NCBI GenBank assembly: GCA_016744135.1
Contig: JADGEX010000002.1
Coordinates: 806,001-870,000, forward strand
Source: Pseudodesulfovibrio sp.
Lineage (GTDB): Bacteria > Desulfobacterota > Desulfovibrionia > Desulfovibrionales > Desulfovibrionaceae
Reading direction: 5' to 3'
DNA length: 64,000 nucleotides
Positions 1-64,000 of the stretch are shown here, piece by piece. Below the pieces are notes generated by a model, which saw nothing but the letters and a program-made list of their open reading frames with translations, was not told where the DNA came from and ran no database searches. How positions within the stretch are numbered: the stretch's first letter is position 1; each line of letters begins with the position of its first letter. A program made the translations under genes and the position numbers.

Positions 1-1377
1 GACGAGACAGTCACGGCGGCTTTTTTCCCTTTCTATGAATCCACCCTTGATCCCTGGCAGTTCCTGCGCAACCTGTTTGGAGCCATGACGTTGGTCGGGC
101 TTGTGCTCATGGTGTATCGCCGGGTGCATTCAACCAAACTTCGTTTGTTGACGCATTTTCAGGACTGGGCGGCATTGTTGATTCTCGGTTGTATTATCTT
201 GTCGGGATTCTTTTTGGAGGCATCAAAGATCATGTCTCCAGCGGTTTTTGATCGGATGACCGATGAATATTTCGTTCCAGGAGAGGTCGGTGATTTGACG
301 GCCTTGAAGGCCTATTGGGCCCATGAATACGGTGTTGTTTTTTCCGTGGAGTATCCCATGGATGAAGACATGCTCGAACTTGGGGCAAGTCTTGACGAAG
401 ACAGTTGTGTTGACTGCCATGCCAACACAGCCACCGCGTTTGTTTCTCGCCCATTGGCAACAGCCCTTACCCCGGCGGCCTTTGCCTTGAATATGAGCAG
501 GGCGGATCAGGTCTTTTGGTATTTTCATGTCATATTTTGTTTCATAGTGTTGGCTGCCTTACCGTTTGGGAAATTTTTTCATCCTGTGTCCACGCCGATC
601 AATCTGGTTGTGCGACAAGGGCGGCGGGATGATCTTGAAGAATTTCAGCCTTCTGCTGTATGTCGGAGCGTAGGCATGGATGCCTGCACCCGGTGTGGGG
701 AGTGCAGTCTGCATTGCAGTGTGGCTCCGGCTTTTACGGTTCTGGGAAATCAAAATATACTCCCTTCGGAAAAACTTGCTTCCCTCAAGCAGTTTCAGAC
801 TGGTGAGCTCATATCTCAAGCCGGTCTGACCGTTTTTTCGGAAGGGAGTCGTATTTGTACGGAATGTCTGCGGTGCACGGATATCTGTCCGGCCGGAATC
901 AATCTTCAGGATTTGTGGATTGCATCCAAAGCCCGGATAACCAAGCTGGCACCGAGTCCCAATGATCTGTTGCGAAATAAAACGGCAACTCAGCGAGCGC
1001 GAGTCTTTGATAATTTGTGCAAGTCTTCATCCATTTTGCCAGCCGTGACCGGACTTGCGGATGACTCCGCTTCCTATTGGGCCTGTGTGCAGTGCACTAC
1101 CTGTACGAGTGTCTGTCCAGTGGTCGCGGTTTGCGAAGATCCATCACGCGATCTTGACCTTTTGCCACAACAGATCATGAATCTGCTGCGAATGGGACTC
1201 AAGGAAGAAACGCTTGGAGCACGTATGGTTTGGAGTTGTACGACCTGTTATAAATGTCAGGAGCATTGTCCACAGAATATCCGTGTGGCCGACGTCCTTT
1301 ATGAACTGCGAAATACCGTTGCCGCCCGTGTGCGGGATGGCGGTGCCTGTTGCGAAGGAAACGGAGAATCTTTGTGA
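1..1377 (+). CDS. Membrane cytochrome b/HdrE-like protein with haem c motif and four Cys clusters (5' truncated)
   Basis: The frame is open to the first base of the window, so the true start lies outside. Visible are hydrophobic helices near the left edge and around residues 180-200, a c-type haem motif CVDCH (about residue 138), and then four ferredoxin-like cysteine groups: CTRCGECSLHC, CTECLRCTDIC, CVQCTTCTSVC and CTTCYKCQEHC. This is the layout of a HdrE/DsrM-type membrane quinone cytochrome joined to HdrC-like iron-sulfur domains. The HdrB-like gene starts inside its stop codon, and glpK follows, so an electron-transfer module serving glycerol-3-phosphate oxidation is a reasonable inference. 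The periplasmic haem c inside the membrane part is unusual for a plain HdrE/HdrC fusion. Confidence 0.75.
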   Translation, partial: DETVTAAFFPFYESTLDPWQFLRNLFGAMTLVGLVLMVYRRVHSTKLRLLTHFQDWAALLILGCIILSGFFLEASKIMSPAVFDRMTDEYFVPGEVGDLTALKAYWAHEYGVVFSVEYPMDEDMLELGASLDEDSCVDCHANTATAFVSRPLATALTPAAFALNMSRADQVFWYFHVIFCFIVLAALPFGKFFHPVSTPINLVVRQGRRDDLEEFQPSAVCRSVGMDACTRCGECSLHCSVAPAFTVLGNQNILPSEKLASLKQFQTGELISQAGLTVFSEGSRICTECLRCTDICPAGINLQDLWIASKARITKLAPSPNDLLRNKTATQRARVFDNLCKSSSILPAVTGLADDSASYWACVQCTTCTSVCPVVAVCEDPSRDLDLLPQQIMNLLRMGLKEETLGARMVWSCTTCYKCQEHCPQNIRVADVLYELRNTVAARVRDGGACCEGNGESL

Positions 1378-2231
1378 AGTACGCCTATTTCCCGGGGTGT
1401 AAAATCCCTCACCATCTTCCTGAATACGGTGCATCCGTTGAAGCCGTATGCAAAGCTTTAGCTATTGAACTGGTGCCGCTTGAATTCAACTGTTGCGGCT
1501 GGCCTGTGCGGCATGAAAATGAATTGGCTTCAATTTTTTCGGCGGTACGAAATTTTGCGGTTGCCGAAAAGGCAGGGTTGTCGATTTTTACTCCCTGTAA
1601 ATGCTGTTTCGGTAATCTGAAATATGCCCAGTCCAGAATGGCGGAAGACGAAAAACTCTCAGCTCAGGTCGAATCCCTTTTAGTTCAAGATGGTTTGGCG
1701 TTACCCAAGTCCATGGATGTTTTTCATATGTTGACAATTCTTGACGAACAGGTCGGGGCCGAAATCCTCTACCGACGGACCGCAAATCCTTTGGAGGGAG
1801 TGAAGGTGGCTTGCCATTATGGTTGTCATGCACTTCGTCCGGGGAATGTCACTGGGTTTGATGACCCCATGGCCCCGACCGTGTTCGAAAGAATCATGCA
1901 GGCCATTGGAGCAGAGCCTGTTGATTGGGATTTACGATTGGAGTGTTGTGGATATCCCTTGCGTGGGCGTGATGACACTATTTCCGAAGCCCTGATGCGT
2001 AAGAAACTTGAGGATGCGGCTTCGGTTGGTGCGGATGTCGTGGCCACAGCCTGTACATATTGTCAGCTTCAGTTTGATAAGGAGCGTGACGGGCTTCCGT
2101 ATAGTGATCCGCTTCGGAAGGCACCGCCTGCTGTGCTCGTTAGTCAGTTGATAGGCATTGCCTTAGGATTGGAGGCGAATGCGCTTGGACTGGAGAGGAA
2201 TTGTCTTCCTTGGCAGGCACCTGGTTTTTAA
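1374..2231 (+). CDS. HdrB-like CCG-domain protein
   Basis: Cysteine-rich protein with two CCG-type domains: CNCCGWPVRHE-like 'FNCCGWP' near residue 40 with 'PCKCCFGN' near residue 78, and 'ECCGYPLRGRDD' near residue 190 with 'ACTYCQLQFD' near residue 225. These are the cluster ligands of heterodisulfide reductase subunit B. I chose the GTG at 1374, which overlaps the preceding TGA as GTGA and has GGAG upstream, rather than the ATG at 1350 inside the previous gene. Translational coupling to the upstream HdrE/C-like gene suggests a two-protein membrane-associated complex. The natural oxidant or reductant cannot be told from sequence; a disulfide or quinone-linked role is inferred. Confidence 0.8.
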   Translation: MKYAYFPGCKIPHHLPEYGASVEAVCKALAIELVPLEFNCCGWPVRHENELASIFSAVRNFAVAEKAGLSIFTPCKCCFGNLKYAQSRMAEDEKLSAQVESLLVQDGLALPKSMDVFHMLTILDEQVGAEILYRRTANPLEGVKVACHYGCHALRPGNVTGFDDPMAPTVFERIMQAIGAEPVDWDLRLECCGYPLRGRDDTISEALMRKKLEDAASVGADVVATACTYCQLQFDKERDGLPYSDPLRKAPPAVLVSQLIGIALGLEANALGLERNCLPWQAPGF

Positions 2232-2303
2232 GGATGTATCTTTATGGTATAGACGCAATCATCATCATGAATGTCACGTTTGGGATTGAATAAGGAGAGC
2301 GAC

Positions 2304-3815
2304 ATGGCGAAATATATCGGAGCCGTTGATTCCGGGACCACGAGCAGCAGATTTATTATTTTTGACGAACGTGGCCGTATTGTCGGTCTTGATCAGAAAG
2401 AACATGAACAGATTTATCCCAAACCGGGATGGGTCGAACATAATCCCATGGAGATCTGGAACAATACGCAGGAAGTCATCAAGGGAGCCTTGACCAAGTC
2501 CGGTATCAAAGGATCGGAACTGGCTGCCATCGGTATCACTAACCAGCGTGAAACCACAATTGTATGGGATCGATACACCGGGAAACCTTTCTACAACGCC
2601 ATTGTCTGGCAGTGCACCCGTACCCATAAAATTTGTAAGGAACTTACGGCCGATGGCGGTCAAGATCGTTTTCGCGAGAAGACCGGGTTGCCCATTGCAA
2701 CATATTTTTCCGGCCCGAAAATCAAGTGGATTCTGGATAATATTCCTGAAGCACGTGCCGCTGCGGAAAAGGGTGATGCCATGTTCGGCACCATTGAAAC
2801 ATGGATTATCTGGTGGCTGACAGGCGGCCCAAGGGGCGGTGCTCATGTCACTGATGTTACCAACGCCAGCCGGACCATGCTCATGGATCTTAAGACGCTT
2901 GAGTGGGACGAGGAGATCATGAAAATCATGGGTATTCCTGCCGAGGGCCTTGCTCGCATTGTGCCGTCATCTGATCAGGCGACATGGGGACCGACATCGG
3001 AAAGTGGTCCTCTGGGCGCACGTGTTCCAGTTTGTGGCGCCGTGGGCGATCAGCAGGCTGCATTGGTCGGCCAGACGTGTTTTGCGCCGGGGCAGGCAAA
3101 GAATACTTATGGCACCGGCTGTTTTTTGCTCATGCACACAGGGCATAAGCCTATTCAGTCCAAGCACGGCTTGATCACGACACTCGCCTATCAGTTCAGC
3201 GGACGTAAACCGTCATATTGTCTTGAAGGTTCCATCGCCATTGCCGGTGCGTTGGTCCAATGGTTGCGAGATAATCTCCAGATGTTCGATTCCGCTCCCG
3301 AAGTTGAAGCATTGGCAAAAAAGGTGGAAGACACCGGTGGTATGTATATTGTCCCGGCTTTTTCGGGCCTGTATGCACCATACTGGCGACCTGATGCCCG
3401 GGGAGTCATGGTCGGCCTGACTCGATATATCAATCGTAACCATATTGCCCGTGCCGTTCTGGAGGCCACCGCCTATCAGACCAAGGACATTGTGGAAGCC
3501 ATGAATAAGGATTCCGGCGTGGTCTTGGAAACCCTCAAGGCCGATGGTGGCATGGTTTACAATGAATTACTCATGCAGTTTCAGTCTGACATTCTGGATG
3601 TCCCGGTTGTTCGGCCCAAGGTGGCTGAGACTACTTGTCTCGGAGCAGCCTATGCAGCGGGTATCGCCGTTGGCTTCTGGTCTGGGCGTGAGGAGTTGTA
3701 TAACAATTGGGAAGAAGACAAGACATGGCAGCCGGACATGGATGAGAAGGATCGGACCGAAGGATACAACGGGTGGAAAAAGGCTGTCGAACGCACGTAT
3801 GATTGGGTTGATTAG
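2304..3815 (+). CDS. glpK: Glycerol kinase
   Basis: ATP-dependent phosphorylation of glycerol to glycerol 3-phosphate, cytoplasmic. The 503-residue product has the FGGY-family hallmarks: N-terminal phosphate loop '[15 protein letters not shown]', '[12 protein letters not shown]' and '[10 protein letters not shown]' glycerol-site segments, '[12 protein letters not shown]' and the C-terminal '[20 protein letters not shown]' region. ATG 2304 is preceded by AAGGAG; the longer reading from 2271 has no ribosome site. It lies 72 bases after the HdrB-like gene and is followed by a good terminator, so the three genes probably form one unit that feeds glycerol into glycolysis. Confidence 0.97.
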
Positions 3816-3840
3816 GCCAAATATCTGAAATATGACAGAG

Positions 3841-3873
3841 CAAGGCGGTCGAGTGTGGCTGCCTTGTTTTTTT
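3841..3873 (+). terminator. Rho-independent terminator of glpK
   Basis: Stem CAAGGCGG/CTGCCTTG with one wobble pair and a 10-base loop, followed by seven T residues, directly after glpK. Confidence 0.75.
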
Positions 3874-3892
3874 AGCGTGAGCGAGGCTCGAA

Positions 3893-5011
3893 ATGCAGAT
3901 GTACACGTCCCCGTCGAAACGAATTCCCCTGCTCGATATTGCCCGTTTTTTCGGTATGATATTGGTTTATTATGGCCATATTATTGAACGGATAATGTAT
4001 CTCGAAAACCCAACTGCCACGGCCCAATATAAATTTATCTATTCATTCCACATGCCATTTTTCTTTCTTCTGGCCGGGTTTACCCTTGCACCGGAAAAGA
4101 TGGTGCTACCCGTGGGGAAGTTCTTCAAAAAGGTGTTGGCTTCACGACTTGTTCCCTATTTTGTGTTTACCGTTGTATTGGCAATTTTGAGTCTGCTTTT
4201 TGTTGGTCATTTCGTGGTTATCGATCTGTCAACTGCAGACGGGTACCTCAAGGGGATAATCGCGACCCTGTTGGGTTTCCCTGTGTTCAACATTCCTCTT
4301 TGGTTTATGGCCTGTCTGGTTTCTGTTGAAATACTCCATTTTTTTGTCGGTCGATTTCTCAACAGTACGTTCAGGATTCTTGGTGCAGCCATTGCCTTTT
4401 ATGTTGGGGGATACGCCTTGACCGCGACCATTCAGTTTATTCCCGGTCCCAACTTCTGGCTTATTCATGAAGCCTTGGTTGTGTATGCCTTTTATCTGGT
4501 AGGTGTCTTGTTCCGTCGCAACGGTATTATGCTTGGTAGACAGCCGCGGTGGCGACTTTTACTTGCGACCGCTGTGTGTCTGCTGATTGTGGTGTTTACC
4601 TATGATATGAACGAAGGACCATTCAGACTCTTTGACGCTGTTGTTATCGTCTTGTCAGGACATGGAAATATTTTACTTTTCCCGCTCACGGCGTTAGCTG
4701 GCAGTTTGATGATCCTTTTGCTTGCGCGAAGCTCAGGTGCCAACAAATTTCTGATGTTCATGGGAGAAAATGCTTTGATTCTTTTTTGTCTCAACGGCAT
4801 TTTTTACCATTTTTTCAACGGGCCGTTTGCCGCATGGTTCGTTGCGGCATTCCCCGGTCACTGGATGGCAGTAACAGGCGCGGGAATGGCGTTTACCGTT
4901 GTTAGTCTGACATGTTGCGTTCCGTGTGTCTGGTTGCTCAACACCTATGTGCCGCAACTGGTCGGCAAGCCACGGCAGCAAGGGCCGCTTCTTCCGAGAT
5001 TTTTGCGGTAA
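3893..5011 (+). CDS. Acyltransferase family 3 membrane protein
   Basis: Ten or so hydrophobic helices in 372 residues, with the family-3 acyltransferase opening 'RIPLLDIARFFGMILVYYGHIIER': an Asp followed by a helix ending in a conserved His (residue 31), the expected catalytic region of this OatA/WecH-like group. These enzymes move acyl groups onto sugars or other acceptors at the cytoplasmic membrane; the acceptor here is unknown. It stands alone between the glpK terminator and the convergent alcohol dehydrogenase, whose stop codon is only four bases away with no obvious terminator between them. Confidence 0.8.
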   Translation: MQMYTSPSKRIPLLDIARFFGMILVYYGHIIERIMYLENPTATAQYKFIYSFHMPFFFLLAGFTLAPEKMVLPVGKFFKKVLASRLVPYFVFTVVLAILSLLFVGHFVVIDLSTADGYLKGIIATLLGFPVFNIPLWFMACLVSVEILHFFVGRFLNSTFRILGAAIAFYVGGYALTATIQFIPGPNFWLIHEALVVYAFYLVGVLFRRNGIMLGRQPRWRLLLATAVCLLIVVFTYDMNEGPFRLFDAVVIVLSGHGNILLFPLTALAGSLMILLLARSSGANKFLMFMGENALILFCLNGIFYHFFNGPFAAWFVAAFPGHWMAVTGAGMAFTVVSLTCCVPCVWLLNTYVPQLVGKPRQQGPLLPRFLR

Positions 5012-5015
5012 TGCT

Positions 5016-6170
5016 TTAAAGTGCCAGAGTGAGAATTTCCGTTAGTTCGGTTTTGCTTAAGAGAACAGGATTCCCTTTCATACTGCTTGCAGCGGCGGCT
5101 TTGTCGGCCAGATCGCTGAAATGTATGGTCTCTATTCTCATGTCTTTGAGCGTGGGGATTCTTATGTCCGTACAGAGTTCCCGTACCCATTTGATGCCAT
5201 CTTCCGGCGTTGCGTTGACGTTTCCGGTCAGTATGACGGCTGTTTCCGTATATGCATCAAGGCTCGGAGATTTCGGCTCACGTTCCCTGAGAGCGTTGAT
5301 GTTGATTTCCATTACAGAAGGGAGCAGGGCTGCACATACAGCACCATGTGGTGCCTTGAATTCGCCGCCGATGGGAGCGGCAAAACCATGGACTGCGCCG
5401 AGTTTGGCATTGGACAATGCAATGCCGGAGAATAGGCTGGCAAGGGCCATGTCTTCACGGGCTGAACTGTTTGAACCATCGACATACGCGACACGCAATG
5501 AGCGGGCAGCGCGAAGCATCCCTTCGCGGCACAAGGCATCGGTCATGGGATTTGCCTTGTTGGAAACAAACGCTTCCATGAGTTGAGTCAGGGCATCCAT
5601 GCCCGTGGCAGCGGTCAGGCTTGGCGGCATATCCTTGGTCAGTTCGGGGTCGACCACCGCAATATTCGGAATCATTTCCGATGAACGCATGCTGACTTTT
5701 ACGCCATGTTGGGGTGAGAGAATGACGGCGTTAGATGTGACTTCCGAGCCGGTGCCTGACGTTGTGGGAATCGCGATGAGCGGGACAGGAATTTGAGTTA
5801 GTGGTTGTCCTTTTCCAATGACTTCAAGGTAATCAAGAAGGTCGGCGTGGTTGGTAAGAAGTGCGGCCAAAGCTTTCCCGGCGTCAAGCACACTCCCGCC
5901 GCCAACAGCCACAACGACATCACATCCGGCTTGGCGTGCAGCTACTGCATTTTGTGAGATTGTTTCTACATTCGGTTCGCCGGATATGGAGATGATATGT
6001 GGAGTAAGCCCTTTATTTTTCAGGCCGTCGATGGCCCATTGCACTCGTTTGGAGGAACTGCCGATAACAAGGCAGACTGAAGTCCCCAGCGTTGCAGCCA
6101 AGTCGGGAATATCTTTTGAGGAGTTGGGGCCGAAAATTATTCGTGGAGCGGTGGCGAATTCAAATTGCAT
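5016..6170 (-). CDS. Iron-containing (group III) alcohol dehydrogenase
   Basis: 384 residues when started at the ATG at 6170, which has AAAGGA upstream; the in-frame ATG at 6242 lacks one. NAD-binding 'VVAVGGGSVLDAGKALA' and 'PTTSGTGSEVT' identify the group III family. Metal ligands are seen at 'GMDALTQLMEAF', 'AVHGFAAPIGG' and 'KAPHGAVCA'; at the second ligand position a Gln stands where FucO-type enzymes have His (DALTH). That variant occurs in part of the family, so activity is not excluded but metal choice may differ. Substrate cannot be predicted; a short-chain alcohol or aldehyde is likely. Confidence 0.9.
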   Translation of the reverse strand: MQFEFATAPRIIFGPNSSKDIPDLAATLGTSVCLVIGSSSKRVQWAIDGLKNKGLTPHIISISGEPNVETISQNAVAARQAGCDVVVAVGGGSVLDAGKALAALLTNHADLLDYLEVIGKGQPLTQIPVPLIAIPTTSGTGSEVTSNAVILSPQHGVKVSMRSSEMIPNIAVVDPELTKDMPPSLTAATGMDALTQLMEAFVSNKANPMTDALCREGMLRAARSLRVAYVDGSNSSAREDMALASLFSGIALSNAKLGAVHGFAAPIGGEFKAPHGAVCAALLPSVMEININALREREPKSPSLDAYTETAVILTGNVNATPEDGIKWVRELCTDIRIPTLKDMRIETIHFSDLADKAAAASSMKGNPVLLSKTELTEILTLAL

Positions 6171-6246
6171 GGGGTGATCCTTTGGAGTCGGTTCTGAAAT
6201 GCTCATGCCGTTTTGAATATCATTTCGATTCAGTCCCTTCAAGCGG

Positions 6247-6480
6247 GGGGGGGCCTCCGGCGGGCCTACCGGCGGTCGCTTTCAGCGGGACCAGAGAACC
6301 TTTTAAAAAAGGTTCTCTGGACTCTCCAAAACTTTTTGTGTCGCTTCGCGAAGGCTGCGGCAATAAGAATTTGTTTTTTTATAATAACCTTCGCCGAAGG
6401 CGACATGGGATTCTTAAGGCCCTCGGCCTTAAGCCGTCGGAGACGAAATCACCCGTCTATCCCGCCAAAGGCGGTTCCCT
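6247..6480. repeat. Palindrome-rich intergenic element
   Basis: The 230 bases between the alcohol dehydrogenase and the HdrD-like gene hold several hairpins: a G9 run next to CCTCCGGCGGGCCTACCGGCGG; a perfect 14-bp stem at 6291-6320 (CCAGAGAACCTTTT, loop AA); CCTTCGCCGAAGG near 6389; CTTAAGGCC-CCTC-GGCCTTAAG at 6413-6434; and CCGCCAAAGGCGG near 6463. Such blocks resemble the REP-like intergenic repeats common in Desulfovibrio genomes (from memory). No coding potential seen. The 6291-6320 stem may also end transcription of the HdrD-like gene on the minus strand. Confidence 0.6.
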
Positions 6481-7791
6481 CTAATACTCTTGCGAATCAA
6501 GATCAATGCCCAAAGCATCCCATTGTGCTGTGGCGTCAGCTTTGGCTTTTTCGATCATGTCATTCGACCATGGCTCGATGACGAGGGCTTCGGCGACGAG
6601 CTGCCAGAGGTATTTTACTTCGAATTCACAGTCGTCAAAATATTTTGGAATGCGTCGCATGATTTGGTCGCGACAATTGGAACACCCGACCACAACGACA
6701 TTGGCACCGCTTTGCTTGATTTGTTCGTTTTTGTATCGAGCGTGCCATGCAGACTGGTCTTCGAAAGGCATAGGCCACATCCCGCCGCCGCCCCCGCAGC
6801 AATAGTTCTTTTCTCGGTTAGGCGTCAGTTCGACAAAATTATCCACGCATTGCTGAACGATCCAACGAGGCTCGTCAAAATAGCCTTTGCCGAAATTGCG
6901 CGCCAGTTCACGACCATGCTTGCAGGAGTCGTGAAACGTGAAGATTTTTCCGGCATGGGCCGACTTGTCGAGTTTGATCCGGCCAGTTTTGATCAGGTCC
7001 ATGAGGTAGTCATAAAGATACATGAATCCGATTTCGTTGGCCGGGTCCTGTGCCGTGAGTTTTGTCATCCCCTTGCGGAACCCGTAAGACCCGCCGCCAC
7101 AGTCGGGCATGATTAGAGACGTGATGTCGAATTCTTTCATGTAGGCGATTTTGCGGCGGGCTAACTCGGTGTTACCGGCGTCATTTCCGGTGAACAACGC
7201 CCAATCCACGGCTTCCCAATTTTCGGAGGGAACGGTCCAGTTTTCCTTGGCCGCGTAGAAAATCTTCCACCACCAATACTGGTCCTCGAAATCTCCATAG
7301 ACTTCTTTGGAGTTTGGGAAAAAGAGGATGTCTGCGTCGTGCTTGTCCACCGGTACATGGAAACCGGGGAGTTCCTCGGCCAGTTCTTCGCCAAGTTCTG
7401 CCATGCCTTCCAGATAATCTTCTTTGGAAATACCGAGATTGTTGCCGGTCTCAAGGTTGTTGATCATGCCCTTGTGCAGGGAGCCGGGGACATCTTCACG
7501 CGGCCTGAGGCTTTTCAGATGAGCCATGATGGAGGTGATGTCGAGGCCTCCGGGGCATGTGCTTGTGCAACGGCCACAGCCGGTACACAACCATGGAAAA
7601 TTGGAGTCGATGACTTCGTCGACCAAGCCGTTGGCAAGCATCCGCATGACCTTTCTGGCATCCAAGCCATCCAGCGCGGGTGCGCCAGTGGTAGGGCAGC
7701 CGTTGGCGCATGCTCCACAGACAAGGCAATTGGAGAAGTCGTAATTGTCAAGAAAGGTCAGTTTGTTGTTGGTGGTATGCGTACTTTGCAT
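6481..7791 (-). CDS. HdrD-like (DsrK/TmcB-type) iron-sulfur protein
   Basis: 436 residues from the ATG at 7791 (AGGA upstream; the ATG at 7827 has none). Two [4Fe-4S] motifs at the N-terminus, 'CLVCGACANGCP' and 'CTGCGRCTSTCP', are followed by two CCG-type domains with 'DCGGGSYGF', 'HDSCKHGRELAR', 'YCCGGGGGMW' and 'GCSNCRDQIM'. This order is that of HdrD/DsrK/TmcB, soluble catalytic subunits that sit on a membrane cytochrome and handle thiol/disulfide or menaquinol electrons. No membrane or cytochrome partner is adjacent, so it is an orphan; the truncated HdrE-like gene at the window start is a possible partner only by inference. Confidence 0.8.
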   Translation of the reverse strand: MQSTHTTNNKLTFLDNYDFSNCLVCGACANGCPTTGAPALDGLDARKVMRMLANGLVDEVIDSNFPWLCTGCGRCTSTCPGGLDITSIMAHLKSLRPREDVPGSLHKGMINNLETGNNLGISKEDYLEGMAELGEELAEELPGFHVPVDKHDADILFFPNSKEVYGDFEDQYWWWKIFYAAKENWTVPSENWEAVDWALFTGNDAGNTELARRKIAYMKEFDITSLIMPDCGGGSYGFRKGMTKLTAQDPANEIGFMYLYDYLMDLIKTGRIKLDKSAHAGKIFTFHDSCKHGRELARNFGKGYFDEPRWIVQQCVDNFVELTPNREKNYCCGGGGGMWPMPFEDQSAWHARYKNEQIKQSGANVVVVGCSNCRDQIMRRIPKYFDDCEFEVKYLWQLVAEALVIEPWSNDMIEKAKADATAQWDALGIDLDSQEY

Positions 7792-8054
7792 GACGGTATC
7801 CTGGGCGTTTAAGCCATACCCAGCCAAGGTGGCGGGCTATTTAACTGTGTTGAATGGATGTGTCGTGGAAGGACGTATCAGGACCATTCTGAGGTCGTCT
7901 GTCAGTGTTTGAGAATGCTTACTACATAAGAGTTCTGTGTAAGTCAAAGTCCTTGCATTGAGCTTATGGATTCTCCGTGTCCTAAAGATTTTGATGTTTT
8001 TTTATGACTCTTTTGTCGGGATGTGTGGGAAGCCATAAATGCATACTATTTTTT

Positions 8055-8077
8055 GTTTTCCAGCAAAGCTGGAATGA
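8055..8077. promoter_or_regulatory. Palindromic activator site 1 (GTTTTCCA-N7-TGGAA)
   Basis: GTTTTCCA, seven bases, then TGGAATGA. Same core and spacing as sites at 8097, 13987 and 19927. Inferred binding site of the NtrC-type regulator encoded at 12526. Confidence 0.6.
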
Positions 8078-8096
8078 TATATCTATTTCTCTTGAT

Positions 8097-8119
8097 GTTT
8101 TCCGTTTTTTTTGGAAAAC
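8097..8119. promoter_or_regulatory. Palindromic activator site 2 (GTTTTCC-N9-GGAAAAC)
   Basis: GTTTTCCG, seven T, TGGAAAAC: seven perfectly paired bases on each side with the same centre spacing as the sites before the dms and tor operons. Lies about 70 bases before a sigma-54-like element. Confidence 0.65.
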
Positions 8120-8186
8120 CGGCAGCCAAGAGTGATATGTTATTGTCTAACAATTCATAATAAAAGGAATTTTCTTTGTTTACGGT

Positions 8187-8202
8187 TGGTATGGTCTTTG
8201 TA
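8187..8202 (+). promoter_or_regulatory. Possible sigma-54 promoter
   Basis: TGGTAT-N5-TTGTA. The -24 GG is intact and shares TGGTAT with the tor promoter, but the -12 has GT in place of GC. Placed 47 bases before the FmdE-MoeA start codon. Confidence 0.45.
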
Positions 8203-8248
8203 ACAGCTCGTTCATCATATTAACGAGAATGTTATCAAGAGGTATATC

Positions 8249-9919
8249 ATGGTGAAGAGCGATGTTTTAGAAAAAGAAGTCTATCGGACAGTTGGTCAAC
8301 ATACATTTGAAGAGTTTATTGAGATGGCCAGTTTGTTTCATAATTATGCTGCACCCGGGCTGCTTATAGGCGGATATATGGTTGCCGAGGCCCAACAGTA
8401 TATGCCGGAAGGAACACTGTATGAGGCTATTTCGGAAACATCATGGTGTTTGCCTGACGCCATTCAGATGATGACGCCATGCACGGTTGGCAACGGCTGG
8501 ATGCGTGTCATGAACTTTGGACTGTACGCCATGAGTCTCTACGACAAGTTTACCAGAGAAGGTGTCAGGGTTTGGCTTGATCTTGAAAAAATTCCACATG
8601 ATTCCGAAATTCGGACATGGTTCTTGAAGACCAAAGCAAAGCCGGATCAGGATTCTGAATTGCTTCGTCATCAAATAGGTATGGCCGGAGCTGACATTTT
8701 GTCTGTCGAAAAAATCACCTTGAATCGAAGCCTGTTGGTCAAGCGGAATAAGGGTAAAATCTCGGTGTGTTCTGTGTGTGGCGAGGCTTATCCTTCCGCC
8801 CATGGTCCGATATGTCGTTCATGTCGTGGGGAATCTCCCTACGAAGGGAATCTGAAAGCCGAGTCTACCATCTTGTACCCCCTCCCCAAACAGGTCCGCA
8901 AAATAGGCGCAGAAGGGGCGTTGGGTAAAAAAGCGGTTCATGACATGACCCAGATTATTCCCGGTACGGACAAGGGCGCGGCTTTCAGGAATGGACAGAC
9001 CTTTGATGTCGGCGATCTTTGTCGACTTCAACAGATGGGGAAAAACAATGTTTTTGTGCAGGATGAGGAACTCGACGAACAATGGGTGCACGAAGATGAC
9101 TGCGCGCGGAGTTTTGCCGAGGCCATGGCTGGAAAGGGCATCGCGCCAAGGGAAGATCCTCATGAGGGCAAAGTGACGCTTAAGGCGGAACATGATGGAC
9201 TCTTGTTTGTTGATACCCACCGATTGAAGGCGTTTAATTTGGCACCGGGTGTCATGGCAGCGAGTAGGAAAGGGTGGACACTGGTTCGGAAAGGGGCTGA
9301 GATTGCAGGGACACGAGCCATTCCATTGTACATGCAGCGCGATCAGTTCGAGTGTGCGCAGGATGTGCTTACGGCTGGACCGATTTTTGAAGTCCTGCCT
9401 TTGAAGCAAGCAAAGGTTGGTATTCTGATTACAGGCAATGAGGTCTTTAACGGAACGATCGAAGACCGTTTTGAAGAGATTATTCGTGCCAAATTGACGG
9501 CCTTCAATTGCTCGGTATACAAGGCCGTATTGGTACCTGATGATCGTGAAGTCATTCGCGTCGCAGCCTTGGAAATGCTTGAAGGTGGATGCGATTTGAT
9601 CATTACGACAGCCGGTCTTTCCGTGGACCCGGATGACGTGACTCGTCATGGACTGGTTGATGCCGGAGCTCATTCCCTGACATACGGTGCGCCGGTTCTT
9701 CCGGGGGCAATGACCTTGATCGGAAAAATCGGTTCTGCTCGGTTGCTTGGAGTTCCTGCTTGTGCCCTGTTTTTCCAACGGACAAGCCTCGACCTCTTGT
9801 TGCCTCGACTGTTGGCAGATGTAGATATTTCGCGAAATGATCTGGCGGAGATGGGCGAGGGCGGTATGTGCCTTGGATGTACCAATTGTACCTTCCCCAA
9901 GTGTCCGTTTGGTCGATAG
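8249..9919 (+). CDS. FmdE-domain/MoeA-like molybdopterin-binding fusion protein
   Basis: 556 residues. The N-terminal 160 residues are FmdE-like ('FEEFIEMASLFHNYAAPGLLIGGYM'), the domain found with formylmethanofuran dehydrogenase operons. A treble-clef zinc motif 'CSVCGEAYPSAHGPICRSC' follows near residue 175. From about residue 300 the protein is MoeA/MogA-like: 'GILITGNEVFNGTIEDRF' and 'DLIITTAGLSVDPDDVTRHGL' are molybdopterin-binding signatures. The tail 'CLGCTNCTFPKCPFGR' adds four cysteines. A role in molybdenum cofactor insertion or sensing for the reductases nearby is inferred from the shared operator and from the adjacent two-component genes, which start 17 bases later. Confidence 0.8.
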   Translation: MVKSDVLEKEVYRTVGQHTFEEFIEMASLFHNYAAPGLLIGGYMVAEAQQYMPEGTLYEAISETSWCLPDAIQMMTPCTVGNGWMRVMNFGLYAMSLYDKFTREGVRVWLDLEKIPHDSEIRTWFLKTKAKPDQDSELLRHQIGMAGADILSVEKITLNRSLLVKRNKGKISVCSVCGEAYPSAHGPICRSCRGESPYEGNLKAESTILYPLPKQVRKIGAEGALGKKAVHDMTQIIPGTDKGAAFRNGQTFDVGDLCRLQQMGKNNVFVQDEELDEQWVHEDDCARSFAEAMAGKGIAPREDPHEGKVTLKAEHDGLLFVDTHRLKAFNLAPGVMAASRKGWTLVRKGAEIAGTRAIPLYMQRDQFECAQDVLTAGPIFEVLPLKQAKVGILITGNEVFNGTIEDRFEEIIRAKLTAFNCSVYKAVLVPDDREVIRVAALEMLEGGCDLIITTAGLSVDPDDVTRHGLVDAGAHSLTYGAPVLPGAMTLIGKIGSARLLGVPACALFFQRTSLDLLLPRLLADVDISRNDLAEMGEGGMCLGCTNCTFPKCPFGR

Positions 9920-9935
9920 GAAGATTGTACGACGT

Positions 9936-12515
9936 ATGAAACGAGTATTCGGATTTATCCTGTGTGTCTGCATGGTTCTGGTGGCATTTTCCTGCACCCC
10001 GCTTGACGGGCAGACTCCACTCACGGCCGAAGAACAGGAATGGATTGAAAAAAACAAGGAGATACCACTCGGTGTCTCCTTGCACTATCCGCCGTATGAA
10101 GAGTTCGGTTTAAAGGGTGGATATCAAGGGTTGAGTGCTGATTATATCCGGTTAATCAATGAAAAAACGGGTCTCAAGTTTGTCCCGTTACGGTTTAGAA
10201 ATCGGGATGAAGTCCTCGCAGGAATCAAGAGGGGCGAAATCTCTGTTGTCGCCGCTCTTGAAATGACGGATGAACGTCGTGATTTTCTCGATTTCACCCA
10301 GCCTTATGTGAATGTTCCGGCTGCTATAATAACCCGGAAGGAGTTCAAAGGAGAGCTTTCTCTTGAAAAGCTGGATGGCATGAGAATCGGCGTCACTGTT
10401 TCGCCGGAGTTTATCAGTTATTTGGAGAAATATTTTCCGGGAGATTATACCGTCGTCACCATGGCGGGCGGGTATATCGGGGGTTTGCGTTCTTTGGCGG
10501 TCGGTGATGTTGATGCCTTGATCTGTGATATGGCGCTTGCTTCCCGGTATATTGCCAATGCTCGTATCAGTAATCTGCGAATAGCCGGTATTTCCAGTTA
10601 TACGATTGATTTGCGAATAGCCTCGCTCAAGAGTCAACCCATAGTCGGTCAGATTTTGAGGAAAGGTCTCGCGATGATTCTTCCCCATGAACGCAAGACC
10701 ATTGAAGAAAAATGGTTGACCTTGCACTACCGACCAATCTGGGCCAGTTGGACATTCTGGCTGGGACTGTTGGGTGTACTTGGTCTGGTTTTGGGTGGTA
10801 TTGTTCTGGTTTTGTTCTGGAACCGCAGTCTTAAACGCCAGGTGGCTCAAAGAACCATGGCCTTGAGTTCCATTAATAAGGTTTTGCTTGGAGCATTGGA
10901 TTGTCACACTGAGCGAGAGGTCATGTTGCGTTGTTTGCAGGAAGCAAAGACGATGTCGTCAAGTGAACGGGCATTTCTTGGCGAGGTCGAGCAAACAGGG
11001 GCAATCAAGGTTCTGCTTGCCACGGAAGGTGGTGCAGACTGCCCTGAATGGGATTGCGCCGAGTTTGAAAGTGTCATTCTTGAAGGTGAGCAACTGGACC
11101 GTCTGGCTGGTGGCCACGTCGTGAATGTGTCTATTGGTGGAGACAGGAAAGGTCATCCTCATCTGATTGTGGTTCCGCTTCAGATTCTTGCGGGTACCAA
11201 TATGAAAATCATTGCGGTTGCTCGTAGCGAAAATCGGTATGTATCCAATGAAGTCTTGATTTTGGCGGAAGTCTTGTTTGCTTTTGAAGAAGCTTTGCAG
11301 CGTAAACGGACCGAGATATCACTGCATGAAAAGGAACGGCAGCTTCAACGAGTCCAGCGCATGGAAGCTCTTGGGACGCTCGCTGGCGGTATTGCACACG
11401 ATTTCAACAATATCCTTGGTGTCATTATTGCCAATGGTGAAATGATAGAAATGTTTCATATGGATGTTGATAAAACCATTCATCCAAAAATTCGGGCTAT
11501 TCTTGCGGCAGCGTATCGAGGTCGTGATCTGGTGAATCAAATTTTGACTTTTACGAGAAAAAGTAACGATGAGGCCGCGGTATTGAATGTCGGTCCTATT
11601 CTTAAGGAAACCGTCAAATTCTTGCAATCCTCGCTGCCGGCTTCCATTACAATTGAATATACGATTGATTCGCCGGAATCGACGGTGCTTGTCGATCCTA
11701 CACAGATGCATCAGGTTTTGATGAATTTATGCACTAACGCAGCCCATGCAATGGAAAGTATGGGCGGGACGCTTTCTCTCTCCCTGCGGTCCGGGCAGGT
11801 GAATCCTTCTCAGGTCGGGGCACAGACCCTTGAGCCGGGGTCGTATTTGATTCTCGAAGTGAGGGATACAGGAAGCGGTATCGAACCTGAGTTGATCGAG
11901 CGTCTTTTTGATCCGTTTTTTACCACCAAAGAACCGGGCAAGGGAACTGGGCTAGGACTTTCTGTTGTCCAGGGCATTGTGAAATCTTGGGGAGGCGAAG
12001 TGCTGGTAAAAAGCATCCATGGACGAGGCTCTCTTTTTCAGGTGTTCATCCCGGCTCGTAGCGAGAGTGGTGAACAGCCTGTGTTGTCGAGTGGCGGCGG
12101 AGAAATTTTTAAGGGGACTGGGAGTATTTTGTTTGTGGATGACGAAGAGGAACTGGTCAAATCCTGTTCTGAATTCCTTGCAAACCTTGGGTATAAGGTC
12201 CATGCGGAAACAGACAGTCGGGCTGCGTTGGAGTTGTTTAGCAGCGCTCCAGAGAAATTTGATCTTGTCATAACAGATTACAATATGCCTGGATTGAGTG
12301 GGGATGATCTTGCTCGGAAAATTCTTGAAGAAAAACCGACTGTTCCGATTATTGTTTGCAGTGGGTATAGTCAGAGCTTCGATGAGAGTACAGCTACGTC
12401 CCTCGGCATAACGGAATACCTCAAAAAACCAATCAGTCTGAAAATGCTGGCTTTGGCCGTGCGGAAATACTTGCGGCCCGATCTTGAAGACGAAACGCAT
12501 GACTTCATGGAATAG
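9936..12515 (+). CDS. Hybrid sensor histidine kinase with periplasmic binding domain
   Basis: 859 residues from the ATG at 9936; the longer reading overlaps the previous gene. Residues 1-20 end in a lipobox-like 'LVAFSC', then a family-3 solute-binding domain (about 35-265), one membrane helix (about 271-296), a GAF-like linker, HisKA with 'GGIAHDFNN' (His near 486), HATPase with 'MNLCTNAAHAM', 'DTGSGI' and 'GKGTGLGLSVV', and a C-terminal receiver with 'LFVDDEEE' and phospho-acceptor 'VITDYNMPG' near 780. It pairs with the sigma-54 activator 10 bases downstream. Position beside DMSO/TMAO reductase operons suggests it senses an S- or N-oxide, doing in one protein what TorT and TorS do in E. 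coli (inference). Confidence 0.9.
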   Translation: MKRVFGFILCVCMVLVAFSCTPLDGQTPLTAEEQEWIEKNKEIPLGVSLHYPPYEEFGLKGGYQGLSADYIRLINEKTGLKFVPLRFRNRDEVLAGIKRGEISVVAALEMTDERRDFLDFTQPYVNVPAAIITRKEFKGELSLEKLDGMRIGVTVSPEFISYLEKYFPGDYTVVTMAGGYIGGLRSLAVGDVDALICDMALASRYIANARISNLRIAGISSYTIDLRIASLKSQPIVGQILRKGLAMILPHERKTIEEKWLTLHYRPIWASWTFWLGLLGVLGLVLGGIVLVLFWNRSLKRQVAQRTMALSSINKVLLGALDCHTEREVMLRCLQEAKTMSSSERAFLGEVEQTGAIKVLLATEGGADCPEWDCAEFESVILEGEQLDRLAGGHVVNVSIGGDRKGHPHLIVVPLQILAGTNMKIIAVARSENRYVSNEVLILAEVLFAFEEALQRKRTEISLHEKERQLQRVQRMEALGTLAGGIAHDFNNILGVIIANGEMIEMFHMDVDKTIHPKIRAILAAAYRGRDLVNQILTFTRKSNDEAAVLNVGPILKETVKFLQSSLPASITIEYTIDSPESTVLVDPTQMHQVLMNLCTNAAHAMESMGGTLSLSLRSGQVNPSQVGAQTLEPGSYLILEVRDTGSGIEPELIERLFDPFFTTKEPGKGTGLGLSVVQGIVKSWGGEVLVKSIHGRGSLFQVFIPARSESGEQPVLSSGGGEIFKGTGSILFVDDEEELVKSCSEFLANLGYKVHAETDSRAALELFSSAPEKFDLVITDYNMPGLSGDDLARKILEEKPTVPIIVCSGYSQSFDESTATSLGITEYLKKPISLKMLALAVRKYLRPDLEDETHDFME

Positions 12516-12525
12516 GAGCTGATAT

Positions 12526-13944
12526 ATGGCCAAGGTACTGGTGATAGATGATGATCGCATGATTTGTGATGCGCTCATGGAGTTGATTCGAAATATTGGG
12601 CATGAGGCCGATTACGCATCAAGCGTCCAGGAAGGATTGGAAAAGAATCTGGCTGAAGAATTTGATGTGGTTTTTTTGGATATCAGACTTCCTGATGGCA
12701 ACGGGTTGGATATTTTGCCACAACTCAGGGAGCTTCCCATTCCCCCTGAAGTCATTATCCTCACAGGTCTTGGTGACCCTGATGGAGCTGAGTTGGCCAT
12801 ACGCAACGGGGCGTGGGACTACTTGCAAAAACCTCTTTCTCCCAAGAAGATTTTGCTCCCGCTGCAACGGGTTCTCAAATATCGGGACACGTTACGTAAC
12901 GAAGGGAATAATCAACCTCCTTTCAAGCGGTGTGGCATCGTCGGCAATGGGCCTGCCATCACTCATGCCTTGGAACGCTTGGGGGCGGCTGCGCATAGTG
13001 ACGCCAGTCTTCTTCTGACTGGTGAAACCGGAACGGGTAAGGAACTGTTTGCGCGTGCTCTTCATGAAAACAGCAAGAGGAGTCGAGGTCCTTTCGTGAT
13101 TGTCGACTGTGCTTCAATTCCGGCCAATCTGTTGGAAAGCACACTGTTCGGTCATGTCAAAGGGGCTTTTACCGGAGCGGATCGTTCAAGCTGTGGGTTG
13201 GTCCTTGAGGCGCATGGCGGCACTCTTTTTCTTGATGAAATAGGGGAAATGCCACTCCCCTTGCAGAAGAAACTGCTCAGGGTTTTGCAGGAACGCAAAT
13301 ATCGTCAGGTGGGCGGAAGTCAGGAAGTCAGCAGTAACTTCCGACTGGTCGCAGCCACGCATCGAGATTTGAATGAGATGGTCCAAAAGGGGCTTTTCCG
13401 CAATGACCTGCTGTATCGACTGGGGGCCATGACTATCAACCTTCCCGTGTTACGAGACCGTAAGGAGGATTTGGGCGAACTGACTCAGCATTTTGCACGG
13501 TATATCTGCGAGAAAAATGCAATTCCTCCCAAGACATTTTCTGATAATTTTATGGAAACTCTTGCCCGGTATGATTGGCCGGGCAACATTCGTGAGCTGG
13601 TCAACGTTCTTGAGAATGCAATGATTAGCGCCTACGGCCACACTGAATTATTCGCGAAGCATCTACCGGAGCGGACACGTATCGCGATGTTGAAACATGA
13701 TCTTGTTTTGAACGAAGACTCATATACCAATACCGATTTTACCGAAACTCAAACAGAAGAGTGCGGTACTTTGCCTTCGTATAAAGAATACCGTGGGCAT
13801 GTTTTGGAGCAGGCCGACAAGAGTTATTTTACCCGCTTGATGGAAGCTTCGTGTTGGGACATAGAACGTGCCTGTACAATCTCTGGATTGCGGAAAAGCC
13901 GGGTATACGATCAGCTCAAGCAGTACGGCATAGAGAAAGAATAG
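12526..13944 (+). CDS. NtrC-family sigma-54 response regulator
   Basis: 472 residues: receiver with 'VLVIDDDR' and 'FLDIRLPDG' (Asp near 52), AAA+ domain with Walker A 'GETGTGKE' (about 166), intact 'GAFTGA' sigma-54 contact loop (about 214), Walker B 'GGTLFLDEIGEM', R-finger region 'YDWPGNIREL', and a Fis-like helix-turn-helix at the end ('RACTISGLRKSRVYDQL'). Partner of the hybrid kinase just upstream. Its likely targets are the three sigma-54 units that carry GTTTTCCA-N7-TGGAAAAC palindromes, including its own operon; one degenerate copy of the palindrome overlaps its stop codon. Confidence 0.95.
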   Translation: MAKVLVIDDDRMICDALMELIRNIGHEADYASSVQEGLEKNLAEEFDVVFLDIRLPDGNGLDILPQLRELPIPPEVIILTGLGDPDGAELAIRNGAWDYLQKPLSPKKILLPLQRVLKYRDTLRNEGNNQPPFKRCGIVGNGPAITHALERLGAAAHSDASLLLTGETGTGKELFARALHENSKRSRGPFVIVDCASIPANLLESTLFGHVKGAFTGADRSSCGLVLEAHGGTLFLDEIGEMPLPLQKKLLRVLQERKYRQVGGSQEVSSNFRLVAATHRDLNEMVQKGLFRNDLLYRLGAMTINLPVLRDRKEDLGELTQHFARYICEKNAIPPKTFSDNFMETLARYDWPGNIRELVNVLENAMISAYGHTELFAKHLPERTRIAMLKHDLVLNEDSYTNTDFTETQTEECGTLPSYKEYRGHVLEQADKSYFTRLMEASCWDIERACTISGLRKSRVYDQLKQYGIEKE

Positions 13945-13966
13945 TTTTCCAGACTTTTCGGAGTGG
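13944..13966. promoter_or_regulatory. Degenerate activator site
   Basis: GTTTTCCA, seven bases, then CGGAGTGG: left arm perfect, right arm keeps only GGA. Sits 21 bases before the better site at 13987. Confidence 0.35.
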
Positions 13967-13986
13967 GTTGTCCAAAAGTGTTGGCC

Positions 13987-14009
13987 TCTTTCCAGATACG
14001 TTGGAATTA
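13987..14009. promoter_or_regulatory. Palindromic activator site before the dms-like operon
   Basis: TCTTTCCA-GATACGT-TGGAATTA: TTCCA/TGGAA paired across seven bases, matching the sites at 8055, 8097 and 19927. About 60 bases before the sigma-54 element. Confidence 0.6.
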
Positions 14010-14067
14010 TCTCTTTTTTTATGTGCTCAAATTCACATAATATACTGTTTTTATTTATATTTTTCCA

Positions 14068-14083
14068 TGGCACAGTTGTTGAT
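14068..14083 (+). promoter_or_regulatory. Sigma-54 promoter of the dms-like operon
   Basis: TGGCAC-AGTTG-TTGAT. The -24 is consensus; the -12 has GA instead of GC, so it may be weak or strictly activator dependent. The start codon lies 66 bases on, after a 7-bp ACTGTGC/GCACAGT leader hairpin at 14110-14129. Confidence 0.6.
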
Positions 14084-14148
14084 ATCAAAATTCCCATGAT
14101 GTTAGATTCACTGTGCCCTCGCGCACAGTCAAACGAGTGAGGATAGTT

Positions 14149-16587
14149 ATGGGTAAGAAGGAATCTGAGAAACCCCCTGTAGAAGGGCGGCTTGGAAGAC
14201 GTAAATTCCTGAAATGGAGTGCCGCGCTGGGTGGGGTGACAGCCCTGTCGGGAACCGGTTTTTTTTATGGTCTTCGGTCTGTTGAGAGCGCTGAACCATT
14301 CGCCGATAAGGTTGTTTGGACATCCTGCAATGTGAATTGCGGCAGCCGATGTGCCTTGCGGGCTTTTGTAAAGGATGGCGTGGTCACCCGTGTCGAAACA
14401 GACGACAAGGGTGAAGATATTTATGGCGATCATCAGGTCCGTGCTTGTTTGCGCGGTCGTTCAATGCGCCACCGTATTTATGCGCCGGATCGTTTGAAGT
14501 ACCCCATGAAGCGTGTGGGCAAACGTGGTGAAGGCAAGTTCGAGCGTATTTCCTGGGACGAGGCTTTGGATGGAATCGCAAAGAGTCTGGGCGATACTAT
14601 TGAGAAGTGGGGCAACGAGTCCGTATATCTGAATTATGGCACCGGCAACCTTGGCGCAGTCATGTCCAAGTCCTGGCCGACTGGTTCCACTCCTGTTGCC
14701 CGCCTCATGAACTGTCTGGGCGGCTACCTCAATCAGTATGGAACGTATAGTGATGCACAGATCGACATGGCGTTGCCGTACACTTTTGGTAAGGGGTGGG
14801 TTCGTGGCAACCTCTTGTCTGACATCGTCAACAGCAAACTGGTGGTGTTGTTCGGCAACAACCCCGCAGCCACACGCATGAGCGGTGGCGGTCTTGTGCA
14901 TGATGTGATTCAGGCCAGGAAAAAAGGGTATGCGCGGATTATTGTCGTTGATCCCCGTTTCACGGATACGGCCACAACACTGGCTGATGAATGGATTCCC
15001 ATCCGTCCGGGCACCGATGCAGCGCTAGTTTGTGGTCTGGCCCATGTGATGATTTCCGAAAATCTGGTTGATAATGATTTCATCAAGCGGTGTACCGTCG
15101 GCTATGATGAAGATTCCATGCCTGAAGGCGTGCCTGCCGGTAATTCTTACAAGTCCTACATTCTGGGCACGGGCAAGGACGGTCAGGCAAAGACACCGGA
15201 ATGGGCTTCGAAGATTACGGGTATTCCCGTTCGCCGTATTGTCCAGCTGGCCCGTGAAATTGGTCAGGCAGAGCCTTGCTATATCTCTCAAGGGTGGTCC
15301 GTACAACGTCAGGCCAACGGTGAAAACAACTGTCGTGCCATCAGCATGTTACCTATTCTTACAGGCAACGTGGGAGTGCAGGGCGGTAACACCGGCGCCC
15401 GTGAAAGTGGGTATGGAATCCCGTTTGCTCCTTTCCCGGTTCTTCAGAATCCGGTAAAGACATCCATATCCTGTTTTACCTGGACCGATGCCATTGAACG
15501 CGGCACGGAAATGACCGCAAAAAGAGATGGTGTGCAGGGACGTGATCGTCTGGAAGCACCTATCAAGTTTATCTGGAACTATGCTGGCAACTGTCTTGTA
15601 AATCAACATTCAGACAGCAATCGGACATCGGAAATTCTTGCTGACGACAGCAAGTGTGAAACCGTTGTGGTCGTTGATAACTTCATGACGCCAAGCGCTA
15701 AATTTGCTGATTATCTTCTTCCTGCGACTTCAAACCTTGAAGAGGATGATTTTGCTCCTCAAGGTTTTTCTTCGGAAATGGGCTACGTTATTTTTGCAGA
15801 AAAAGTCATTGAGCCACTTTTTGAAAGTCGTACCATTTTTGATATCTGTGCAGGTGTTGCCAAACGTCTGGGTGCGGAACAGAAATACACTGAGGGACGG
15901 ACCCGTGCGCAATGGGTCGAATCTGTCTATCAGAAGTCCCGTGAAAAACTGCCCGAGCTTCCTGCCAAGCTTGAGGATGCCTTTGCCATGGGATTGTATA
16001 AGCGTGAAAAGCCCGGTTTGCCTCCGGTTCCTTACAAGGAATTTCGGGATGATCCTGAAGGCCATCCCTTGAGGAGTCCTTCAGGTAAATTGGAAATCTT
16101 TTCCAAGCAACTTTGGGATATCGCTCATGAATGGGAACTCGCCGAAGGCGATGTCATATCCGGTCTTCCGGAATACGCTCCCACTTGGGAAGGCGTTTCT
16201 GATCCTTTGAGAAAGGAATTTCCTCTGCAATTGATTGGTCATCATTATAAACAACGCACGCATTCCACCTACGGCAATGTGGACTGGCTGAAAAAAGTCG
16301 CGCCACAGGAACTCTGGATCAATCCCATGGATGCCGAAGAACGAGGCATTGTCCACGGCGGAAAGGTCAAGGTCTTCAACGCTCGAGGCGTGGTTTACAC
16401 CATTGCCAAGGTCACACCCCGCATCATGCCAGGTGTTTTGACCCTGCCTGAGGGGGCATGGTTTGATCCGGGCAAGGATGGAGCCGACCACGGTGGCTGT
16501 GTAAACGTTCTGACGACACTTCGTCCTTCACCGTTGGCAAAGGGGAATCCCCAGCATACCAACCTTGTACAGGTCGAAAAGGCGTAA
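14149..16587 (+). CDS. dmsA: DmsA-like molybdopterin oxidoreductase, catalytic subunit
   Basis: 812 residues from the ATG at 14149 (GAGGA upstream). Twin-arginine signal 'GRRKFLK' at residues 16-22 sends it out folded. A [4Fe-4S] site uses C60, C64, C68 and C100. The segment 'NQYGTYSDAQID' puts Ser201 at the molybdenum-ligand position, as in E. coli DmsA, which points to S-/N-oxide reduction rather than nitrate or formate chemistry. Molybdopterin-dinucleotide domains follow, with the C-terminal 'VTPRIMPGVLTLPEGAW'. DmsB-, DmsC- and chaperone-like genes come next. DMSO is the likely substrate but related oxides or polysulfide/tetrathionate cannot be excluded. Confidence 0.85.
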   Translation: MGKKESEKPPVEGRLGRRKFLKWSAALGGVTALSGTGFFYGLRSVESAEPFADKVVWTSCNVNCGSRCALRAFVKDGVVTRVETDDKGEDIYGDHQVRACLRGRSMRHRIYAPDRLKYPMKRVGKRGEGKFERISWDEALDGIAKSLGDTIEKWGNESVYLNYGTGNLGAVMSKSWPTGSTPVARLMNCLGGYLNQYGTYSDAQIDMALPYTFGKGWVRGNLLSDIVNSKLVVLFGNNPAATRMSGGGLVHDVIQARKKGYARIIVVDPRFTDTATTLADEWIPIRPGTDAALVCGLAHVMISENLVDNDFIKRCTVGYDEDSMPEGVPAGNSYKSYILGTGKDGQAKTPEWASKITGIPVRRIVQLAREIGQAEPCYISQGWSVQRQANGENNCRAISMLPILTGNVGVQGGNTGARESGYGIPFAPFPVLQNPVKTSISCFTWTDAIERGTEMTAKRDGVQGRDRLEAPIKFIWNYAGNCLVNQHSDSNRTSEILADDSKCETVVVVDNFMTPSAKFADYLLPATSNLEEDDFAPQGFSSEMGYVIFAEKVIEPLFESRTIFDICAGVAKRLGAEQKYTEGRTRAQWVESVYQKSREKLPELPAKLEDAFAMGLYKREKPGLPPVPYKEFRDDPEGHPLRSPSGKLEIFSKQLWDIAHEWELAEGDVISGLPEYAPTWEGVSDPLRKEFPLQLIGHHYKQRTHSTYGNVDWLKKVAPQELWINPMDAEERGIVHGGKVKVFNARGVVYTIAKVTPRIMPGVLTLPEGAWFDPGKDGADHGGCVNVLTTLRPSPLAKGNPQHTNLVQVEKA

Positions 16588-16600
16588 GGGAGACTGATTG

Positions 16601-17221
16601 ATGTTAAAAAGACCTGCATTTTATTTTGATATGGAAGCATGCACGGGATGTAAAACGTGCATGATCGCCTGCATGGATAAGAATGATCTCCCTGATGGCG
16701 TTCTTTTCAGGCGTGTTACTGAGTATGCTGGCGGCGATTGGATGAAAGACAAAAACGGTGCATATGAACAGAACGTATTCGCCTATTACCTGTCTGTTTC
16801 GTGCAACCATTGCGAGAATCCCATCTGCGTTCGTTCATGTCCGACCACGGCCATGCACAAGGATGAAAATGGTATCGTCAGCGTCGATCACGACAAGTGT
16901 GTTGGCTGTCGTTATTGCGAATGGGGTTGTCCCTATTCTGCCCCACAGTATAATGCCAAAAAGGGCAAGATGGAAAAATGCGACTTCTGTCGTGATTATC
17001 TGGAGCAGGGCAAGCCACCGGCGTGTGTAGCTGCATGTCCCACTCGTGCTCTTGAGTTTGGAGAATATGAAGATCTGGTCGCCAAACATGGAGCGTCTCA
17101 AGTTGTCGCTCCGTTGCCTGACCCGTCTATCACATATCCCAACCTGATTGTTTCGGCCAACCGCAATGCGCAACCGGCTGGATCACGTCTTGGTACAATT
17201 CAAAATCCTGAGGAGGTGTAA
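16601..17221 (+). CDS. dmsB: DmsB-like four-cluster ferredoxin subunit
   Basis: 206 residues with four ferredoxin-type cysteine groups: 'CTGCKTCMIAC', 'CNHCENPICVRSCP', 'CVGCRYCEWGCP' and 'CDFCRDYLEQGKPPACVAACP'. This is the standard electron-wire subunit of DMSO-reductase-family complexes, carrying electrons from the membrane anchor to the molybdenum subunit. It lacks its own signal and would ride out with the Tat signal of the catalytic subunit. It starts 13 bases after the dmsA-like gene and ends two bases before the anchor gene. Confidence 0.92.
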   Translation: MLKRPAFYFDMEACTGCKTCMIACMDKNDLPDGVLFRRVTEYAGGDWMKDKNGAYEQNVFAYYLSVSCNHCENPICVRSCPTTAMHKDENGIVSVDHDKCVGCRYCEWGCPYSAPQYNAKKGKMEKCDFCRDYLEQGKPPACVAACPTRALEFGEYEDLVAKHGASQVVAPLPDPSITYPNLIVSANRNAQPAGSRLGTIQNPEEV

Positions 17222-17223
17222 CA

Positions 17224-18099
17224 ATGCTCTTTAATGAATGGAGTCTGGTCATTTTCACCATCCTCGTACAAACCGCAATTGGTATGTTGTTGGTGTCTGA
17301 AGTCGCGCGGGTTATTTCGCCGTCTTCTGTTAGCAAGAGCTTCTCGTGGCAGCTTCCGACAATCAGTCTGGTGACAGGTGCTTCCTTGTTGTTTTCCTTA
17401 GGACACCTTGGGACCCCTATGCACAGTGTCTATACGATACTCAACGCTGGTTCTTCATGGTTGAGTCGTGAGATCCTTGCCACCGGAGGCTTTTTTGTCT
17501 CGGTTGTGGCTTTGGCTGTCATTCGCATGAAATCGCCGGAAGCCAAGGCAACCGGAGTATCTGTGGCCGCCAGTATTCTGGGACTTGTCACTGTGTTCGT
17601 CATGTCCAGAGTATACATGCTGCAAACCGTACCCGTCTGGGACAGCATTTCAACCATGCTGGGTTTCTATGGCACCATGTTGATTCTTGGTTCCATTGCG
17701 GGCGGCGTACTGTTTGGTATCCAGACCAACAAGGGCGACGAGCTTAAAAAAGGCGATCATATCCGTATTGCTGGTGCATTCATTGTTGCAGCCATACTGG
17801 GGTTGGGATTGAAGTTTATCGGCATACCGCTTGATATGATTTCCCTTGATGCGACCAATAACCTGGGCGTTTCCGGTATTGATATACTGACATCGGGAGG
17901 AACATTCCTGTTCGTTGCCTGTGTCGCATTGACCTTTTTGGGAACGGCAGTGTTTGCATGGGGTATCTACAAGATCATTGCATCCAATGAAATGAGTGCC
18001 ATGACCAATGTCAGCTTGTGCGCCTTCGGGCTTGTGCTTGCTGGTGAAATCGTCGGCAGGCTCATGTTCTACGGTACTTATCTTCGAATCGGACTGTAA
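17224..18099 (+). CDS. dmsC: DmsC-like membrane anchor subunit
   Basis: 291 residues with about eight hydrophobic helices and the DmsC pattern near the N-terminus ('LVIFTILVQTAIGMLLVSEV' and 'SLGHLGTPMHSVYTILN', with the His of the quinol-site region). It should oxidise menaquinol and pass electrons to the four-cluster subunit. RBS GGAGG is at the end of the preceding gene, indicating coupling. Confidence 0.9.
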   Translation: MLFNEWSLVIFTILVQTAIGMLLVSEVARVISPSSVSKSFSWQLPTISLVTGASLLFSLGHLGTPMHSVYTILNAGSSWLSREILATGGFFVSVVALAVIRMKSPEAKATGVSVAASILGLVTVFVMSRVYMLQTVPVWDSISTMLGFYGTMLILGSIAGGVLFGIQTNKGDELKKGDHIRIAGAFIVAAILGLGLKFIGIPLDMISLDATNNLGVSGIDILTSGGTFLFVACVALTFLGTAVFAWGIYKIIASNEMSAMTNVSLCAFGLVLAGEIVGRLMFYGTYLRIGL

Positions 18100-18110
18100 T
18101 ATACAAATAT

Positions 18111-18139
18111 GGCCCGAGGAATAATTCCCTCGGGCCTTT
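18111..18139 (+). terminator. Intra-operon hairpin
   Basis: GGCCCGAGG / CCTCGGGCC, nine paired bases, 8-base loop, followed by TTT only. Probably a leaky terminator or mRNA-stability stem that lowers expression of the chaperone relative to dmsABC. Confidence 0.5.
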
Positions 18140-18147
18140 GGAAAATC

Positions 18148-18786
18148 ATGGAAACATCAGATACATATTTTGCTGCGGCCATAGTATGCGCTTTTTTCGG
18201 CAGAGTCTTTTCGCACGACCCAGAAAAAGAATTCATTTCTCAGGTTCGTGATGAAAACCTTTTGGAAGAATGGCCGCTGGAAACATCCGTTGAAGATAAG
18301 GCCTCCCTTGACATGCTGATCTCCTGTATTGCCGAGCTTGATGAGCAGGGCATGGCCCTTTTGCAGGATGATTACACTGCGTTGTTTGTCATTCCTGATT
18401 CCGCTGTACCTGTGTGGGAGTCCGTCTGGACGACCAAGGAACGGCTCCTTTTTGGTGACCCTACATTTGCAGTACGTGAGGCGTACGCCCGTTACGGAGT
18501 TGTTGCGCCCAAGCTGAACAATGAACCGGACGATCATATCGGATTGGAGTTGGATTTCATGGCTCGTTTGTTCGCTTTGTCAGCAGATGCGATGGAGGCG
18601 GGCGATACTGTCAAAGCCGATGAGTGCGCTGAAGATGCCAAAGCTTTTTATCAAGATCACATTGGGAAATGGGCAAAGGAATGTCTGGCGGAAATCGAAT
18701 CAAAATCGGTCACGGAGTATTACACCTCAATGGCCCGACTGTGCATGAGTCTGGTGGATTCTTTGCCCCGGATATTGGCTCAATAA
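18148..18786 (+). CDS. TorD/DmsD-family chaperone
   Basis: 212 residues from the ATG at 18148, chosen because the upstream in-frame start lies in the hairpin. All-helical; shows the family pattern 'DYTALFVIPDSAVPVWESVW' and 'EPDDHIGLELDFMARL', matching the E-P-x-D-H signature of TorD/DmsD proteins. Such proteins bind the Tat signal of the molybdenum subunit and hold it until cofactor insertion. Position after dmsABC makes the dmsA-like enzyme its probable client. Confidence 0.88.
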   Translation: METSDTYFAAAIVCAFFGRVFSHDPEKEFISQVRDENLLEEWPLETSVEDKASLDMLISCIAELDEQGMALLQDDYTALFVIPDSAVPVWESVWTTKERLLFGDPTFAVREAYARYGVVAPKLNNEPDDHIGLELDFMARLFALSADAMEAGDTVKADECAEDAKAFYQDHIGKWAKECLAEIESKSVTEYYTSMARLCMSLVDSLPRILAQ

Positions 18787-18805
18787 TTTTAGCTCGGTAA
18801 GCTGT

Positions 18806-19828
18806 ATGCCGTACCAACCGGTTTTTACGGAAAGCACATGTCTCCGGTTTAAGGGGGGAGACTGCTCTTTGTGCGCCGATGTGTGTCCTTCAAAGGCAAT
18901 TTCTCTTGCTGATATTCCGTGTTTTATCGGAGATATTTGTCTGGCATGTGGCGCCTGTGCTGCGGTTTGTCCTGTTGATGCGGTGACGCATAATGCAGCA
19001 GGGCGTCTCCTGAAAAAAATCACCTCTCTCTGTCCAACTGTTACCATTTCTGTGGGGTGTTTTGCCATCCCCTTTGCCCCTGAGGGAATGGTACAGTTGG
19101 ATGGTTGCCTTTCTGCTCTCGGGATGGATGTCTTGGCAGTTATGGCTCTTGCTAATGTTGAAACCCTTCGATTTGTGCATGGCGATTGTGCGAGATGTAC
19201 AAAAGGAGATCAATGTCGTCTGTTTGCCAGAAATCTGGATGCCTTTCGTCTGGCATGTCCTGCCGTTTCTGCAAAAATGCACTGTGTTGAGAAAAAGAGT
19301 TCTCGCCCAATGAGTGCAAACACCATGTCCCGACGAGGGTTGTTCAATCTGTTTGGTTCCCGGAAAGAGGCAGTGCCCTCTCAAGTGAAGGCTGATAAGT
19401 CGGTGCTTTTACAGACCCAGACGACTGGTTCCAAACGACTCCGGTTGCATACGGCATTTCGTTTGTTGTCGTGTGCAGAGCATGTGCCCGAACCCGTGCG
19501 AATTGCAGAGATGGAAGTTGTCCAGTCATGCACCGGGTGTGGGACTTGCTCCAGAGTTTGTCCGGTGAGTGCGCTGGACTTTATTGTCGAGAATAATGAG
19601 TTTTCAATCCGATTTACTGCATGGAAATGCGTTGATTGCAACCTGTGTGTCAAATCATGCCTTTCTGAAAGTATACAGCGTCGTCCAGCCGTTTCCGTAT
19701 CATTGACGGATGAAAATCCTCGTATTCTGTATTCAGGCTCGTTTCAAACGTGTAAACGATGCAAGGCTGCGTCAACAACGTTGACCAATGGATATTGCAC
19801 TGTTTGTGCGCATAAGCTGGGGGTATGA
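18806..19828 (+). CDS. Multi-cluster ferredoxin-like protein with C-terminal zinc ribbon
   Basis: 340 residues. N-terminal clusters 'CSLCADVCPSKAI' and 'CLACGACAAVCPVDAV', a middle domain with further cysteines ('GDCARCTKGDQC'), a second pair 'CTGCGTCSRVCPVSAL' and 'CVDCNLCVKSCLSES', and a last 'CKRCKA...CTVC' ribbon. No signal peptide or membrane helix, so cytoplasmic. It closes the dms-like operon 19 bases after the chaperone. It may supply electrons for cofactor or cluster maturation of the reductase; function is unknown and this is inference from position. Confidence 0.75.
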   Translation: MPYQPVFTESTCLRFKGGDCSLCADVCPSKAISLADIPCFIGDICLACGACAAVCPVDAVTHNAAGRLLKKITSLCPTVTISVGCFAIPFAPEGMVQLDGCLSALGMDVLAVMALANVETLRFVHGDCARCTKGDQCRLFARNLDAFRLACPAVSAKMHCVEKKSSRPMSANTMSRRGLFNLFGSRKEAVPSQVKADKSVLLQTQTTGSKRLRLHTAFRLLSCAEHVPEPVRIAEMEVVQSCTGCGTCSRVCPVSALDFIVENNEFSIRFTAWKCVDCNLCVKSCLSESIQRRPAVSVSLTDENPRILYSGSFQTCKRCKAASTTLTNGYCTVCAHKLGV

Positions 19829-19863
19829 TTTACTCGCTTTTTTTATCCTACCAAAGATGCTTC

Positions 19864-19897
19864 AAGGGCTTACGTTGATACCGTAAGCCCTTTTTTT
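19864..19897 (+). terminator. Rho-independent terminator of the dms-like operon
   Basis: AAGGGCTTACG / CGTAAGCCCTT, 11 pairs, 7-base loop, then a T run. Confidence 0.85.
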
Positions 19898-19926
19898 ATG
19901 GTGTTTTTTTGTTCCCATACACATCG

Positions 19927-19949
19927 GTTTTCCAAAGTCTCTGGAAAAC
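19927..19949. promoter_or_regulatory. Palindromic activator site before torC
   Basis: GTTTTCCA-AAGTCTC-TGGAAAAC, eight perfectly paired bases each side. The best copy of the motif shared with 8055, 8097 and 13987; about 100 bases before the sigma-54 promoter, a usual enhancer distance. Confidence 0.7.
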
Positions 19950-19962
19950 TCTCCGCTCTTGG

Positions 19963-19974
19963 TGGAACTTTCCA
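19963..19974. promoter_or_regulatory. Secondary TGGAA/TTCCA inverted repeat
   Basis: TGGAA-CT-TTCCA, the same half-sites in opposite order, 14 bases after the main palindrome. Could be an accessory activator contact. Confidence 0.35.
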
Positions 19975-20050
19975 GAAAAAACGTAAATATGAACAAGTTT
20001 ATTCGAGTGTAACTTACTGGGATAGAAGGGACTTTTGTTCTTGTGCATTA

Positions 20051-20066
20051 TGGTATCCATCTTGCT
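20051..20066 (+). promoter_or_regulatory. Sigma-54 promoter of the tor operon
   Basis: TGGTAT-CCATC-TTGCT with GG and GC at the correct 10-base spacing; start codon of torC 56 bases downstream. Confidence 0.8.
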
Positions 20067-20121
20067 TTTGCGTTTGAGGATAAGTGAATCGACCATAACA
20101 GGAACGTAAAGGAGAGTTTGA

Positions 20122-21279
20122 ATGGAAAAGGGATTCGGTGCCAGGATTGGCAAACGTCAGTGGCTCCTGCTTGCCGGAATATGTCTGGGAGGGGTGTTGC
20201 TTATTTCTGCCGCCGTAGGGGCCGGGTCAGAAGGCGATGAGAATGAAGGAAATGGTTTGTGTTTGTCCTGCCATGTCATGGAACAAACAGTGTATCCTGA
20301 GTTCAAAAAAACAAAACATTTTAACAATCCGTCAGGTGTTCGAGCCAAGTGCTCATCCTGCCATGTGCCGCAACCCCTGATACCCATGTTGGAAAGAAAG
20401 GCCGCATCGGTTTCCGAAATATTCAGTTGGATGGCTGGCACCATTGATACTCCTGAAAAATTTGAAGAAAATAGACTGAGACTTGCAAAAAGTGTGTGGG
20501 CTGATTTTAAAGAAAGCGATTCTCGCGAATGCAAATCCTGCCACAATGTCACTGCTTTTGATTTTACAGCTTTCAAGAAGCCGGAATCTGCTAAGACGAT
20601 GCAAAAGGGCTTGCAGGATGGGCAGACGTGTATTGATTGCCATAAAGGTATTGCCCATACCATGCCGGACCTCTCTGCCGGATTTAGAATGTTGTATGAA
20701 GAAATCCAAAGTGAGGCCAAGAACGGCGACTTTGATGTCGAGGCAGTTTATCCAATCAGTGTCGCCAGTTGCTTTCTTGAAAAAGATGGCTCCAAAGCTG
20801 GCAGACTTCTTCCCCTTACCAAACTTGAAGTACTCGAAACATCCGGTGACTGGGCCAAAGTCCGTGTTCGTGGTTGGCAGCAGATCGGGGCTGAACGCGT
20901 CATTTGTGAAGCTCAGGGGCGGCGTGTTTTCGCGGCTGCCCTGAGTAAGAAAGTGCTCGATACAGTCAAAGTCGGAGAACCCATGGTTGACCCTGAAACC
21001 GGGCAATCATGGCGTAAGGCTGAATTCGACTGCTGGATAAAGGTTGGAGAATTCGTGGCTGATATTGACCGGTTGAACAACTACGGCAGTGAACTTCATG
21101 CGGCAACGTGTGGTGGATGCCATGCACAGACACCGGCCAGTCATTTTACGGCCAATCAGTGGATTGGCGGCATCAAATCGATGGGCAACAGAGTGTCATT
21201 GGACAAGAATAATTATCGGCTTTTGCTGAAATATCTCCAGATGAGAGCATCTGATGTCACCGGAGAGACTCATTCATAA
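20122..21279 (+). CDS. torC: TorC-like pentahaem c-type cytochrome
   Basis: 385 residues with an N-terminal membrane anchor (about 13-34) and five CXXCH motifs: CLSCH, CSSCH, CKSCH and CIDCH in a NapC/NirT-type tetrahaem domain, then CGGCH near residue 331 in a separate C-terminal domain. This four-plus-one layout is that of TorC, which takes electrons from menaquinol and gives them to periplasmic TMAO reductase. RBS AAAGGAG precedes the ATG. First gene of torC-torD-torA under a sigma-54 promoter. Confidence 0.92.
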   Translation: MEKGFGARIGKRQWLLLAGICLGGVLLISAAVGAGSEGDENEGNGLCLSCHVMEQTVYPEFKKTKHFNNPSGVRAKCSSCHVPQPLIPMLERKAASVSEIFSWMAGTIDTPEKFEENRLRLAKSVWADFKESDSRECKSCHNVTAFDFTAFKKPESAKTMQKGLQDGQTCIDCHKGIAHTMPDLSAGFRMLYEEIQSEAKNGDFDVEAVYPISVASCFLEKDGSKAGRLLPLTKLEVLETSGDWAKVRVRGWQQIGAERVICEAQGRRVFAAALSKKVLDTVKVGEPMVDPETGQSWRKAEFDCWIKVGEFVADIDRLNNYGSELHAATCGGCHAQTPASHFTANQWIGGIKSMGNRVSLDKNNYRLLLKYLQMRASDVTGETHS

Positions 21280-21290
21280 AGAGGTTTTGT

Positions 21291-21953
21291 ATGCTGAAAG
21301 AAGAAAAGAACACCATGATCAATAGGCCGTTGATTCTGACGTGGATCGCAACATTGTTTGCACGCGAACTCACTCTGGACGATGTCGAAAGTTACAGGAA
21401 CGGCAAGGGCCGAGTACTTCTCGATACGATTGCAGGTGAGATCCCTGAGGCCGTTGAACTTGAACGTATGCGGTCTATTCTTCAGGGACCCGGAACATCC
21501 GAGGATACCGTGTTGGATTTGGCTGGTGCATTCTCGTGGCTTTTTCATGGAGTCGGGGGGCCAAAGGCTGCGCCTACGCATTGGCATGACTGGTCGGAGG
21601 AGTCCGACGGTTCGCAAATGAATTGTATTGATACCTGTGCGGAACTCATGTCCCGATGCGGACTTGGACCGGCTTTGGAAAGCGATGAGTCTGCTGATCA
21701 CGTGAGCGTGCAGTTGGAGTTTCTTGGTTATCTGGAAGCGCGGTCAGCTTCTGACCCTGATGGGCCATGGAATGAATATCGTGATCAATTGGTGCGTGAT
21801 CAAATCAATGCATGGCTTCCTTACTTTTTGACTGCCTGTGAACGCAATGATCGAAACGGTTTCTATGCCGCTTTGGCAAGTTTTACGCGAAGGGTCTTAT
21901 CGGATTCTTTGACGGGCAGTGCAAATTCTACTCATGCAGCACACGCTGCCTAA
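21291..21953 (+). CDS. torD: TorD-like chaperone
   Basis: 220 residues, helical, located between torC and torA as is common for tor operons. Contains 'VSVQLEFLGYLEARS', the counterpart of the TorD helix with the H-x-x-x-x-L-E-F-L pattern. Role: protect and mature TorA before Tat export. Two possible starts exist (21291 and 21315); the first has AGAGG upstream. Sequence is quite different from the other TorD-family gene at 18148, which fits one chaperone per reductase. Confidence 0.8.
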   Translation: MLKEEKNTMINRPLILTWIATLFARELTLDDVESYRNGKGRVLLDTIAGEIPEAVELERMRSILQGPGTSEDTVLDLAGAFSWLFHGVGGPKAAPTHWHDWSEESDGSQMNCIDTCAELMSRCGLGPALESDESADHVSVQLEFLGYLEARSASDPDGPWNEYRDQLVRDQINAWLPYFLTACERNDRNGFYAALASFTRRVLSDSLTGSANSTHAAHAA

Positions 21954-21977
21954 CTACACATTACGGAGGTAATTCTT

Positions 21978-24428
21978 GTGACACAATCGAATCAGAACAA
22001 CAGACCAGGAATGTCGCGTCGTCAATTCCTCGGTTATTCCGCAGCCGCTGGTGTTGCGACATCGTTGTTGGGACCATCCATGCTCGGGACAGCCATGGCC
22101 GGAAGCCCTGAAATGAACGCAGGTTCCTGTGCTACTTTCTGGGGCATTTTCAAGCTTCAGGCTCAGAATGGCAAGATCGTGAAATCCGAACCTTTCGGCA
22201 AGGACAGCTCCGTCAACGAGATGACCACTAATATGCCGGGATACGTTCATTCTCCCGCTCGTATCAAGTACCCCATGGTACGCAAGGGCTTTCTCAAAGA
22301 TGGTTACAAGTCTGATACTTCTGAACGAGGTAAAGGCGAGTTTGTTCGAGTCAGCTGGGATAAGGCCGGTGAGCTGATTGCCGACAACCTTTATCGTATA
22401 ACCAAGGAGTATGGACAGGATTCCGTCTATTCCACTCCCAGTGGGTGGTACATGTTGGGTAAGGTTAACTCGGCAGGCGCCTGCATGAGCCGTCTTTCCA
22501 ACTTGATGGGTGGTTTTGTCCGTGCCGTGGGTGATTATTCAACCGGTGCTTCGCAGGTCATCATGCCGTATGTTGTTGGTAATATGGAAGTCTATAGCCA
22601 GCAGACTTCATGGCCCGTGATCGTTGAAAATTCCGATGTGGTTGTCATCTGGGGCGGAAATCCGATGAACACGTTGCGCATCTCCTGGCCAGCTCCGACC
22701 CATAAGGGAATCGAGAGTTTTGAGGAGTTGAAGAAGCGCGGCAAGCGTCTCATTTTTATTGATCCGACCCGTAACGAATCCATTCAGGAATTGGGCGGCG
22801 AATGGATTGCTCCGCGTCCCAATACCGATGTCGCCATGATGTTGGGCATTGCGTATACGGTTCATGAAAAAGGACTGACAGACAAGTCGTTTATGGAAGA
22901 GTATACAAGCGGCTTCGACAAGTTCCTTCCTTATCTGCTTGGTGAATCCGATGGTCAGCCGAAAACACCTGAATGGGCAGAATCTGTCTGTGGTGTGCCC
23001 GCCAAAACAATGCGCGAGTTGGCTGAAGTTTTCGCCAAGAATCGTACTATTCTGATGAGTGGTTGGGGTATCCAGCGTGCCGACCACGGTGAGCAACCTC
23101 ACTGGATGTTGGTAACTTTGGCGTGCATGCTCGGTCAGATCGGTCTGCCCGGTGGTGGCTTCAGTATTGGTCATCTGTATTCTAATCAGGGAACTCCGTT
23201 TGCAAACGCTCCGAGTGTCCCCGGTATGTCCGGCGGCAAGACGCCTGAAGGTGCTCCTACACCGATTCCCACCGCACGGAATATCGATATGCTGCTGAAT
23301 CCCGGAAAAATTATTGATTATAATGGTCGCAAGGTGAAATATCCCGACATCAAGATGATTTACAACGGTTTTGCCAACTCCCATACCCGTCAGCCGCAAC
23401 GTGAATCCGCTATCAGGGCATGGCAGAAACCCGAGTGCATTGTTGTTCATGAAATGTTCTGGACACCCACCGCACGGATGGCAGACATCGTGCTGCCTAT
23501 CTCCACGCCAGCCGAGTGCATGGATATGACGACCAGTGAAGACGGACGTTTCCTGATTCCGTTGAAGCCAGCTATCAAGCCGCAGTACGAATCCAAGCCG
23601 ACCTTTGATGCTTTTGCCTTTGTCGCAGGCAAGCTCGGTATTGGTTCTCAGTTCACCGAGGGCAAGAGTGGCGCACAATGGCTTGAATCCTTCTATAATC
23701 AGGCCATGGCTGATGCAAAACGTAAAGGTTTGACCATGCCTGCCTTCAAGGAGTTCTGGGACAAAGGTGAAATTCTTGAATTCAAGGTGCCCGAATCCGC
23801 CAAGACGTGGGTTCGTTATAATGAGTATCGCGAAGATCCGCTTCTTGAGCCGTTGGGAACGCCTTCCGGCAAGATCGAAATCTATTCCAACGCGATTGCC
23901 AAAATGGGGTATGATGACTGCAAGGCGTATCCTTCTTGGATTGAGCCGACCGAGTGGCTTGGATGCGAGAAGGCCAAGACCTATCCTTTGCATTTGATGA
24001 CCTCTCACCCCAGACATCGCCTGCATTCGCAGATGAACCATGTGAAGGCACTCCGCAAACTGTACACTGTACAGGGACGCGAACCTGTGTGGATCAGCGT
24101 GGAAGACGCCAAGGCCCGTGGAATCAAGGATGGCGAGGTTGTACGCATCTTCAATGATCGTGGTGCCGTTTTGGCAGGAGCCATGGTAACTGACAACCTT
24201 CGTCAGGGAGTCGTTCGTCTTTGTGAAGGCGGTTGGTATGATCCCATCGAACCGGGAAAATCTGGGTCTATGTGCGCTTACGGTAGTGCCAATGTCCTGA
24301 CTCTGGACAAGGGAAGCTCCAAGTTGGCGCAAGCAGTCAATGCCAACACCAGTCTGGTGCAGATTGAGAAATACAAGGGTAAACTGCCTGAAATAACTGT
24401 GTTTGATGCACCCAAGGGTACAATGTAA
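21978..24428 (+). CDS. torA: Trimethylamine-N-oxide reductase, periplasmic
   Basis: 816 residues from GTG 21978 with GGAGGT seven bases before. Tat signal 'SRRQFLGYSAAAG'. There is no N-terminal cysteine cluster, as expected for TorA/DorA/BisC, and the molybdenum-ligand serine is Ser188 in 'GDYSTGASQVIM', followed by the TorA-typical 'QQTSWPVIVENSDVVVIWG'. Other signatures: 'GWGIQRADHGEQPHWM' and the C-terminal 'ATSHPRHRLHSQMNH'-type segment ('TSHPRHRLHSQM'). Takes electrons from the upstream cytochrome. Ends before a double terminator. Confidence 0.93.
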   Translation: MTQSNQNNRPGMSRRQFLGYSAAAGVATSLLGPSMLGTAMAGSPEMNAGSCATFWGIFKLQAQNGKIVKSEPFGKDSSVNEMTTNMPGYVHSPARIKYPMVRKGFLKDGYKSDTSERGKGEFVRVSWDKAGELIADNLYRITKEYGQDSVYSTPSGWYMLGKVNSAGACMSRLSNLMGGFVRAVGDYSTGASQVIMPYVVGNMEVYSQQTSWPVIVENSDVVVIWGGNPMNTLRISWPAPTHKGIESFEELKKRGKRLIFIDPTRNESIQELGGEWIAPRPNTDVAMMLGIAYTVHEKGLTDKSFMEEYTSGFDKFLPYLLGESDGQPKTPEWAESVCGVPAKTMRELAEVFAKNRTILMSGWGIQRADHGEQPHWMLVTLACMLGQIGLPGGGFSIGHLYSNQGTPFANAPSVPGMSGGKTPEGAPTPIPTARNIDMLLNPGKIIDYNGRKVKYPDIKMIYNGFANSHTRQPQRESAIRAWQKPECIVVHEMFWTPTARMADIVLPISTPAECMDMTTSEDGRFLIPLKPAIKPQYESKPTFDAFAFVAGKLGIGSQFTEGKSGAQWLESFYNQAMADAKRKGLTMPAFKEFWDKGEILEFKVPESAKTWVRYNEYREDPLLEPLGTPSGKIEIYSNAIAKMGYDDCKAYPSWIEPTEWLGCEKAKTYPLHLMTSHPRHRLHSQMNHVKALRKLYTVQGREPVWISVEDAKARGIKDGEVVRIFNDRGAVLAGAMVTDNLRQGVVRLCEGGWYDPIEPGKSGSMCAYGSANVLTLDKGSSKLAQAVNANTSLVQIEKYKGKLPEITVFDAPKGTM

Positions 24429-24451
24429 CCGGTTTTCATTCAGTCGGTATC

Positions 24452-24490
24452 AAAGGCCTTCCTCGATTCCTCCTGAGGAGGGCCTTTTTC
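24452..24490 (+). terminator. Terminator of the tor operon
   Basis: AAAGGCCTTCCTC / GAGGAGGGCCTTT with one wobble, 10-base loop, T run. Confidence 0.85.
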
Positions 24491-24522
24491 TCTGCTATGA
24501 AAATACACCCTTTTGAATGAAA

Positions 24523-24557
24523 AGATCTTTGGCTTGTAGCCGAAGGTCTTTTTTTCT
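24523..24557 (+). terminator. Second tandem terminator
   Basis: AGATCTTTGGC / GCCGAAGGTCT, 5-base loop, then eight T. Only 33 bases after the first terminator and with no gene between; insulates tpx from the tor operon or ends a short RNA. Confidence 0.75.
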
Positions 24558-24559
24558 CG

Positions 24560-24589
24560 TTGACTTATTTCTGCTTCGTAGGTGATAAT
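24560..24589 (+). promoter_or_regulatory. Sigma-70-type promoter of tpx
   Basis: TTGACT, 18 bases, GATAAT; 40 bases before the tpx start. Confidence 0.6.
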
Positions 24590-24628
24590 AGTTACTTGGA
24601 TAATAACCTTGTTAGCGAAGGAGAAAAT

Positions 24629-25147
24629 ATGAGTGAACGAACTGGAGTTATTACTTTTCAAGGGAATCCGTTGACCTTGGTTGGTCCTGAAATCAAAGTT
24701 GGGGACATTGCTCCTGATTTTACTGTTGCCGCCAATGATCTGTCTCCTGCCACTTTGGCCGATTATGCAGGTAAAGTGTTGATTATCGCAGCTGTGCCGT
24801 CATTGGATACTCCCGTGTGTGACATGGAGACCCGTCGTTTCAATACCGAGGCTGCAGCCCTTGGCGATGATGTTAAAATTCTGACTGTCAGCATGGATCT
24901 GCCGTTTGCACAGGCCCGTTGGTGCGGGGCAGCAGGAGTCGAAGCCGTCCAGACATTGTCTGACCATGCCGGCGCCTCCTTTGGTGAAAAGTGGGGGACG
25001 CTCATCAAGGAACTGCGCCTTTTGACCCGTGCGGTTTTCGTGGTCGGCAAGGATGGAAAGGTCGAATATGTCGAATATTTGAAGGAAATCACTGAAGAAC
25101 CAGACTATGCGACAGCCCTTGAGGCCGCGCGAAAAGTTGTTGGCTAG
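24629..25147 (+). CDS. tpx: Thiol peroxidase
   Basis: 172 residues from the ATG at 24629 (AAGGAG upstream). Atypical 2-Cys peroxiredoxin with the peroxidatic motif 'TPVCDMETRRFN' and the resolving cysteine in 'RWCGAAGVE', matching E. coli Tpx Cys61/Cys95. Reduces hydrogen peroxide and alkyl peroxides using thioredoxin, an oxygen-defence role in an anaerobe. Monocistronic, between its own promoter and terminator. Confidence 0.96.
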   Translation: MSERTGVITFQGNPLTLVGPEIKVGDIAPDFTVAANDLSPATLADYAGKVLIIAAVPSLDTPVCDMETRRFNTEAAALGDDVKILTVSMDLPFAQARWCGAAGVEAVQTLSDHAGASFGEKWGTLIKELRLLTRAVFVVGKDGKVEYVEYLKEITEEPDYATALEAARKVVG

Positions 25148-25162
25148 CAGTTTTGTCTCATT

Positions 25163-25205
25163 AAAAAAAGTCCGCTTTTCTTGAGGGAAAGGTGGACTTT
25201 TTTTA
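25163..25205 (+). terminator. Terminator of tpx
   Basis: AAAAAAAGTCCGCTTTTC / GAAAGGTGGACTTTTTT stem-loop with A-tract before and T-tract after; could work on both strands. Confidence 0.8.
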
Positions 25206-25272
25206 ATGTATACTTTTTTCACTTGTTCTGTCGCTCTGGACCTTGGTTCATGGCTGGGCTATATCGGAGCAC

Positions 25273-25977
25273 ATGTCACGACAGACCATTATATTGATCG
25301 AGGATGAGGTCGCCATCGCGGATGCTGTTTCGTTTGCATTGCAACAGGAAGACTTTCTTGTTCGACATTATACGCTTGGGCGGGAAGGGTTGGCTGATTA
25401 CCATACACACGGGGCCGACCTGATTATTCTGGATGTCGGCCTGCCGGATATTAGCGGACTTGCTGTGTGTCGGGAACTACGGATTGAATCTCGTGTCCCG
25501 GTGATCTTCTTGACAGCCAAGAACGATGAGATCGACAGGGTGATGGGGTTGGAAATCGGTGGGGATGACTATGTAACCAAGCCATTCAGCCCGAGGGAGT
25601 TGGTCGCTCGCGTGCGGGCCATACTCCGTCGAACCAACGGGGAACCGATGGATGTCGTCACGCCTTTCGTCTCGACTTCAGATGCGCTTTTTCAAGTGAA
25701 TGAAGAGAGTGGCGTTGTGATTTTTGCCGGGGTCGAGCTTTCATTGACCCGTCATGAATTTTTTGTCCTTGCGACTCTCCTTTCTCAGCCGGGGCGTGTG
25801 TTCAGTCGTTCTCAGATTATGGAGCAGGCATGGGAATCTCCTGAGACCAGTTTGGAGCGATCTGTTGATACCCACATAAAGTCATTGCGTGCCAAGTTGC
25901 GCGAGGTTCTTCCCGATGTTGACCCTATCGTCACCAAACGAGGCTTTGGGTATACCATTGAGGTGGACCAAACATGA
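25273..25977 (+). CDS. creB: CreB-like OmpR-family response regulator
   Basis: 234 residues. Receiver with 'ILIEDEVAIADA' and 'IILDVGLPDISG' (phospho-Asp), conserved Lys in 'GGDDYVTKPFSP', and winged-helix domain ending 'VDTHIKSLRAKLREV' and 'TKRGFGYTIEV'. Identified as CreB because the next two genes match CreC and CreD in order. Stop overlaps the creC start as ATGA. Confidence 0.85.
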   Translation: MSRQTIILIEDEVAIADAVSFALQQEDFLVRHYTLGREGLADYHTHGADLIILDVGLPDISGLAVCRELRIESRVPVIFLTAKNDEIDRVMGLEIGGDDYVTKPFSPRELVARVRAILRRTNGEPMDVVTPFVSTSDALFQVNEESGVVIFAGVELSLTRHEFFVLATLLSQPGRVFSRSQIMEQAWESPETSLERSVDTHIKSLRAKLREVLPDVDPIVTKRGFGYTIEVDQT

Positions 25978-27398
25978 GTTTGCGTCTGCGTCTGTTTATA
26001 GCCTTTGCCGTCATGGTTGGGTTGAGTCTGTTTTTTGTGCTCGATATTGTGACCGATGAACTCAAGCCAGCCATGCGTCAGTCCATGGAAGAAACACTCA
26101 TTGATACCTCCATCATGCTCGCAGAGTTCGCGCGTGAAGACTTTCGTGAGGGAGTCTTCAAGGATGGGCATCTACTTGAGGCTCTTGATCGGTATACCAA
26201 AGCCAGTCCTGACGCACTCGTATGGGGTGTGCGCAAACAGAAAACCGACCACAGGATTTATGTCACTGATGCACGCGGCACGGTGCTTTACGATTCGGAT
26301 GGAGGCAAGGCTGTTGGCCGAGATTATTCCCGGTGGAATGATGTTTATCTGACATTGCGGGGTAAATACGGGGCGCGTTCCACCCCCTCCGGTGAGGATG
26401 GAAAGTCGGTCATGTATGTGGCGGCACCAATTTATAATGATGCCAATAAACTGGTTGGTGTTTTGTCTGTTGGCAAGCCTACTGCCAGTATAGAACCGTA
26501 TTTCATGAAGGCGCGGAACACTATTATTCAGGCGAGTGTCTCATTGTTTCTTGCCGCGCTTGTTGTTGCCCTGTTGTTGGCATGGTGGCACGGGCGAGAT
26601 GTGACTCGGTTGGTTGCATATACCGATGATCGTGCTCGAGGACGGCAAACACGACAACCACGGCTTGGAGCGTCGGAGATGAAGCGCCTTGGTGCAGCCG
26701 TGGAAAAGATGCGCGTGGAATTGGAAGGCAAAGAATATGTGGAACAGTATGTTCATTCGTTGACCCATGAGTTGAAATCACCACTCACCGCCATTACCGG
26801 GGCCGTTGAAATTCTTGAATCACCCAATTTAAGTGATACGGATCGACAACGTTTTCTGCATCATATTGGCGCTGAAAACAGTCGTATGAGACAGATTATC
26901 GAGCGGTTGTTACTTTTGGCTTCTCTTGAGAAGCAGGAGGCTCTGAACAATCCTGCCGAAGTGGATATTGCAACGCAGTTGAACACTCTGCTTGAGGCCC
27001 ACGAAGTGCGGTTGTCGGCGTCGAATATTACTCTTGAGCGCCAAATACCTGACTCTCTCCACTTGCAGGGAGAGGGCTTTCTCATCACTCAGGCATTGGA
27101 TAATTTGTTGGGTAATGCTTTGGACTTTGTTACTCAAGGTGGAACCCTTTCGGTGTTGGCGTATAGTGAAAATACGGGTGCCGTTGTGGAAGTGACGAAC
27201 TCCGGGGATCCCATCCCGGATTACGCCTTCGATAAGATTTTCAATCGATTTTACTCACTTCCCCGTCCATCAGGCGGCATAAAGAGTACAGGGCTGGGAT
27301 TGCCTTTTATCCGCGAAGTGGCCGAGTTGCACGGCGGTAGCATCAAGCTTGAGAATATCGAAGGTGGGGTGCGTGCCATATTGCGTCTGGCCGTGTAA
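25974..27398 (+). CDS. creC: CreC-like sensor histidine kinase
   Basis: 474 residues: helix at 8-25, a periplasmic sensor part with 'VYVTDARGTVLYDSDGG'-type Cache/PAS features (about 95-125), second helix about 175-205, HAMP-like linker, HisKA 'SLTHELKSPLTAITGAV', HATPase 'DNLLGNALDFV' and 'STGLGLPFIREVAELHGG'. Partner of CreB. In enterobacteria CreBC controls carbon metabolism and creD; the signal here is unknown. Confidence 0.88.
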   Translation: MSLRLRLFIAFAVMVGLSLFFVLDIVTDELKPAMRQSMEETLIDTSIMLAEFAREDFREGVFKDGHLLEALDRYTKASPDALVWGVRKQKTDHRIYVTDARGTVLYDSDGGKAVGRDYSRWNDVYLTLRGKYGARSTPSGEDGKSVMYVAAPIYNDANKLVGVLSVGKPTASIEPYFMKARNTIIQASVSLFLAALVVALLLAWWHGRDVTRLVAYTDDRARGRQTRQPRLGASEMKRLGAAVEKMRVELEGKEYVEQYVHSLTHELKSPLTAITGAVEILESPNLSDTDRQRFLHHIGAENSRMRQIIERLLLLASLEKQEALNNPAEVDIATQLNTLLEAHEVRLSASNITLERQIPDSLHLQGEGFLITQALDNLLGNALDFVTQGGTLSVLAYSENTGAVVEVTNSGDPIPDYAFDKIFNRFYSLPRPSGGIKSTGLGLPFIREVAELHGGSIKLENIEGGVRAILRLAV

Positions 27399-27430
27399 AA
27401 TTCCATTCCACATCAAAAACACATATTCGC

Positions 27431-27446
27431 TTCACATTTATCCCAC
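27431..27446. promoter_or_regulatory. Possible cre-tag-like CreB site
   Basis: TTCAC-ATTTAT-CCCAC resembles the E. coli CreB tag TTCAC-N6-TTCAC (8 of 10 specified bases). It lies in the 113-base gap before creD, where such a site is expected. Confidence 0.3.
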
Positions 27447-27511
27447 AAACCCGGTGCAGGGTCTCCTTGACGGTAACGAAATGAGAATTCGTCCACAAAA
27501 GGAGACGTTTG

Positions 27512-28894
27512 ATGAAAGGGTATCTGGGGAAATTTCTTGTGATTACGGTCCTGTCTCTGTTGTGCCTTATTCCATTGAGCATGGTGGAAGGGGTGATTTA
27601 TGAACGGGATCAATTGCACCGGGAAGTCGGGCATAAAATAGCATCGCAATATGCGGGATATCAGAGGTTGACTGCGCCGGTGCTGGTGGCAAATTATACA
27701 GTGGAAGAGGTCTCCTCCAGAGTTGTCATCGACGAGTTGACCAAGGAACAAAAGAAAGAAGAATTCAAGACCGAGAAGCGAGAGTATCTGTTTTTCGTAC
27801 CGAAAAGTACAAGGGTTAAAGGTGTGCTGCGCCCCAATGCGCTGCAGCGAGGCATCTTTTCCATTCCGGTGTACACTTCCAAGATTCAGATTAATGGTAC
27901 CTTTTCTGAAATCAAGTTGCCGCAAGTCGGTCAGGTGGTGGATGGAAGACCTGTAATAGCTGTTTCGTCCCTGACTCTTCTTATGCCTTTGAAGGAGCCT
28001 CGTGGCATTTCGACTCCGCCTTTATTGCAATTGAATGAGCGTACAATGGTCGTTCGTCCCAGTCATGAAAATCCGTTGATTAAGCAGTGGCCCACGGGGT
28101 TTTCGGCTTCGGTTGACCCCAGAACGGTGGAAGGACGCGCTTCCGTTTCTTTTTCCATGACACTTGATCTTCATGGTTCTCATGATTTGAGTTTTATTCC
28201 TTTGGGTGGTGAATACTCGGTAGATCTCCAATCCATTTGGCCGCATCCTCGATTTGATGGAGAGTATTTACCTGCTACCCGTGAGGTGACACGGACCGGC
28301 TTCAAGGCACATTGGTCTGTTACGGAATTCGCCAACAGTGCCGGGTTGGGTGGCAAGGAATTGTTGAGTTGGGATCGTCCGGCATTTGGCGTGGAATTGA
28401 TAGATCCGGTGGATATTTATACTCAGTCTGAGCGGGCTGTGAAATATGGATTCCTGTTTATTTTGTTGACGTTGGAGTTTTTTCTTCTCTTTGAAGTCTT
28501 GCGGGGAATGCGAATTCATGTGGCCCAATATCTTTTTGTGGGGGCTGCTTTAACCATTTTTTATCTGCTGCTGATCTCTTTGGCTGAACATATTGGATTT
28601 GGTTTTGCCTATCTTGCGGCCAGTGTGGCGTGTGTGTCAGTGCTTACGGTGTATGTCCGCAGTATGGTCGGGAAAATGAAGGTTGCCATCGGATTTGGAT
28701 GTGCCATTTCAGTTTTGTATGGTGCGCTTTATTTCATCTTGCTTTCGGAACAGTATGCATTGGTGCTTGGTTCCGGGCTGTTGTTCACGATATTGGCTGC
28801 GACGATGTTTTTGACCCGTAATGTAGATTGGTACGAACTGGAAGGCTCAGTGGATTATACGAAGATGTTTCGCAAAAAGAAGAAGGTTGAATAG
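27512..28894 (+). CDS. creD: CreD-family inner-membrane protein
   Basis: 460 residues. Starts at the ATG at 27512 with AAAGGAG before it. One N-terminal helix ('FLVITVLSLLCLIPLSMVEGVI'), a large periplasmic domain with 'GYQRLTAPVLVANYTVEE' and 'GIFSIPVYTSKIQINGTF', both typical of CreD, and then five or six C-terminal helices. CreD is induced by CreBC and protects the envelope in enterobacteria and Stenotrophomonas; exact activity is not known. Confidence 0.9.
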   Translation: MKGYLGKFLVITVLSLLCLIPLSMVEGVIYERDQLHREVGHKIASQYAGYQRLTAPVLVANYTVEEVSSRVVIDELTKEQKKEEFKTEKREYLFFVPKSTRVKGVLRPNALQRGIFSIPVYTSKIQINGTFSEIKLPQVGQVVDGRPVIAVSSLTLLMPLKEPRGISTPPLLQLNERTMVVRPSHENPLIKQWPTGFSASVDPRTVEGRASVSFSMTLDLHGSHDLSFIPLGGEYSVDLQSIWPHPRFDGEYLPATREVTRTGFKAHWSVTEFANSAGLGGKELLSWDRPAFGVELIDPVDIYTQSERAVKYGFLFILLTLEFFLLFEVLRGMRIHVAQYLFVGAALTIFYLLLISLAEHIGFGFAYLAASVACVSVLTVYVRSMVGKMKVAIGFGCAISVLYGALYFILLSEQYALVLGSGLLFTILAATMFLTRNVDWYELEGSVDYTKMFRKKKKVE

Positions 28895-28911
28895 ATCGTT
28901 TATTGAATAGC

Positions 28912-28945
28912 AAAGCCCCTTGCCGAGTTGGCAAGGGGCTTTTTA
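28912..28945. terminator. Bidirectional terminator between creD and the selenoprotein gene
   Basis: AAAGCCCCTTGCC / GGCAAGGGGCTTT, 13 near-perfect pairs, loop GAGTT, T-rich on the plus side and AT-rich on the minus side. Serves two convergent operons. Confidence 0.85.
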
Positions 28946-28975
28946 TTTTGGTCGCTATGAAATTGATTCCCTGCA

Positions 28976-29269
28976 TCAGGCGTTCAGCGGAGTCAGGACA
29001 ACTTCCTTGTTTTCGTTGAATTGCAGAGAATACGTTTTCCCATATTTTTCCAGAAAGTCTTCTTCTGCGGTGAACGGAACACCATTTATTTCAATTTGTA
29101 CATCATCATCTTCATCCGGTTCGTCCATGCCCAGACCGAGCACTATTTTCGCGTGTCAGCCTCCGCCGACTTTGTATTCGCGCAGTCGAATACAGGTTTC
29201 TTCATCTTCGTCTTCAAGCATGGCCCGGAGCTTTTCAAGCATTTCTTCCGGGACGGTCAGTTCAAACAT
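28976..29269 (-). CDS. HesB/IscA-like selenoprotein (in-frame UGA = Sec38)
   Basis: A 97-residue reading frame on the minus strand, ATG at 29269 with GAGGG before it, interrupted only by TGA at 29158-29156. Read through as selenocysteine it gives 'IRLREYKVGGG-U-HAKIVLGLGMDEPD' followed by 'VQIEINGVPF', which aligns with HesB/IscA-like proteins where the GGC cysteine stands at the U position. The UGA is followed by an 18-nt interval and then loop GGUCU, closed by stem UGCUC/GGGCA: the same loop and the same distance as in the E. coli fdhF SECIS, which also starts UGA-CAC. HesB-like selenoproteins are a known bacterial class. It is the last gene after the glycyl radical activase and C_GCAxxG protein; a redox or cluster-carrier role is inferred. 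Confidence 0.85.
29116..29158 (-). promoter_or_regulatory. Bacterial SECIS element
   Basis: Directly 3' of the UGA on the minus-strand mRNA: CACGCGAAAATAGTGCTC, then loop GGTCT, then GGGCAT. Stem TGCTC/GGGCA (one wobble) with G-U in the loop, the feature recognised by SelB. Confidence 0.8.
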
Positions 29270-29292
29270 ATCGTTACCCTCGTTGATTGTGG

Positions 29293-29835
29293 TTAGAATC
29301 TGACGGGCTTGAGCCCGTGTGTGGCAAATGTTCCAGTATGGTAGTTGATGATTTCATCATCGGCGTTCTCTGCCTTTTGCAGTGAGTCGGGGTGGAGAAG
29401 CAAATCGGCGCAGATGGCTGTCGCCGATTCCACGTAATCGAGACAGACTCCTTTGGAATCGGAATTTGGATCGCGGTCCTTGCTCAAATCCCGGCAACAG
29501 ATGCTGCCGTATTGAGTCAAGAAACGATCATATAATGCCTTTGATGCCTTTCGAACTTCATCATCATCGGTGGGCAGGGGGCCTTTTCCGAGAATGAGAC
29601 TTTGGGCCATGACCGCACCTGCCAATGCGCCGCAAACACATCCCGCATCGCCGATACCACCACAGAATCCTTTGGATATCGCAATGAGAATGTCTTGTGA
29701 CAATCCGCCGTCGAATTCCCGGTTGATGACCGTGAGTACTGCCTCGGAGCAGCACATTGAGCCATTGCCGTATAATTCTCTGGCTGTCGTGCCGGATTGT
29801 ATAATGAGGCGTGTATCTTGGGAGCGGGGTTTCAT
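29293..29835 (-). CDS. C_GCAxxG_C_C family redox protein
   Basis: 180 residues from the ATG at 29835 (GAGGA upstream); the longer reading would run back into the activase gene. Conserved cysteines appear as 'GSMCCSEAVL', 'GFCGGIGDAGCVCGALAGAV' and 'GSICCRDL', plus 'GVCLDYVESA', the pattern that names this family. Members are thought to be redox-active and often sit beside oxidoreductases in strict anaerobes. It is 20 bases from the activase and 23 bases from the selenoprotein gene, so all three are co-transcribed. Confidence 0.85.
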   Translation of the reverse strand: MKPRSQDTRLIIQSGTTARELYGNGSMCCSEAVLTVINREFDGGLSQDILIAISKGFCGGIGDAGCVCGALAGAVMAQSLILGKGPLPTDDDEVRKASKALYDRFLTQYGSICCRDLSKDRDPNSDSKGVCLDYVESATAICADLLLHPDSLQKAENADDEIINYHTGTFATHGLKPVRF

Positions 29836-29855
29836 CGTGTGTCCTCTCTGATTGC

Positions 29856-30749
29856 CTATACAATCACGGTGTTGAGGCCGTGGTTTGCAAATCGTTCGAG
29901 AATGACATCCAGTTGTTCCGGCGTGTATTCGCCAGACATGCGGTAGGCCCACCCGAGAGCGGCGTATTTGTTGCGGCCAAAAGCGTGACACGGCATGACT
30001 TCGATTTCTGGGCTATCGAATTCTTTGAAGAATTCTGCCATGGCGGCGATATTTTCGTCTGAATCGTTCATCCCCGGCATCAGGGGCATGCGGAGGCGGA
30101 CCTGTGTTTTTGAATTCAAGGCGGTTCGCAGATTGCGCAGAATTATTGTATTGTCTTGTCCTGTTAATTTTTTGTGCTGTTCAGGGTCCATGTGTTTGCA
30201 GTCAAACAAAAAAAGATCAGCCAATTCAATGGTTCTATCAAAGCGTTCAACGGGACAGAAACCGCAAGTATCCACGGTTACATGAAACCCTTCCTCATGT
30301 GCAGCACGTACCATATCCAAAAAGAATTCTCCGCCGGATGTTGGTTCTCCTCCGCCAAAGGTAACTCCGCCGTCAGAGTTTTCATAGAACAGAGCGTCTT
30401 TGCGCACGACATCCATGACGTCTTCAACGGTCATTTCCTTACCGGACATTTCACGGGCTTTGCTGGGGCAAACTTCGGCACATTTGCCACAGTCGGTACA
30501 TTTTTCGAGGTCACGGCCGAATTTTTCGTCCATTGGCATGACGGCTCCGTTGGGGCAGATCTCCATGCAGGCTCCGCATCCGGTGCACAGTGATTCAAAA
30601 AACATCATCTGCGGGGAGGATTTTTGAGATTCCGGATTACTGCACCAGAGGCAGGAGAGCGGACAGCCTTTCAAAAAAACCGTGGTTCGTAACCCCGGGC
30701 CATCCTGAACAGACATTCGTTGGATATTGTAAACCATTCCCTGACTCAT
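29856..30749 (-). CDS. Glycyl radical enzyme activating enzyme (radical SAM)
   Basis: 297 residues. Radical-SAM motif 'GCPLSCLWCSNPES' near residue 30 (CxxxCxxC), then two extra [4Fe-4S] clusters 'CTGCGACMEICPNGA' and 'CTDCGKCAEVCPSKA' that mark activases of non-PFL glycyl radical enzymes. 'GGVTFGGGEPT' and 'VTVDTCGF' are further family motifs. It makes the glycyl radical on the enzyme encoded just upstream (at 33338). RBS and start match at 30749. Confidence 0.93.
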   Translation of the reverse strand: MSQGMVYNIQRMSVQDGPGLRTTVFLKGCPLSCLWCSNPESQKSSPQMMFFESLCTGCGACMEICPNGAVMPMDEKFGRDLEKCTDCGKCAEVCPSKAREMSGKEMTVEDVMDVVRKDALFYENSDGGVTFGGGEPTSGGEFFLDMVRAAHEEGFHVTVDTCGFCPVERFDRTIELADLFLFDCKHMDPEQHKKLTGQDNTIILRNLRTALNSKTQVRLRMPLMPGMNDSDENIAAMAEFFKEFDSPEIEVMPCHAFGRNKYAALGWAYRMSGEYTPEQLDVILERFANHGLNTVIV

Positions 30750-30828
30750 AAGTGTCTCCGCAGATAGTTGTTTTGAGTTTTACCATGGGGGCAGGCGTGT
30801 CCCCGTATTGAGTGTGTCGAAAAAGGGG

Positions 30829-30869
30829 GCAGGGTGGGGCCGATAGTGTGGAGGGCAACCCCACCCTGC
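30829..30869 (-). terminator. Hairpin between glycyl radical enzyme and activase genes
   Basis: GCAGGGTGGGG / CCCCACCCTGC, 11 perfect pairs with a 19-base loop; on the minus strand it is followed by CCCCCTTTTT. Probably lets only part of the transcripts reach the activase, as is common when the enzyme is needed in excess. Confidence 0.6.
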
Positions 30870-30884
30870 GGAGTGCTTTACCCT

Positions 30885-33338
30885 TTAGGAGTTGTATTCC
30901 GTACGTTTGATGATTTCATTCTGTACGCCCATGTCCAAACGAGTGAAGTAGGCGCTGAAACCGGCAACGCGGACAACCAGATCTGAGTATTCTTTCGGGT
31001 TGACCTGCGCATCTTTCAGGGTCTTGGAATCCACGCAGTTGAACTGGATGTGGGAGCCGCCGAAGTCGCAGTATGTCTTGATTAGAGACACCAGTGTGCG
31101 TGCGCCCTGTGGGCCTTCCATGATAGAGGGAGAGAACTTCACGTTGAAGTGGTTTGCTCCGTAGCGGACTGTGTCGATGGCTTCTGCGCCGGACTTGATG
31201 AGAGCGGTGATGCCTTCATGGTCAGTACCGGGCATTGCGGAGACACTGCCGTCAGTCAGTGCGACACCAGCCTTGCGTCCGTTGGGCAGAGCGCCCATGA
31301 GTGCGCCGAAGTAGTTGTGGTAGGACAGGGAGTATGCGTCCAGCGGAGTGCGGTAGCCGAAGCAGTCCGGTCCTTGAGCATGGTGGATAGCATCAACATC
31401 TTTGTAGTACTGCTGCACAAAGCCTTCTACTTCAGGTTGGTCGTTGCCATGCTTGGGTGCTTCAAAACACATCTTGCGGATGTCTTCGCAGCCTTCGAAG
31501 TTTGATTTAATGGCGTCAAGCATCTCTTGCATGGTCAATTTCTTCGTATCGAAGACAAGATGCTTAATGGCGAGCAGGGAGTTCGCGGCATCAATACCAG
31601 CAGTCATGATGGGATTGACCTGCGGGAAACGGGTACCGCCGGCTTCTTCGCAGACACCCTTTTCGATGCAGCCGTCGTACATGGCGGAGCGGAAGACGCT
31701 CGGAACGACCTGAAGTCTGGCCATTTGGCTCAGATCAGAGTGCTTCCGAGAGATGTTGAAGAGATGGTCGAGCTGTTTCTTGTAGGCATCGTACACCTCG
31801 TCAAAGGATGTGAATTCGGCGGGATCGCCGGTCTCAACACCAACTTTCTTTTTGGTGACAGGGCATTTACCGTTGTTTAGCATGACTTCGACGATTTTTG
31901 CGAGGCAGGGCTGGTCTTCCTGAGTGATGAAGCTGCCCTTTCCGCAGATACCTGTGGAGACACAACCATAGTTACCGCAGTTTCTGGCGTCTTCCAGAGA
32001 GATGCCGCCTTCGTATTGACCGAAGCGGGAGAGGTTACGCTGAATAACTACGTTGTTGTTCAAAATCTGGGGCTGGCCGGAACCGCCGCGGATGCACTCT
32101 ACAACTTTCTTCAGGTAAGAGTCTTTCATCTTGGGATGATAGAGCAGGGTCAGCGTGGGCTGAATGTTCTTCATTTTGACCTGAGTATCGAGCAGCATTT
32201 CTTCCAGCTCGGTGCTGGCATCGTTGCCGTCGGCATCCACACCACCGATGGTGATGCTCTGTCCTGTGTGGCCGGAAAGGGTGAGAGCGTATGAGTTGCC
32301 CTGATATTCAGCCAGTTCAAGGTGCTTGATCCATTGGAATTTGAGCAGAGTGGAAACCTGCTCACGTGTGAGGTTGCCTTCGTCGATGTCTTTTTTGAAG
32401 AAGGGGTACATGTACTGACCGTAACGACCGGGGGACGTTGCGCATGCCATCTGTTCGATTTCAATGGCCAGATGGATGAACCAGAAGGATTGGATGGCCT
32501 CGCGGAAGTTGCGGGCCGGGAATTCTGGGACGCGGCGGCAAATCTCAGCGATTTCCAACAGCTCTTTTTTGGTCTTGGGATCGCTTTCATCGGCAGCGGT
32601 CTTTTCGGCGAGGTCTGCATAGCGGTGAGAGTGGGCGATGACAGCTTCCAAGGTGACGAGCATTGACCGATACAGGTCGTGCTTTTCCTTGTTTTCCAAT
32701 GTTGTGGGGCAGTCTTCAAAGCGCTTTTTTACATCATCAATGAGCCAGCGCAAACCCTTGTTCAGAGCCATGGGGTAGTCGGCGATACCGGAACCACTCG
32801 CGACACTGACATTTTCATAGTACATGCCAGCTTTGGCGTACGGCTTGGGGTTGATGCCGTACTTTTCTTTGAACAATTTGTTGTTCAGATCGATGCAGGT
32901 GCGGCCTTTCCACAGTTTGTAGGTCTTTTCCAGCAGTTCCTGTGTCTCGGCGGGAATCTTCATTTCGCCAAGAGAAGCCATTTTGGCCATCTGCATTTCT
33001 TCTTTGATCCAGGAAACGTTCCATTCGGGGTATGCATATACACCGGCTCGCACGCCAGTCAGTGTACCAACGATGGGGTTGCCGTCGAGGAAGATGTTCT
33101 TTTTGGTCAGAACGCGTTCAAATAATTTTGCGCGGATATAGAAAGTGGATTCTCCCTGATATTCTTTATAAACTTCATTCAGGAATTGCAGACGTTCAGG
33201 GTCCATTACCTGCGGAGCGTTCATCAGGAAGTTTTTGAGTTCTTTGACACGGTCTTCAGCGGTGTTCCAGTCGATGCCATATCCCATGGAGGGGGTAGCA
33301 GAGGATTCTGAATCTTTTATCATGGAAAGATTGGTCAT
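30885..33338 (-). CDS. Glycyl radical enzyme of uncertain substrate (C459-V-S461 active site)
   Basis: 817 residues, of the PFL/diol-dehydratase superfamily. The C-terminal glycyl loop 'RVAGFSAYF' places the radical at Gly793. The active-site cysteine is Cys459 in 'ARNCGNYGCVSTGICG'. Known eliminases and lyases (glycerol and propanediol dehydratase, CutC, hydroxyproline dehydratase, isethionate lyase) have Cys-x-Glu there; here Ser replaces the Glu, and PFL's Cys-Cys is also absent. So neither PFL nor a standard dehydratase is supported. RBS AGGAG precedes ATG 33338, and a consensus sigma-54 promoter lies about 80 bases before. Cytoplasmic. Substrate may be imported by the APC permease nearby (inference). 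Confidence 0.88.
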   Translation of the reverse strand: MTNLSMIKDSESSATPSMGYGIDWNTAEDRVKELKNFLMNAPQVMDPERLQFLNEVYKEYQGESTFYIRAKLFERVLTKKNIFLDGNPIVGTLTGVRAGVYAYPEWNVSWIKEEMQMAKMASLGEMKIPAETQELLEKTYKLWKGRTCIDLNNKLFKEKYGINPKPYAKAGMYYENVSVASGSGIADYPMALNKGLRWLIDDVKKRFEDCPTTLENKEKHDLYRSMLVTLEAVIAHSHRYADLAEKTAADESDPKTKKELLEIAEICRRVPEFPARNFREAIQSFWFIHLAIEIEQMACATSPGRYGQYMYPFFKKDIDEGNLTREQVSTLLKFQWIKHLELAEYQGNSYALTLSGHTGQSITIGGVDADGNDASTELEEMLLDTQVKMKNIQPTLTLLYHPKMKDSYLKKVVECIRGGSGQPQILNNNVVIQRNLSRFGQYEGGISLEDARNCGNYGCVSTGICGKGSFITQEDQPCLAKIVEVMLNNGKCPVTKKKVGVETGDPAEFTSFDEVYDAYKKQLDHLFNISRKHSDLSQMARLQVVPSVFRSAMYDGCIEKGVCEEAGGTRFPQVNPIMTAGIDAANSLLAIKHLVFDTKKLTMQEMLDAIKSNFEGCEDIRKMCFEAPKHGNDQPEVEGFVQQYYKDVDAIHHAQGPDCFGYRTPLDAYSLSYHNYFGALMGALPNGRKAGVALTDGSVSAMPGTDHEGITALIKSGAEAIDTVRYGANHFNVKFSPSIMEGPQGARTLVSLIKTYCDFGGSHIQFNCVDSKTLKDAQVNPKEYSDLVVRVAGFSAYFTRLDMGVQNEIIKRTEYNS

Positions 33339-33415
33339 TGATATCTCCTGTTTGTGTAAGATTTTCCCTGAAGAAAATTGAAAGCGGTGTTCGTTCGCTT
33401 GTTCTTTTTGTCACT

Positions 33416-33431
33416 AGCAGGAGGTGTGCCA
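33416..33431 (-). promoter_or_regulatory. Sigma-54 promoter of the glycyl radical enzyme operon
   Basis: Minus strand TGGCAC-ACCTC-CTGCT, near consensus, about 78 bases before the start codon. The divergent gene at 33641 encodes a sigma-54 activator, the likely regulator. Confidence 0.85.
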
Positions 33432-33517
33432 TGTGGTGATTTGTCTTTTAATTTGTATTTAAATATTTATTATAATGAAGTTTATTCTTATTTTAAGTTT
33501 TTTTTGAGATAGTGAAA

Positions 33518-33544
33518 AAAGTTTTTTTTTGTAAAAAAAACTTT
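33518..33544. repeat. AT-only palindrome in the divergent promoter region
   Basis: AAAGTTTTTTTT-TGT-AAAAAAAACTTT, 12 paired bases. Lies about 90 bases upstream of the minus-strand sigma-54 promoter, where activator sites sit; may be an activator site or a bent-DNA element. Confidence 0.45.
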
Positions 33545-33640
33545 CTTTTTTAATAAAAATTTTTCATTGGAGTCGCGGAAGCGCAGTTGTTGATATTTAT
33601 ATTTCCATTGCCCACACTAAATCTGAAGAGGTCGTGAGAT

Positions 33641-35137
33641 ATGTATTTTGACGAAAAAAAGTTCTTTAATGTCAGTCGTGAAAGCGTTTTGACACCTTCC
33701 ATGAAAGCTATCTGGGATGATATGGGACTTGGGGTCGCCGTTGTAGATGCCAATGGCATTTGCGAATACATGAATCCCATACAGAGTCAGGTGGATGGCT
33801 TTGGTCGGATACCCGTGGTGGGACAGCACATAACAAGTCTGTATGTGCCGCACGAATTGGAGTGTATTCCCACCATGGAATGCCTGCAGAAGGGACAACC
33901 GCTTCTCAAGAAGAGTTATTTTTACAAGACGACTAATAATTATCTCGCCAGCACGGTTTCCGATTTTTTTCCGCTGTTTGATAACGGTAAAAAGGATGGT
34001 GTTATTGCCTTCACCATCTGGACAGGCACGACGTCATTGGTGAAGCGGCAAAAACGTTTTGCAAAGGCTGTTGCTCCAGGGAAAAGTTCTTATGAATATT
34101 ATACGTTCGATAGTCTGGTCGGGAAAGATGATGCCCTGATTGAAGTGCTGAACGAAGCACGGACGGCAGCGCTGGCGCCGTCTCCGGTGATGATTTGGGG
34201 AGAAAGCGGCACGGGTAAGGAATTGTTTGCCCAGGCTATTCATGCCGCGAGTGATCGGTGCGACCATTCTCTTGTCCCGGTGAACTGTGCTGCCATCCCT
34301 GAAAATTTGTTGGAGGGTATTCTTTTTGGCACGGCCAAGGGCGCATATACTGATGCTGCTGACAAGCCGGGGCTTTTTGAAGAAGCCGATGGCGGAACAT
34401 TGCTTCTTGATGAGTTGAATTCCATGCCCATGGGATTGCAAGCCAAACTCCTTCGAGTGCTCCAGGAAAAACGTGTGCGTCGGCTTGGGTCGCGTACAGA
34501 AATACCAGTGGACGTGCGAGTTATTAGTATTTTGAACGTCGATCCTCTCTACGCCGTGGAGCAGAATATATTGCGGCGAGATTTGTTTTATCGTCTTGCT
34601 GTAGTGGGGCTTGCCGTGCCGTCCTTGAGTCAACGTAAGCAGGATATTCCGTTGTTGGCGCGAACCTTCATTGACCGTTCCGAACAGCGAAAGGGAATGA
34701 GAGCGATCAGCATTGATGAAGATGTTCTTCGTATGTTTAGCGATTATGAATGGCCGGGAAATATCCGCGAGTTGCTGCATGTTATTGAGGGAAGTCTCGC
34801 TTTGATTGGAGATCGTCTTTCAATCGATTGGGGGTGCCTCCCGCGTCATTTTCGAGATGCTTGCAGAAATGCAGCCGCACCGCGAATTACCGAGCCTTTG
34901 CTCTCTGAATCTGGGGTGAAGCAGTCGGTGGAGAAGGCTTTTTATGATTATCATGCCGTTAAAAGGAGTAGTGTGATTCCACTCAAGGGGTGTGTGCAAG
35001 AGTATGAGGCAGAATGTATCCGTAATGTGTTGCGGGTAACAGGCGGTAATGTGGCCAAGGCCGCACGGATTATGGAGATCACAGGTGCTGGTTTACGGTA
35101 CAAGATAAAGCAGCTCAATATTGAAGAAGAGGATTAG
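33641..35137 (+). CDS. PAS-domain sigma-54 activator of the glycyl radical enzyme cluster
   Basis: 498 residues: an N-terminal PAS domain ('GVAVVDANGICEYMNPIQSQ', about 25-135) in place of a receiver, AAA+ domain with 'GESGTGKE', Walker B 'GGTLLLDELNSM', and a Fis-type helix-turn-helix ('NVAKAARIMEITGAGLRYKI'). The sigma-54 contact loop reads GAYTDA rather than GAFTGA, a variant I believe occurs in PAS/RocR-like activators. It senses a small molecule or redox state directly. Divergent from the enzyme operon and close to the APC permease operon, both with sigma-54 promoters. Confidence 0.93.
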   Translation: MYFDEKKFFNVSRESVLTPSMKAIWDDMGLGVAVVDANGICEYMNPIQSQVDGFGRIPVVGQHITSLYVPHELECIPTMECLQKGQPLLKKSYFYKTTNNYLASTVSDFFPLFDNGKKDGVIAFTIWTGTTSLVKRQKRFAKAVAPGKSSYEYYTFDSLVGKDDALIEVLNEARTAALAPSPVMIWGESGTGKELFAQAIHAASDRCDHSLVPVNCAAIPENLLEGILFGTAKGAYTDAADKPGLFEEADGGTLLLDELNSMPMGLQAKLLRVLQEKRVRRLGSRTEIPVDVRVISILNVDPLYAVEQNILRRDLFYRLAVVGLAVPSLSQRKQDIPLLARTFIDRSEQRKGMRAISIDEDVLRMFSDYEWPGNIRELLHVIEGSLALIGDRLSIDWGCLPRHFRDACRNAAAPRITEPLLSESGVKQSVEKAFYDYHAVKRSSVIPLKGCVQEYEAECIRNVLRVTGGNVAKAARIMEITGAGLRYKIKQLNIEEED

Positions 35138-35167
35138 GCGGAAAGTGGGACAACGGCATGCGAGCAG

Positions 35168-35185
35168 GGGAGGTATAAGCCTCCC
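35168..35185. terminator. Hairpin between convergent genes
   Basis: GGGAGG-TATAAG-CCTCCC between the activator and TSUP gene ends; short, no strong T run. May end both transcripts. Confidence 0.35.
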
Positions 35186-35204
35186 GCTACTCACGTATGT
35201 CTTT

Positions 35205-35939
35205 TTACAGCAATGAACGTCCCAAACAGACAACGCCTGCCAGTACAATGACGGCCATGAGAACGCGCCTGAATGTCTCGACATTGATATGTTTCACAAC
35301 AGGGAATGCGCAGAATGTTCCCAAGATGGTGGCTGGAACTCCATACATGACATAGTCGAGTAATGCCGGTGTATACAAGTCGGCTGAAGCTTGTAGAGCG
35401 CAGGTCATGGTGCCTCTGATGACGAAGAATACGCCAAGGGTTCCCAGAAAGACCCGAGGTTTCCAGTTGACATATAGTCCATACGCTCCAATGGGCGGGC
35501 CATCGAATGAAATGGCTGTTCCCAATAAACCTGCTCCGAATCCAGCCGCTCCACCTCGTCCCCATGATTCCTTATGGATTTTTTTTACATGGAATGTTTG
35601 TTGCCAATAAACATAGTAGAGGAGCAAAGCGCCGACGGCTCCCTGTAAGATGGCACCTGAGACAAATTGAAGGATGAACAGCCCAATAATGGCTCCGGGA
35701 ATGGACCCGACGAGCATGGGCCATAGAGCTGATACACGGCAATGGCGGAAATGCATGCATGCTATGCAGCCATCCATGATGACATTCAGGATACAACTGA
35801 GCGGGATGAGGTCATGCATGGGTATGAACATGGCGGCCACAGGGACTGCGACCATGGCTCCACCGATGCCACTGACGCCGGAAACAAAGCCACCGACAAA
35901 CCATGCACAGAAAACCATGATGTATATTGGATCAGGCAT
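35205..35939 (-). CDS. TSUP/TauE-SafE family permease
   Basis: 244 residues, about eight helices; opening 'WFVGGFVSGVSGIGGAMVAVP' and internal 'GFGAGLLGTAISFDGPPIGAY' are the two family repeats. TSUP proteins move sulfite, sulfonates or other organic anions. The ATG lies inside the end of the DUF4125 gene (8-base overlap), so the two are translationally coupled. Location in the glycyl radical island suggests export of a product or import of an anionic substrate; not determined. Confidence 0.88.
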   Translation of the reverse strand: MPDPIYIMVFCAWFVGGFVSGVSGIGGAMVAVPVAAMFIPMHDLIPLSCILNVIMDGCIACMHFRHCRVSALWPMLVGSIPGAIIGLFILQFVSGAILQGAVGALLLYYVYWQQTFHVKKIHKESWGRGGAAGFGAGLLGTAISFDGPPIGAYGLYVNWKPRVFLGTLGVFFVIRGTMTCALQASADLYTPALLDYVMYGVPATILGTFCAFPVVKHINVETFRRVLMAVIVLAGVVCLGRSLL

Positions 35940-36519
35940 CTGACGGTTTCCCTATCGCGTGTGAATGGTGTGCGGTCAGGTTCGATTCACAGTTTATTAG
36001 CGAGCCGTGTCCCAGTTTGACCATCAGGAGCTCATAGCGTTCCTGAACCAGATTTTGTTTTTCCTTTTGGGCGTTTTTCACGCAGATTTCATACGCATTC
36101 ATGGTCGAAGTGGAGTAAGTCTCAAGCTCACAGCCGAGATAACGACAAAAGCTCTCATGGCCGTCGGGGTGGATTGTTTGGGGAAATTTTTGTGCGACTT
36201 CTTTGCGCCATGTGCTTTCTACAGCGACGATTTCCTTGATGCGTGGGTCTGTGCTGATGGACGGAATCAATTGGTCCATCAGCGCATATTTTTCGGTCAT
36301 GAAGTTGCGTCCATATTCTTTCGCCCGTTGCAAGTCGTTGCGGTAGGAGCGGAGAAAGTCTTCCGAAAGAACTCCGTGAGTGATTTCACGCATGATGCGA
36401 AATGATTCAGGCCGCTCTTGGCACATAGAAGTGCCACCTTGATTTTTTACCGCAAGGAACATGTACAATTCGAGGTCTATGATTTCATTAATGAGGTTTT
36501 CGTGAGTATTTTCTGACAT
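35932..36519 (-). CDS. DUF4125 family protein
   Basis: 195 residues, start with AAGGAA upstream. Pattern 'NEIIDLELYMFLAVKNQGG', 'CQERPESFRIMRE', 'SEDFLRSYRNDLQRAKEYGRNFMTEKYA' and 'ELETYSTSTMNAYE' matches what I recall of DUF4125, found mostly in gut and sediment anaerobes. No signal peptide; mostly helical. Function unknown. Its coupling to a TSUP permease and closeness to a glycyl radical enzyme is the main clue. Confidence 0.7.
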   Translation of the reverse strand: MSENTHENLINEIIDLELYMFLAVKNQGGTSMCQERPESFRIMREITHGVLSEDFLRSYRNDLQRAKEYGRNFMTEKYALMDQLIPSISTDPRIKEIVAVESTWRKEVAQKFPQTIHPDGHESFCRYLGCELETYSTSTMNAYEICVKNAQKEKQNLVQERYELLMVKLGHGSLINCESNLTAHHSHAIGKPSDA

Positions 36520-36966
36520 CGTTTTTCCTTATTCCCCGAAGTTATATGAGCATGATTGTGTGCGGGGGCGTTGGTCTGTTTGCTGTCTGTGTGTTGTGTT
36601 TCGATTTAACGCAAGTGCGATGTGGCAAGGAGAGAAAATCTCTTTGCGGCTTTATGAAAAAAAGAACGAGCATCGTTGTGCAAAGCTGATGCCGTTTTTG
36701 TTTTTTGATCTTCCGTGTCGTTGGAGTTTTATTGAAAATCTTTAACATACTGAAATTAATGAAAGATACAATATTTTTTTTATTGTATGTGATCTTTTCA
36801 ATTTCATTTTTTTGCTGGTAGGTGTGTGGAAAAATATTTCGGAAAAGAAAAGATTTTTTTTCAAAAAGATATTTTTTTTTATTTTCGATGAGGAGTACTT
36901 AGGCGTGTGCTGCGAAATAGTTAATATTTTTAGGTGTCTAGATAGATGGTGAAGAATTTCACGTAG
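36520..36966. other. AT-rich intergenic region upstream of APC permease promoter
   Basis: 447 bases without credible coding sequence. Very AT-rich from 36740 on, with the palindrome ATACAATA-T7-TATTGTAT at 36766-36788 and long T runs at 36850-36885. Should contain the promoter of the minus-strand DUF4125 gene and activator sites for the sigma-54 promoter at 36967. Confidence 0.5.
36766..36788. promoter_or_regulatory. Inverted repeat, candidate activator site
   Basis: ATACAATA, seven T, TATTGTAT: eight perfect pairs. About 180 bases before the sigma-54 promoter, within enhancer range. Confidence 0.35.
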
Positions 36967-36982
36967 TGGCATTGTCTTTGCT
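36967..36982 (+). promoter_or_regulatory. Sigma-54 promoter of the APC permease
   Basis: TGGCAT-TGTCT-TTGCT, near-perfect -24/-12 element; start codon is 285 bases downstream. Confidence 0.85.
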
Positions 36983-37034
36983 TATACACAGCAAGCAATT
37001 TACAAATTTGCTTTTACCTGAAGATATTGAAAAC

Positions 37035-37232
37035 GCGGAGGACCTGTTCGCCCCTCTGCAATGACACAAAGACCATGGGGTTCGCTCTGGATTTTCAGAG
37101 TTCATGGTCGCCAAGTGGCTGGACGTATTTGTCCTTACGTCTCATGGCAGAGGCGTTGCCAGCATCGAGAAGTGTGTTGGCAGCACCGCTCTGAATGCCT
37201 GTCTGTATTGATTTGATGATTGATACAGGCAT
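37035..37232 (+). ncRNA. Structured 5' leader of the APC permease mRNA
   Basis: Five successive hairpins can be drawn between the sigma-54 promoter and the start codon: GCGGAGG/CCTCTGC (37035-37059); GACCATG/CATGGTC with an inner CTCTG/CAGAG (37071-37109); GACGTA/TACGTC (37122-37141); GTTGCCA/TGGCAGC (37155-37184); and ATGCCTGT/ACAGGCAT (37195-37232), the last ending 35 bases before the ATG. I do not recognise a known riboswitch. Such a long folded leader points to control by ligand, protein or antisense RNA. Confidence 0.5.
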
Positions 37233-37266
37233 CCACAAAGAACTCCTTAAATTGAAGAGAGTTGAC

Positions 37267-38790
37267 ATGTCTCAAGATAAACATTTGAAATTGGAAAAAT
37301 CGCTTTCCCCGGCTCAAGTCTGGGCGTTGGCGCTTGGATCGATAGTCGGCTGGGGTTGCTTTGTGTTACCCGGCGATATGTTTTTGCCTCAAGCCGGTCC
37401 AATGGGAACCTTGATTGGTTTTTTGGTAGGTGCCTGTTTACTGTGCTTTGTCGCGGTCTGCTATAGTTATATGATCAAGTATGCCCCGGTTGCGGGTGGC
37501 GCTTTTGCGTATGCCTATGTCGGATTCGGTCCGACTGCGGCATTTATTTGTGGTTGGGCACTCGTGCTCGGATATATAGCCATTATTGGTATTGATATTG
37601 CCGCGCTCGCACTTATTTTTCGTTTTCTTTTCCCAGGCGTTTTTGAATTTGGCGCGTTATATTCCATTGCCGGATGGGAAGTTTATACGGGTGAGGCCCT
37701 CCTCATGTCTGGCGCGACCTTGCTGTTTGGTTGGCTGAATTATCGAGGTATCAGTTTTGCTGGTAAGTTGCAGGTCGTTCTCGCTTTCCTGCTTACCGTT
37801 GGTATCATTAGTCTGTTTTCTGGTGCGGCTTCATTGGAAACCGCCAGCATGAGCAATCTTGTTCCCTTGTTTGCAGAACACCGCTCTGTCCTTTCTTGTG
37901 TGCTGGTTATTTTTGCTATTTCTCCCTTTCTTTTTGTGGGGTTTGATACAGTACCGCAGGCGGCTGAGGAATTTTCTTTTGATCCTGCACGTGCCCGTAA
38001 TATTATGATCATTGCCATTTTGTGTGGTGTCGTTCTCTACAGCCTTGTGACGCTTTCCGTTGCAATCGTTTTGCCGTACCCGGAAATGCTCGCAAAGATG
38101 GATGCCCTTCGTGCAAGTGGTGGCACCGCATGGGCAACGGGTGAAGCGGCCACCATGGCCTTCGGAAAGTTCGGTGCCATCGTGTTGGCCTGTGCTGTCA
38201 TGGGCGCTGTTTGCACCGGTATCAACGGTTTTTATATTGCTACCTCCCGGCTGTTGCTCAGCATGGCTCGTGGTGGAATCCTGCCTTCTTGGTTCGGTGA
38301 AATTCATCCCAAGTACCGTTCACCCTACAAGGCCATTCTGTTTACCATCGTCATTGTCTTGCTGACGCCCTTTGCCGGTCGTGCTGTCGTTGTTTGGATC
38401 GTTGACATGAGTTCTGTGGGGACGGGTATTGGTTACCTTTTCACTTGTCTTGCTGCTCGTCGTGTCTTGCTTGGTAGTCCTGAGGTGACAGACAGAGCCA
38501 CCCGCATGTTCTGCTGCGTTGTGGGTACGTTGACTGCTGTGATGTGCATTGTCCTGCTGCTTGTCCCCGGTTCTCCGGCCTCCATTGGTGTGGCTTCCCG
38601 CTGGTGCCTGGTGGCATGGGTTGGCATGGGCTTTTTCTTCTACTTCTCCAACAAGAGCGCATGGGCAAAGCTGCCTGAAGCGGATTTGCGGGCGCAGATT
38701 CTTGGTCGCCGAGATATCCCTGTGTTTTTCAAATCTCGTGAACCGCAGCCCGTGCTGCAGGAGCAAACACAGAGTTCCTCGGCTGAATAG
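37267..38790 (+). CDS. APC-family amino acid/amine permease
   Basis: 507 residues, about 12 helices, started at the ATG at 37267 (GAGAG upstream); the longer reading begins inside a leader hairpin. 'SLSPAQVWALALGSIVGWGCFVLPGD' carries the APC helix-1 glycine motif, and 'GFDTVPQAAEEF' is the conserved helix-6 segment. Such carriers take up amino acids, ethanolamine or other amines. Its sigma-54 promoter and position suggest it feeds the glycyl radical enzyme pathway, but the substrate is unknown. Ends before a strong terminator. Confidence 0.88.
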   Translation: MSQDKHLKLEKSLSPAQVWALALGSIVGWGCFVLPGDMFLPQAGPMGTLIGFLVGACLLCFVAVCYSYMIKYAPVAGGAFAYAYVGFGPTAAFICGWALVLGYIAIIGIDIAALALIFRFLFPGVFEFGALYSIAGWEVYTGEALLMSGATLLFGWLNYRGISFAGKLQVVLAFLLTVGIISLFSGAASLETASMSNLVPLFAEHRSVLSCVLVIFAISPFLFVGFDTVPQAAEEFSFDPARARNIMIIAILCGVVLYSLVTLSVAIVLPYPEMLAKMDALRASGGTAWATGEAATMAFGKFGAIVLACAVMGAVCTGINGFYIATSRLLLSMARGGILPSWFGEIHPKYRSPYKAILFTIVIVLLTPFAGRAVVVWIVDMSSVGTGIGYLFTCLAARRVLLGSPEVTDRATRMFCCVVGTLTAVMCIVLLLVPGSPASIGVASRWCLVAWVGMGFFFYFSNKSAWAKLPEADLRAQILGRRDIPVFFKSREPQPVLQEQTQSSSAE

Positions 38791-38839
38791 CCAAGGTTTT
38801 TGTCCGACAGAGAATACTGTGAGTACGGATTCTCCTTTT

Positions 38840-38872
38840 GCCCCTGTCTGCAATATGCAGACAGGGGCTTTT
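38840..38872. terminator. Bidirectional terminator between APC permease and cobW-like gene
   Basis: GCCCCTGTCTGCA / TGCAGACAGGGGC, 13 perfect pairs, loop ATA, TTTT on the plus side and CAAAAG-complement T-run on the minus side. Confidence 0.85.
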
Positions 38873-38911
38873 CAATGGAGAAGACCGGTTATGGTATGGG
38901 GTTGAGAGGTG

Positions 38912-40735
38912 CTAACCGGTAATGGCCGCTTGAAAATGTTCAGCAATGCTAGGAGAGTTTTGGCCGATGATGACGAGAAAGCACTCATCCAGCGTTTGAT
39001 CGGCGGGAGTCAGAGTGTGCGACCCCGGGACGTATTGGAATATTTCCGGTTCTTCTGCATCATGAAAACGAACGACGCCTTTGGCTCGGAGGACTTGATT
39101 GGAAAGTTTTGCCACGGATTGTTCGAACACGGTGCGGTCAAGAGGATCGCTTAAGTGAATCAATGAACTTTGGATATTGTCATCTTCATGTGTGGCATTG
39201 TGGCCCATGGGTGCCAATTGGGGTGTTGGACGGGTGAGCTTTTTTCTGAAATTTACCCCGTACAGCGTGGTGGACGGGATGTCTCCATGGGACATGAAGT
39301 ACAGGTCGCCTGATGGATTGAGTTCGCGAAGAGTTTGTTTCAGGGAAATCAAAGCCTCGTCATCCACAAGATCGGTTTTGTTGACCAAAAGGATATCAGC
39401 CAGCCGGACCTGACTGCGTGCGACTTCGAATTCGGTCAGAGTGTGACTCGCACCGACTGCATCAATGACAGTTGTCACCGAGGCGAAGTCCAACATGTCG
39501 TCGAGGTCTGCCAGTTCAGAAAGCAGATTAGCTGGGTTGGCCAGTCCGGTTGTCTCCAGCACTACAAAATCCGGTTGGAATTCCGAAAGAATCCCAGAGA
39601 GAGCTGAGCGCAAACTGCCAGCGAGTGTGCAGCAGACACATCCCTCATCAACTTCGGTCACTGCATAACTTTGACCGAGAAGTTTTCCATCCAGTCCTTT
39701 CTGGCCGATTTCATTTTGAATGACCGCCACAAAGCCGTTTTTTGCCGCCTGATCTTCGATGAAACGGGTCAAGAAAGTTGTTTTGCCTGATCCGAGAAAA
39801 CCGGTCAGAACGATCAGCCGAGGCCGATCCGTGATACCCATGGTGCGTTTGTCCAGACTGTTGGACGCTCCAGGTAGATCGGCGGACAGCCACGGGGCAT
39901 CGGCGAATTCATCAGGTATGGAAGCTGGTGGAGACCATGCCAGTTCAGGTGTCCCGAGTTCCGGGTTGTTCGGGACAAGTGCGTTCCAGCCAAGGCCGAG
40001 ACGCAGGTCTTGTGTGTTTGGTGCTGGTTCGCTGTGAATACCGGTTTCTTTGCCGTATGTTCGCTGCATTCCGGGGCGAGTTTGGCGGGTCAGCGATTGA
40101 GGTGCTGTTTCTAGGCAGTATGATGCGGATGCAGCCAGTGCATCGAATAAGGGCATGGCTGTTTTCCATGCTGGAAAATTTTGATCTTTTTCGCCTGGAT
40201 TGACTGCTTGTATCAGCCCTGCCGGAGTTTCGAGTATGACTCCGTCCAATGCGATCACTGTATCGTTTTCCGGTGCAGTCAAAGTCAGGGCTACACCTGA
40301 TTCTTCGGATAGAAAGAATGCTTCAAGGACACCAACGCCAAAAAGGGCGCAGAGGTCGGGGTATAGGGTGAATTCTCGAACACGATCAAGATAATCGTCC
40401 TGTTGTGCTGCGATTCCCGCTTGTACGCTGAAAGATTCGATCAGGTCTTCGTCCGGGGCGGGAAAGTAGACGATATGAAAAGTTGCCTGTCCCATGCTGT
40501 CGGTTTCACTGACATTCAGAAATTTTAGGCCGTAAACGCCTTGCATGCCTGTGACGCGTACGGTCAATCCGCCTTGCCCTTTGGCGCAGTCGCGGACACC
40601 ACGCCAACCGAGACGGTGGCGAACGCCAGGAATGAAATTGGCTCGTGTCATCAGTGCGCGCGGAAGCTCCATTGCGGCTTGTGCCGGACTGGCCTGCAAG
40701 GCCGGAGGGAGCAGAGTGTTAAAGGGAGCAGACAT
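38912..40735 (-). CDS. CobW/COG0523-family GTPase with large extra N-terminal domain
   Basis: 607 residues. From about residue 300 it is a standard COG0523 metal-chaperone GTPase: Walker A 'LTGFLGSGKTTFL', metal motif 'EGCVCCTLAGSLRS' (CxCC), 'LETTGLANPANLL', 'NKTDLVD', and a CobW C-terminal domain. The first 290 residues are extra; I do not recognise a domain there. These GTPases deliver Zn, Co or other metals to target enzymes. Last gene of the GntR operon, 60 bases after the metallo-beta-lactamase-fold gene, which is a natural metal client. Confidence 0.88.
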   Translation of the reverse strand: MSAPFNTLLPPALQASPAQAAMELPRALMTRANFIPGVRHRLGWRGVRDCAKGQGGLTVRVTGMQGVYGLKFLNVSETDSMGQATFHIVYFPAPDEDLIESFSVQAGIAAQQDDYLDRVREFTLYPDLCALFGVGVLEAFFLSEESGVALTLTAPENDTVIALDGVILETPAGLIQAVNPGEKDQNFPAWKTAMPLFDALAASASYCLETAPQSLTRQTRPGMQRTYGKETGIHSEPAPNTQDLRLGLGWNALVPNNPELGTPELAWSPPASIPDEFADAPWLSADLPGASNSLDKRTMGITDRPRLIVLTGFLGSGKTTFLTRFIEDQAAKNGFVAVIQNEIGQKGLDGKLLGQSYAVTEVDEGCVCCTLAGSLRSALSGILSEFQPDFVVLETTGLANPANLLSELADLDDMLDFASVTTVIDAVGASHTLTEFEVARSQVRLADILLVNKTDLVDDEALISLKQTLRELNPSGDLYFMSHGDIPSTTLYGVNFRKKLTRPTPQLAPMGHNATHEDDNIQSSLIHLSDPLDRTVFEQSVAKLSNQVLRAKGVVRFHDAEEPEIFQYVPGSHTLTPADQTLDECFLVIIGQNSPSIAEHFQAAITG

Positions 40736-40752
40736 GGGTTCTCCGGTTGTTT

Positions 40753-40780
40753 GCGGCCGCCCCGGGGGTGGGGCGGCCGC
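40753..40780 (-). other. GC-only hairpin inside the operon
   Basis: GCGGCCGCCCC / GGGGCGGCCGC, 11 perfect GC pairs, 6-base loop, no T run. Likely protects the upstream mRNA part or lowers read-through into the cobW-like gene. Confidence 0.55.
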
Positions 40781-40795
40781 GAGTGATGGGTGGGG

Positions 40796-41953
40796 TTACC
40801 CGAAGGTAATGGTGTCCCCGTTGCCGAGGTATGCTTTATCTTTCGATCTGAACTTGGCGGTTCCTTCCACTACCGGATATCCGGCAGCGATGAACTTTTT
40901 GGCGCAGAGCACGCCGGTGCAATGATTGCAACCGATGCGCTCGAAGCCATAGTCGCCAAGTGAGATGACCAGATCGTCATACTTGGGATCCCAGTCATCA
41001 AAGGGCGAGATGTGCAATCCGCCGTAGATGCCGTGGCAATTGTCGTTTTCGTATTTGATCTCATTGTACGCGGTCTCGGCGAAACGGATGATGCCCTGAT
41101 GGCAGCAACCCGTGACGCTGACAAGTCCTTTGTCCGCTACGTTGAAGTACAGGGATTGCTCTCCGTACACGCGGCAGATGATGGGGATGGCGAAGACATA
41201 GCTTGCCATGCCGGGGATGACCTTGTTCAGTCCATTTTTGACCGTGATGAGCTTGCCCGTGTGGCCGCAGTCCTTGATGTACTGCAATCCTTCCGGGTAG
41301 AAGCCCTCGGGGATATAAATTGTTATATCCGGGTCGTATTTCAAAGCGACAGGGAGTCCCCAGAAGTGATCGAAGTGCTCGTGGGAGAAGAACAGAGCTT
41401 CGATTTCCTTGTTCTCCAGCATCTTGTCGATGCCTTCCCGTTTGAAGCATTCGTCACACCATTTATAGGACCAGCCCACGTCGAGGAGGAATTTCCGCTT
41501 GTTACCGCTCATTTCCTCAACTTCTACCAGTGCTGCATAACCACCCGCATTTTCGGGATGCACGGAGTTGGCTTCGATGATGTCCCAAGCTTCTTCCAAA
41601 CGGTTGGGCAGCAGGTGTTTGATTTTGGCGATACCTTCATCATACGATCCTTTTCCAAGCCCCTTGCCGTTGCCGAACGGGGGCCAGTTGTAGTCGTACT
41701 GGTTCACAAGCAGTCCACCTGCTCCCTTGATATCACCCATGAGAACACCGTTCTCGAACCAGCTTGTTTCCGAGATGTTCGTCACCTTGACGCTTCTACA
41801 CATCCCGATGTCTGTCATTTTACGTTCTGTTTCAGGGAAGTATCCTTCACGCATGGGGGAGTATGAATACAAGCCCATGGCTCCAAGCAGGCCGACGCCC
41901 ACACCGGTTGCGGCTCCCTTCAGGAAGTCGCGTCTTTTCATGTTGTCTGACAT
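40796..41953 (-). CDS. Tat-exported metallo-beta-lactamase-fold protein
   Basis: 385 residues. N-terminal 'KRRDFLKGAATGVGVGLLGAMG' is a twin-arginine signal. The fold's metal motif HxHxDH is present as 'FFSHEHFDHFWG', with 'GCCHQG' and a late His-Cys segment 'GCNHCTGVLCAKKF'. The overall layout resembles the dihydropterin/RFA-P-related group of MBL proteins, though the extra cysteines and export are unusual. Probably a periplasmic metal-dependent hydrolase or oxidoreductase anchored by the adjacent membrane protein. AAGGAG precedes the ATG. Confidence 0.82.
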   Translation of the reverse strand: MSDNMKRRDFLKGAATGVGVGLLGAMGLYSYSPMREGYFPETERKMTDIGMCRSVKVTNISETSWFENGVLMGDIKGAGGLLVNQYDYNWPPFGNGKGLGKGSYDEGIAKIKHLLPNRLEEAWDIIEANSVHPENAGGYAALVEVEEMSGNKRKFLLDVGWSYKWCDECFKREGIDKMLENKEIEALFFSHEHFDHFWGLPVALKYDPDITIYIPEGFYPEGLQYIKDCGHTGKLITVKNGLNKVIPGMASYVFAIPIICRVYGEQSLYFNVADKGLVSVTGCCHQGIIRFAETAYNEIKYENDNCHGIYGGLHISPFDDWDPKYDDLVISLGDYGFERIGCNHCTGVLCAKKFIAAGYPVVEGTAKFRSKDKAYLGNGDTITFG

Positions 41954-41971
41954 GCGATTCTCCTTTCCGGG

Positions 41972-43390
41972 CTATTTGCCGGGGATGATGTTGACGGCTG
42001 CATAGACAGAAGGCAATGCCCATACCGTGACGAAGTAGAAGATCACGCCCATGGCAACGCCTGCGCCGAGGCCTACACCGAATCTCGGAGTCCAGCGGAC
42101 ATCTTCAATGGCGGCTTTGTGCGCTTCATGATCAGCATCGATTTCTTCAGCGGTCTTGGGAACCATCTTCCAAGCCGGCCAGTTGTCCATGAACCAGTGG
42201 TGGACCAGCCAAATATTGACCAGCCAGATCATCGGAATCATGGGGAATTGTTGCGGATGAGAGAATCCCTTTTGGGTACCGAGGAACATGTGGGACGTCT
42301 TGTAGTAGACAATGTACAGCGCGATGGCGCCGATCAGAGTGACCACGGTGCGCAGGAGCACGTTGACGGGCATGGAATACTTCTTGGGCCAGTTGTCGCA
42401 GTAGAATGTGACGAATAGAGCCGGGACCAGGAAGAAGATAGCCATTTCACCGACATGCAGCCAACGCCAGTCAGGTGCGAATGCACGGCGGGTTCCTCGA
42501 ATAGCTTCGCCCCAGGTCAGTTCCTGCGCGAAGTAGAGGAAGAAGTGCATGGCAAGGGCAATGCCGATGATGCCGAAGAAGCATGCAAAGCGACGAGCCC
42601 AGTCGTTTTTGATCAGGTTGAAGGGATAGCGTTCCCAGATGGTTTCCACCAGCCAGACAACCACGGTGCAGCACATGATCCATGAGACATGGAAGTTGCC
42701 GGATACGGTGTCCGCAAACTGTTCCCAATATGGCGGGGCGATGGAAGTGAAGTATTGCCATGGATGATACAGAATACCCATGTGCGGGTGCATGGTGACA
42801 AAGTAGACTATCATGGACAAGAAGAAGGTCAGTATAAGGATGGAGAATCCCTTGGCCGGCTGCTTCATCTTTTGCCACGGAGCCTCTTCAAAGGCGACCA
42901 CCCATGCGGGCGAAAGCCAACTGGCAATGGCCGCGAACATGAGTACGGCCAGAGCCGAGTATTCGATTGCAAAGAAACTGGTAACGCCGGGGAGCTTTTC
43001 GAGCTGTTCCGGGTTGAAGTATGCAAGGCCGTAGTTGCCAAGCAGGCCTTCGAAAAAGCCCTTGATGAGCGCGACCAGAATAACCACCGAGATCGTGGTC
43101 AGGATTGCCCCTTTGACCAGTGGATGTGTGGTTTCAAGCCATTTGCGCTTAAATGGCCAGAAGTTAAAGATGTAGACCATCCAGATCATCATGATCAGCC
43201 ACCAACGGCAGTACATGTACCCCACGTATGGGGTGTACATGCGCATGATGCCGCGCGGGTCTTGAAAAATCCACCATGTGAGATAGAAGATACCGAGCGT
43301 CAGTACCAAGCTGACCAGTGCAGGGACAGGCCCTGACCAGCGCTTGACTAGCTTGCGTTCTTCCAAGTAGCCTTCGCCAAACCGTTCCAT
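41972..43390 (-). CDS. Multi-pass membrane protein, about 11 TM, unknown family
   Basis: 472 residues from the ATG at 43390, which has a perfect GAGGAGG; the longer reading does not. About eleven helices rich in Trp and aromatic residues, for example 'WWLIMMIWMVYIFNFW', 'GAILTTISVVILVALIKGFF' and 'FPMIPMIWLVNIWLVHHWFM'. Several His residues sit at helix ends ('HPHMGILYHPW', 'HHWFMDNW'). I do not recognise the family. Eighteen bases from the Tat MBL gene, so the two products probably work together at the membrane. Confidence 0.75.
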   Translation of the reverse strand: MERFGEGYLEERKLVKRWSGPVPALVSLVLTLGIFYLTWWIFQDPRGIMRMYTPYVGYMYCRWWLIMMIWMVYIFNFWPFKRKWLETTHPLVKGAILTTISVVILVALIKGFFEGLLGNYGLAYFNPEQLEKLPGVTSFFAIEYSALAVLMFAAIASWLSPAWVVAFEEAPWQKMKQPAKGFSILILTFFLSMIVYFVTMHPHMGILYHPWQYFTSIAPPYWEQFADTVSGNFHVSWIMCCTVVVWLVETIWERYPFNLIKNDWARRFACFFGIIGIALAMHFFLYFAQELTWGEAIRGTRRAFAPDWRWLHVGEMAIFFLVPALFVTFYCDNWPKKYSMPVNVLLRTVVTLIGAIALYIVYYKTSHMFLGTQKGFSHPQQFPMIPMIWLVNIWLVHHWFMDNWPAWKMVPKTAEEIDADHEAHKAAIEDVRWTPRFGVGLGAGVAMGVIFYFVTVWALPSVYAAVNIIPGK

Positions 43391-43451
43391 TCTAGCCTCC
43401 TCTTGAGGGGTTCCGGGATATGGGCCCCACCCCATTTCCCCGGTTGTTCGG

Positions 43452-43730
43452 TTACCTCCCGGATTTTCCCGGACCGTGTGTTCCTGCCATGGCCTCATAT
43501 ACGGCCGTGAGCAGGGCTTCGCGGTCCGGTGAATCCGGGTCCAATCCTAATCGTTCTGCTTCCATAGAAAGCAATTCCGGGGGAAAGTCGCTTGCGATGG
43601 AATCCAACTCCATTTTCGGACGTTTTATGTCCATTGGCGTTGGTTGTTCTTCGCCCGTAGCCACGGCAGCTACACGCTGCCCAGCCTTGAAACTTCCCCT
43701 GAAAAGTTGTCTGCGTGTCATGTCCGCCAT
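43452..43730 (-). CDS. Small Tat-signal-like protein
   Basis: 92 residues from the ATG at 43730 (AAGGGA upstream), overlapping the end of the GntR gene by 13 bases. Begins 'MADMTRRQLFRGSFKAG', a twin-arginine-like motif but with no clear hydrophobic stretch after it, so export is doubtful. The rest is acidic: 'PPELLSMEAERLGLDPDSPDREALLTAVYEAM'. Possibly a small subunit or chaperone-guided partner of the MBL protein; no family recognised. Confidence 0.65.
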   Translation of the reverse strand: MADMTRRQLFRGSFKAGQRVAAVATGEEQPTPMDIKRPKMELDSIASDFPPELLSMEAERLGLDPDSPDREALLTAVYEAMAGTHGPGKSGR

Positions 43731-44473
43731 ACTGTATTCCCTTCTTCCTGTTCCGCTTTTTCCCTGAGGGAACGGTACACCAGATCTGTCATGGGCACTT
43801 GTTCTCGTTCTTCGAGGATGTCGCACATTCTCAGAAAATAATTGGCAGTGATGGATCGTGCCCATTCCCCATCACGAGCTTGCAGTGCGTGCAGCAGTTT
43901 GATGTGGTCTGCGAATATTGCTTCACGCTCTTCGCGGCGCAGGGTAAAAAAAATGTTGTAGGTCGCCATGTCGGTGGAGCAGACCTGTTCGACCGTGCGC
44001 ACCAGAAAATCGTTGCCCGTACCGACGGCTACAAGTCGGAAAAACGTCAGGCTTTCGTTCCAAACTCGTTCAGCCGATTTTTGAAAGATGGAACGGGATA
44101 TGTTGACGCTGCATTGCTTGAGTTCTTCAAGATGACGTGCCCCGATATGATGGGCTGCATGTTCCGCCACTACGGGCAAGAGCATGAATGCCGCTTCAAG
44201 TTGGTCGGCCATGGCCTTCTCCGGGCTGAGATTGAGATCGAGTGGATTGTCGTGGGCGGGAGAAATGCCGACGCGAAGATAGCAGCCGCTTCCGGGACGG
44301 ATGGAAACCAACCCTCGTGCTTCCAGCGAATGCAGAATACCGCGAAGTGTGTTTCGACTGACGTCAAGCAAACTCACAAGCCTGCGTTCCGGGGGGAGCC
44401 GGTCACCGGTCTTGAGTTCCATGTCTTGAATGATCTGACCGAGTTTTTTGAGAGCCAACTCTTTCTTTCTCAT
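43718..44473 (-). CDS. GntR/FadR-type regulator with FCD domain
   Basis: 251 residues from the ATG at 44473. Winged helix-turn-helix 'LKTGDRLPPERRLVSLLDVSRNTLRGILHSLEARGLVSIRPGSGCYL' is standard GntR; the helical C-terminal part is FCD-like ('AEHAAHHIGARHLEEL', 'FFRLVAVGTGNDFL', 'DHIKLLHAL'), which usually binds a carboxylate with a metal. First gene of a five-gene operon, with ATTGG-N5-CCAAT palindromes upstream, so it is likely autoregulated and represses the operon until its ligand appears. Confidence 0.9.
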   Translation of the reverse strand: MRKKELALKKLGQIIQDMELKTGDRLPPERRLVSLLDVSRNTLRGILHSLEARGLVSIRPGSGCYLRVGISPAHDNPLDLNLSPEKAMADQLEAAFMLLPVVAEHAAHHIGARHLEELKQCSVNISRSIFQKSAERVWNESLTFFRLVAVGTGNDFLVRTVEQVCSTDMATYNIFFTLRREEREAIFADHIKLLHALQARDGEWARSITANYFLRMCDILEEREQVPMTDLVYRSLREKAEQEEGNTVWRT

Positions 44474-44509
44474 GTGACACTTGCCGCCTTTGCGCGTTTT
44501 TGTGCGCCT

Positions 44510-44524
44510 ATTGGAGTTACCAAT
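44510..44524. promoter_or_regulatory. GntR operator 1
   Basis: ATTGGAGTTACCAAT, a perfect ATTGG-N5-CCAAT palindrome 37 bases before the regulator start. FadR-subfamily sites are usually of the TGGT-N-ACCA type. Confidence 0.65.
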
Positions 44525-44600
44525 TAGCTGCCTGTACACATTGCAGCCAACAAAAATGTGTAAATTAGAACAAAAAGAACCAATTTATACTAATTACTAA

Positions 44601-44627
44601 ACCAATAGGTGAATTGGTAGAACCAAT
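44601..44627. promoter_or_regulatory. GntR operator 2 cluster
   Basis: ACCAAT-N6-ATTGGT (44601-44618) overlapping ATTGGTAGAACCAAT (44613-44627), the second ATTGG-N5-CCAAT copy. Another ACCAAT half-site lies at 44579. Two operators 100 bases apart could loop. Confidence 0.6.
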
Positions 44628-44676
44628 CAAGTAAGAACGTGCTGCTTTTTGGTATGACCGATTTACAACGGTAGAG

Positions 44677-44706
44677 CCTCGCTCAATGATGATTTATTGA
44701 GCGAGG
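44677..44706. terminator. Perfect hairpin after the PAS/GAF gene
   Basis: CCTCGCTCAAT / ATTGAGCGAGG, 11 pairs, 8-base loop, 36 bases after the minus-strand gene end; lacks a T run, so a weak or factor-dependent terminator. Confidence 0.45.
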
Positions 44707-44741
44707 TCGTAAGGAGGCGTGAGAATTTGGAGGTGTTGGGT

Positions 44742-46007
44742 CTATTTTTTGCGCTTGGCTGCGATGGCATCATTCAACGGTGTGAGTATGGAGTCGAATG
44801 CCTTGGCATCAAAATCAACAAAGCGGTTGGGCTCGGTTGAGCAAAGAATTAGTACGGTCCGTAGAATGTTTTTCTCATAGTATGGTTTGGCATAATAGGA
44901 GCGAATGCCTCTCGGGATAAACAGTGCCCAGTCAATGGGCTTGATGCTGTCGAGGGTGTCGTCCACAACGAGATGGTCGATTTTGAAGCGTGCGATATCT
45001 TCGGCAATGGTTCCCTTGTAGGAGAATTTTTCGCCAGGGGTCATGTCCGCCAGAGGTGCACCAACACCGGTTACGACAACGGTCTTTCTGCGGGTTTGAA
45101 TGTCGGAAAGCATGACGGCATTGCACCGCTTACCTATTTCGGACAGTTCAAGGACACGCCTGAGCATGTCGGAAATATTCGTGGCTTCATTGAATATTGC
45201 TTGTGTGTTTTCTGATTGTGTATTGGCCGTCTCTTTTTTCCCGATGTAAATAGGCAGTGCGGAAATACGGATCAGAGCGCTTTGTTTCCATGGTACCCAT
45301 TGTAATTCCACGTTGGCTTTGAGGGGTTCTCCTTGTGTTGAACAGAGATCAAGCGTCCCGTTCCATGGGCGATTAGGCAAGTCCGGCAGAATTGATTCCA
45401 TGATTTCGTCGTTTGTTTTGGGCGATATCTCTGTAAAATGGGGGAGCAGGCCATTCATGGCTCGCGGTAGAGCGAAAAGTTCACGTGCAGCCGCATTGGC
45501 CTGTTTGATTCTGAGTGACTGATGGTTCATCAGGATGACGGGAGTCGGTACATTATCAATGCGGAGCCGTGATTCGGCGTCGGTTTTCTGGATGTCTCGG
45601 ATAACATCCACGGTGTCATCGACATCCAGAAGATACCCGTAATAATACCGTGGATCGGATGAGTTTACGGCGCCGGTTAGTTTGAGCCACATAATCCCGT
45701 CAGCCGGGGTGTGCACTCGAAAGACTGTCGCCATAGTTCGGCCTTCTCGCACGGCTTCAAAGAAAGCATCAAGGAGATGGACGTCTTCAGGTAGAAGCAT
45801 TTGTTTTCGGAACGAGATGTTTTTTAGAAATAGACGGGCACTGTCTCCAAGTGGGTGCAGGGAGTAGTCGTTGAGGAATTCGATACGCGATCTGGCTATT
45901 TCTATTCGCCAGAGGAGAGCAGGGAAATCATCCACAAAACTTCGGAGGTCCTGCATGGGGATTGCGTGGTTGCTGGGGGCGGTTCCTGTGTTTGTATCGC
46001 GTGTCAT
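44742..46007 (-). CDS. PAS-PAS-GAF sensory protein without output domain
   Basis: 421 residues. First PAS-like region 'FVDDFPALLWRIEIARSRIEFLND' (about 22-135, with 'PRYYYGYLLDVDD'), second PAS 'RIDNVPTPVILMNHQSLRIKQANAAARELF' (about 148-265), then a GAF-like domain to the end ('MLRRVLELSEIGKRC', 'GVRSYYAKPYYEK'-like 'GIRSYYAKPYYEKN'). No kinase, GGDEF or DNA-binding part is visible, so it must act through a partner. No membrane segment. Monocistronic. Confidence 0.65.
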   Translation of the reverse strand: MTRDTNTGTAPSNHAIPMQDLRSFVDDFPALLWRIEIARSRIEFLNDYSLHPLGDSARLFLKNISFRKQMLLPEDVHLLDAFFEAVREGRTMATVFRVHTPADGIMWLKLTGAVNSSDPRYYYGYLLDVDDTVDVIRDIQKTDAESRLRIDNVPTPVILMNHQSLRIKQANAAARELFALPRAMNGLLPHFTEISPKTNDEIMESILPDLPNRPWNGTLDLCSTQGEPLKANVELQWVPWKQSALIRISALPIYIGKKETANTQSENTQAIFNEATNISDMLRRVLELSEIGKRCNAVMLSDIQTRRKTVVVTGVGAPLADMTPGEKFSYKGTIAEDIARFKIDHLVVDDTLDSIKPIDWALFIPRGIRSYYAKPYYEKNILRTVLILCSTEPNRFVDFDAKAFDSILTPLNDAIAAKRKK

Positions 46008-46166
46008 AGTGCCTCCTGTTGACCTAGTAGCAATTACTGTATTTCATGTGCTTGGTCAACGGGGGGAGGTGGTGATTAACAATTGATGTATGCCTTTCAA
46101 AATGAATTTCAGCTGGTTGCATTGAGCGATATGCATTGTTTATTCTGTACTCAAGGCCTTAATCCT

Positions 46167-46835
46167 TTATAGAAAGAGGGTTGTTTGTAGGCTTTTGACA
46201 GTCAATCCTTTCAAGCTGCAGAGGCAAATATCGGCTTTAGTAAGCACCTGTCCCGGCGAGTTCGGATTATCGAAACCAACACAGCGCATACCTGCATTTT
46301 TAGCGGCCAATACGCCATGGGTTGAGTCTTCGATGACAATGCAGTCCGCAGGAGAAGCTCCGATTTTTTTAGCCGCCAACAGGAATATGTCCGGGGCGGG
46401 TTTGGCCTCCTTGACATCGTTGCCGCCCACGATCGTCGTGATGGTTGTGTTCAGACCTATGGCCGTCAATGTGGCTTCGATAACATCCGTTGTATTGGAA
46501 GAGGCCAAGGCAAAGGGGATGCTCTGTGCTTTTAGATCATTAAGCAGGGAGACTATGCCGGGAATGGGGAGCAATCCTTTGGTCGCACCGAGGAAAGTCT
46601 TGTAATGTTCCATCTTGGCATCAGACATTTCTTGTGGTGTTGCTTTGAGTTGATACTTTTCCTTCATGAATTGCCATTGGCTGACACTGGAAGTGCCAAT
46701 GAGATGGCGGTATTCTTCTGGTGGACAGACGACGCCAAGTTCTGCGGCATACTCGATGAATATTTTTTCGTGGATAGGTTCGGAGTCGAAGAGAACACCG
46801 TCCATGTCAAAAAGGACTGCTCCAAGTTGTTTCAT
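46167..46835 (-). CDS. HAD-family hydrolase (beta-phosphoglucomutase-like)
   Basis: 222 residues. Nucleophile motif 'AVLFDMDGVLFDSEPIHE', motif II 'FALASSNTT', Lys in 'GGNDVKEAKPAPDIFLLAAKKIG', and acidic motif 'CIVIEDSTHGVLAAKNAG'. The Ser-Ser-Asn in motif II with the 'KP.PD' segment matches sugar-phosphate mutase/phosphatase types. Exact phosphate ester unknown. Confidence 0.88.
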   Translation of the reverse strand: MKQLGAVLFDMDGVLFDSEPIHEKIFIEYAAELGVVCPPEEYRHLIGTSSVSQWQFMKEKYQLKATPQEMSDAKMEHYKTFLGATKGLLPIPGIVSLLNDLKAQSIPFALASSNTTDVIEATLTAIGLNTTITTIVGGNDVKEAKPAPDIFLLAAKKIGASPADCIVIEDSTHGVLAAKNAGMRCVGFDNPNSPGQVLTKADICLCSLKGLTVKSLQTTLFL

Positions 46836-47207
46836 TGTATATTCTTTGACGTTTTGCGTCCGTTAGAAAAATTATCGGGCATGGTCACTCATCAAGGCTC
46901 ATGCGTCAATGATCGATTGTTCGATGGAAGTATTGATGAGTTCCCGGTTCATATGGTTTTTTTTTGCTCAATCGTTTGTCATGAAAAGGTTTTATCTATC
47001 GTATTCGTATAGGATAAAAAATAATGACAATTGTATGGATCTTCGTTGAGAAGGGAGAGTTTTACTCATTACGGAACAAGGGGGCGGTGGTTATACATAT
47101 GTCGTGATTATTTCCTATGGAGATATACGCTGACGTTTGGTACGAATATCGGGTGGAGTACCCAAAGGGTGTCTTTGGGGTGGGGAGAACCGTTGTGATG
47201 GGGGATC
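46836..47207. other. Intergenic, no gene seen
   Basis: 372 bases between divergent genes. No coding sequence, RNA gene or strong palindrome was found; it should contain the promoters of the HAD and PilZ genes. Confidence 0.5.
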
Positions 47208-47885
47208 ATGTCAAATTCAAAGACAGACGGCGCTAAAAAAGACGAGGAATTCAAGGTAAACCGCGAGCACTGGGCAGACCATTCCATTTATTATGGTGCC
47301 AGTGTGCATGTGAGTAAGATCTTTGAAGAGGAGAAGCTCAGTGGTCGTATCGTCGGTTTGAGCGAATATAACTATTTGATTCTCGAAATTCCGTTGGTTA
47401 TCGGGCATCGGGCGCGTTATACTCCTGGGTCTACAGTCATCGTGAAGTTCGTGAATGAAGGGACTGTTTACGGATTTTATTCTGAAATACTTCAGGTTCA
47501 TTACGATCCTGCCCCGATCATGTATCTCAAATATCCCAGTGAAGTTGAGTCCTTTGAATTCCGTGCATACAAGCGTTTCGCCGGTAGAACGCCTGCTCGC
47601 ATGTTCAATGATGAAGCCCATTATTATTGTCTTATTGATGACATTAGTTCCGGAGGATGCAGCCTTTCCGTGCATCAGGCCAGTCTCAAGGATAAAGAAC
47701 ATATTTCCCTGGATGAAAAGGCCCAACTTGTTTTCAGCCTGTCTGGTCTCGGAGAGATTGAGCTTACGTGTGTAGTTAAAAGCATGTCGCAAGAAGACGA
47801 TACACTTTGCTATGGCGTAGAATTTGATACCACCGGAGAATCTTTTGAGCAGATAAGGCAATACCTTGAAATGTTGTCACGTTGA
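47208..47885 (+). CDS. PilZ-domain protein (YcgR-like)
   Basis: 225 residues. N-terminal PilZN/YcgR-like half followed by a PilZ domain with the c-di-GMP motif RxxxR in 'YKRFAGRTPA' and 'DISSGGCSL' (D/NxSxxG). Such proteins bind cyclic di-GMP and alter flagellar or surface behaviour. Another PilZ gene follows 150 bases on. Confidence 0.85.
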   Translation: MSNSKTDGAKKDEEFKVNREHWADHSIYYGASVHVSKIFEEEKLSGRIVGLSEYNYLILEIPLVIGHRARYTPGSTVIVKFVNEGTVYGFYSEILQVHYDPAPIMYLKYPSEVESFEFRAYKRFAGRTPARMFNDEAHYYCLIDDISSGGCSLSVHQASLKDKEHISLDEKAQLVFSLSGLGEIELTCVVKSMSQEDDTLCYGVEFDTTGESFEQIRQYLEMLSR

Positions 47886-48032
47886 ATTGATATAAATTGT
47901 GCGGATAGAATGAGCTTGCGGCCATAGATTGGTTTCAGGCTTTTTTTTGTCAGGCACTGTGGAGGTATTGAATTTGCAATAACTTATGCTTACGGTATAT
48001 TCACGTCAATTTGTTGAAAAGCTTTCGGTAGG

Positions 48033-49022
48033 ATGATGATTAATTATATGGTCCGATCTAATTATCTGCATGAGGTGCAGCGCACCTTTGGCGGAACCGG
48101 TAACCTGGATGTCATGGGGTTCTTTACTCAGGCATTGTCGGTACTTGTGCCGATGATTTTGGTTATTATTTTATGGCGGTGCCGTAGGAAAATTATTTTT
48201 TTGGCTGCTCGATTGGTCACGCGGACTTTGTTTTCGCGACATCGCAAGATTATTGAAAATTATTTTGTCTCACGAGGTGTTGTTCTTGAAATTTGTCTGT
48301 ATTCCGGTGGTGGCGTCGGCCGTCGGTTGTGTAGTGCCCGTGTTACACGTGTGGTTGGTGGTAAGATGGAATTGCAGTTGCTCGATACCAATCCTGTGGT
48401 TGCCAAGCTAAAGAGTGCCCGTGTCATTTGCTTGATGAAGCCTTTTGCGTATTCAGGCAAACGGATCAATGCTTTTGTCTCATTTATCAGCCACATGGAA
48501 CGTCGTGGGATTGTGATCAAGGAATTGTCGGTGATGACACCTATTCGCTATAAGCGCATCATCCGTCGACAACATGCCCGGCAGCGCGTAGCTCGTGAAG
48601 GAACTGTTCGCGTCAAGGTGTGGAGTGGACGCAAGGCGAGTACCTTTTGGATGATGCGCCCGGATTTGCAAACGGTGAACAACCCTGCGCGTTATGGAGA
48701 GTATACACGTTTGGCCGTAGAGAATATCTCGGCTGGGGGTATGCGTATGTACGTGGTGAATCCTAAAGGGCCTCTGCCGCCGTTACAAAAGGGAAGTCAA
48801 TTGGTGCTTCGGGTCAGTATTTGGAATCCGAAAACCAAGAAGTATACGTATTTTACAGCATTAGGAACTATTCGTAGCCGTTTTTCAGGCAGGGGTGGGG
48901 CTATCGGTCTGGGGATACAGTTCACCTCAGAAGGCGAACCTGTCGGTAGCCGCTATAGTTGGCACACTGTTAATGGCGGTATCCAGTCGCTTGGGAAATT
49001 CCTTTCTCAGCTTCAAGATTAA
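48033..49022 (+). CDS. Membrane-anchored PilZ-domain protein
   Basis: 329 residues. One N-terminal helix ('ALSVLVPMILVIILWRC'), a basic linker, a PilZN-like part ('GGVGRRLCSARVTRVVGGKMELQLLD'), then PilZ with 'RRQHARQRVAREGTV' and 'NISAGGMRMYV'. Likely cyclic di-GMP receptor at the membrane. Downstream of the soluble PilZ gene, which suggests a shared task. Confidence 0.82.
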   Translation: MMINYMVRSNYLHEVQRTFGGTGNLDVMGFFTQALSVLVPMILVIILWRCRRKIIFLAARLVTRTLFSRHRKIIENYFVSRGVVLEICLYSGGGVGRRLCSARVTRVVGGKMELQLLDTNPVVAKLKSARVICLMKPFAYSGKRINAFVSFISHMERRGIVIKELSVMTPIRYKRIIRRQHARQRVAREGTVRVKVWSGRKASTFWMMRPDLQTVNNPARYGEYTRLAVENISAGGMRMYVVNPKGPLPPLQKGSQLVLRVSIWNPKTKKYTYFTALGTIRSRFSGRGGAIGLGIQFTSEGEPVGSRYSWHTVNGGIQSLGKFLSQLQD

Positions 49023-49043
49023 TAATACGAATCTGGCACGTTT

Positions 49044-49472
49044 CTATTTCTTGCAATCAGAACATAGACCATACAAGTACATCTTGTGGCGAAGCAAGGT
49101 AAAGCCATGTTTTTTGGCAAGCTGTTCCTGACGCTGTTCAATGACATTGTCCAGAATTTCAATATTTTTTCCACATTTTTCACAGATGAGATGGTCGTGA
49201 TGGTCTTTGCCGTAGCTCGCTTCATATCTGGTGACACCATCCGCAAAGTCCAGCGGTTCGACCAGGCCCGAGTCACTCAAAAGTTTGAGTGTTCGATAGA
49301 CCGTGGCTTGACCGACGGAATTGTCTCTTTTTTTGACTTTGGCGTAGAGTTCTTCTGACGACAAATGATTGTCATGTTTCAGAAGGGTGTCCAGAATGAG
49401 CCTGCGTTGCGGCGTCATCTTGAGATTTTCATTGGTCAGATATTCTGCAAAAACATCTTGCGGGGCTTTCAT
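49044..49472 (-). CDS. Fur-family regulator (PerR/Fur-like)
   Basis: 142 residues from the ATG at 49472. Winged helix 'KMTPQRRLILDTLLKHDNHLSSEELYAKVKKRDNSVGQATVYRTLKLL', regulatory metal ligands around 'YGKDHHDHLICEKCGKNIEI', and structural zinc pair 'CEKCGK' and 'CSDCKK'. Could be Fur or PerR; the sequence alone does not decide. Confidence 0.93.
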   Translation of the reverse strand: MKAPQDVFAEYLTNENLKMTPQRRLILDTLLKHDNHLSSEELYAKVKKRDNSVGQATVYRTLKLLSDSGLVEPLDFADGVTRYEASYGKDHHDHLICEKCGKNIEILDNVIEQRQEQLAKKHGFTLLRHKMYLYGLCSDCKK

Positions 49473-49679
49473 TGTATATCCCGTCGGTTTGTTTGAATTT
49501 CGATACAATCTCTCAATACGGGAAGCAATAAAGGGTGTCAAACAGTCCGTCATACTTTTTTTGTAGTTATTAAATCGTCATCTTTTGATCAATTTTCTTT
49601 TCAGCCTTGACATTCAAGGGCGTGGTTTCTACAACCTGTTTCCTGCAAAGCGATGTTGCCAGACAATATCGCCCCATGC

Positions 49680-49771
49680 GGAGAGGTGGCAGAGCTCGGT
49701 TTAATGCGCTGGTCTTGAAAACCAGAGACGGGGCAACTCGTCCGGAGGTTCGAATCCTCTCCTCTCCGCCA
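49680..49771 (+). tRNA. tRNA-Ser (anticodon UGA)
   Basis: Acceptor GGAGAGG pairs with CCTCTCC, CCA is encoded; anticodon stem CTGGT/ACCAG encloses CTTGAAA with TGA at 49716-49718; a long variable arm (class II) and T-arm GGAGGTTCGAATCCTCT are present. Reads UCA serine codons. Confidence 0.97.
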
Positions 49772-49806
49772 TATAACAATATTACTTCGTATCAAGAAGT
49801 GTCATA

Positions 49807-49831
49807 AGCCCTCGTCATGAGGGCTTTTTTT
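49807..49831 (+). terminator. Terminator after tRNA-Ser
   Basis: AGCCCTC-GTCAT-GAGGGCT followed by seven T, 36 bases after the tRNA. Confidence 0.9.
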
Positions 49832-49885
49832 GTTCCTTGTCGCATCTGAAAGACTGAGGAGTGGAGATGCTGGATATGTCAGGAG

Positions 49886-50164
49886 TTATTTTTGGGTGTA
49901 GATAAATAAAATTGTTGGTTCGGTTCCGTATTCATCATCCGCCATAAGCCCCATGCCGAGTAGCCAGGACATTGTGAGTTTGGCTTCGTCTTCGGAGGGG
50001 ACTTCGTAACGGACAGGGTGAAGGTTGTTGTCATCATTTCGATCTGAACCTTCGTCTTCGATGCCTACGTACCAATCTTCGTGTATGCCACCGTGATGTG
50101 TAATGTAGCGAAGTACTTTTTCTACCACGGCTTCGTTGACCTTGGGGGGAGTTGTGTTGGGCAT
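49886..50164 (-). CDS. Small acidic hypothetical protein
   Basis: 92 residues from the ATG at 50164; a GTG at 50185 could give seven more. Contains 'VVEKVLRYITHHGGIHEDWYVGIEDEG' and 'YEVPSEDEAKLTMSWLLGMGLMADDE'. Soluble, acidic, no family recognised with certainty. Read away from the tRNA terminator. Confidence 0.65.
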   Translation of the reverse strand: MPNTTPPKVNEAVVEKVLRYITHHGGIHEDWYVGIEDEGSDRNDDNNLHPVRYEVPSEDEAKLTMSWLLGMGLMADDEYGTEPTILFIYTQK

Positions 50165-50225
50165 GTTTTTGTCTCTAAGTATCACTGCCTCAACCTGTTT
50201 TATTTGGTTGAGGGCCTGTGAAAGT

Positions 50226-50447
50226 TTATATTTCTTGTCCTACCGGACCGAGTAGTTTCACAATGTCGTCAGCCTTTACGCTCTCGAATTTTTGATGGAA
50301 TTCATCGCGTTCGCGACAGAAGAGCCTTTCACTTTTTACTGGCCGGTACAGAATCATTTCTTGGTCGTCTTGCGCATTGGTGGCGTTGGTTACATTGTCC
50401 AAGGCAAAGTAGATATTGCCATTTTTTTTATTTCGGAAAAGAGCCAT
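50226..50447 (-). CDS. DUF1653-like small protein
   Basis: 73 residues from the ATG at 50447 (GGAG upstream). 'KNKKNGNIYFALDNVTNAT', 'QDDQEMILYRPV' and 'LFCRERDEFHQKFE' follow the DUF1653 pattern (K-x-G-N-x-Y, then M-V-x-Y-R, then a W/F-R-x-x-x-x-F end). Function unknown. Confidence 0.65.
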   Translation of the reverse strand: MALFRNKKNGNIYFALDNVTNATNAQDDQEMILYRPVKSERLFCRERDEFHQKFESVKADDIVKLLGPVGQEI

Positions 50448-50790
50448 ATTTGATCTCCATGTGATGGGTGCGAAGTTGCTTTTTGGGGAAGTAGAAGCTG
50501 TGTTGCGTGGACACTTGTAGCGTATTGATTGAAGTTTGGGCAAGTTGCTCAACGATGCTCAATATGGCTCTACACAATCGGTTTTTTTGGGTGTGTCATA
50601 AGGGAATATAATCTTAAATGATTGTATTATTGGGGTTTGTATTGTTTTTTGGCTTGAAGTTAAGAAGGCTTCTTTGCTTTTTATGAAGTGAAGCAGAGGC
50701 TATGAGATTCGTCTGGTTTTGTCATTGGACAGAACCATTAAAAATTTTATCTTTGTTGCGGCCGAATATTACAAGAAAGGTATTGTTCTT
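50448..50790. other. Intergenic, no gene seen
   Basis: 343 bases, AT-rich. No clear coding region or RNA gene. Presumably holds the promoter of the DUF1653-like gene. Confidence 0.45.
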
Positions 50791-53700
50791 TTATTTGCTC
50801 TTTTTTTCTAGTGATTCATATTCTTGCATGAATTTTTTAACTTTCTCATGCCCATTTTTAAAGTCGAACCTGTCAAGCAGGGCACCAAGTTCTTTTGCGA
50901 AGAGTGGGGCCGAGTGTGTTAATTCAAGTTCGATGGATTGGTAAACCCCTCGGGCTTCAACGTCGTGTTTCTTTAAGAGTGAAGAAAGTTTTGTGAGGTA
51001 TGGTGTTATTGATTTGATTTCTTTAAGAAGTTTTTTGTCTGTTTTATACCCATTTATATTCTGCTCCTTTTGGGGGAATGTTTTAAAGATGCCTCTTTCA
51101 ACCCGTTTTCTTTCCATTTCAAATGTGCGCAGTTGGCTTTGAATTGTTTCAGAATTATTCAGTAGCGCTATTTCCATTTCCAAAGCGGATTGGTGCAGAA
51201 CATTTGCTCCAACGTTGCCCGCGACACCCTTTATGCTGTGGACCAACTGTTGTGCTTCATCAAGTTTATTCATGGAAATCAAAGTCGGAAGTTGTGAGTA
51301 CGATTCATTGCAATCATACGCGAAATTAATGAGGAGCCTTTTGAGAAGCACTGTGTTGCCTCGGACCCTTGCGAGAGCCTGTGCCGCGTCTATGCCGGGG
51401 ATGCCCTCAAAAACATGAAGAGGAGTCTCTTCGGTTGAGGGAGGACAGGGTGTGCTTTTTTTTACCTTTGAACAGTTGCGGAGCCATTTTGAAAGGATTT
51501 CCATGAGTATATCTGGATCAATCGGCTTAGTAACATGGTCGTTCATGCCAGCAAGGAGACTCTTTTCCCTATCGCCGACGAGAGCATGTGCCGTCATTGC
51601 AATAATCGGGATCGATTGGAATTTTTCGTCGGCTCGGATATTTTTTACGGCCTTGAAGCCATCCATAATCGGCATTTGAATGTCCATGAGTACAGCATCG
51701 TACGTGTTGACCTTGACCATTTCGACCGCTTCCTGTCCATTGTTGGCAATGGATACAATGATATCTGCACCTTCAAGAATTTCCCGTGCAACTTGTTGAT
51801 TGATTTCATTGTCTTCAGCCAACAAAATATGGGCTCCGGCCACATTGGGTGGTATTCCTATTCGTGTTTTTTCAGCGGTGATTTTGTTCATTCGGAATTT
51901 GTCGTTGGTGATGGTTTCCATGATGGTGTCAAATAGAATTGATCGATTGAATGGTTTGAGCATGAAGCCGTCCAGATCAACTTGTTCAGCACGATGTCGA
52001 ATTTCATCTTGGCCATATGCCGTGAGCATAATGACTTTAGGAATATTTTTAAGTCGTGTGGTCCTTTTGATTTTTTGTACCAATTCGATACCATCAATAT
52101 CCGGCATCCTCCAATCCGTTATAACGAGTTTGAATGGGGACGATTCATCGTTTTTATACAGTAATTCAAGAGCCTGCCCTCCGTTCTTCGCGGTTTCCAC
52201 ATCGAAGGTGAAAGAGCGCAAAACCTTGTCGAGAACCATTCTTGACATTTTACTGTCGTCCACGGCCAAAACTCGCATCCCTTTGACTTCATTTGGATAT
52301 ATGTGATGTGCACCTGTATGTTTGGCTTGTAGTCCGAACGGGAGGGTAAAAATGAATTCACTTCCTTCTCCTATGTCACTTTTTAGTTCCATGGCGCCGC
52401 CCATCAATTCCACGAGTCTTTTACTGATGGTCAGACCGAGTCCCGTTCCTCCGAATTGGCGAGAAATGGAACCATCAGCCTGACTGAAGGGTTGAAATAG
52501 TTTGGCGGCCTGTTCAGGAGAAATCCCTATGCCTGTATCTTTGACGGAAAATTGAATCAAAGCAGTGTCATTCGTTTCCTCAATGAGTCTTGCTGCAATG
52601 ATGATCTCACCGGATTCCGTGAATTTTATGGCATTTCCGGTCAGATTGAGAAGCACCTGCCCCAGTCTAAGCCGATCACCGATAAGGAGATTGGGAACAG
52701 TACTTTTTACCATCAGCAGGAATTCAATCCCTTTTTGTTCTGCCTGAAGGCCGAGCATGTTGACTATGTCGTTGAGCACATCGTCCAGAATGAAATCAAC
52801 TTCTCCAACTTCCAGTTTACCAGCTTCGATTTTGGAGAAATCAAGTATATCGTTGATGATTCCAAGTAATGATTTTGCTGATATATCGACCTTGGTGAGA
52901 TAGTCGGACTGTTTGGAGGTCAATTCCGTTTTGAGAGCAAGGTGTGTTAAACCAATAACTGCATTCATCGGGGTGCGTATTTCATGGCTCATTCGAGCTA
53001 GGAAATCACTTTTGGCCCGGTTGGCGTCTTCAGCTTCCAGTTTGGCTTTTTCAAGTCTTCTTCGGCCTTGTGCCCGTACGCCGATGAATCTGGCTCTGGT
53101 GAGGCCTCCAAAAAGAATAATAAGAAATACATATGTGTAAATGATTGTGTAATTATTGAATATTTGCGCATAAGATGTCGCAATGGTTGATGCCCGAGTA
53201 AGGCATACGACTTTCCATCGGCGTGTATCTTCGTTGAGTTCGTTGCTCCTAGCATTTGGGGCAACAACGATGGTTGAATAAGTATATAACCCTTCCGTCG
53301 CGGAAAATTGTCCTTCTTTGGATGAGGTCATTTGTTTCCATGCATGAGGGTTTATCGTGCCGAAACCAACGGGTTTTCGATCTTTATACATGAATGACCA
53401 TTCTTGACTTTTGTCTGGAGATAAAAGCCAATATCCCTCGTCGTTCAGGAGCATGGAGAGTTCTTGATCACTACTTTTGTTCGCAGCAATACTATTCAGT
53501 ATTTTTTGGCCAAGATAGTTGAGGATTACAATGCCGAGTTGTTGCCTTGAATCGTCATAAATGGGCATGGATACCCTAATCATGGGCTTGAGCGGTTGTT
53601 CGATTTTTCCATTTTCTATATTGAGATCAAATGGTGATACATAAACTTCACCCTGTTTGAGATTTTGTGATTCCTTAAAGTAATAGCGGTCACTTTTGTC

Positions 53701-54165
53701 TTGGAGCTTTTGCGAAGGGACTGCCTTTGGGTGTCCATTGTTGTAATTGACCCGGACGAGTTCCATGCCGTTATTGTCGAGGATCCTCACTTGATCATAT
53801 GATTTGTTGATCCGGCACAATGCTATGAATTCCGATTCCAAATTTGATTGAGTCGTGGGATTTCTGTCCTTCAGAAAGCGTTTTACTTCGACGTGGTTGC
53901 CTGCCAGTTCAAGATCGTTAAACAGACTTTTCAAATCAAGACTGATCGTACGAGACAGCAGATTGTTGTGCATTCTTTCGTTGATTTTAATGACATTTTC
54001 TATGGATTCAGTTTCCATGAGATACATATAATAGCAACCAGTGGCAGCCAAAGCCCCAAGGATGATGGTTGTAATAAGGAAACTTCGAATGACGATAAAG
54101 GATTCAGCGTGTTTCTTCTTCACATTTGCCTTCTTCTTAATCTGTTGAGGTAAAGAAAATCGCAT
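50791..54165 (-). CDS. Large hybrid sensor kinase (dCache-HK-REC-REC-HPt)
   Basis: 1124 residues: helix about 28-50, long periplasmic dCache-like sensor (about 60-335, with 'VRILDNNGMELVRVNYNNG'), second helix about 340-360, HisKA 'FLARMSHEIRTPMNAVIGLTHLAL', HATPase with 'GNAIKFTESGEI', 'DTGIGI' and 'GGTGLGLTISKRL', receiver 1 'VLAVDDSKMSR/VITDWRMPD', receiver 2 'LLAEDNEINQQ/VLMDIQMPIMDG', and a C-terminal HPt 'LVHSIKGVAGNVG'. A BarA-like full phosphorelay in one chain. No response-regulator gene is adjacent, so its final target is elsewhere. Confidence 0.92.
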   Translation of the reverse strand: MRFSLPQQIKKKANVKKKHAESFIVIRSFLITTIILGALAATGCYYMYLMETESIENVIKINERMHNNLLSRTISLDLKSLFNDLELAGNHVEVKRFLKDRNPTTQSNLESEFIALCRINKSYDQVRILDNNGMELVRVNYNNGHPKAVPSQKLQDKSDRYYFKESQNLKQGEVYVSPFDLNIENGKIEQPLKPMIRVSMPIYDDSRQQLGIVILNYLGQKILNSIAANKSSDQELSMLLNDEGYWLLSPDKSQEWSFMYKDRKPVGFGTINPHAWKQMTSSKEGQFSATEGLYTYSTIVVAPNARSNELNEDTRRWKVVCLTRASTIATSYAQIFNNYTIIYTYVFLIILFGGLTRARFIGVRAQGRRRLEKAKLEAEDANRAKSDFLARMSHEIRTPMNAVIGLTHLALKTELTSKQSDYLTKVDISAKSLLGIINDILDFSKIEAGKLEVGEVDFILDDVLNDIVNMLGLQAEQKGIEFLLMVKSTVPNLLIGDRLRLGQVLLNLTGNAIKFTESGEIIIAARLIEETNDTALIQFSVKDTGIGISPEQAAKLFQPFSQADGSISRQFGGTGLGLTISKRLVELMGGAMELKSDIGEGSEFIFTLPFGLQAKHTGAHHIYPNEVKGMRVLAVDDSKMSRMVLDKVLRSFTFDVETAKNGGQALELLYKNDESSPFKLVITDWRMPDIDGIELVQKIKRTTRLKNIPKVIMLTAYGQDEIRHRAEQVDLDGFMLKPFNRSILFDTIMETITNDKFRMNKITAEKTRIGIPPNVAGAHILLAEDNEINQQVAREILEGADIIVSIANNGQEAVEMVKVNTYDAVLMDIQMPIMDGFKAVKNIRADEKFQSIPIIAMTAHALVGDREKSLLAGMNDHVTKPIDPDILMEILSKWLRNCSKVKKSTPCPPSTEETPLHVFEGIPGIDAAQALARVRGNTVLLKRLLINFAYDCNESYSQLPTLISMNKLDEAQQLVHSIKGVAGNVGANVLHQSALEMEIALLNNSETIQSQLRTFEMERKRVERGIFKTFPQKEQNINGYKTDKKLLKEIKSITPYLTKLSSLLKKHDVEARGVYQSIELELTHSAPLFAKELGALLDRFDFKNGHEKVKKFMQEYESLEKKSK

Positions 54166-54684
54166 ATGTAATTTGTTATCAGACCATAGAGCCTTGGCGC
54201 ATTATTATTTTGTTCTATGCGATTTCTTTTGAGCCCCTTGAAAGGGTGATTTTATTATCAGCATGTTGTGTAATGGCGAGAATGTTTGGAATATTGTGAG
54301 TCCTGATGGTTTTTTTGAAAGGGCAGATTCTTGCTATAGGGTCATTCGTTCTTCGATGGGAAAGAAAAATGGGTTCAGCTGATGAAACAGTTGAACCCAT
54401 TTTATTGCGTCGTGAGTTTTTTTGAAAATGGAGTGAGCGGGGATTATGTCAACGTTTTGTTTGAACCGTCTGGAGTGAGTTGTGGCCGCTGTCAGGGTTG
54501 TTTCTGATACTCAGGGCGTTCCTGATACGGTGTAAATGGAACAGTTCTTTTGATGGTACAAATTATGAGGCAAAATATTCATATCAGATTATAATACTCA
54601 ATTAGATATTGAGGCGTAGATTGTACTATCTGGGTAGGATGAATTGAGGGGAACTGTATTGTGAATGGATAGGAGGTTTCAAGG
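54166..54684. other. Intergenic with one strong hairpin
   Basis: 519 bases between divergent kinase and chemoreceptor genes. No believable coding sequence. The only clear structure is the hairpin at 54368-54402. Confidence 0.5.
54368..54402. other. Orphan stem-loop
   Basis: AATGGGTTCAGCTG / CAGTTGAACCCATT, 14 pairs with one wobble, 7-base loop; T-rich on both sides. It looks like a terminator, yet no gene ends here on either strand, so a small RNA or decayed gene is possible. Confidence 0.5.
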
Positions 54685-56265
54685 ATGGATATATCCCTTA
54701 ACAATAAGGTGAGAATTAATTTGGCGGTGTGCATTGGGGTCATTCTGATTTCTTTGCCGCTTATGTTCAGGGCTTTGGATGAGGTTAATCGTGATTGGAA
54801 TGCGTACACATCCAACGCGGTTGCAAGACAGAAGTTGCTCACTCAGATCAAGGAGCAATTTGGTTACGGTGGGATTATTCATAATTTTAAAAATTATGTT
54901 CTTCGTGGTCAGCCCAAATTTAAAGAACGGATTACGAAGAACCAAACACAGATTCTCGGATATCTCGATGAATATAGGAAGCTAGGGGTGACCCCAGCCG
55001 AAGAACAGGCTTTGGATAAGATCAAGGGGGTCATGCAGAATTATTTTTCGAATGTCGTTCTTGTCGAAAAGTTGTGGGCCGAAGGGAAAACGCCCAAAGA
55101 GGTGGATGGAGTTGTCAAGATTAGTGACAAACCGGCTTTTGAAGGATTTTTGGTTCTCAATGAACGCTTCAATGTGATGGAAGCCGGATTAATCTCGGGC
55201 ATGGAGAGTTGTATTTCCCAAGTGACGTGGGTCAGTGCAATTTCAATGTTGTTATTGATTTGTCTTGTTTTGATGGCAAATTTTCTTCTTCGTAGTGTGG
55301 TCAGGGATACCGGTTTGATTTCCAATTGGGCATCGGCGGTTGATAAGGACATCTACCATTCAGGCGAACTTGAGTTTAAGCGTTCTGACGAGTTGGGGCT
55401 TTTGGCTGATTCCGTGCGGGCCATGACGACCAAATTGACGAGTGTGATTCGTGAGATCGTATCCGTATCAGAAAAGGTCAGTTCCTGTAGTGACACTTTG
55501 TCCATCTCAACGGATGAAATTTCAAGAGGAGCCTCCCAACAAGCCGCCAGCGTAGAGGAAATTTCAGCTTCCATGGAGCAGATGGCGAGCAATATCGGGC
55601 AGAATGCGGAAAATGCCCGGAGTACAGATACGATTGCCAGAGATTCGGGCGCGCGGGCCACTGAATGCGGCAAGGCTGTAGCGCATACTGTCGATGCTAT
55701 GAAAGAAATTGCTGAAAAAATATCCATTATTGAAGAAATCGCCCGACAGACCAATTTGTTGGCACTCAATGCAGCTATTGAAGCAGCAAGGGCGGGTGAA
55801 CATGGTAAAGGGTTTGCCGTGGTTGCAGCCGAGGTCCGTCGATTGGCAGAACGAAGCGGCATCGCAGCCACTGAGATTAGCGAACTTTCAACCACCAGTG
55901 TGGATGTGGCTGACAAAGCTGGAATTATGCTGTCGGAACTTGTTCCTGATATTGAAAAGACTGCGGAGTTGGTTCAGGAAATCAACGTGTCCAGCAACGA
56001 GCAAAATACCGGCGCTTCACAGGTTAACACGTCTATTCAGATACTTGATGAAGTTATACAGCGTAATGCTACGGTTTCGGAACAGACTGCCGGAACAGCT
56101 CAGGAGCTTTCATCTCAGGCGGAATATCTTACTGGGATTCTGAATAGGTTCGGGGGGAACGATGGTGTGAGTTTTTCTCCGCCCACCGTGGTCACGACTG
56201 TACGGAAGTCTCCGGGAACCTTGAGCGAGGGGGGTGTCTCAAGAGGGTTCGAGTTGGATATGTAG
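54685..56265 (+). CDS. Methyl-accepting chemotaxis protein
   Basis: 526 residues: helix about 8-28, periplasmic four-helix-like sensor (about 30-170), second helix about 175-197, a short HAMP, and the signalling domain with the tip '[43 protein letters not shown]'-type hairpin region (key stretch about 350-390) flanked by coiled-coil methylation helices. AGGAGG precedes the ATG. Ligand unknown. Confidence 0.95.
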
Positions 56266-56413
56266 GCGACGAGTAGAAGTTGTGCCGGAAAAGAAATTGT
56301 GTCGATTTTTGTAATGTTTCTTGTTTTTATTAAGCCTACGGTCTTCACAGATGCATTGTGAGGACCGTGGGTTTTGAATGTTTCGGATTCCATTGTTGTC
56401 TTTGTTGATTTTT

Positions 56414-56893
56414 TCATATCGCTTTTTCGAGATTCAGGAGCTTCATCTTTGCATCCAATCCATGAGCGAAGCCAGTGAGTTTCCCGTTGGAACCAATGAC
56501 CCTGTGGCATGGCACGATGATTGGGATGGGGTTTTTCGAATTTGCCATACCGATGGCACGTGAAGCGTTTGGATTGCCTACGGCTATGGCTATTTCTTTG
56601 TAGCTTCGTACTTCGCCGTAGGGGATGTCGCTGAGTGCATTCCATACGTCTTTTTGGAATTCTGTTCCGTGTGGAGTTAGGTTCACAGTGAAGTCTTTTC
56701 TTTTTCCTGCACAATATTCGAGTATTTGTGTTTTGGCTTTATCAAAGATTACGTCGTTTTTTGTCCACGCTGGGTCGATGATGAATTCGCGCTTTCCTGT
56801 GCCGGTGACCATGTGCAGGTTGGTGATTCCCTGATCTGTGCCAACGAGGATAATTTTCCATAGAGGGGTGTCGAATGTCGTATACTGAAGCAT
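56414..56893 (-). CDS. ogt: Methylated-DNA--protein-cysteine methyltransferase
   Basis: 159 residues from the ATG at 56893 (AAGGAG upstream). Acceptor motif 'IVPCHRVIGSNGKLTGF' and helix-turn-helix 'IPYGEVRSYKEIA' with 'AIGMANSKNP' (the Arg finger region) identify the Ogt/MGMT family, which removes alkyl groups from O6-guanine in a suicide reaction. It starts next to the stop of the Ada-AlkA fusion, forming an alkylation-repair operon. Confidence 0.95.
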   Translation of the reverse strand: MLQYTTFDTPLWKIILVGTDQGITNLHMVTGTGKREFIIDPAWTKNDVIFDKAKTQILEYCAGKRKDFTVNLTPHGTEFQKDVWNALSDIPYGEVRSYKEIAIAVGNPNASRAIGMANSKNPIPIIVPCHRVIGSNGKLTGFAHGLDAKMKLLNLEKAI

Positions 56894-56894
56894 A

Positions 56895-58340
56895 TTATTT
56901 CTCCTTCGAAGAGTTCCATAGGCAGAGCGCTGCATATGCCCTGTATGGACGCCATTTTTCGCTCTGTTTCAAAATATTATGTACGGTTGGTTTTTTGTCG
57001 TCGAGCATCATTGCCTTGATGATTCCGAGGTCGCTGGCCGGGAAGCTGTCGATTATGCCCAGTCCTCGCATTCCTACATAGTTGACCGTCCACGGCCCTA
57101 TGCCTTTGAGTGCAGAAAATTGTTGGTTGAACGTTTCAAGGCTTTGGTTTGGTGACAAGGAAATTTTTTTATCGATGACCGCCTGTATGGCTGTTTGAAG
57201 GGTTTGTTGTCGGGTTTTGGTAATTCCCAATTTATCGAGGTTCATAGTCATGAATTCTTTTGGCTGTGGGAAAAAAAAGTGAAGTCCATGTGGGAAAGAG
57301 TCGTCTGTTTGATGATTACTTCTCTTTGCAATACGCCCGGCAAGGGTGGTGGCTGCTTTGACCGTGATCTGTTGACCGAGGATAGCTCGAATGATGAATT
57401 CAAATGGGTCAAAAGCGACGGGAAGTCTCGGCACGTGGCTATTGTCCATGCCTTTTGAAAGCAGAGGGTCATTGATGAAGCGTTTATTGATGTCGGAAAA
57501 ATCCGTATCCAGATCAAACATTCGTCGCACTTGATTGTGTATTTGCATGAAGCATTTGATGTCGTCACAGACAATGGACAATGCAAGGGCCGATTGGGCC
57601 GGGTGGTCACATACTGTGAAATATCCGTGTGTGTTTCGAGTGCGGAAAGTCCGGCTGTAGCTTGTATTTGTAACCAGCTCTACGCCTTCTATGGCGCGAA
57701 TCCTGAGGAATGTGAGGATTTGCTTGAAGTCGAAGGGGGGAGAATAGCGTAAGAGCAGTGTGGTGTTGTCCTGAATATGTGCTTGCTGCGAAAGGTTTCT
57801 TGCTTCGGTTGGCGTTTTCCCGAAGGTCGCTTTGAATGCCTCATTGAATTGTCTGATGGAGTTGAATCCAGAAGCAAAGGCAATGTCTGTCACGGGTTTG
57901 TTGGAGGAGGTCAGGAGCTTTTTTGCAAACAGAGTTTTGTGATAGCGGGCGATTTTGATCGGCGGCACACCGAGGTTGTCTACAAAGAGTTTGCGCAAAT
58001 GGCGTTCGGAGATCATGAGGTCTGCGGCTAGCTCGGCGAGAGTATGGTCGTTGAGATAGCCGTCAAAGATGTTTTTAAGAGCCGTGTCGACGGCTGATGT
58101 ACCATTTGCATTGCCGTTGTAATAATCGATTTCAATATCTGGACGACAGCGAAGACATGGGCGGAATCCTTTTTCCAGGGCGGCGAATATGGTGTCGAAA
58201 TATTCGACGTTCTCTTCTTTGGCTGTTGGGGCTGGACAGGAAGGGCGACAGAATATCCCTGTTGTTTTGACGCCGAAAAAAAATTTCCCATCAAAATTCT
58301 TGTCTTTTCTCTGCCGTGCCCTGCTGAATTTCGTATCCAT
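56895..58340 (-). CDS. Ada-AraC-AlkA fusion protein
   Basis: 481 residues in three parts: Ada N-terminal zinc domain with C31, C35, C62 and C65 ('FCRPSCPAPT', 'FRPCLRCRPD'), where C31 is the likely phosphotriester methyl acceptor; AraC-type helix-turn-helix (about 90-185, 'LAELAADLMISERHLRKLF', 'FNSIRQFNEAF'); and AlkA 3-methyladenine glycosylase (about 195-481) with HhH 'LKGIGPWTVNYVGMRGLG' and catalytic Asp in 'FPASDLGI'. It senses methylated backbone, activates transcription and excises alkylated bases. Followed at once by ogt, so the whole adaptive response sits in one operon. Confidence 0.95.
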   Translation of the reverse strand: MDTKFSRARQRKDKNFDGKFFFGVKTTGIFCRPSCPAPTAKEENVEYFDTIFAALEKGFRPCLRCRPDIEIDYYNGNANGTSAVDTALKNIFDGYLNDHTLAELAADLMISERHLRKLFVDNLGVPPIKIARYHKTLFAKKLLTSSNKPVTDIAFASGFNSIRQFNEAFKATFGKTPTEARNLSQQAHIQDNTTLLLRYSPPFDFKQILTFLRIRAIEGVELVTNTSYSRTFRTRNTHGYFTVCDHPAQSALALSIVCDDIKCFMQIHNQVRRMFDLDTDFSDINKRFINDPLLSKGMDNSHVPRLPVAFDPFEFIIRAILGQQITVKAATTLAGRIAKRSNHQTDDSFPHGLHFFFPQPKEFMTMNLDKLGITKTRQQTLQTAIQAVIDKKISLSPNQSLETFNQQFSALKGIGPWTVNYVGMRGLGIIDSFPASDLGIIKAMMLDDKKPTVHNILKQSEKWRPYRAYAALCLWNSSKEK

Positions 58341-58438
58341 GATGCTATCCTGCGCTTGAAGTCATTCAATATCATGTTTTTGGCCGAATTTTTCGCCAGT
58401 GACTAGCGGTTTTCGGTCCGGGCATCATTTTATTATGG

Positions 58439-59656
58439 CTACAGTGCGCAGTTTTGATGCAATTTTTGTAGAACCAATGCCCCGGCTCCCCGTGCGTAGT
58501 TTTCTTCGCGCCAAGGGCGGATGACAAGGCGTGGCATGGGGCCAAATACTTTGGAATTGCATGCGTCCATGGCTTGGGACAGCGGGGCGAAAAGCATGTC
58601 TTCAGCTAGATTGTTTTTGCCTGTGATAATGATAGTTTCCGGATTCAGGATGCGGGTCAGATCTGTAATACGCTTGCCGAGAATAGTACCCGCACGGGTG
58701 AAAATATCAAGCAGAGCCTGTTCGCCATTTTTCGCAGCATCAATGACGATTTCTAACGTGATGTTTTTTGATTCAGGGTGCCACAATCCCTTTTGAGCTG
58801 CTTTGTGTGCTTCTTTGAGAATGGCGTGAGGCGACGCGACCGCCTCAAGACAGCCAGTCATACCGCAACGACATATTGAATCATGGCAGTTGCCTCTGAC
58901 GTGACCGAATTCTCCGGCCATTCCTTGCCAGCCACGCACCAGAGCACCGTTGGCGTAAAGTCCCAGGCCGACGCCGTGTTCTAGAGTGGTGACGACAAAA
59001 TTATCGATTCCTTGTGCTGCGCCGAACCAATGTTCGAATATGGCCAATGTGTTGGAGCTGTTTTCGATAAAAGTTTGGAAGCCGGTCCGTTTTTCCACCA
59101 GATCCTTGAATGGGACATCTGACCAGTCAAATCCCTTGTTAAAACCGGGATGGAAATGGATCATGCCGTTATCGGAATTGACCAATCCTGGTATGCCGAG
59201 ACCTAGGCCAGAGATATCCTCCGGTATGAAACCGTTTCGCTGACAGCACGTTCTGACGGTTTCAGCAACGAGGTCAGCAATTTTTTCGGGAGTTGTGGCA
59301 TTTTTATCCAGAAGTCGTGCATGAGATCCAATGATCTGCGCTTCCAGATTGATGACCACCACGCTGATTTGTCGTGATGTGATATATGCTCCGGCGACGA
59401 AGGTTCCGTCTGGATTCAGGGAAAGCAGGATGGGCGGACGTCCTGTGTGGTTACCCGGAGTCGATTTTTCCAGCAGCAGGTTTTCTTGAAGCAGAGCCGC
59501 AGTGATGTCTGTAACTGTTGATTGTCCCAGTCCGGTCTGGGCGGCTATGTGTGTGCGCGAGATTTCGCCCTGCAACCGGATTGTTTTGAGCACGCTGTCA
59601 CGGTTAATGGCGCGCATGAGTTCCCTGTTGGCCGTTTGCACTCGATCTCTTTGCAC
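58439..59656 (-). CDS. ROK-family transcriptional regulator
   Basis: 405 residues from GTG 59656 with GGGAGGG upstream. N-terminal MarR-like helix-turn-helix 'GEISRTHIAAQTGLGQSTVTDITAALL', then a ROK domain with 'GLGIPGLV' and the zinc motif CxCGxxGCxE in 'ICRCGMTGCLEAV'. NagC/XylR-type sugar-responsive repressor. It follows the ABC importer genes on the same strand, behind a terminator, and probably controls them. Confidence 0.92.
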   Translation of the reverse strand: MQRDRVQTANRELMRAINRDSVLKTIRLQGEISRTHIAAQTGLGQSTVTDITAALLQENLLLEKSTPGNHTGRPPILLSLNPDGTFVAGAYITSRQISVVVINLEAQIIGSHARLLDKNATTPEKIADLVAETVRTCCQRNGFIPEDISGLGLGIPGLVNSDNGMIHFHPGFNKGFDWSDVPFKDLVEKRTGFQTFIENSSNTLAIFEHWFGAAQGIDNFVVTTLEHGVGLGLYANGALVRGWQGMAGEFGHVRGNCHDSICRCGMTGCLEAVASPHAILKEAHKAAQKGLWHPESKNITLEIVIDAAKNGEQALLDIFTRAGTILGKRITDLTRILNPETIIITGKNNLAEDMLFAPLSQAMDACNSKVFGPMPRLVIRPWREENYARGAGALVLQKLHQNCAL

Positions 59657-59733
59657 TCGATCCCTCCCCTCTGAATTCGTTCGATGTATAGTCGTCAGCG
59701 AGAATTTTTACAATAAGGGAGATGAAATCATGC

Positions 59734-59770
59734 AAAAAGGGTCGACGAAAGCTCGGCGACCCTTTTTGAT
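59734..59770 (-). terminator. Terminator of the ABC importer operon
   Basis: AAAAAGGGTCG / CGACCCTTTTT with a structured 12-base loop; A/T tracts on both sides. Separates the importer from the ROK gene. Confidence 0.75.
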
Positions 59771-59789
59771 TTTTGTTTGTGAGTAGGGG

Positions 59790-60869
59790 CTATTTCCAAG
59801 CCGTCCCGTTCGGTCCAAATACGTGAACCTTTTCAGTACGGGCTGTCAGGTGGATGACCTCGCCGGTAGTTGCTTCGCTGGTGCCGGGTGTGCTGGCAAT
59901 GATCGCAGTGCCGTCGGACAGTGTACAGTAGAGATAACTGACATCGCCCAACCGTTCGACTACATCCACTTCTGCCTTGAGCAGACCGTTTTTCGGCTCA
60001 GATAAGAGCAGGTGTTCCGGCCTGATTCCCACGGTGGCCTGTGTGTTTTTATTTCCGGGTGTATCATGCTGGATGGTGATGGTCTTACTGTCCGGCAAGG
60101 CTATTTCAACCGTCGAACCTTTGACCGAGGCTACATTACCTTTGAGGAAATTCATTTTGGGCGATCCTATGAAACCGGCGACGAATAAATTGGCCGGGGT
60201 GTTGTACAATTCGAGCGGTGCTCCGACTTGTTCTACACGACCGTCGTGAAGCACGACTATTTTGTCGGCGAGGGTCATGGCTTCAACCTGATCATGAGTG
60301 ACATAAATGATGGTCGTGTCGAGTTTTTTGTGCAATTTGGCAATTTCTATGCGGGTTTGCACTCTGAGCGCCGCGTCCAGATTGGACAGAGGCTCGTCGA
60401 AAAGAAAGACTTTTGGATTACGGACAATGGCTCGGCCGATTGCCACACGCTGTCTTTGACCACCAGATAGTTCCGCCGGACGGCGGTTCAGATACTTGGT
60501 TAGTTGCAGGGTCTCGGCTGCATGGCGGACACGCTGGTCGATTTCCTGCTTGTTGTGCTTTTTAAGTCTTAGGCCAAAGGACATATTTTTATAGACCGTC
60601 ATGTGCGGATACAGTGCGTAGGACTGGAAGACCATGGCGATACCGCGTTCACGGGGCTGGACCTCGTTAACCAGTTTGTTGTCAATGTGAATTTCACCTG
60701 CCGTGACTTTTTCCAGTCCGGCAATGACACGCAACAGTGTGGATTTGCCGCAACCGGACGGGCCGACAAACACGACGAACTCACCGTCTTTGACGTCCAT
60801 ATTTACGTCATGGAGGACTTCGGTTTTGCCGAAGGCTTTATCGATATTTTTCAGTTTGATATCAGACAT
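59790..60869 (-). CDS. Sugar ABC transporter ATPase (MalK/UgpC type)
   Basis: 359 residues: Walker A 'GPSGCGKSTLLR', Q-loop 'MVFQSYALYPHM', signature 'LSGGQRQRVAIGRAI', Walker B 'VFLFDEPLSNLD', and a C-terminal TOBE regulatory domain (about 240-355). Energises the two permeases upstream in the operon. MalK-type ATPases can serve several importers. Confidence 0.95.
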   Translation of the reverse strand: MSDIKLKNIDKAFGKTEVLHDVNMDVKDGEFVVFVGPSGCGKSTLLRVIAGLEKVTAGEIHIDNKLVNEVQPRERGIAMVFQSYALYPHMTVYKNMSFGLRLKKHNKQEIDQRVRHAAETLQLTKYLNRRPAELSGGQRQRVAIGRAIVRNPKVFLFDEPLSNLDAALRVQTRIEIAKLHKKLDTTIIYVTHDQVEAMTLADKIVVLHDGRVEQVGAPLELYNTPANLFVAGFIGSPKMNFLKGNVASVKGSTVEIALPDSKTITIQHDTPGNKNTQATVGIRPEHLLLSEPKNGLLKAEVDVVERLGDVSYLYCTLSDGTAIIASTPGTSEATTGEVIHLTARTEKVHVFGPNGTAWK

Positions 60870-60878
60870 GTCTTTCCT

Positions 60879-61715
60879 CTATTTGACAGCACCGGCGGTA
60901 ATGCCGCGGATCAGGTGCCTGGACAACAGAATGTAAATGATCAGGATCGGGACGATAGCCAGCGTCAATGATGCCAAAACAGCATTCCAGTCGGTGACAT
61001 ATTGGCCGATGAACTGCTGGACGCCTAAGGTGATGGTCTGTGTCTGTTCGCTTGGAGCCAGAATCAGCGGGAACCAGAGATCATTCCAAACCGGGACCAG
61101 CGTGAAAACGCCGACAGTGGCGATGGCCGGGCGGGTTAACGGCAGAATGACCTTGAAGAAAATAGTGTATTCACTCACACCGTCACAGCGTGCGGCCTCT
61201 TTCAGGTCCTTTGGTATTTGCTGCATGAATTCCGATAGAATGAATATGGCCAGTGGAATACTCTGGGCTACGTAGACCAGCACCAGTGCGGTCAATGTGT
61301 TGGTAAGGTTCATGTCCACGATGAGTTGAAGCAGGCTGACCGAGCCGAGGCGGATGGGAATCATGATTCCGATTGCCAGATAGAGGCCGAGCCATTTGTT
61401 GCCCTTGAATTCGTATTCGGACAAGGCCCATGCTGCCATGGCTCCAAGGATAAGGACCAACGTCAGTGTTGCCACCGTGATGATGATGGAGTTCATGAAA
61501 TAGATTTCGAAATCCGAACGGACCAACACCTTGATGAATCCCTTGAGGCTGAATGTATCGATTCCTGGCAGACTCATGGGGCTGTTGAAGATGGCTCTAC
61601 GTGATTTGAACGAGTTGATGATCGTCAGAAAAATGGGCCACAGGGCGATGAGCGTGTATGTGAGCAGAATTATATGAATGCCCAGCGTGCTGACGGTTTT
61701 CTTGGTTTTGTGCAT
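60879..61715 (-). CDS. Sugar ABC transporter permease (MalG type)
   Basis: 278 residues, six helices; ATPase-coupling EAA loop 'EAARCDGVSEYTIFFKVILPLTRPAI' is present near residue 180. Inner-membrane half of the importer. Ten bases to the ATPase gene and ten from the other permease. Confidence 0.94.
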   Translation of the reverse strand: MHKTKKTVSTLGIHIILLTYTLIALWPIFLTIINSFKSRRAIFNSPMSLPGIDTFSLKGFIKVLVRSDFEIYFMNSIIITVATLTLVLILGAMAAWALSEYEFKGNKWLGLYLAIGIMIPIRLGSVSLLQLIVDMNLTNTLTALVLVYVAQSIPLAIFILSEFMQQIPKDLKEAARCDGVSEYTIFFKVILPLTRPAIATVGVFTLVPVWNDLWFPLILAPSEQTQTITLGVQQFIGQYVTDWNAVLASLTLAIVPILIIYILLSRHLIRGITAGAVK

Positions 61716-61724
61716 GATAGTCTC

Positions 61725-62657
61725 CTACAGTGCGTACCGGCGCAGTTTGCGTTGCAGGATGAAGAGATACAGCAGGACGCCGAGCAGGATGACCATGAAC
61801 ATCATGGTCGCGATGGTGGCACCCATTGTCGGGTTGCCCAATTGGAGTTGGAATCCGAAGAAGGTACGGTAAAAAAGAGTGCCCATGATGTCACTGGAGA
61901 AGTTTGGTCCGGCCAAAGCCCCTTTGACCGCGTAAATAAGGTCGAAGGCGTTGAAGTTCGCCACAAAGGTCAGAATGGAGACCATGGCAATGGTGGGCAG
62001 GATGAGTGGCAGTTTGATATGCCAGAAAATTTCCCAGTGTGTGGCGCCGTCAATGATGGCTCCTTCCACCAGATCATGCGGAATGTTTAGCATGGCCGCG
62101 TAGATCAGCATCATGGGAATGCCTACGAACTGCCAGACCGAGATGAGTGACAGGGTGACAAGAGTCGTGCCCTCTTGTCCCAGCCATGGCTGGAACCAGT
62201 CTGTTAGGCCGATGAAGCTAAGAAGGGTTTCACTGACGCCCCAGAGTGGACTGAGGATGAGTTGCCAGATGAAGCCGATGATAACCACTGACAACATGGT
62301 GGGTATGAAAATCAGTGTGCGGTACGTGGTGCGTCCCGTGAGTTTTGGCAGGCTGAGCAGGGCTGCCAGCATTATACCGATTGGATTTTGTACAAACATG
62401 TGGACGCAGAAAAATTTAAAGTTGTTCAGAAGTGCGTTCCAGAACGGTTTGGACCATTGGGGGTCGGTGATCAGTGTGATGTAGTTGGCCAACCCTGAGA
62501 AAGATAAAGCGTCATTGCCGTCAGTTGCATAGAGGCTTAATCGGATGGAATCGAGCAAAGGGTAGATCATGAACAATGTGTAGATGATCGTTGCCGGAGC
62601 TAGGAATAGCACGATGTGGTGTGGGAAACGGGCGAACCTACCGCCTGATGCGCTCAT
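61725..62657 (-). CDS. Sugar ABC transporter permease (MalF type)
   Basis: 310 residues, six or more helices; EAA loop 'EGAIIDGATHWEIFWHIKLPLI' near residue 205. Pairs with the MalG-type permease. Follows the binding-protein gene after a hairpin. Confidence 0.94.
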   Translation of the reverse strand: MSASGGRFARFPHHIVLFLAPATIIYTLFMIYPLLDSIRLSLYATDGNDALSFSGLANYITLITDPQWSKPFWNALLNNFKFFCVHMFVQNPIGIMLAALLSLPKLTGRTTYRTLIFIPTMLSVVIIGFIWQLILSPLWGVSETLLSFIGLTDWFQPWLGQEGTTLVTLSLISVWQFVGIPMMLIYAAMLNIPHDLVEGAIIDGATHWEIFWHIKLPLILPTIAMVSILTFVANFNAFDLIYAVKGALAGPNFSSDIMGTLFYRTFFGFQLQLGNPTMGATIATMMFMVILLGVLLYLFILQRKLRRYAL

Positions 62658-62681
62658 TCTGATACCTTCGGAAAAACGTGA

Positions 62682-62709
62682 AAAGGGACCCCCGTATGGG
62701 AGTCCCTTT
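62682..62709 (-). terminator. Attenuating hairpin after binding-protein gene
   Basis: AAAGGGACTCCC / GGGGGTCCCTTT type stem read on the minus strand, then TT-rich sequence. Typical stem between binding-protein and permease genes that keeps binding protein in excess. Confidence 0.65.
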
Positions 62710-62721
62710 GTTGTTGGATTG

Positions 62722-63981
62722 CTATTGTTGGGGCTTGTACCATTTTTCGAGACCGGCCTGCGTTTCCTTGGCAGCGTCCTCGGGAGTCATGGTGCCGTTG
62801 ATGACCTGAGAGCTGACATTCCACAGCTGGTTCTCAAGGTTCGGGTTGCCACGTGAGAGGATCTGGTAGGAGTTACGGATGGTGGACTCATGCGTGTTGC
62901 GCCAGTTGATGAATTCCTGGGCAACCGGGTCTTTCAGAGAAACCTTGTGGTTGGACAGGGGGAAGAAACCGGGCAGGGAATTTGCGTACAGTTCAGCAAA
63001 TTCGGGAGTGGATAACCATTCCAGGAACAGGCGAGCGGCTTCCTTGTTCGGAGAGGCGGCATTCAGGCCTAGTGCTATGTCGGTATGATCGGATATGTAC
63101 CCTTTGGTAGCGCCTTCTGGCAGCGGCGGGGGAAATGCACCGAATTTGAAATCGGCTTGAGTGTTGAATGTGGTGATGTCCCAGGAACCGGCGGGATAGA
63201 TAACGGCACGGCCAAGGGTGAACAGGTTCTGGCTGTCAGGATACTTCTGCGCCTTGAACCCTTTACCCATGTATGGTGCCCACTTAGCGAGCTGTTTCCA
63301 TGTATTGACATAGGGGGCATCGGTCAGCTTGGCGGTTCCGGCGATCAGCGCTTTGCGGCCTTCTTCGCCTCTCCAGTAGTTGGGACCGATGTTTTGGAAA
63401 CCCATGGTGGCAGCTTCCCACTGGTCGGCTGTGCCCAGTGACAGGGGCGTATAGTTACCGTCGGCTTTGATCTTTTCGAGAACCGTGAAGAATTCTGCTT
63501 CGGTTGTAGGAATGGACAGACCAAGTTCTTCGAAGATTTCCTTGTTGTATATGAAGCCGTGGATGACGGACGCCATTGGAACCGCAAAGGTGGATTTACC
63601 GTCATCGGTTTGCCATGCGGATTTGGCGACGTCGGAAAATTCTTTCATGCCTGCAAGATCGTTCAGATCAACAATGTAGCCCTTGTTGAACATTTCGAGG
63701 GAGGCGTCGAAGGGACGGCAGGTGATCAAGTCTCCTGCTGTTCCGCCAGCCAGTTTGGCATTGAGGCCTGCATTGTACTCTGCTGGAGGCATGGGAGTGA
63801 AGATGATTTTGATATCCGGGTGTTTCTTGCTAAATGCCGGAATGATGGTGTCGGTCCAGATGTCGCTGTCGTCATTGCGCCAGCTTTCGATTTTCAACGT
63901 AGTTGCGGCAAAGACACCGGTCGCGAGCATGCTGACGATCAGCAGCGCAGCCAGCGTGAATTCTGTAAGTCTTTTCAGCAT
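62722..63981 (-). CDS. Sugar ABC transporter substrate-binding protein
   Basis: 419 residues with a Sec signal ('LAALLIVSMLATGVFA', cleavage after A25). Family-1 extracellular binding protein: 'IIPAFSKKHPDIKIIFTPMPPAEYNAGLNAKLAGGTAGDL' and 'AVIYPAGSWDI'. First gene of the importer operon, with GGGAGGAACC before the ATG. Substrate probably a sugar or polyol; not predictable here. Confidence 0.93.
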   Translation of the reverse strand: MLKRLTEFTLAALLIVSMLATGVFAATTLKIESWRNDDSDIWTDTIIPAFSKKHPDIKIIFTPMPPAEYNAGLNAKLAGGTAGDLITCRPFDASLEMFNKGYIVDLNDLAGMKEFSDVAKSAWQTDDGKSTFAVPMASVIHGFIYNKEIFEELGLSIPTTEAEFFTVLEKIKADGNYTPLSLGTADQWEAATMGFQNIGPNYWRGEEGRKALIAGTAKLTDAPYVNTWKQLAKWAPYMGKGFKAQKYPDSQNLFTLGRAVIYPAGSWDITTFNTQADFKFGAFPPPLPEGATKGYISDHTDIALGLNAASPNKEAARLFLEWLSTPEFAELYANSLPGFFPLSNHKVSLKDPVAQEFINWRNTHESTIRNSYQILSRGNPNLENQLWNVSSQVINGTMTPEDAAKETQAGLEKWYKPQQ

Positions 63982-64000
63982 CGGTTCCTCCCTGTTTAGG

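Follow-up and report, generated by a model that had tools for sequence, protein, structure and literature searches.

The minus-strand gene examined here is predicted, on comparative evidence, to encode a selenocysteine (Sec)-containing, ErpA-related protein whose in-frame UGA would be recoded through a bacterial SECIS hairpin. Judging from gene spacing and promoter-like sites, it is probably the terminal gene of a putative operon under sigma-54 control that also encodes a glycyl radical enzyme and its activase, and the selenoprotein is most likely a dedicated redox or maturation partner of that enzyme. The proposed partnership provides a group of HesB/ErpA-fold selenoproteins with a concrete, testable biochemical partner and flags an unclassified clade of glycyl radical enzymes. 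This clade, including the enzyme of Desulfovibrio piger, a human gut species, may depend on selenium. All positions refer to the 64,000-nucleotide stretch of Pseudodesulfovibrio sp. DNA that was analysed (the window; Table 1); L and G numbers denote the stretches and genomes compared with it.

Table 1 Features of the selenoprotein gene and its neighbourhood in the window.
Feature	Position	Strand	Basis
ErpA-related HesB/IscA-fold selenoprotein gene (predicted), 97 residues, Sec at codon 38	28976..29269	-	NF033940; AlphaFold2-model fold
In-frame UGA predicted to be read as Sec, codon 38	29156..29158	-	Sec/Cys column in homologues
Bacterial SECIS hairpin (predicted)	29128..29142	-	stem UGCUC 29142-29138, loop GGUCU 29137-29133, stem GGGCA 29132-29128
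Terminator-like inverted repeat, 14 pairs, between selenoprotein gene and convergent creD	28912..28942	.	scored on + strand
C_GCAxxG_C_C family protein, between activase and selenoprotein	29293..29841	-	PF09719 94 bits; TIGR01909 74 bits
Glycyl-radical-enzyme activase, radical SAM and 4Fe-4S domains	29856..30749	-	TIGR02494 370.9 bits (cut-off 174); PF04055; PF00037
Glycyl radical enzyme, unclassified clade; thiyl-Cys loop GCVSTG, radical loop RVAGF	30885..33338	-	PF02901/PF01228
Sigma-54 type -24/-12 promoter-like site TGGCAC-N5-CTGC, 5' of glycyl radical enzyme	33416..33431	-	pattern match
Sigma-54 dependent regulator, PrdR-like, divergent to operon	33641..35137	+	PF00158; PrdR 313.9 bits, below cut-off 795
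TauE/SafE-type exporter, recurrent not constant neighbour	35205..35939	-	PF01925 107 bits
DUF4125 protein, recurrent not constant neighbour	35932..36519	-	PF13526 170.7 bits
Amino acid permease (APC), possible substrate importer	37195..38790	+	PF13520 105 bits

Putative operon and putative sigma-54 control

Downstream of the activase gene, the selenoprotein gene is the second gene, not the third as the first-pass annotation of this DNA had it. Sites of the form TGGCAC-N5-CTGC, which we take to be the sigma-54 -24/-12 pattern, are no commoner than chance across the window as a whole. When one mismatch is allowed, however, 30 of the 48 distinct upstream regions contain the promoter-like site, where mononucleotide shuffling would predict 0.2. 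These regions belong to enzymes that have the loop GCV[SGTA][TS]G and a predicted start preceded by 200 bases or more; as enzyme starts were set mechanically, some of the misses may reflect wrong starts.

The permease's cluster was found in 16 of the 60 sources that were compared, counting the window, and the neighbours differ between subgroups, with an APC permease, TauE/SafE, DUF169, and NMT1-like and DctP binding proteins among them. A second sigma-54-like site is located 5' of the amino acid permease gene (36967-36982, plus strand), and the permease and the operon may therefore be co-regulated by the PrdR-like protein encoded between them. Further along, a large CobW-type GTPase-like protein with an N-terminal extension (38912-40735, minus strand) adjoins a metallo-beta-lactamase-like protein with a Tat-like signal (40796-41953), both recognized by eye. 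A DUF4125 protein from a paper on limonene was also considered and set aside, since the part of that paper concerned (PMC12583861) places it in another operon, with no bearing here.

Protein family and fold

The translated product matches NF033940 (ErpA_rel, ErpA-related iron-sulfur cluster insertion protein) over residues 1-93 at 140.1 bits (curated cut-off 65). This is a full-length match that spans the UGA, in agreement with the earlier claim of homology on both sides of that codon, and the window protein is a member of the family. Its score against Pfam PF01521 is 25.9 bits, just below the cut-off of 26.3. The ErpA_rel family is already described in NCBIfam, under a model name that mentions neither a Sec form nor a glycyl radical enzyme. 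An AlphaFold2 model of the selenoprotein (13 sequences) has a mean pLDDT of 88.7, and Foldseek gave six matches at E ≤0.001, namely 9a4q_B (YNER), IscA (twice), HI1723, AQ_1857 and SufA, with query TM scores of 0.56-0.72 and rmsd values of 3.4-4.8; all six, judged partly by name, are of the A-type carrier fold. The modelled protein has an IscA-like fold. The HesB/IscA-like character proposed in the first-pass annotation thus held for the fold and for ErpA_rel membership, but the protein does not belong to the published HesB-like Sec family.

That published family is equated with TIGR01911 and given the motif UxGP in Table 1 of PMC13188914, and is assigned to TIGR01911 in a section of PMC9312934 as well; the entries listed for D. 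vulgaris and D. desulfuricans (Zhang 2006, PMC1794560) leave their branch unstated. The published protein (TIGR01911/NF038090, IscA_HesB_Se) has in common with the window protein the HesB/IscA fold, Sec at the equivalent GG-U position and occurrence in Desulfovibrio relatives. It differs in its UxGP motif, which is missing from the window protein; the latter also lacks a C-terminal Cys, scores 26.2 bits against NF038090 (cut-off 85) and gives no TIGR01911 match at E 0.001. Among the ErpA_rel homologues, xGP follows the site in none of the 88 Sec or Cys members. A gene of the published type is present elsewhere in the same genome, in the form of a TGA-containing canonical HesB-like gene (GG-U-AGP, C-terminal Cys) with a Cys paralogue about 2 kb away (L140 1501-1850 and L141; G000:C51:1617030-1617311, 1619285-1619572); both are over the NF038090 cut-off and neither is over that of TIGR01911. 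Membership of the window protein in the published family was rejected on account of the wrong motif and the low scores. These features, together with the published type found elsewhere in the genome, make the window protein a second, separate HesB-type selenoprotein. By eye, a catalase-like gene follows the canonical HesB-like selenoprotein gene.

A-type carriers (IscA, SufA and ErpA) need a C-terminal Cys pair as cluster ligands, the cysteines of IscA being C35, C99 and C101. The homologue set comprised 92 sequences, that is, members above 40 bits in 59 stretches (around family matches, from 54 other genomes) plus the window, with weaker HesB homologues in L157-L161 falling outside it. A Cys lying more than 25 residues beyond the Sec/Cys site is present in only one of the 92, so the IscA-type cluster site is incomplete, and a plain A-type carrier was rejected because the C-terminal Cys pair is missing.

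Linkage to an unclassified clade of glycyl radical enzymes

The window enzyme matches 12 NCBIfam models and falls short of the cut-off in every case, the best scores being 513.8 bits against 1100 (HYPD) and 509.1 against 678 (TIGR01774); seven of seven clade members from other loci likewise fail to reach the cut-offs of those models that were listed for them at E 1e-120. Its five best matches among solved structures (392-413 bits) bear five different names. In CutC, HYPD and glycerol dehydratase the sequence around the thiyl Cys is GCVE, whereas the clade has Ser, Gly, Thr or Ala in place of Glu: the loop [GS]CV[SGTA][TS]G was found in all 62 clade genes or pieces that cover it (65 in all). 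The clade thus lacks the Glu that is conserved in the dehydratase group two residues after the thiyl Cys. At a threshold of 499 bits or more, with the next match at 437, the clade was found in 55 of 288 Desulfovibrionaceae genomes. A scan of named genomes, for which 14 closer members were used because the 36-member alignment was too diverse, gave 12 ErpA_rel loci, including those of Desulfovibrio piger ATCC 29098, Mailhella, Pseudodesulfovibrio and other Desulfovibrio.

Across the same 288 genomes, ErpA_rel is present in 54 and co-occurs with the enzyme clade in 53 (Fisher p 2.5e-54, relatedness ignored), where ErpA_rel was counted at E up to 1e-9 and 52 of the 54 genomes are over the curated cut-off. 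The clade enzyme occurs without ErpA_rel in G503 and G656, the latter cut by a contig end. Conversely, of the 233 genomes for which no clade enzyme was listed, ErpA_rel was found in one, G485, which has a partial enzyme at the contig start (L113). Outside the family, one of 395 genomes of the phylum exceeds the NF033940 cut-off (G014, from another family).

The two genes are also adjacent. A HesB homologue lies within 2.5 kb of 58 of the 65 clade-enzyme genes or pieces, always on the same strand. The 65 were drawn from 70 stretches, window excluded, that had been chosen mostly by their HesB match, and L103 and L165, which belong to the same genome, probably represent opposite ends of a single gene; the count of the clade in 55 of 288 genomes is independent of this choice. 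Five of the seven enzymes with no HesB homologue nearby are at contig ends, and the other two are real absences in complete enzymes (the second copy in L115, and L155). Six stretches have HesB homologues and no counted clade enzyme (L089, L094, L104, L105, L124 and L135). Of these, L089 and L124 clearly lie at the edge of a contig, the contigs of L104 and L105 are short, and L094 is about 12 kb from the other cluster of the same genome.

The order enzyme-activase-HesB was found in 39 of the 58 arrangements and enzyme-HesB-activase in six; in the remaining 13, HesB again comes after the enzyme, but the 2.5 kb downstream on that strand contain no activase gene. Because HesB is kept in these 13, it is the enzyme and not the activase that is the constant partner. 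The link that the first-pass annotation drew to the activase is thus real but more aptly described as one to the glycyl radical enzyme; a tie to the activase in place of the enzyme was rejected, as the gene orders centre on the enzyme. Within 2.5 kb, the HesB sets consist of one Sec gene in 22 of the 58 cases, Sec and non-Sec genes together in 21, one non-Sec gene in 13 (including an Arg form in L157) and three non-Sec genes in two. Tandem Sec/Cys pairs suggest heteropairs or a back-up copy for low selenium.

The near-constant adjacency in the Desulfovibrio-type genomes examined suggests that the enzyme and the selenoprotein work together, and co-occurrence and adjacency lend strong support to the prediction that the ErpA_rel selenoprotein serves enzymes of this clade. 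The first-pass annotation knew of no description of the link; in keeping with this, a search of the literature on glycyl radical enzymes and HesB/ErpA/IscA selenoproteins gave no description of it among the matches listed, nor, among those listed, any selenoprotein dedicated to a glycyl radical enzyme. The terms ErpA, IscA and glycyl were likewise absent from the main text of a 2026 review of 119 selenoprotein families (term search).

Glycyl radical enzymes of other types are found near clade-type HesB genes in L094 and L132, and near a divergent HesB homologue in L135. In the last case (L135 8301-8513, G648), the divergent homologue contains Sec and adjoins an other-type glycyl radical enzyme (314 bits) and an activase. 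The link may thus reach further than the main clade.

Proposed role and alternative explanations

Small proteins dedicated to glycyl radical enzymes include subunits of 4-hydroxyphenylacetate decarboxylase and benzylsuccinate synthase, as well as the spare part GrcA, and some of them bear Fe-S clusters. The window selenoprotein would resemble these accessory proteins in being small and dedicated, and we know of no glycyl radical enzyme accessory protein with a HesB fold or with Sec. Judging by co-occurrence and adjacency, it most likely serves the enzyme itself in the role of a small subunit or chaperone. The Sec38 selenol would then act either on the oxidised thiyl/glycyl site of the enzyme or on a cluster passed to the enzyme, as far as the chemistry can be inferred. 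A more specific version is conceivable, though we hold it only tentatively: the protein could be a Sec accessory subunit of a new, Glu-lacking enzyme class, with Sec38 donating a hydrogen atom to the thiyl/glycyl radical or accepting one from it, so that the radical is quenched, stored or repaired, and with the protein working in many lineages as a Sec/Cys pair that arose by repeated tandem duplication.

A somewhat unlikely alternative is that the protein is an Fe-S carrier dedicated to the activase, loading or repairing the 4Fe-4S clusters of this radical SAM protein with Sec as one ligand. The HesB/IscA fold, the extra 4Fe-4S domains of the activase and the prevalence of the enzyme-activase-HesB order would all fit such a carrier. 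Two points speak against a simple carrier of this kind: the missing C-terminal ligands, on which A-type carriers depend, and a gene order centred on the enzyme, with HesB retained where no activase follows. It is less probable still that the selenoprotein handles a product or toxic by-product of the enzyme, such as sulfite or a thiol, instead of the enzyme itself. The TauE/SafE exporter and the amino acid permease that recur nearby hint at a sulfur- or amino-acid-like substrate and would suit this explanation, but neither is a constant neighbour, whereas the adjacency of enzyme and HesB is nearly constant. That a general A-type carrier or redox protein sits in the operon by accident is very improbable: its fold is indeed that of general carriers, but the gene is present in 53 of the 55 genomes with the enzyme clade and in only one of the 233 with no clade enzyme detected, there on a truncated contig, and separate canonical IscA_HesB_Se proteins exist in the same genome. 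The preferred reading is a partnership with the glycyl radical enzyme, in which the selenol would take part in the radical or thiol chemistry of the enzyme.

Reading frame, UGA codon and Sec decoding machinery

The first-pass annotation had claimed a 97-residue HesB/IscA-like frame with one in-frame TGA, and the frame and its NF033940 match bear this out: the frame starts with ATG, contains a single in-frame TGA and is ended by a second TGA after 97 residues. In the 92 homologues, codon 38 corresponds to Sec in 49, Cys in 39, Asp in two, Gly in one and Asn in one. The U thus occupies the Cys position of the family, as had been proposed, with Sec or Cys in 88 of 92 homologues instead of the random codons named beforehand as speaking against the claim; the four with neither residue are divergent exceptions. 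In the 49 Sec genes, which are from 47 genomes, the distance from the Sec codon to the first following stop is 52-75 residues (median 59), and the same UGA is present in a second genome of the same species (L078). Ten pairwise comparisons of the window with ten relatives gave pN/pS values of 0.02-0.31 for the part 3' of the UGA, indicating purifying selection. These data strongly support that this is a genuine, if predicted, selenoprotein gene.

In a tree of 90 rows, Sec and Cys were exchanged at least nine times on well supported branches and 17 times by parsimony, with few columns and several long branches. In the second cluster of D. piger ATCC 29098 (L157 11168-11410, on the same contig; enzyme-activase-HesB), the Sec/Cys position reads Arg by eye (GGDRHVTK), possibly through loss of the redox residue.

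The genes for Sec decoding, whose absence had been set in advance as evidence against the claim, are all present in the genome of the window: selA (612.5 bits), selB (398.8 bits), selC (78.7 bits, called tRNA-SeC by ARAGORN) and selD (340.8 bits; L018, G000:C51:2324234-2325163). The selD gene has one in-frame TGA and may itself encode a selenoprotein. Among the 55 genomes that carry the family (54 from the Desulfovibrionaceae scan and G014), selB is present in 46 of the 47 with a Sec form and absent from six of the eight with Cys forms only (Fisher p 6.5e-6, relatedness ignored). The exception among the Sec-carrying genomes is G647, a 96% complete draft in about 220 contigs, in which selB gave no match at E 1e-60.

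SECIS hairpin

The predicted hairpin has a five-pair stem starting thirteen bases after the UGA and a five-base loop starting 18 nt after it, and the UGA is followed by CAC. An fdhF-like SECIS had been claimed, and compared with the E. coli K-12 fdhF record, the UGA-CAC context, the 18-nt interval and the loop GGUCU agree, but the letters flanking the loop differ; loop and stem letters also vary among related loci. Once identical stretches were removed, 41 of the 49 Sec genes and 37 of the 39 Cys genes were left for counting. The complete five-pair stem is formed by 37 of the 41 distinct Sec genes, whereas 2000 synonymous-codon resamplings gave 6.4 on average and 14 at most; among the 37 distinct Cys genes it is formed by five (resampled mean 1.5). 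Within loop positions 1-2, a G is present in all 41 distinct Sec genes. Conservation of the predicted hairpin is thus far beyond chance.

In the 41-row Sec alignment, 97.1% of cells are paired and two-sided changes occur at three of the five pairs, whereas slid structures reach 24-52% and a Cys control alignment 67.1% (34 of the 37 distinct Cys sequences, without the three divergent copies L106:8399, L108:7745 and L109:7560). The shuffle control was mixed: the number of pairs with two-sided changes was reached in 35 of 500 shuffles, and the cells paired and covariation score in none of 500. Single-sequence searches were negative, with no match to Rfam SECIS at the gathering score in the window, chance matches only (E 1-3.3) in 141 bases, and folding energies that were not significant, either over 52 nt (z -0.28, with another structure best) or over 37 nt, where the hairpin is the minimum-energy structure, yet with z 0.25. 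The reading of this element as a SECIS is supported by covariation.

A UGA acting as a true stop in a decayed or wrongly sequenced gene is scarcely tenable and was rejected: UGA is a stop in table 11 and the hairpin is not significant in single-sequence folding, but the codon is kept at one position in so many genes and genomes, including the same-species genome, with the frame open and under selection beyond it and the hairpin covarying. In L082 and L085, which are among the Cys genes with a full stem, a Cys copy adjoining the Sec copy keeps UGCUC-GGUCU-GGGCA, which is likely a fossil of a Sec ancestor that changed from Sec to Cys after duplication.
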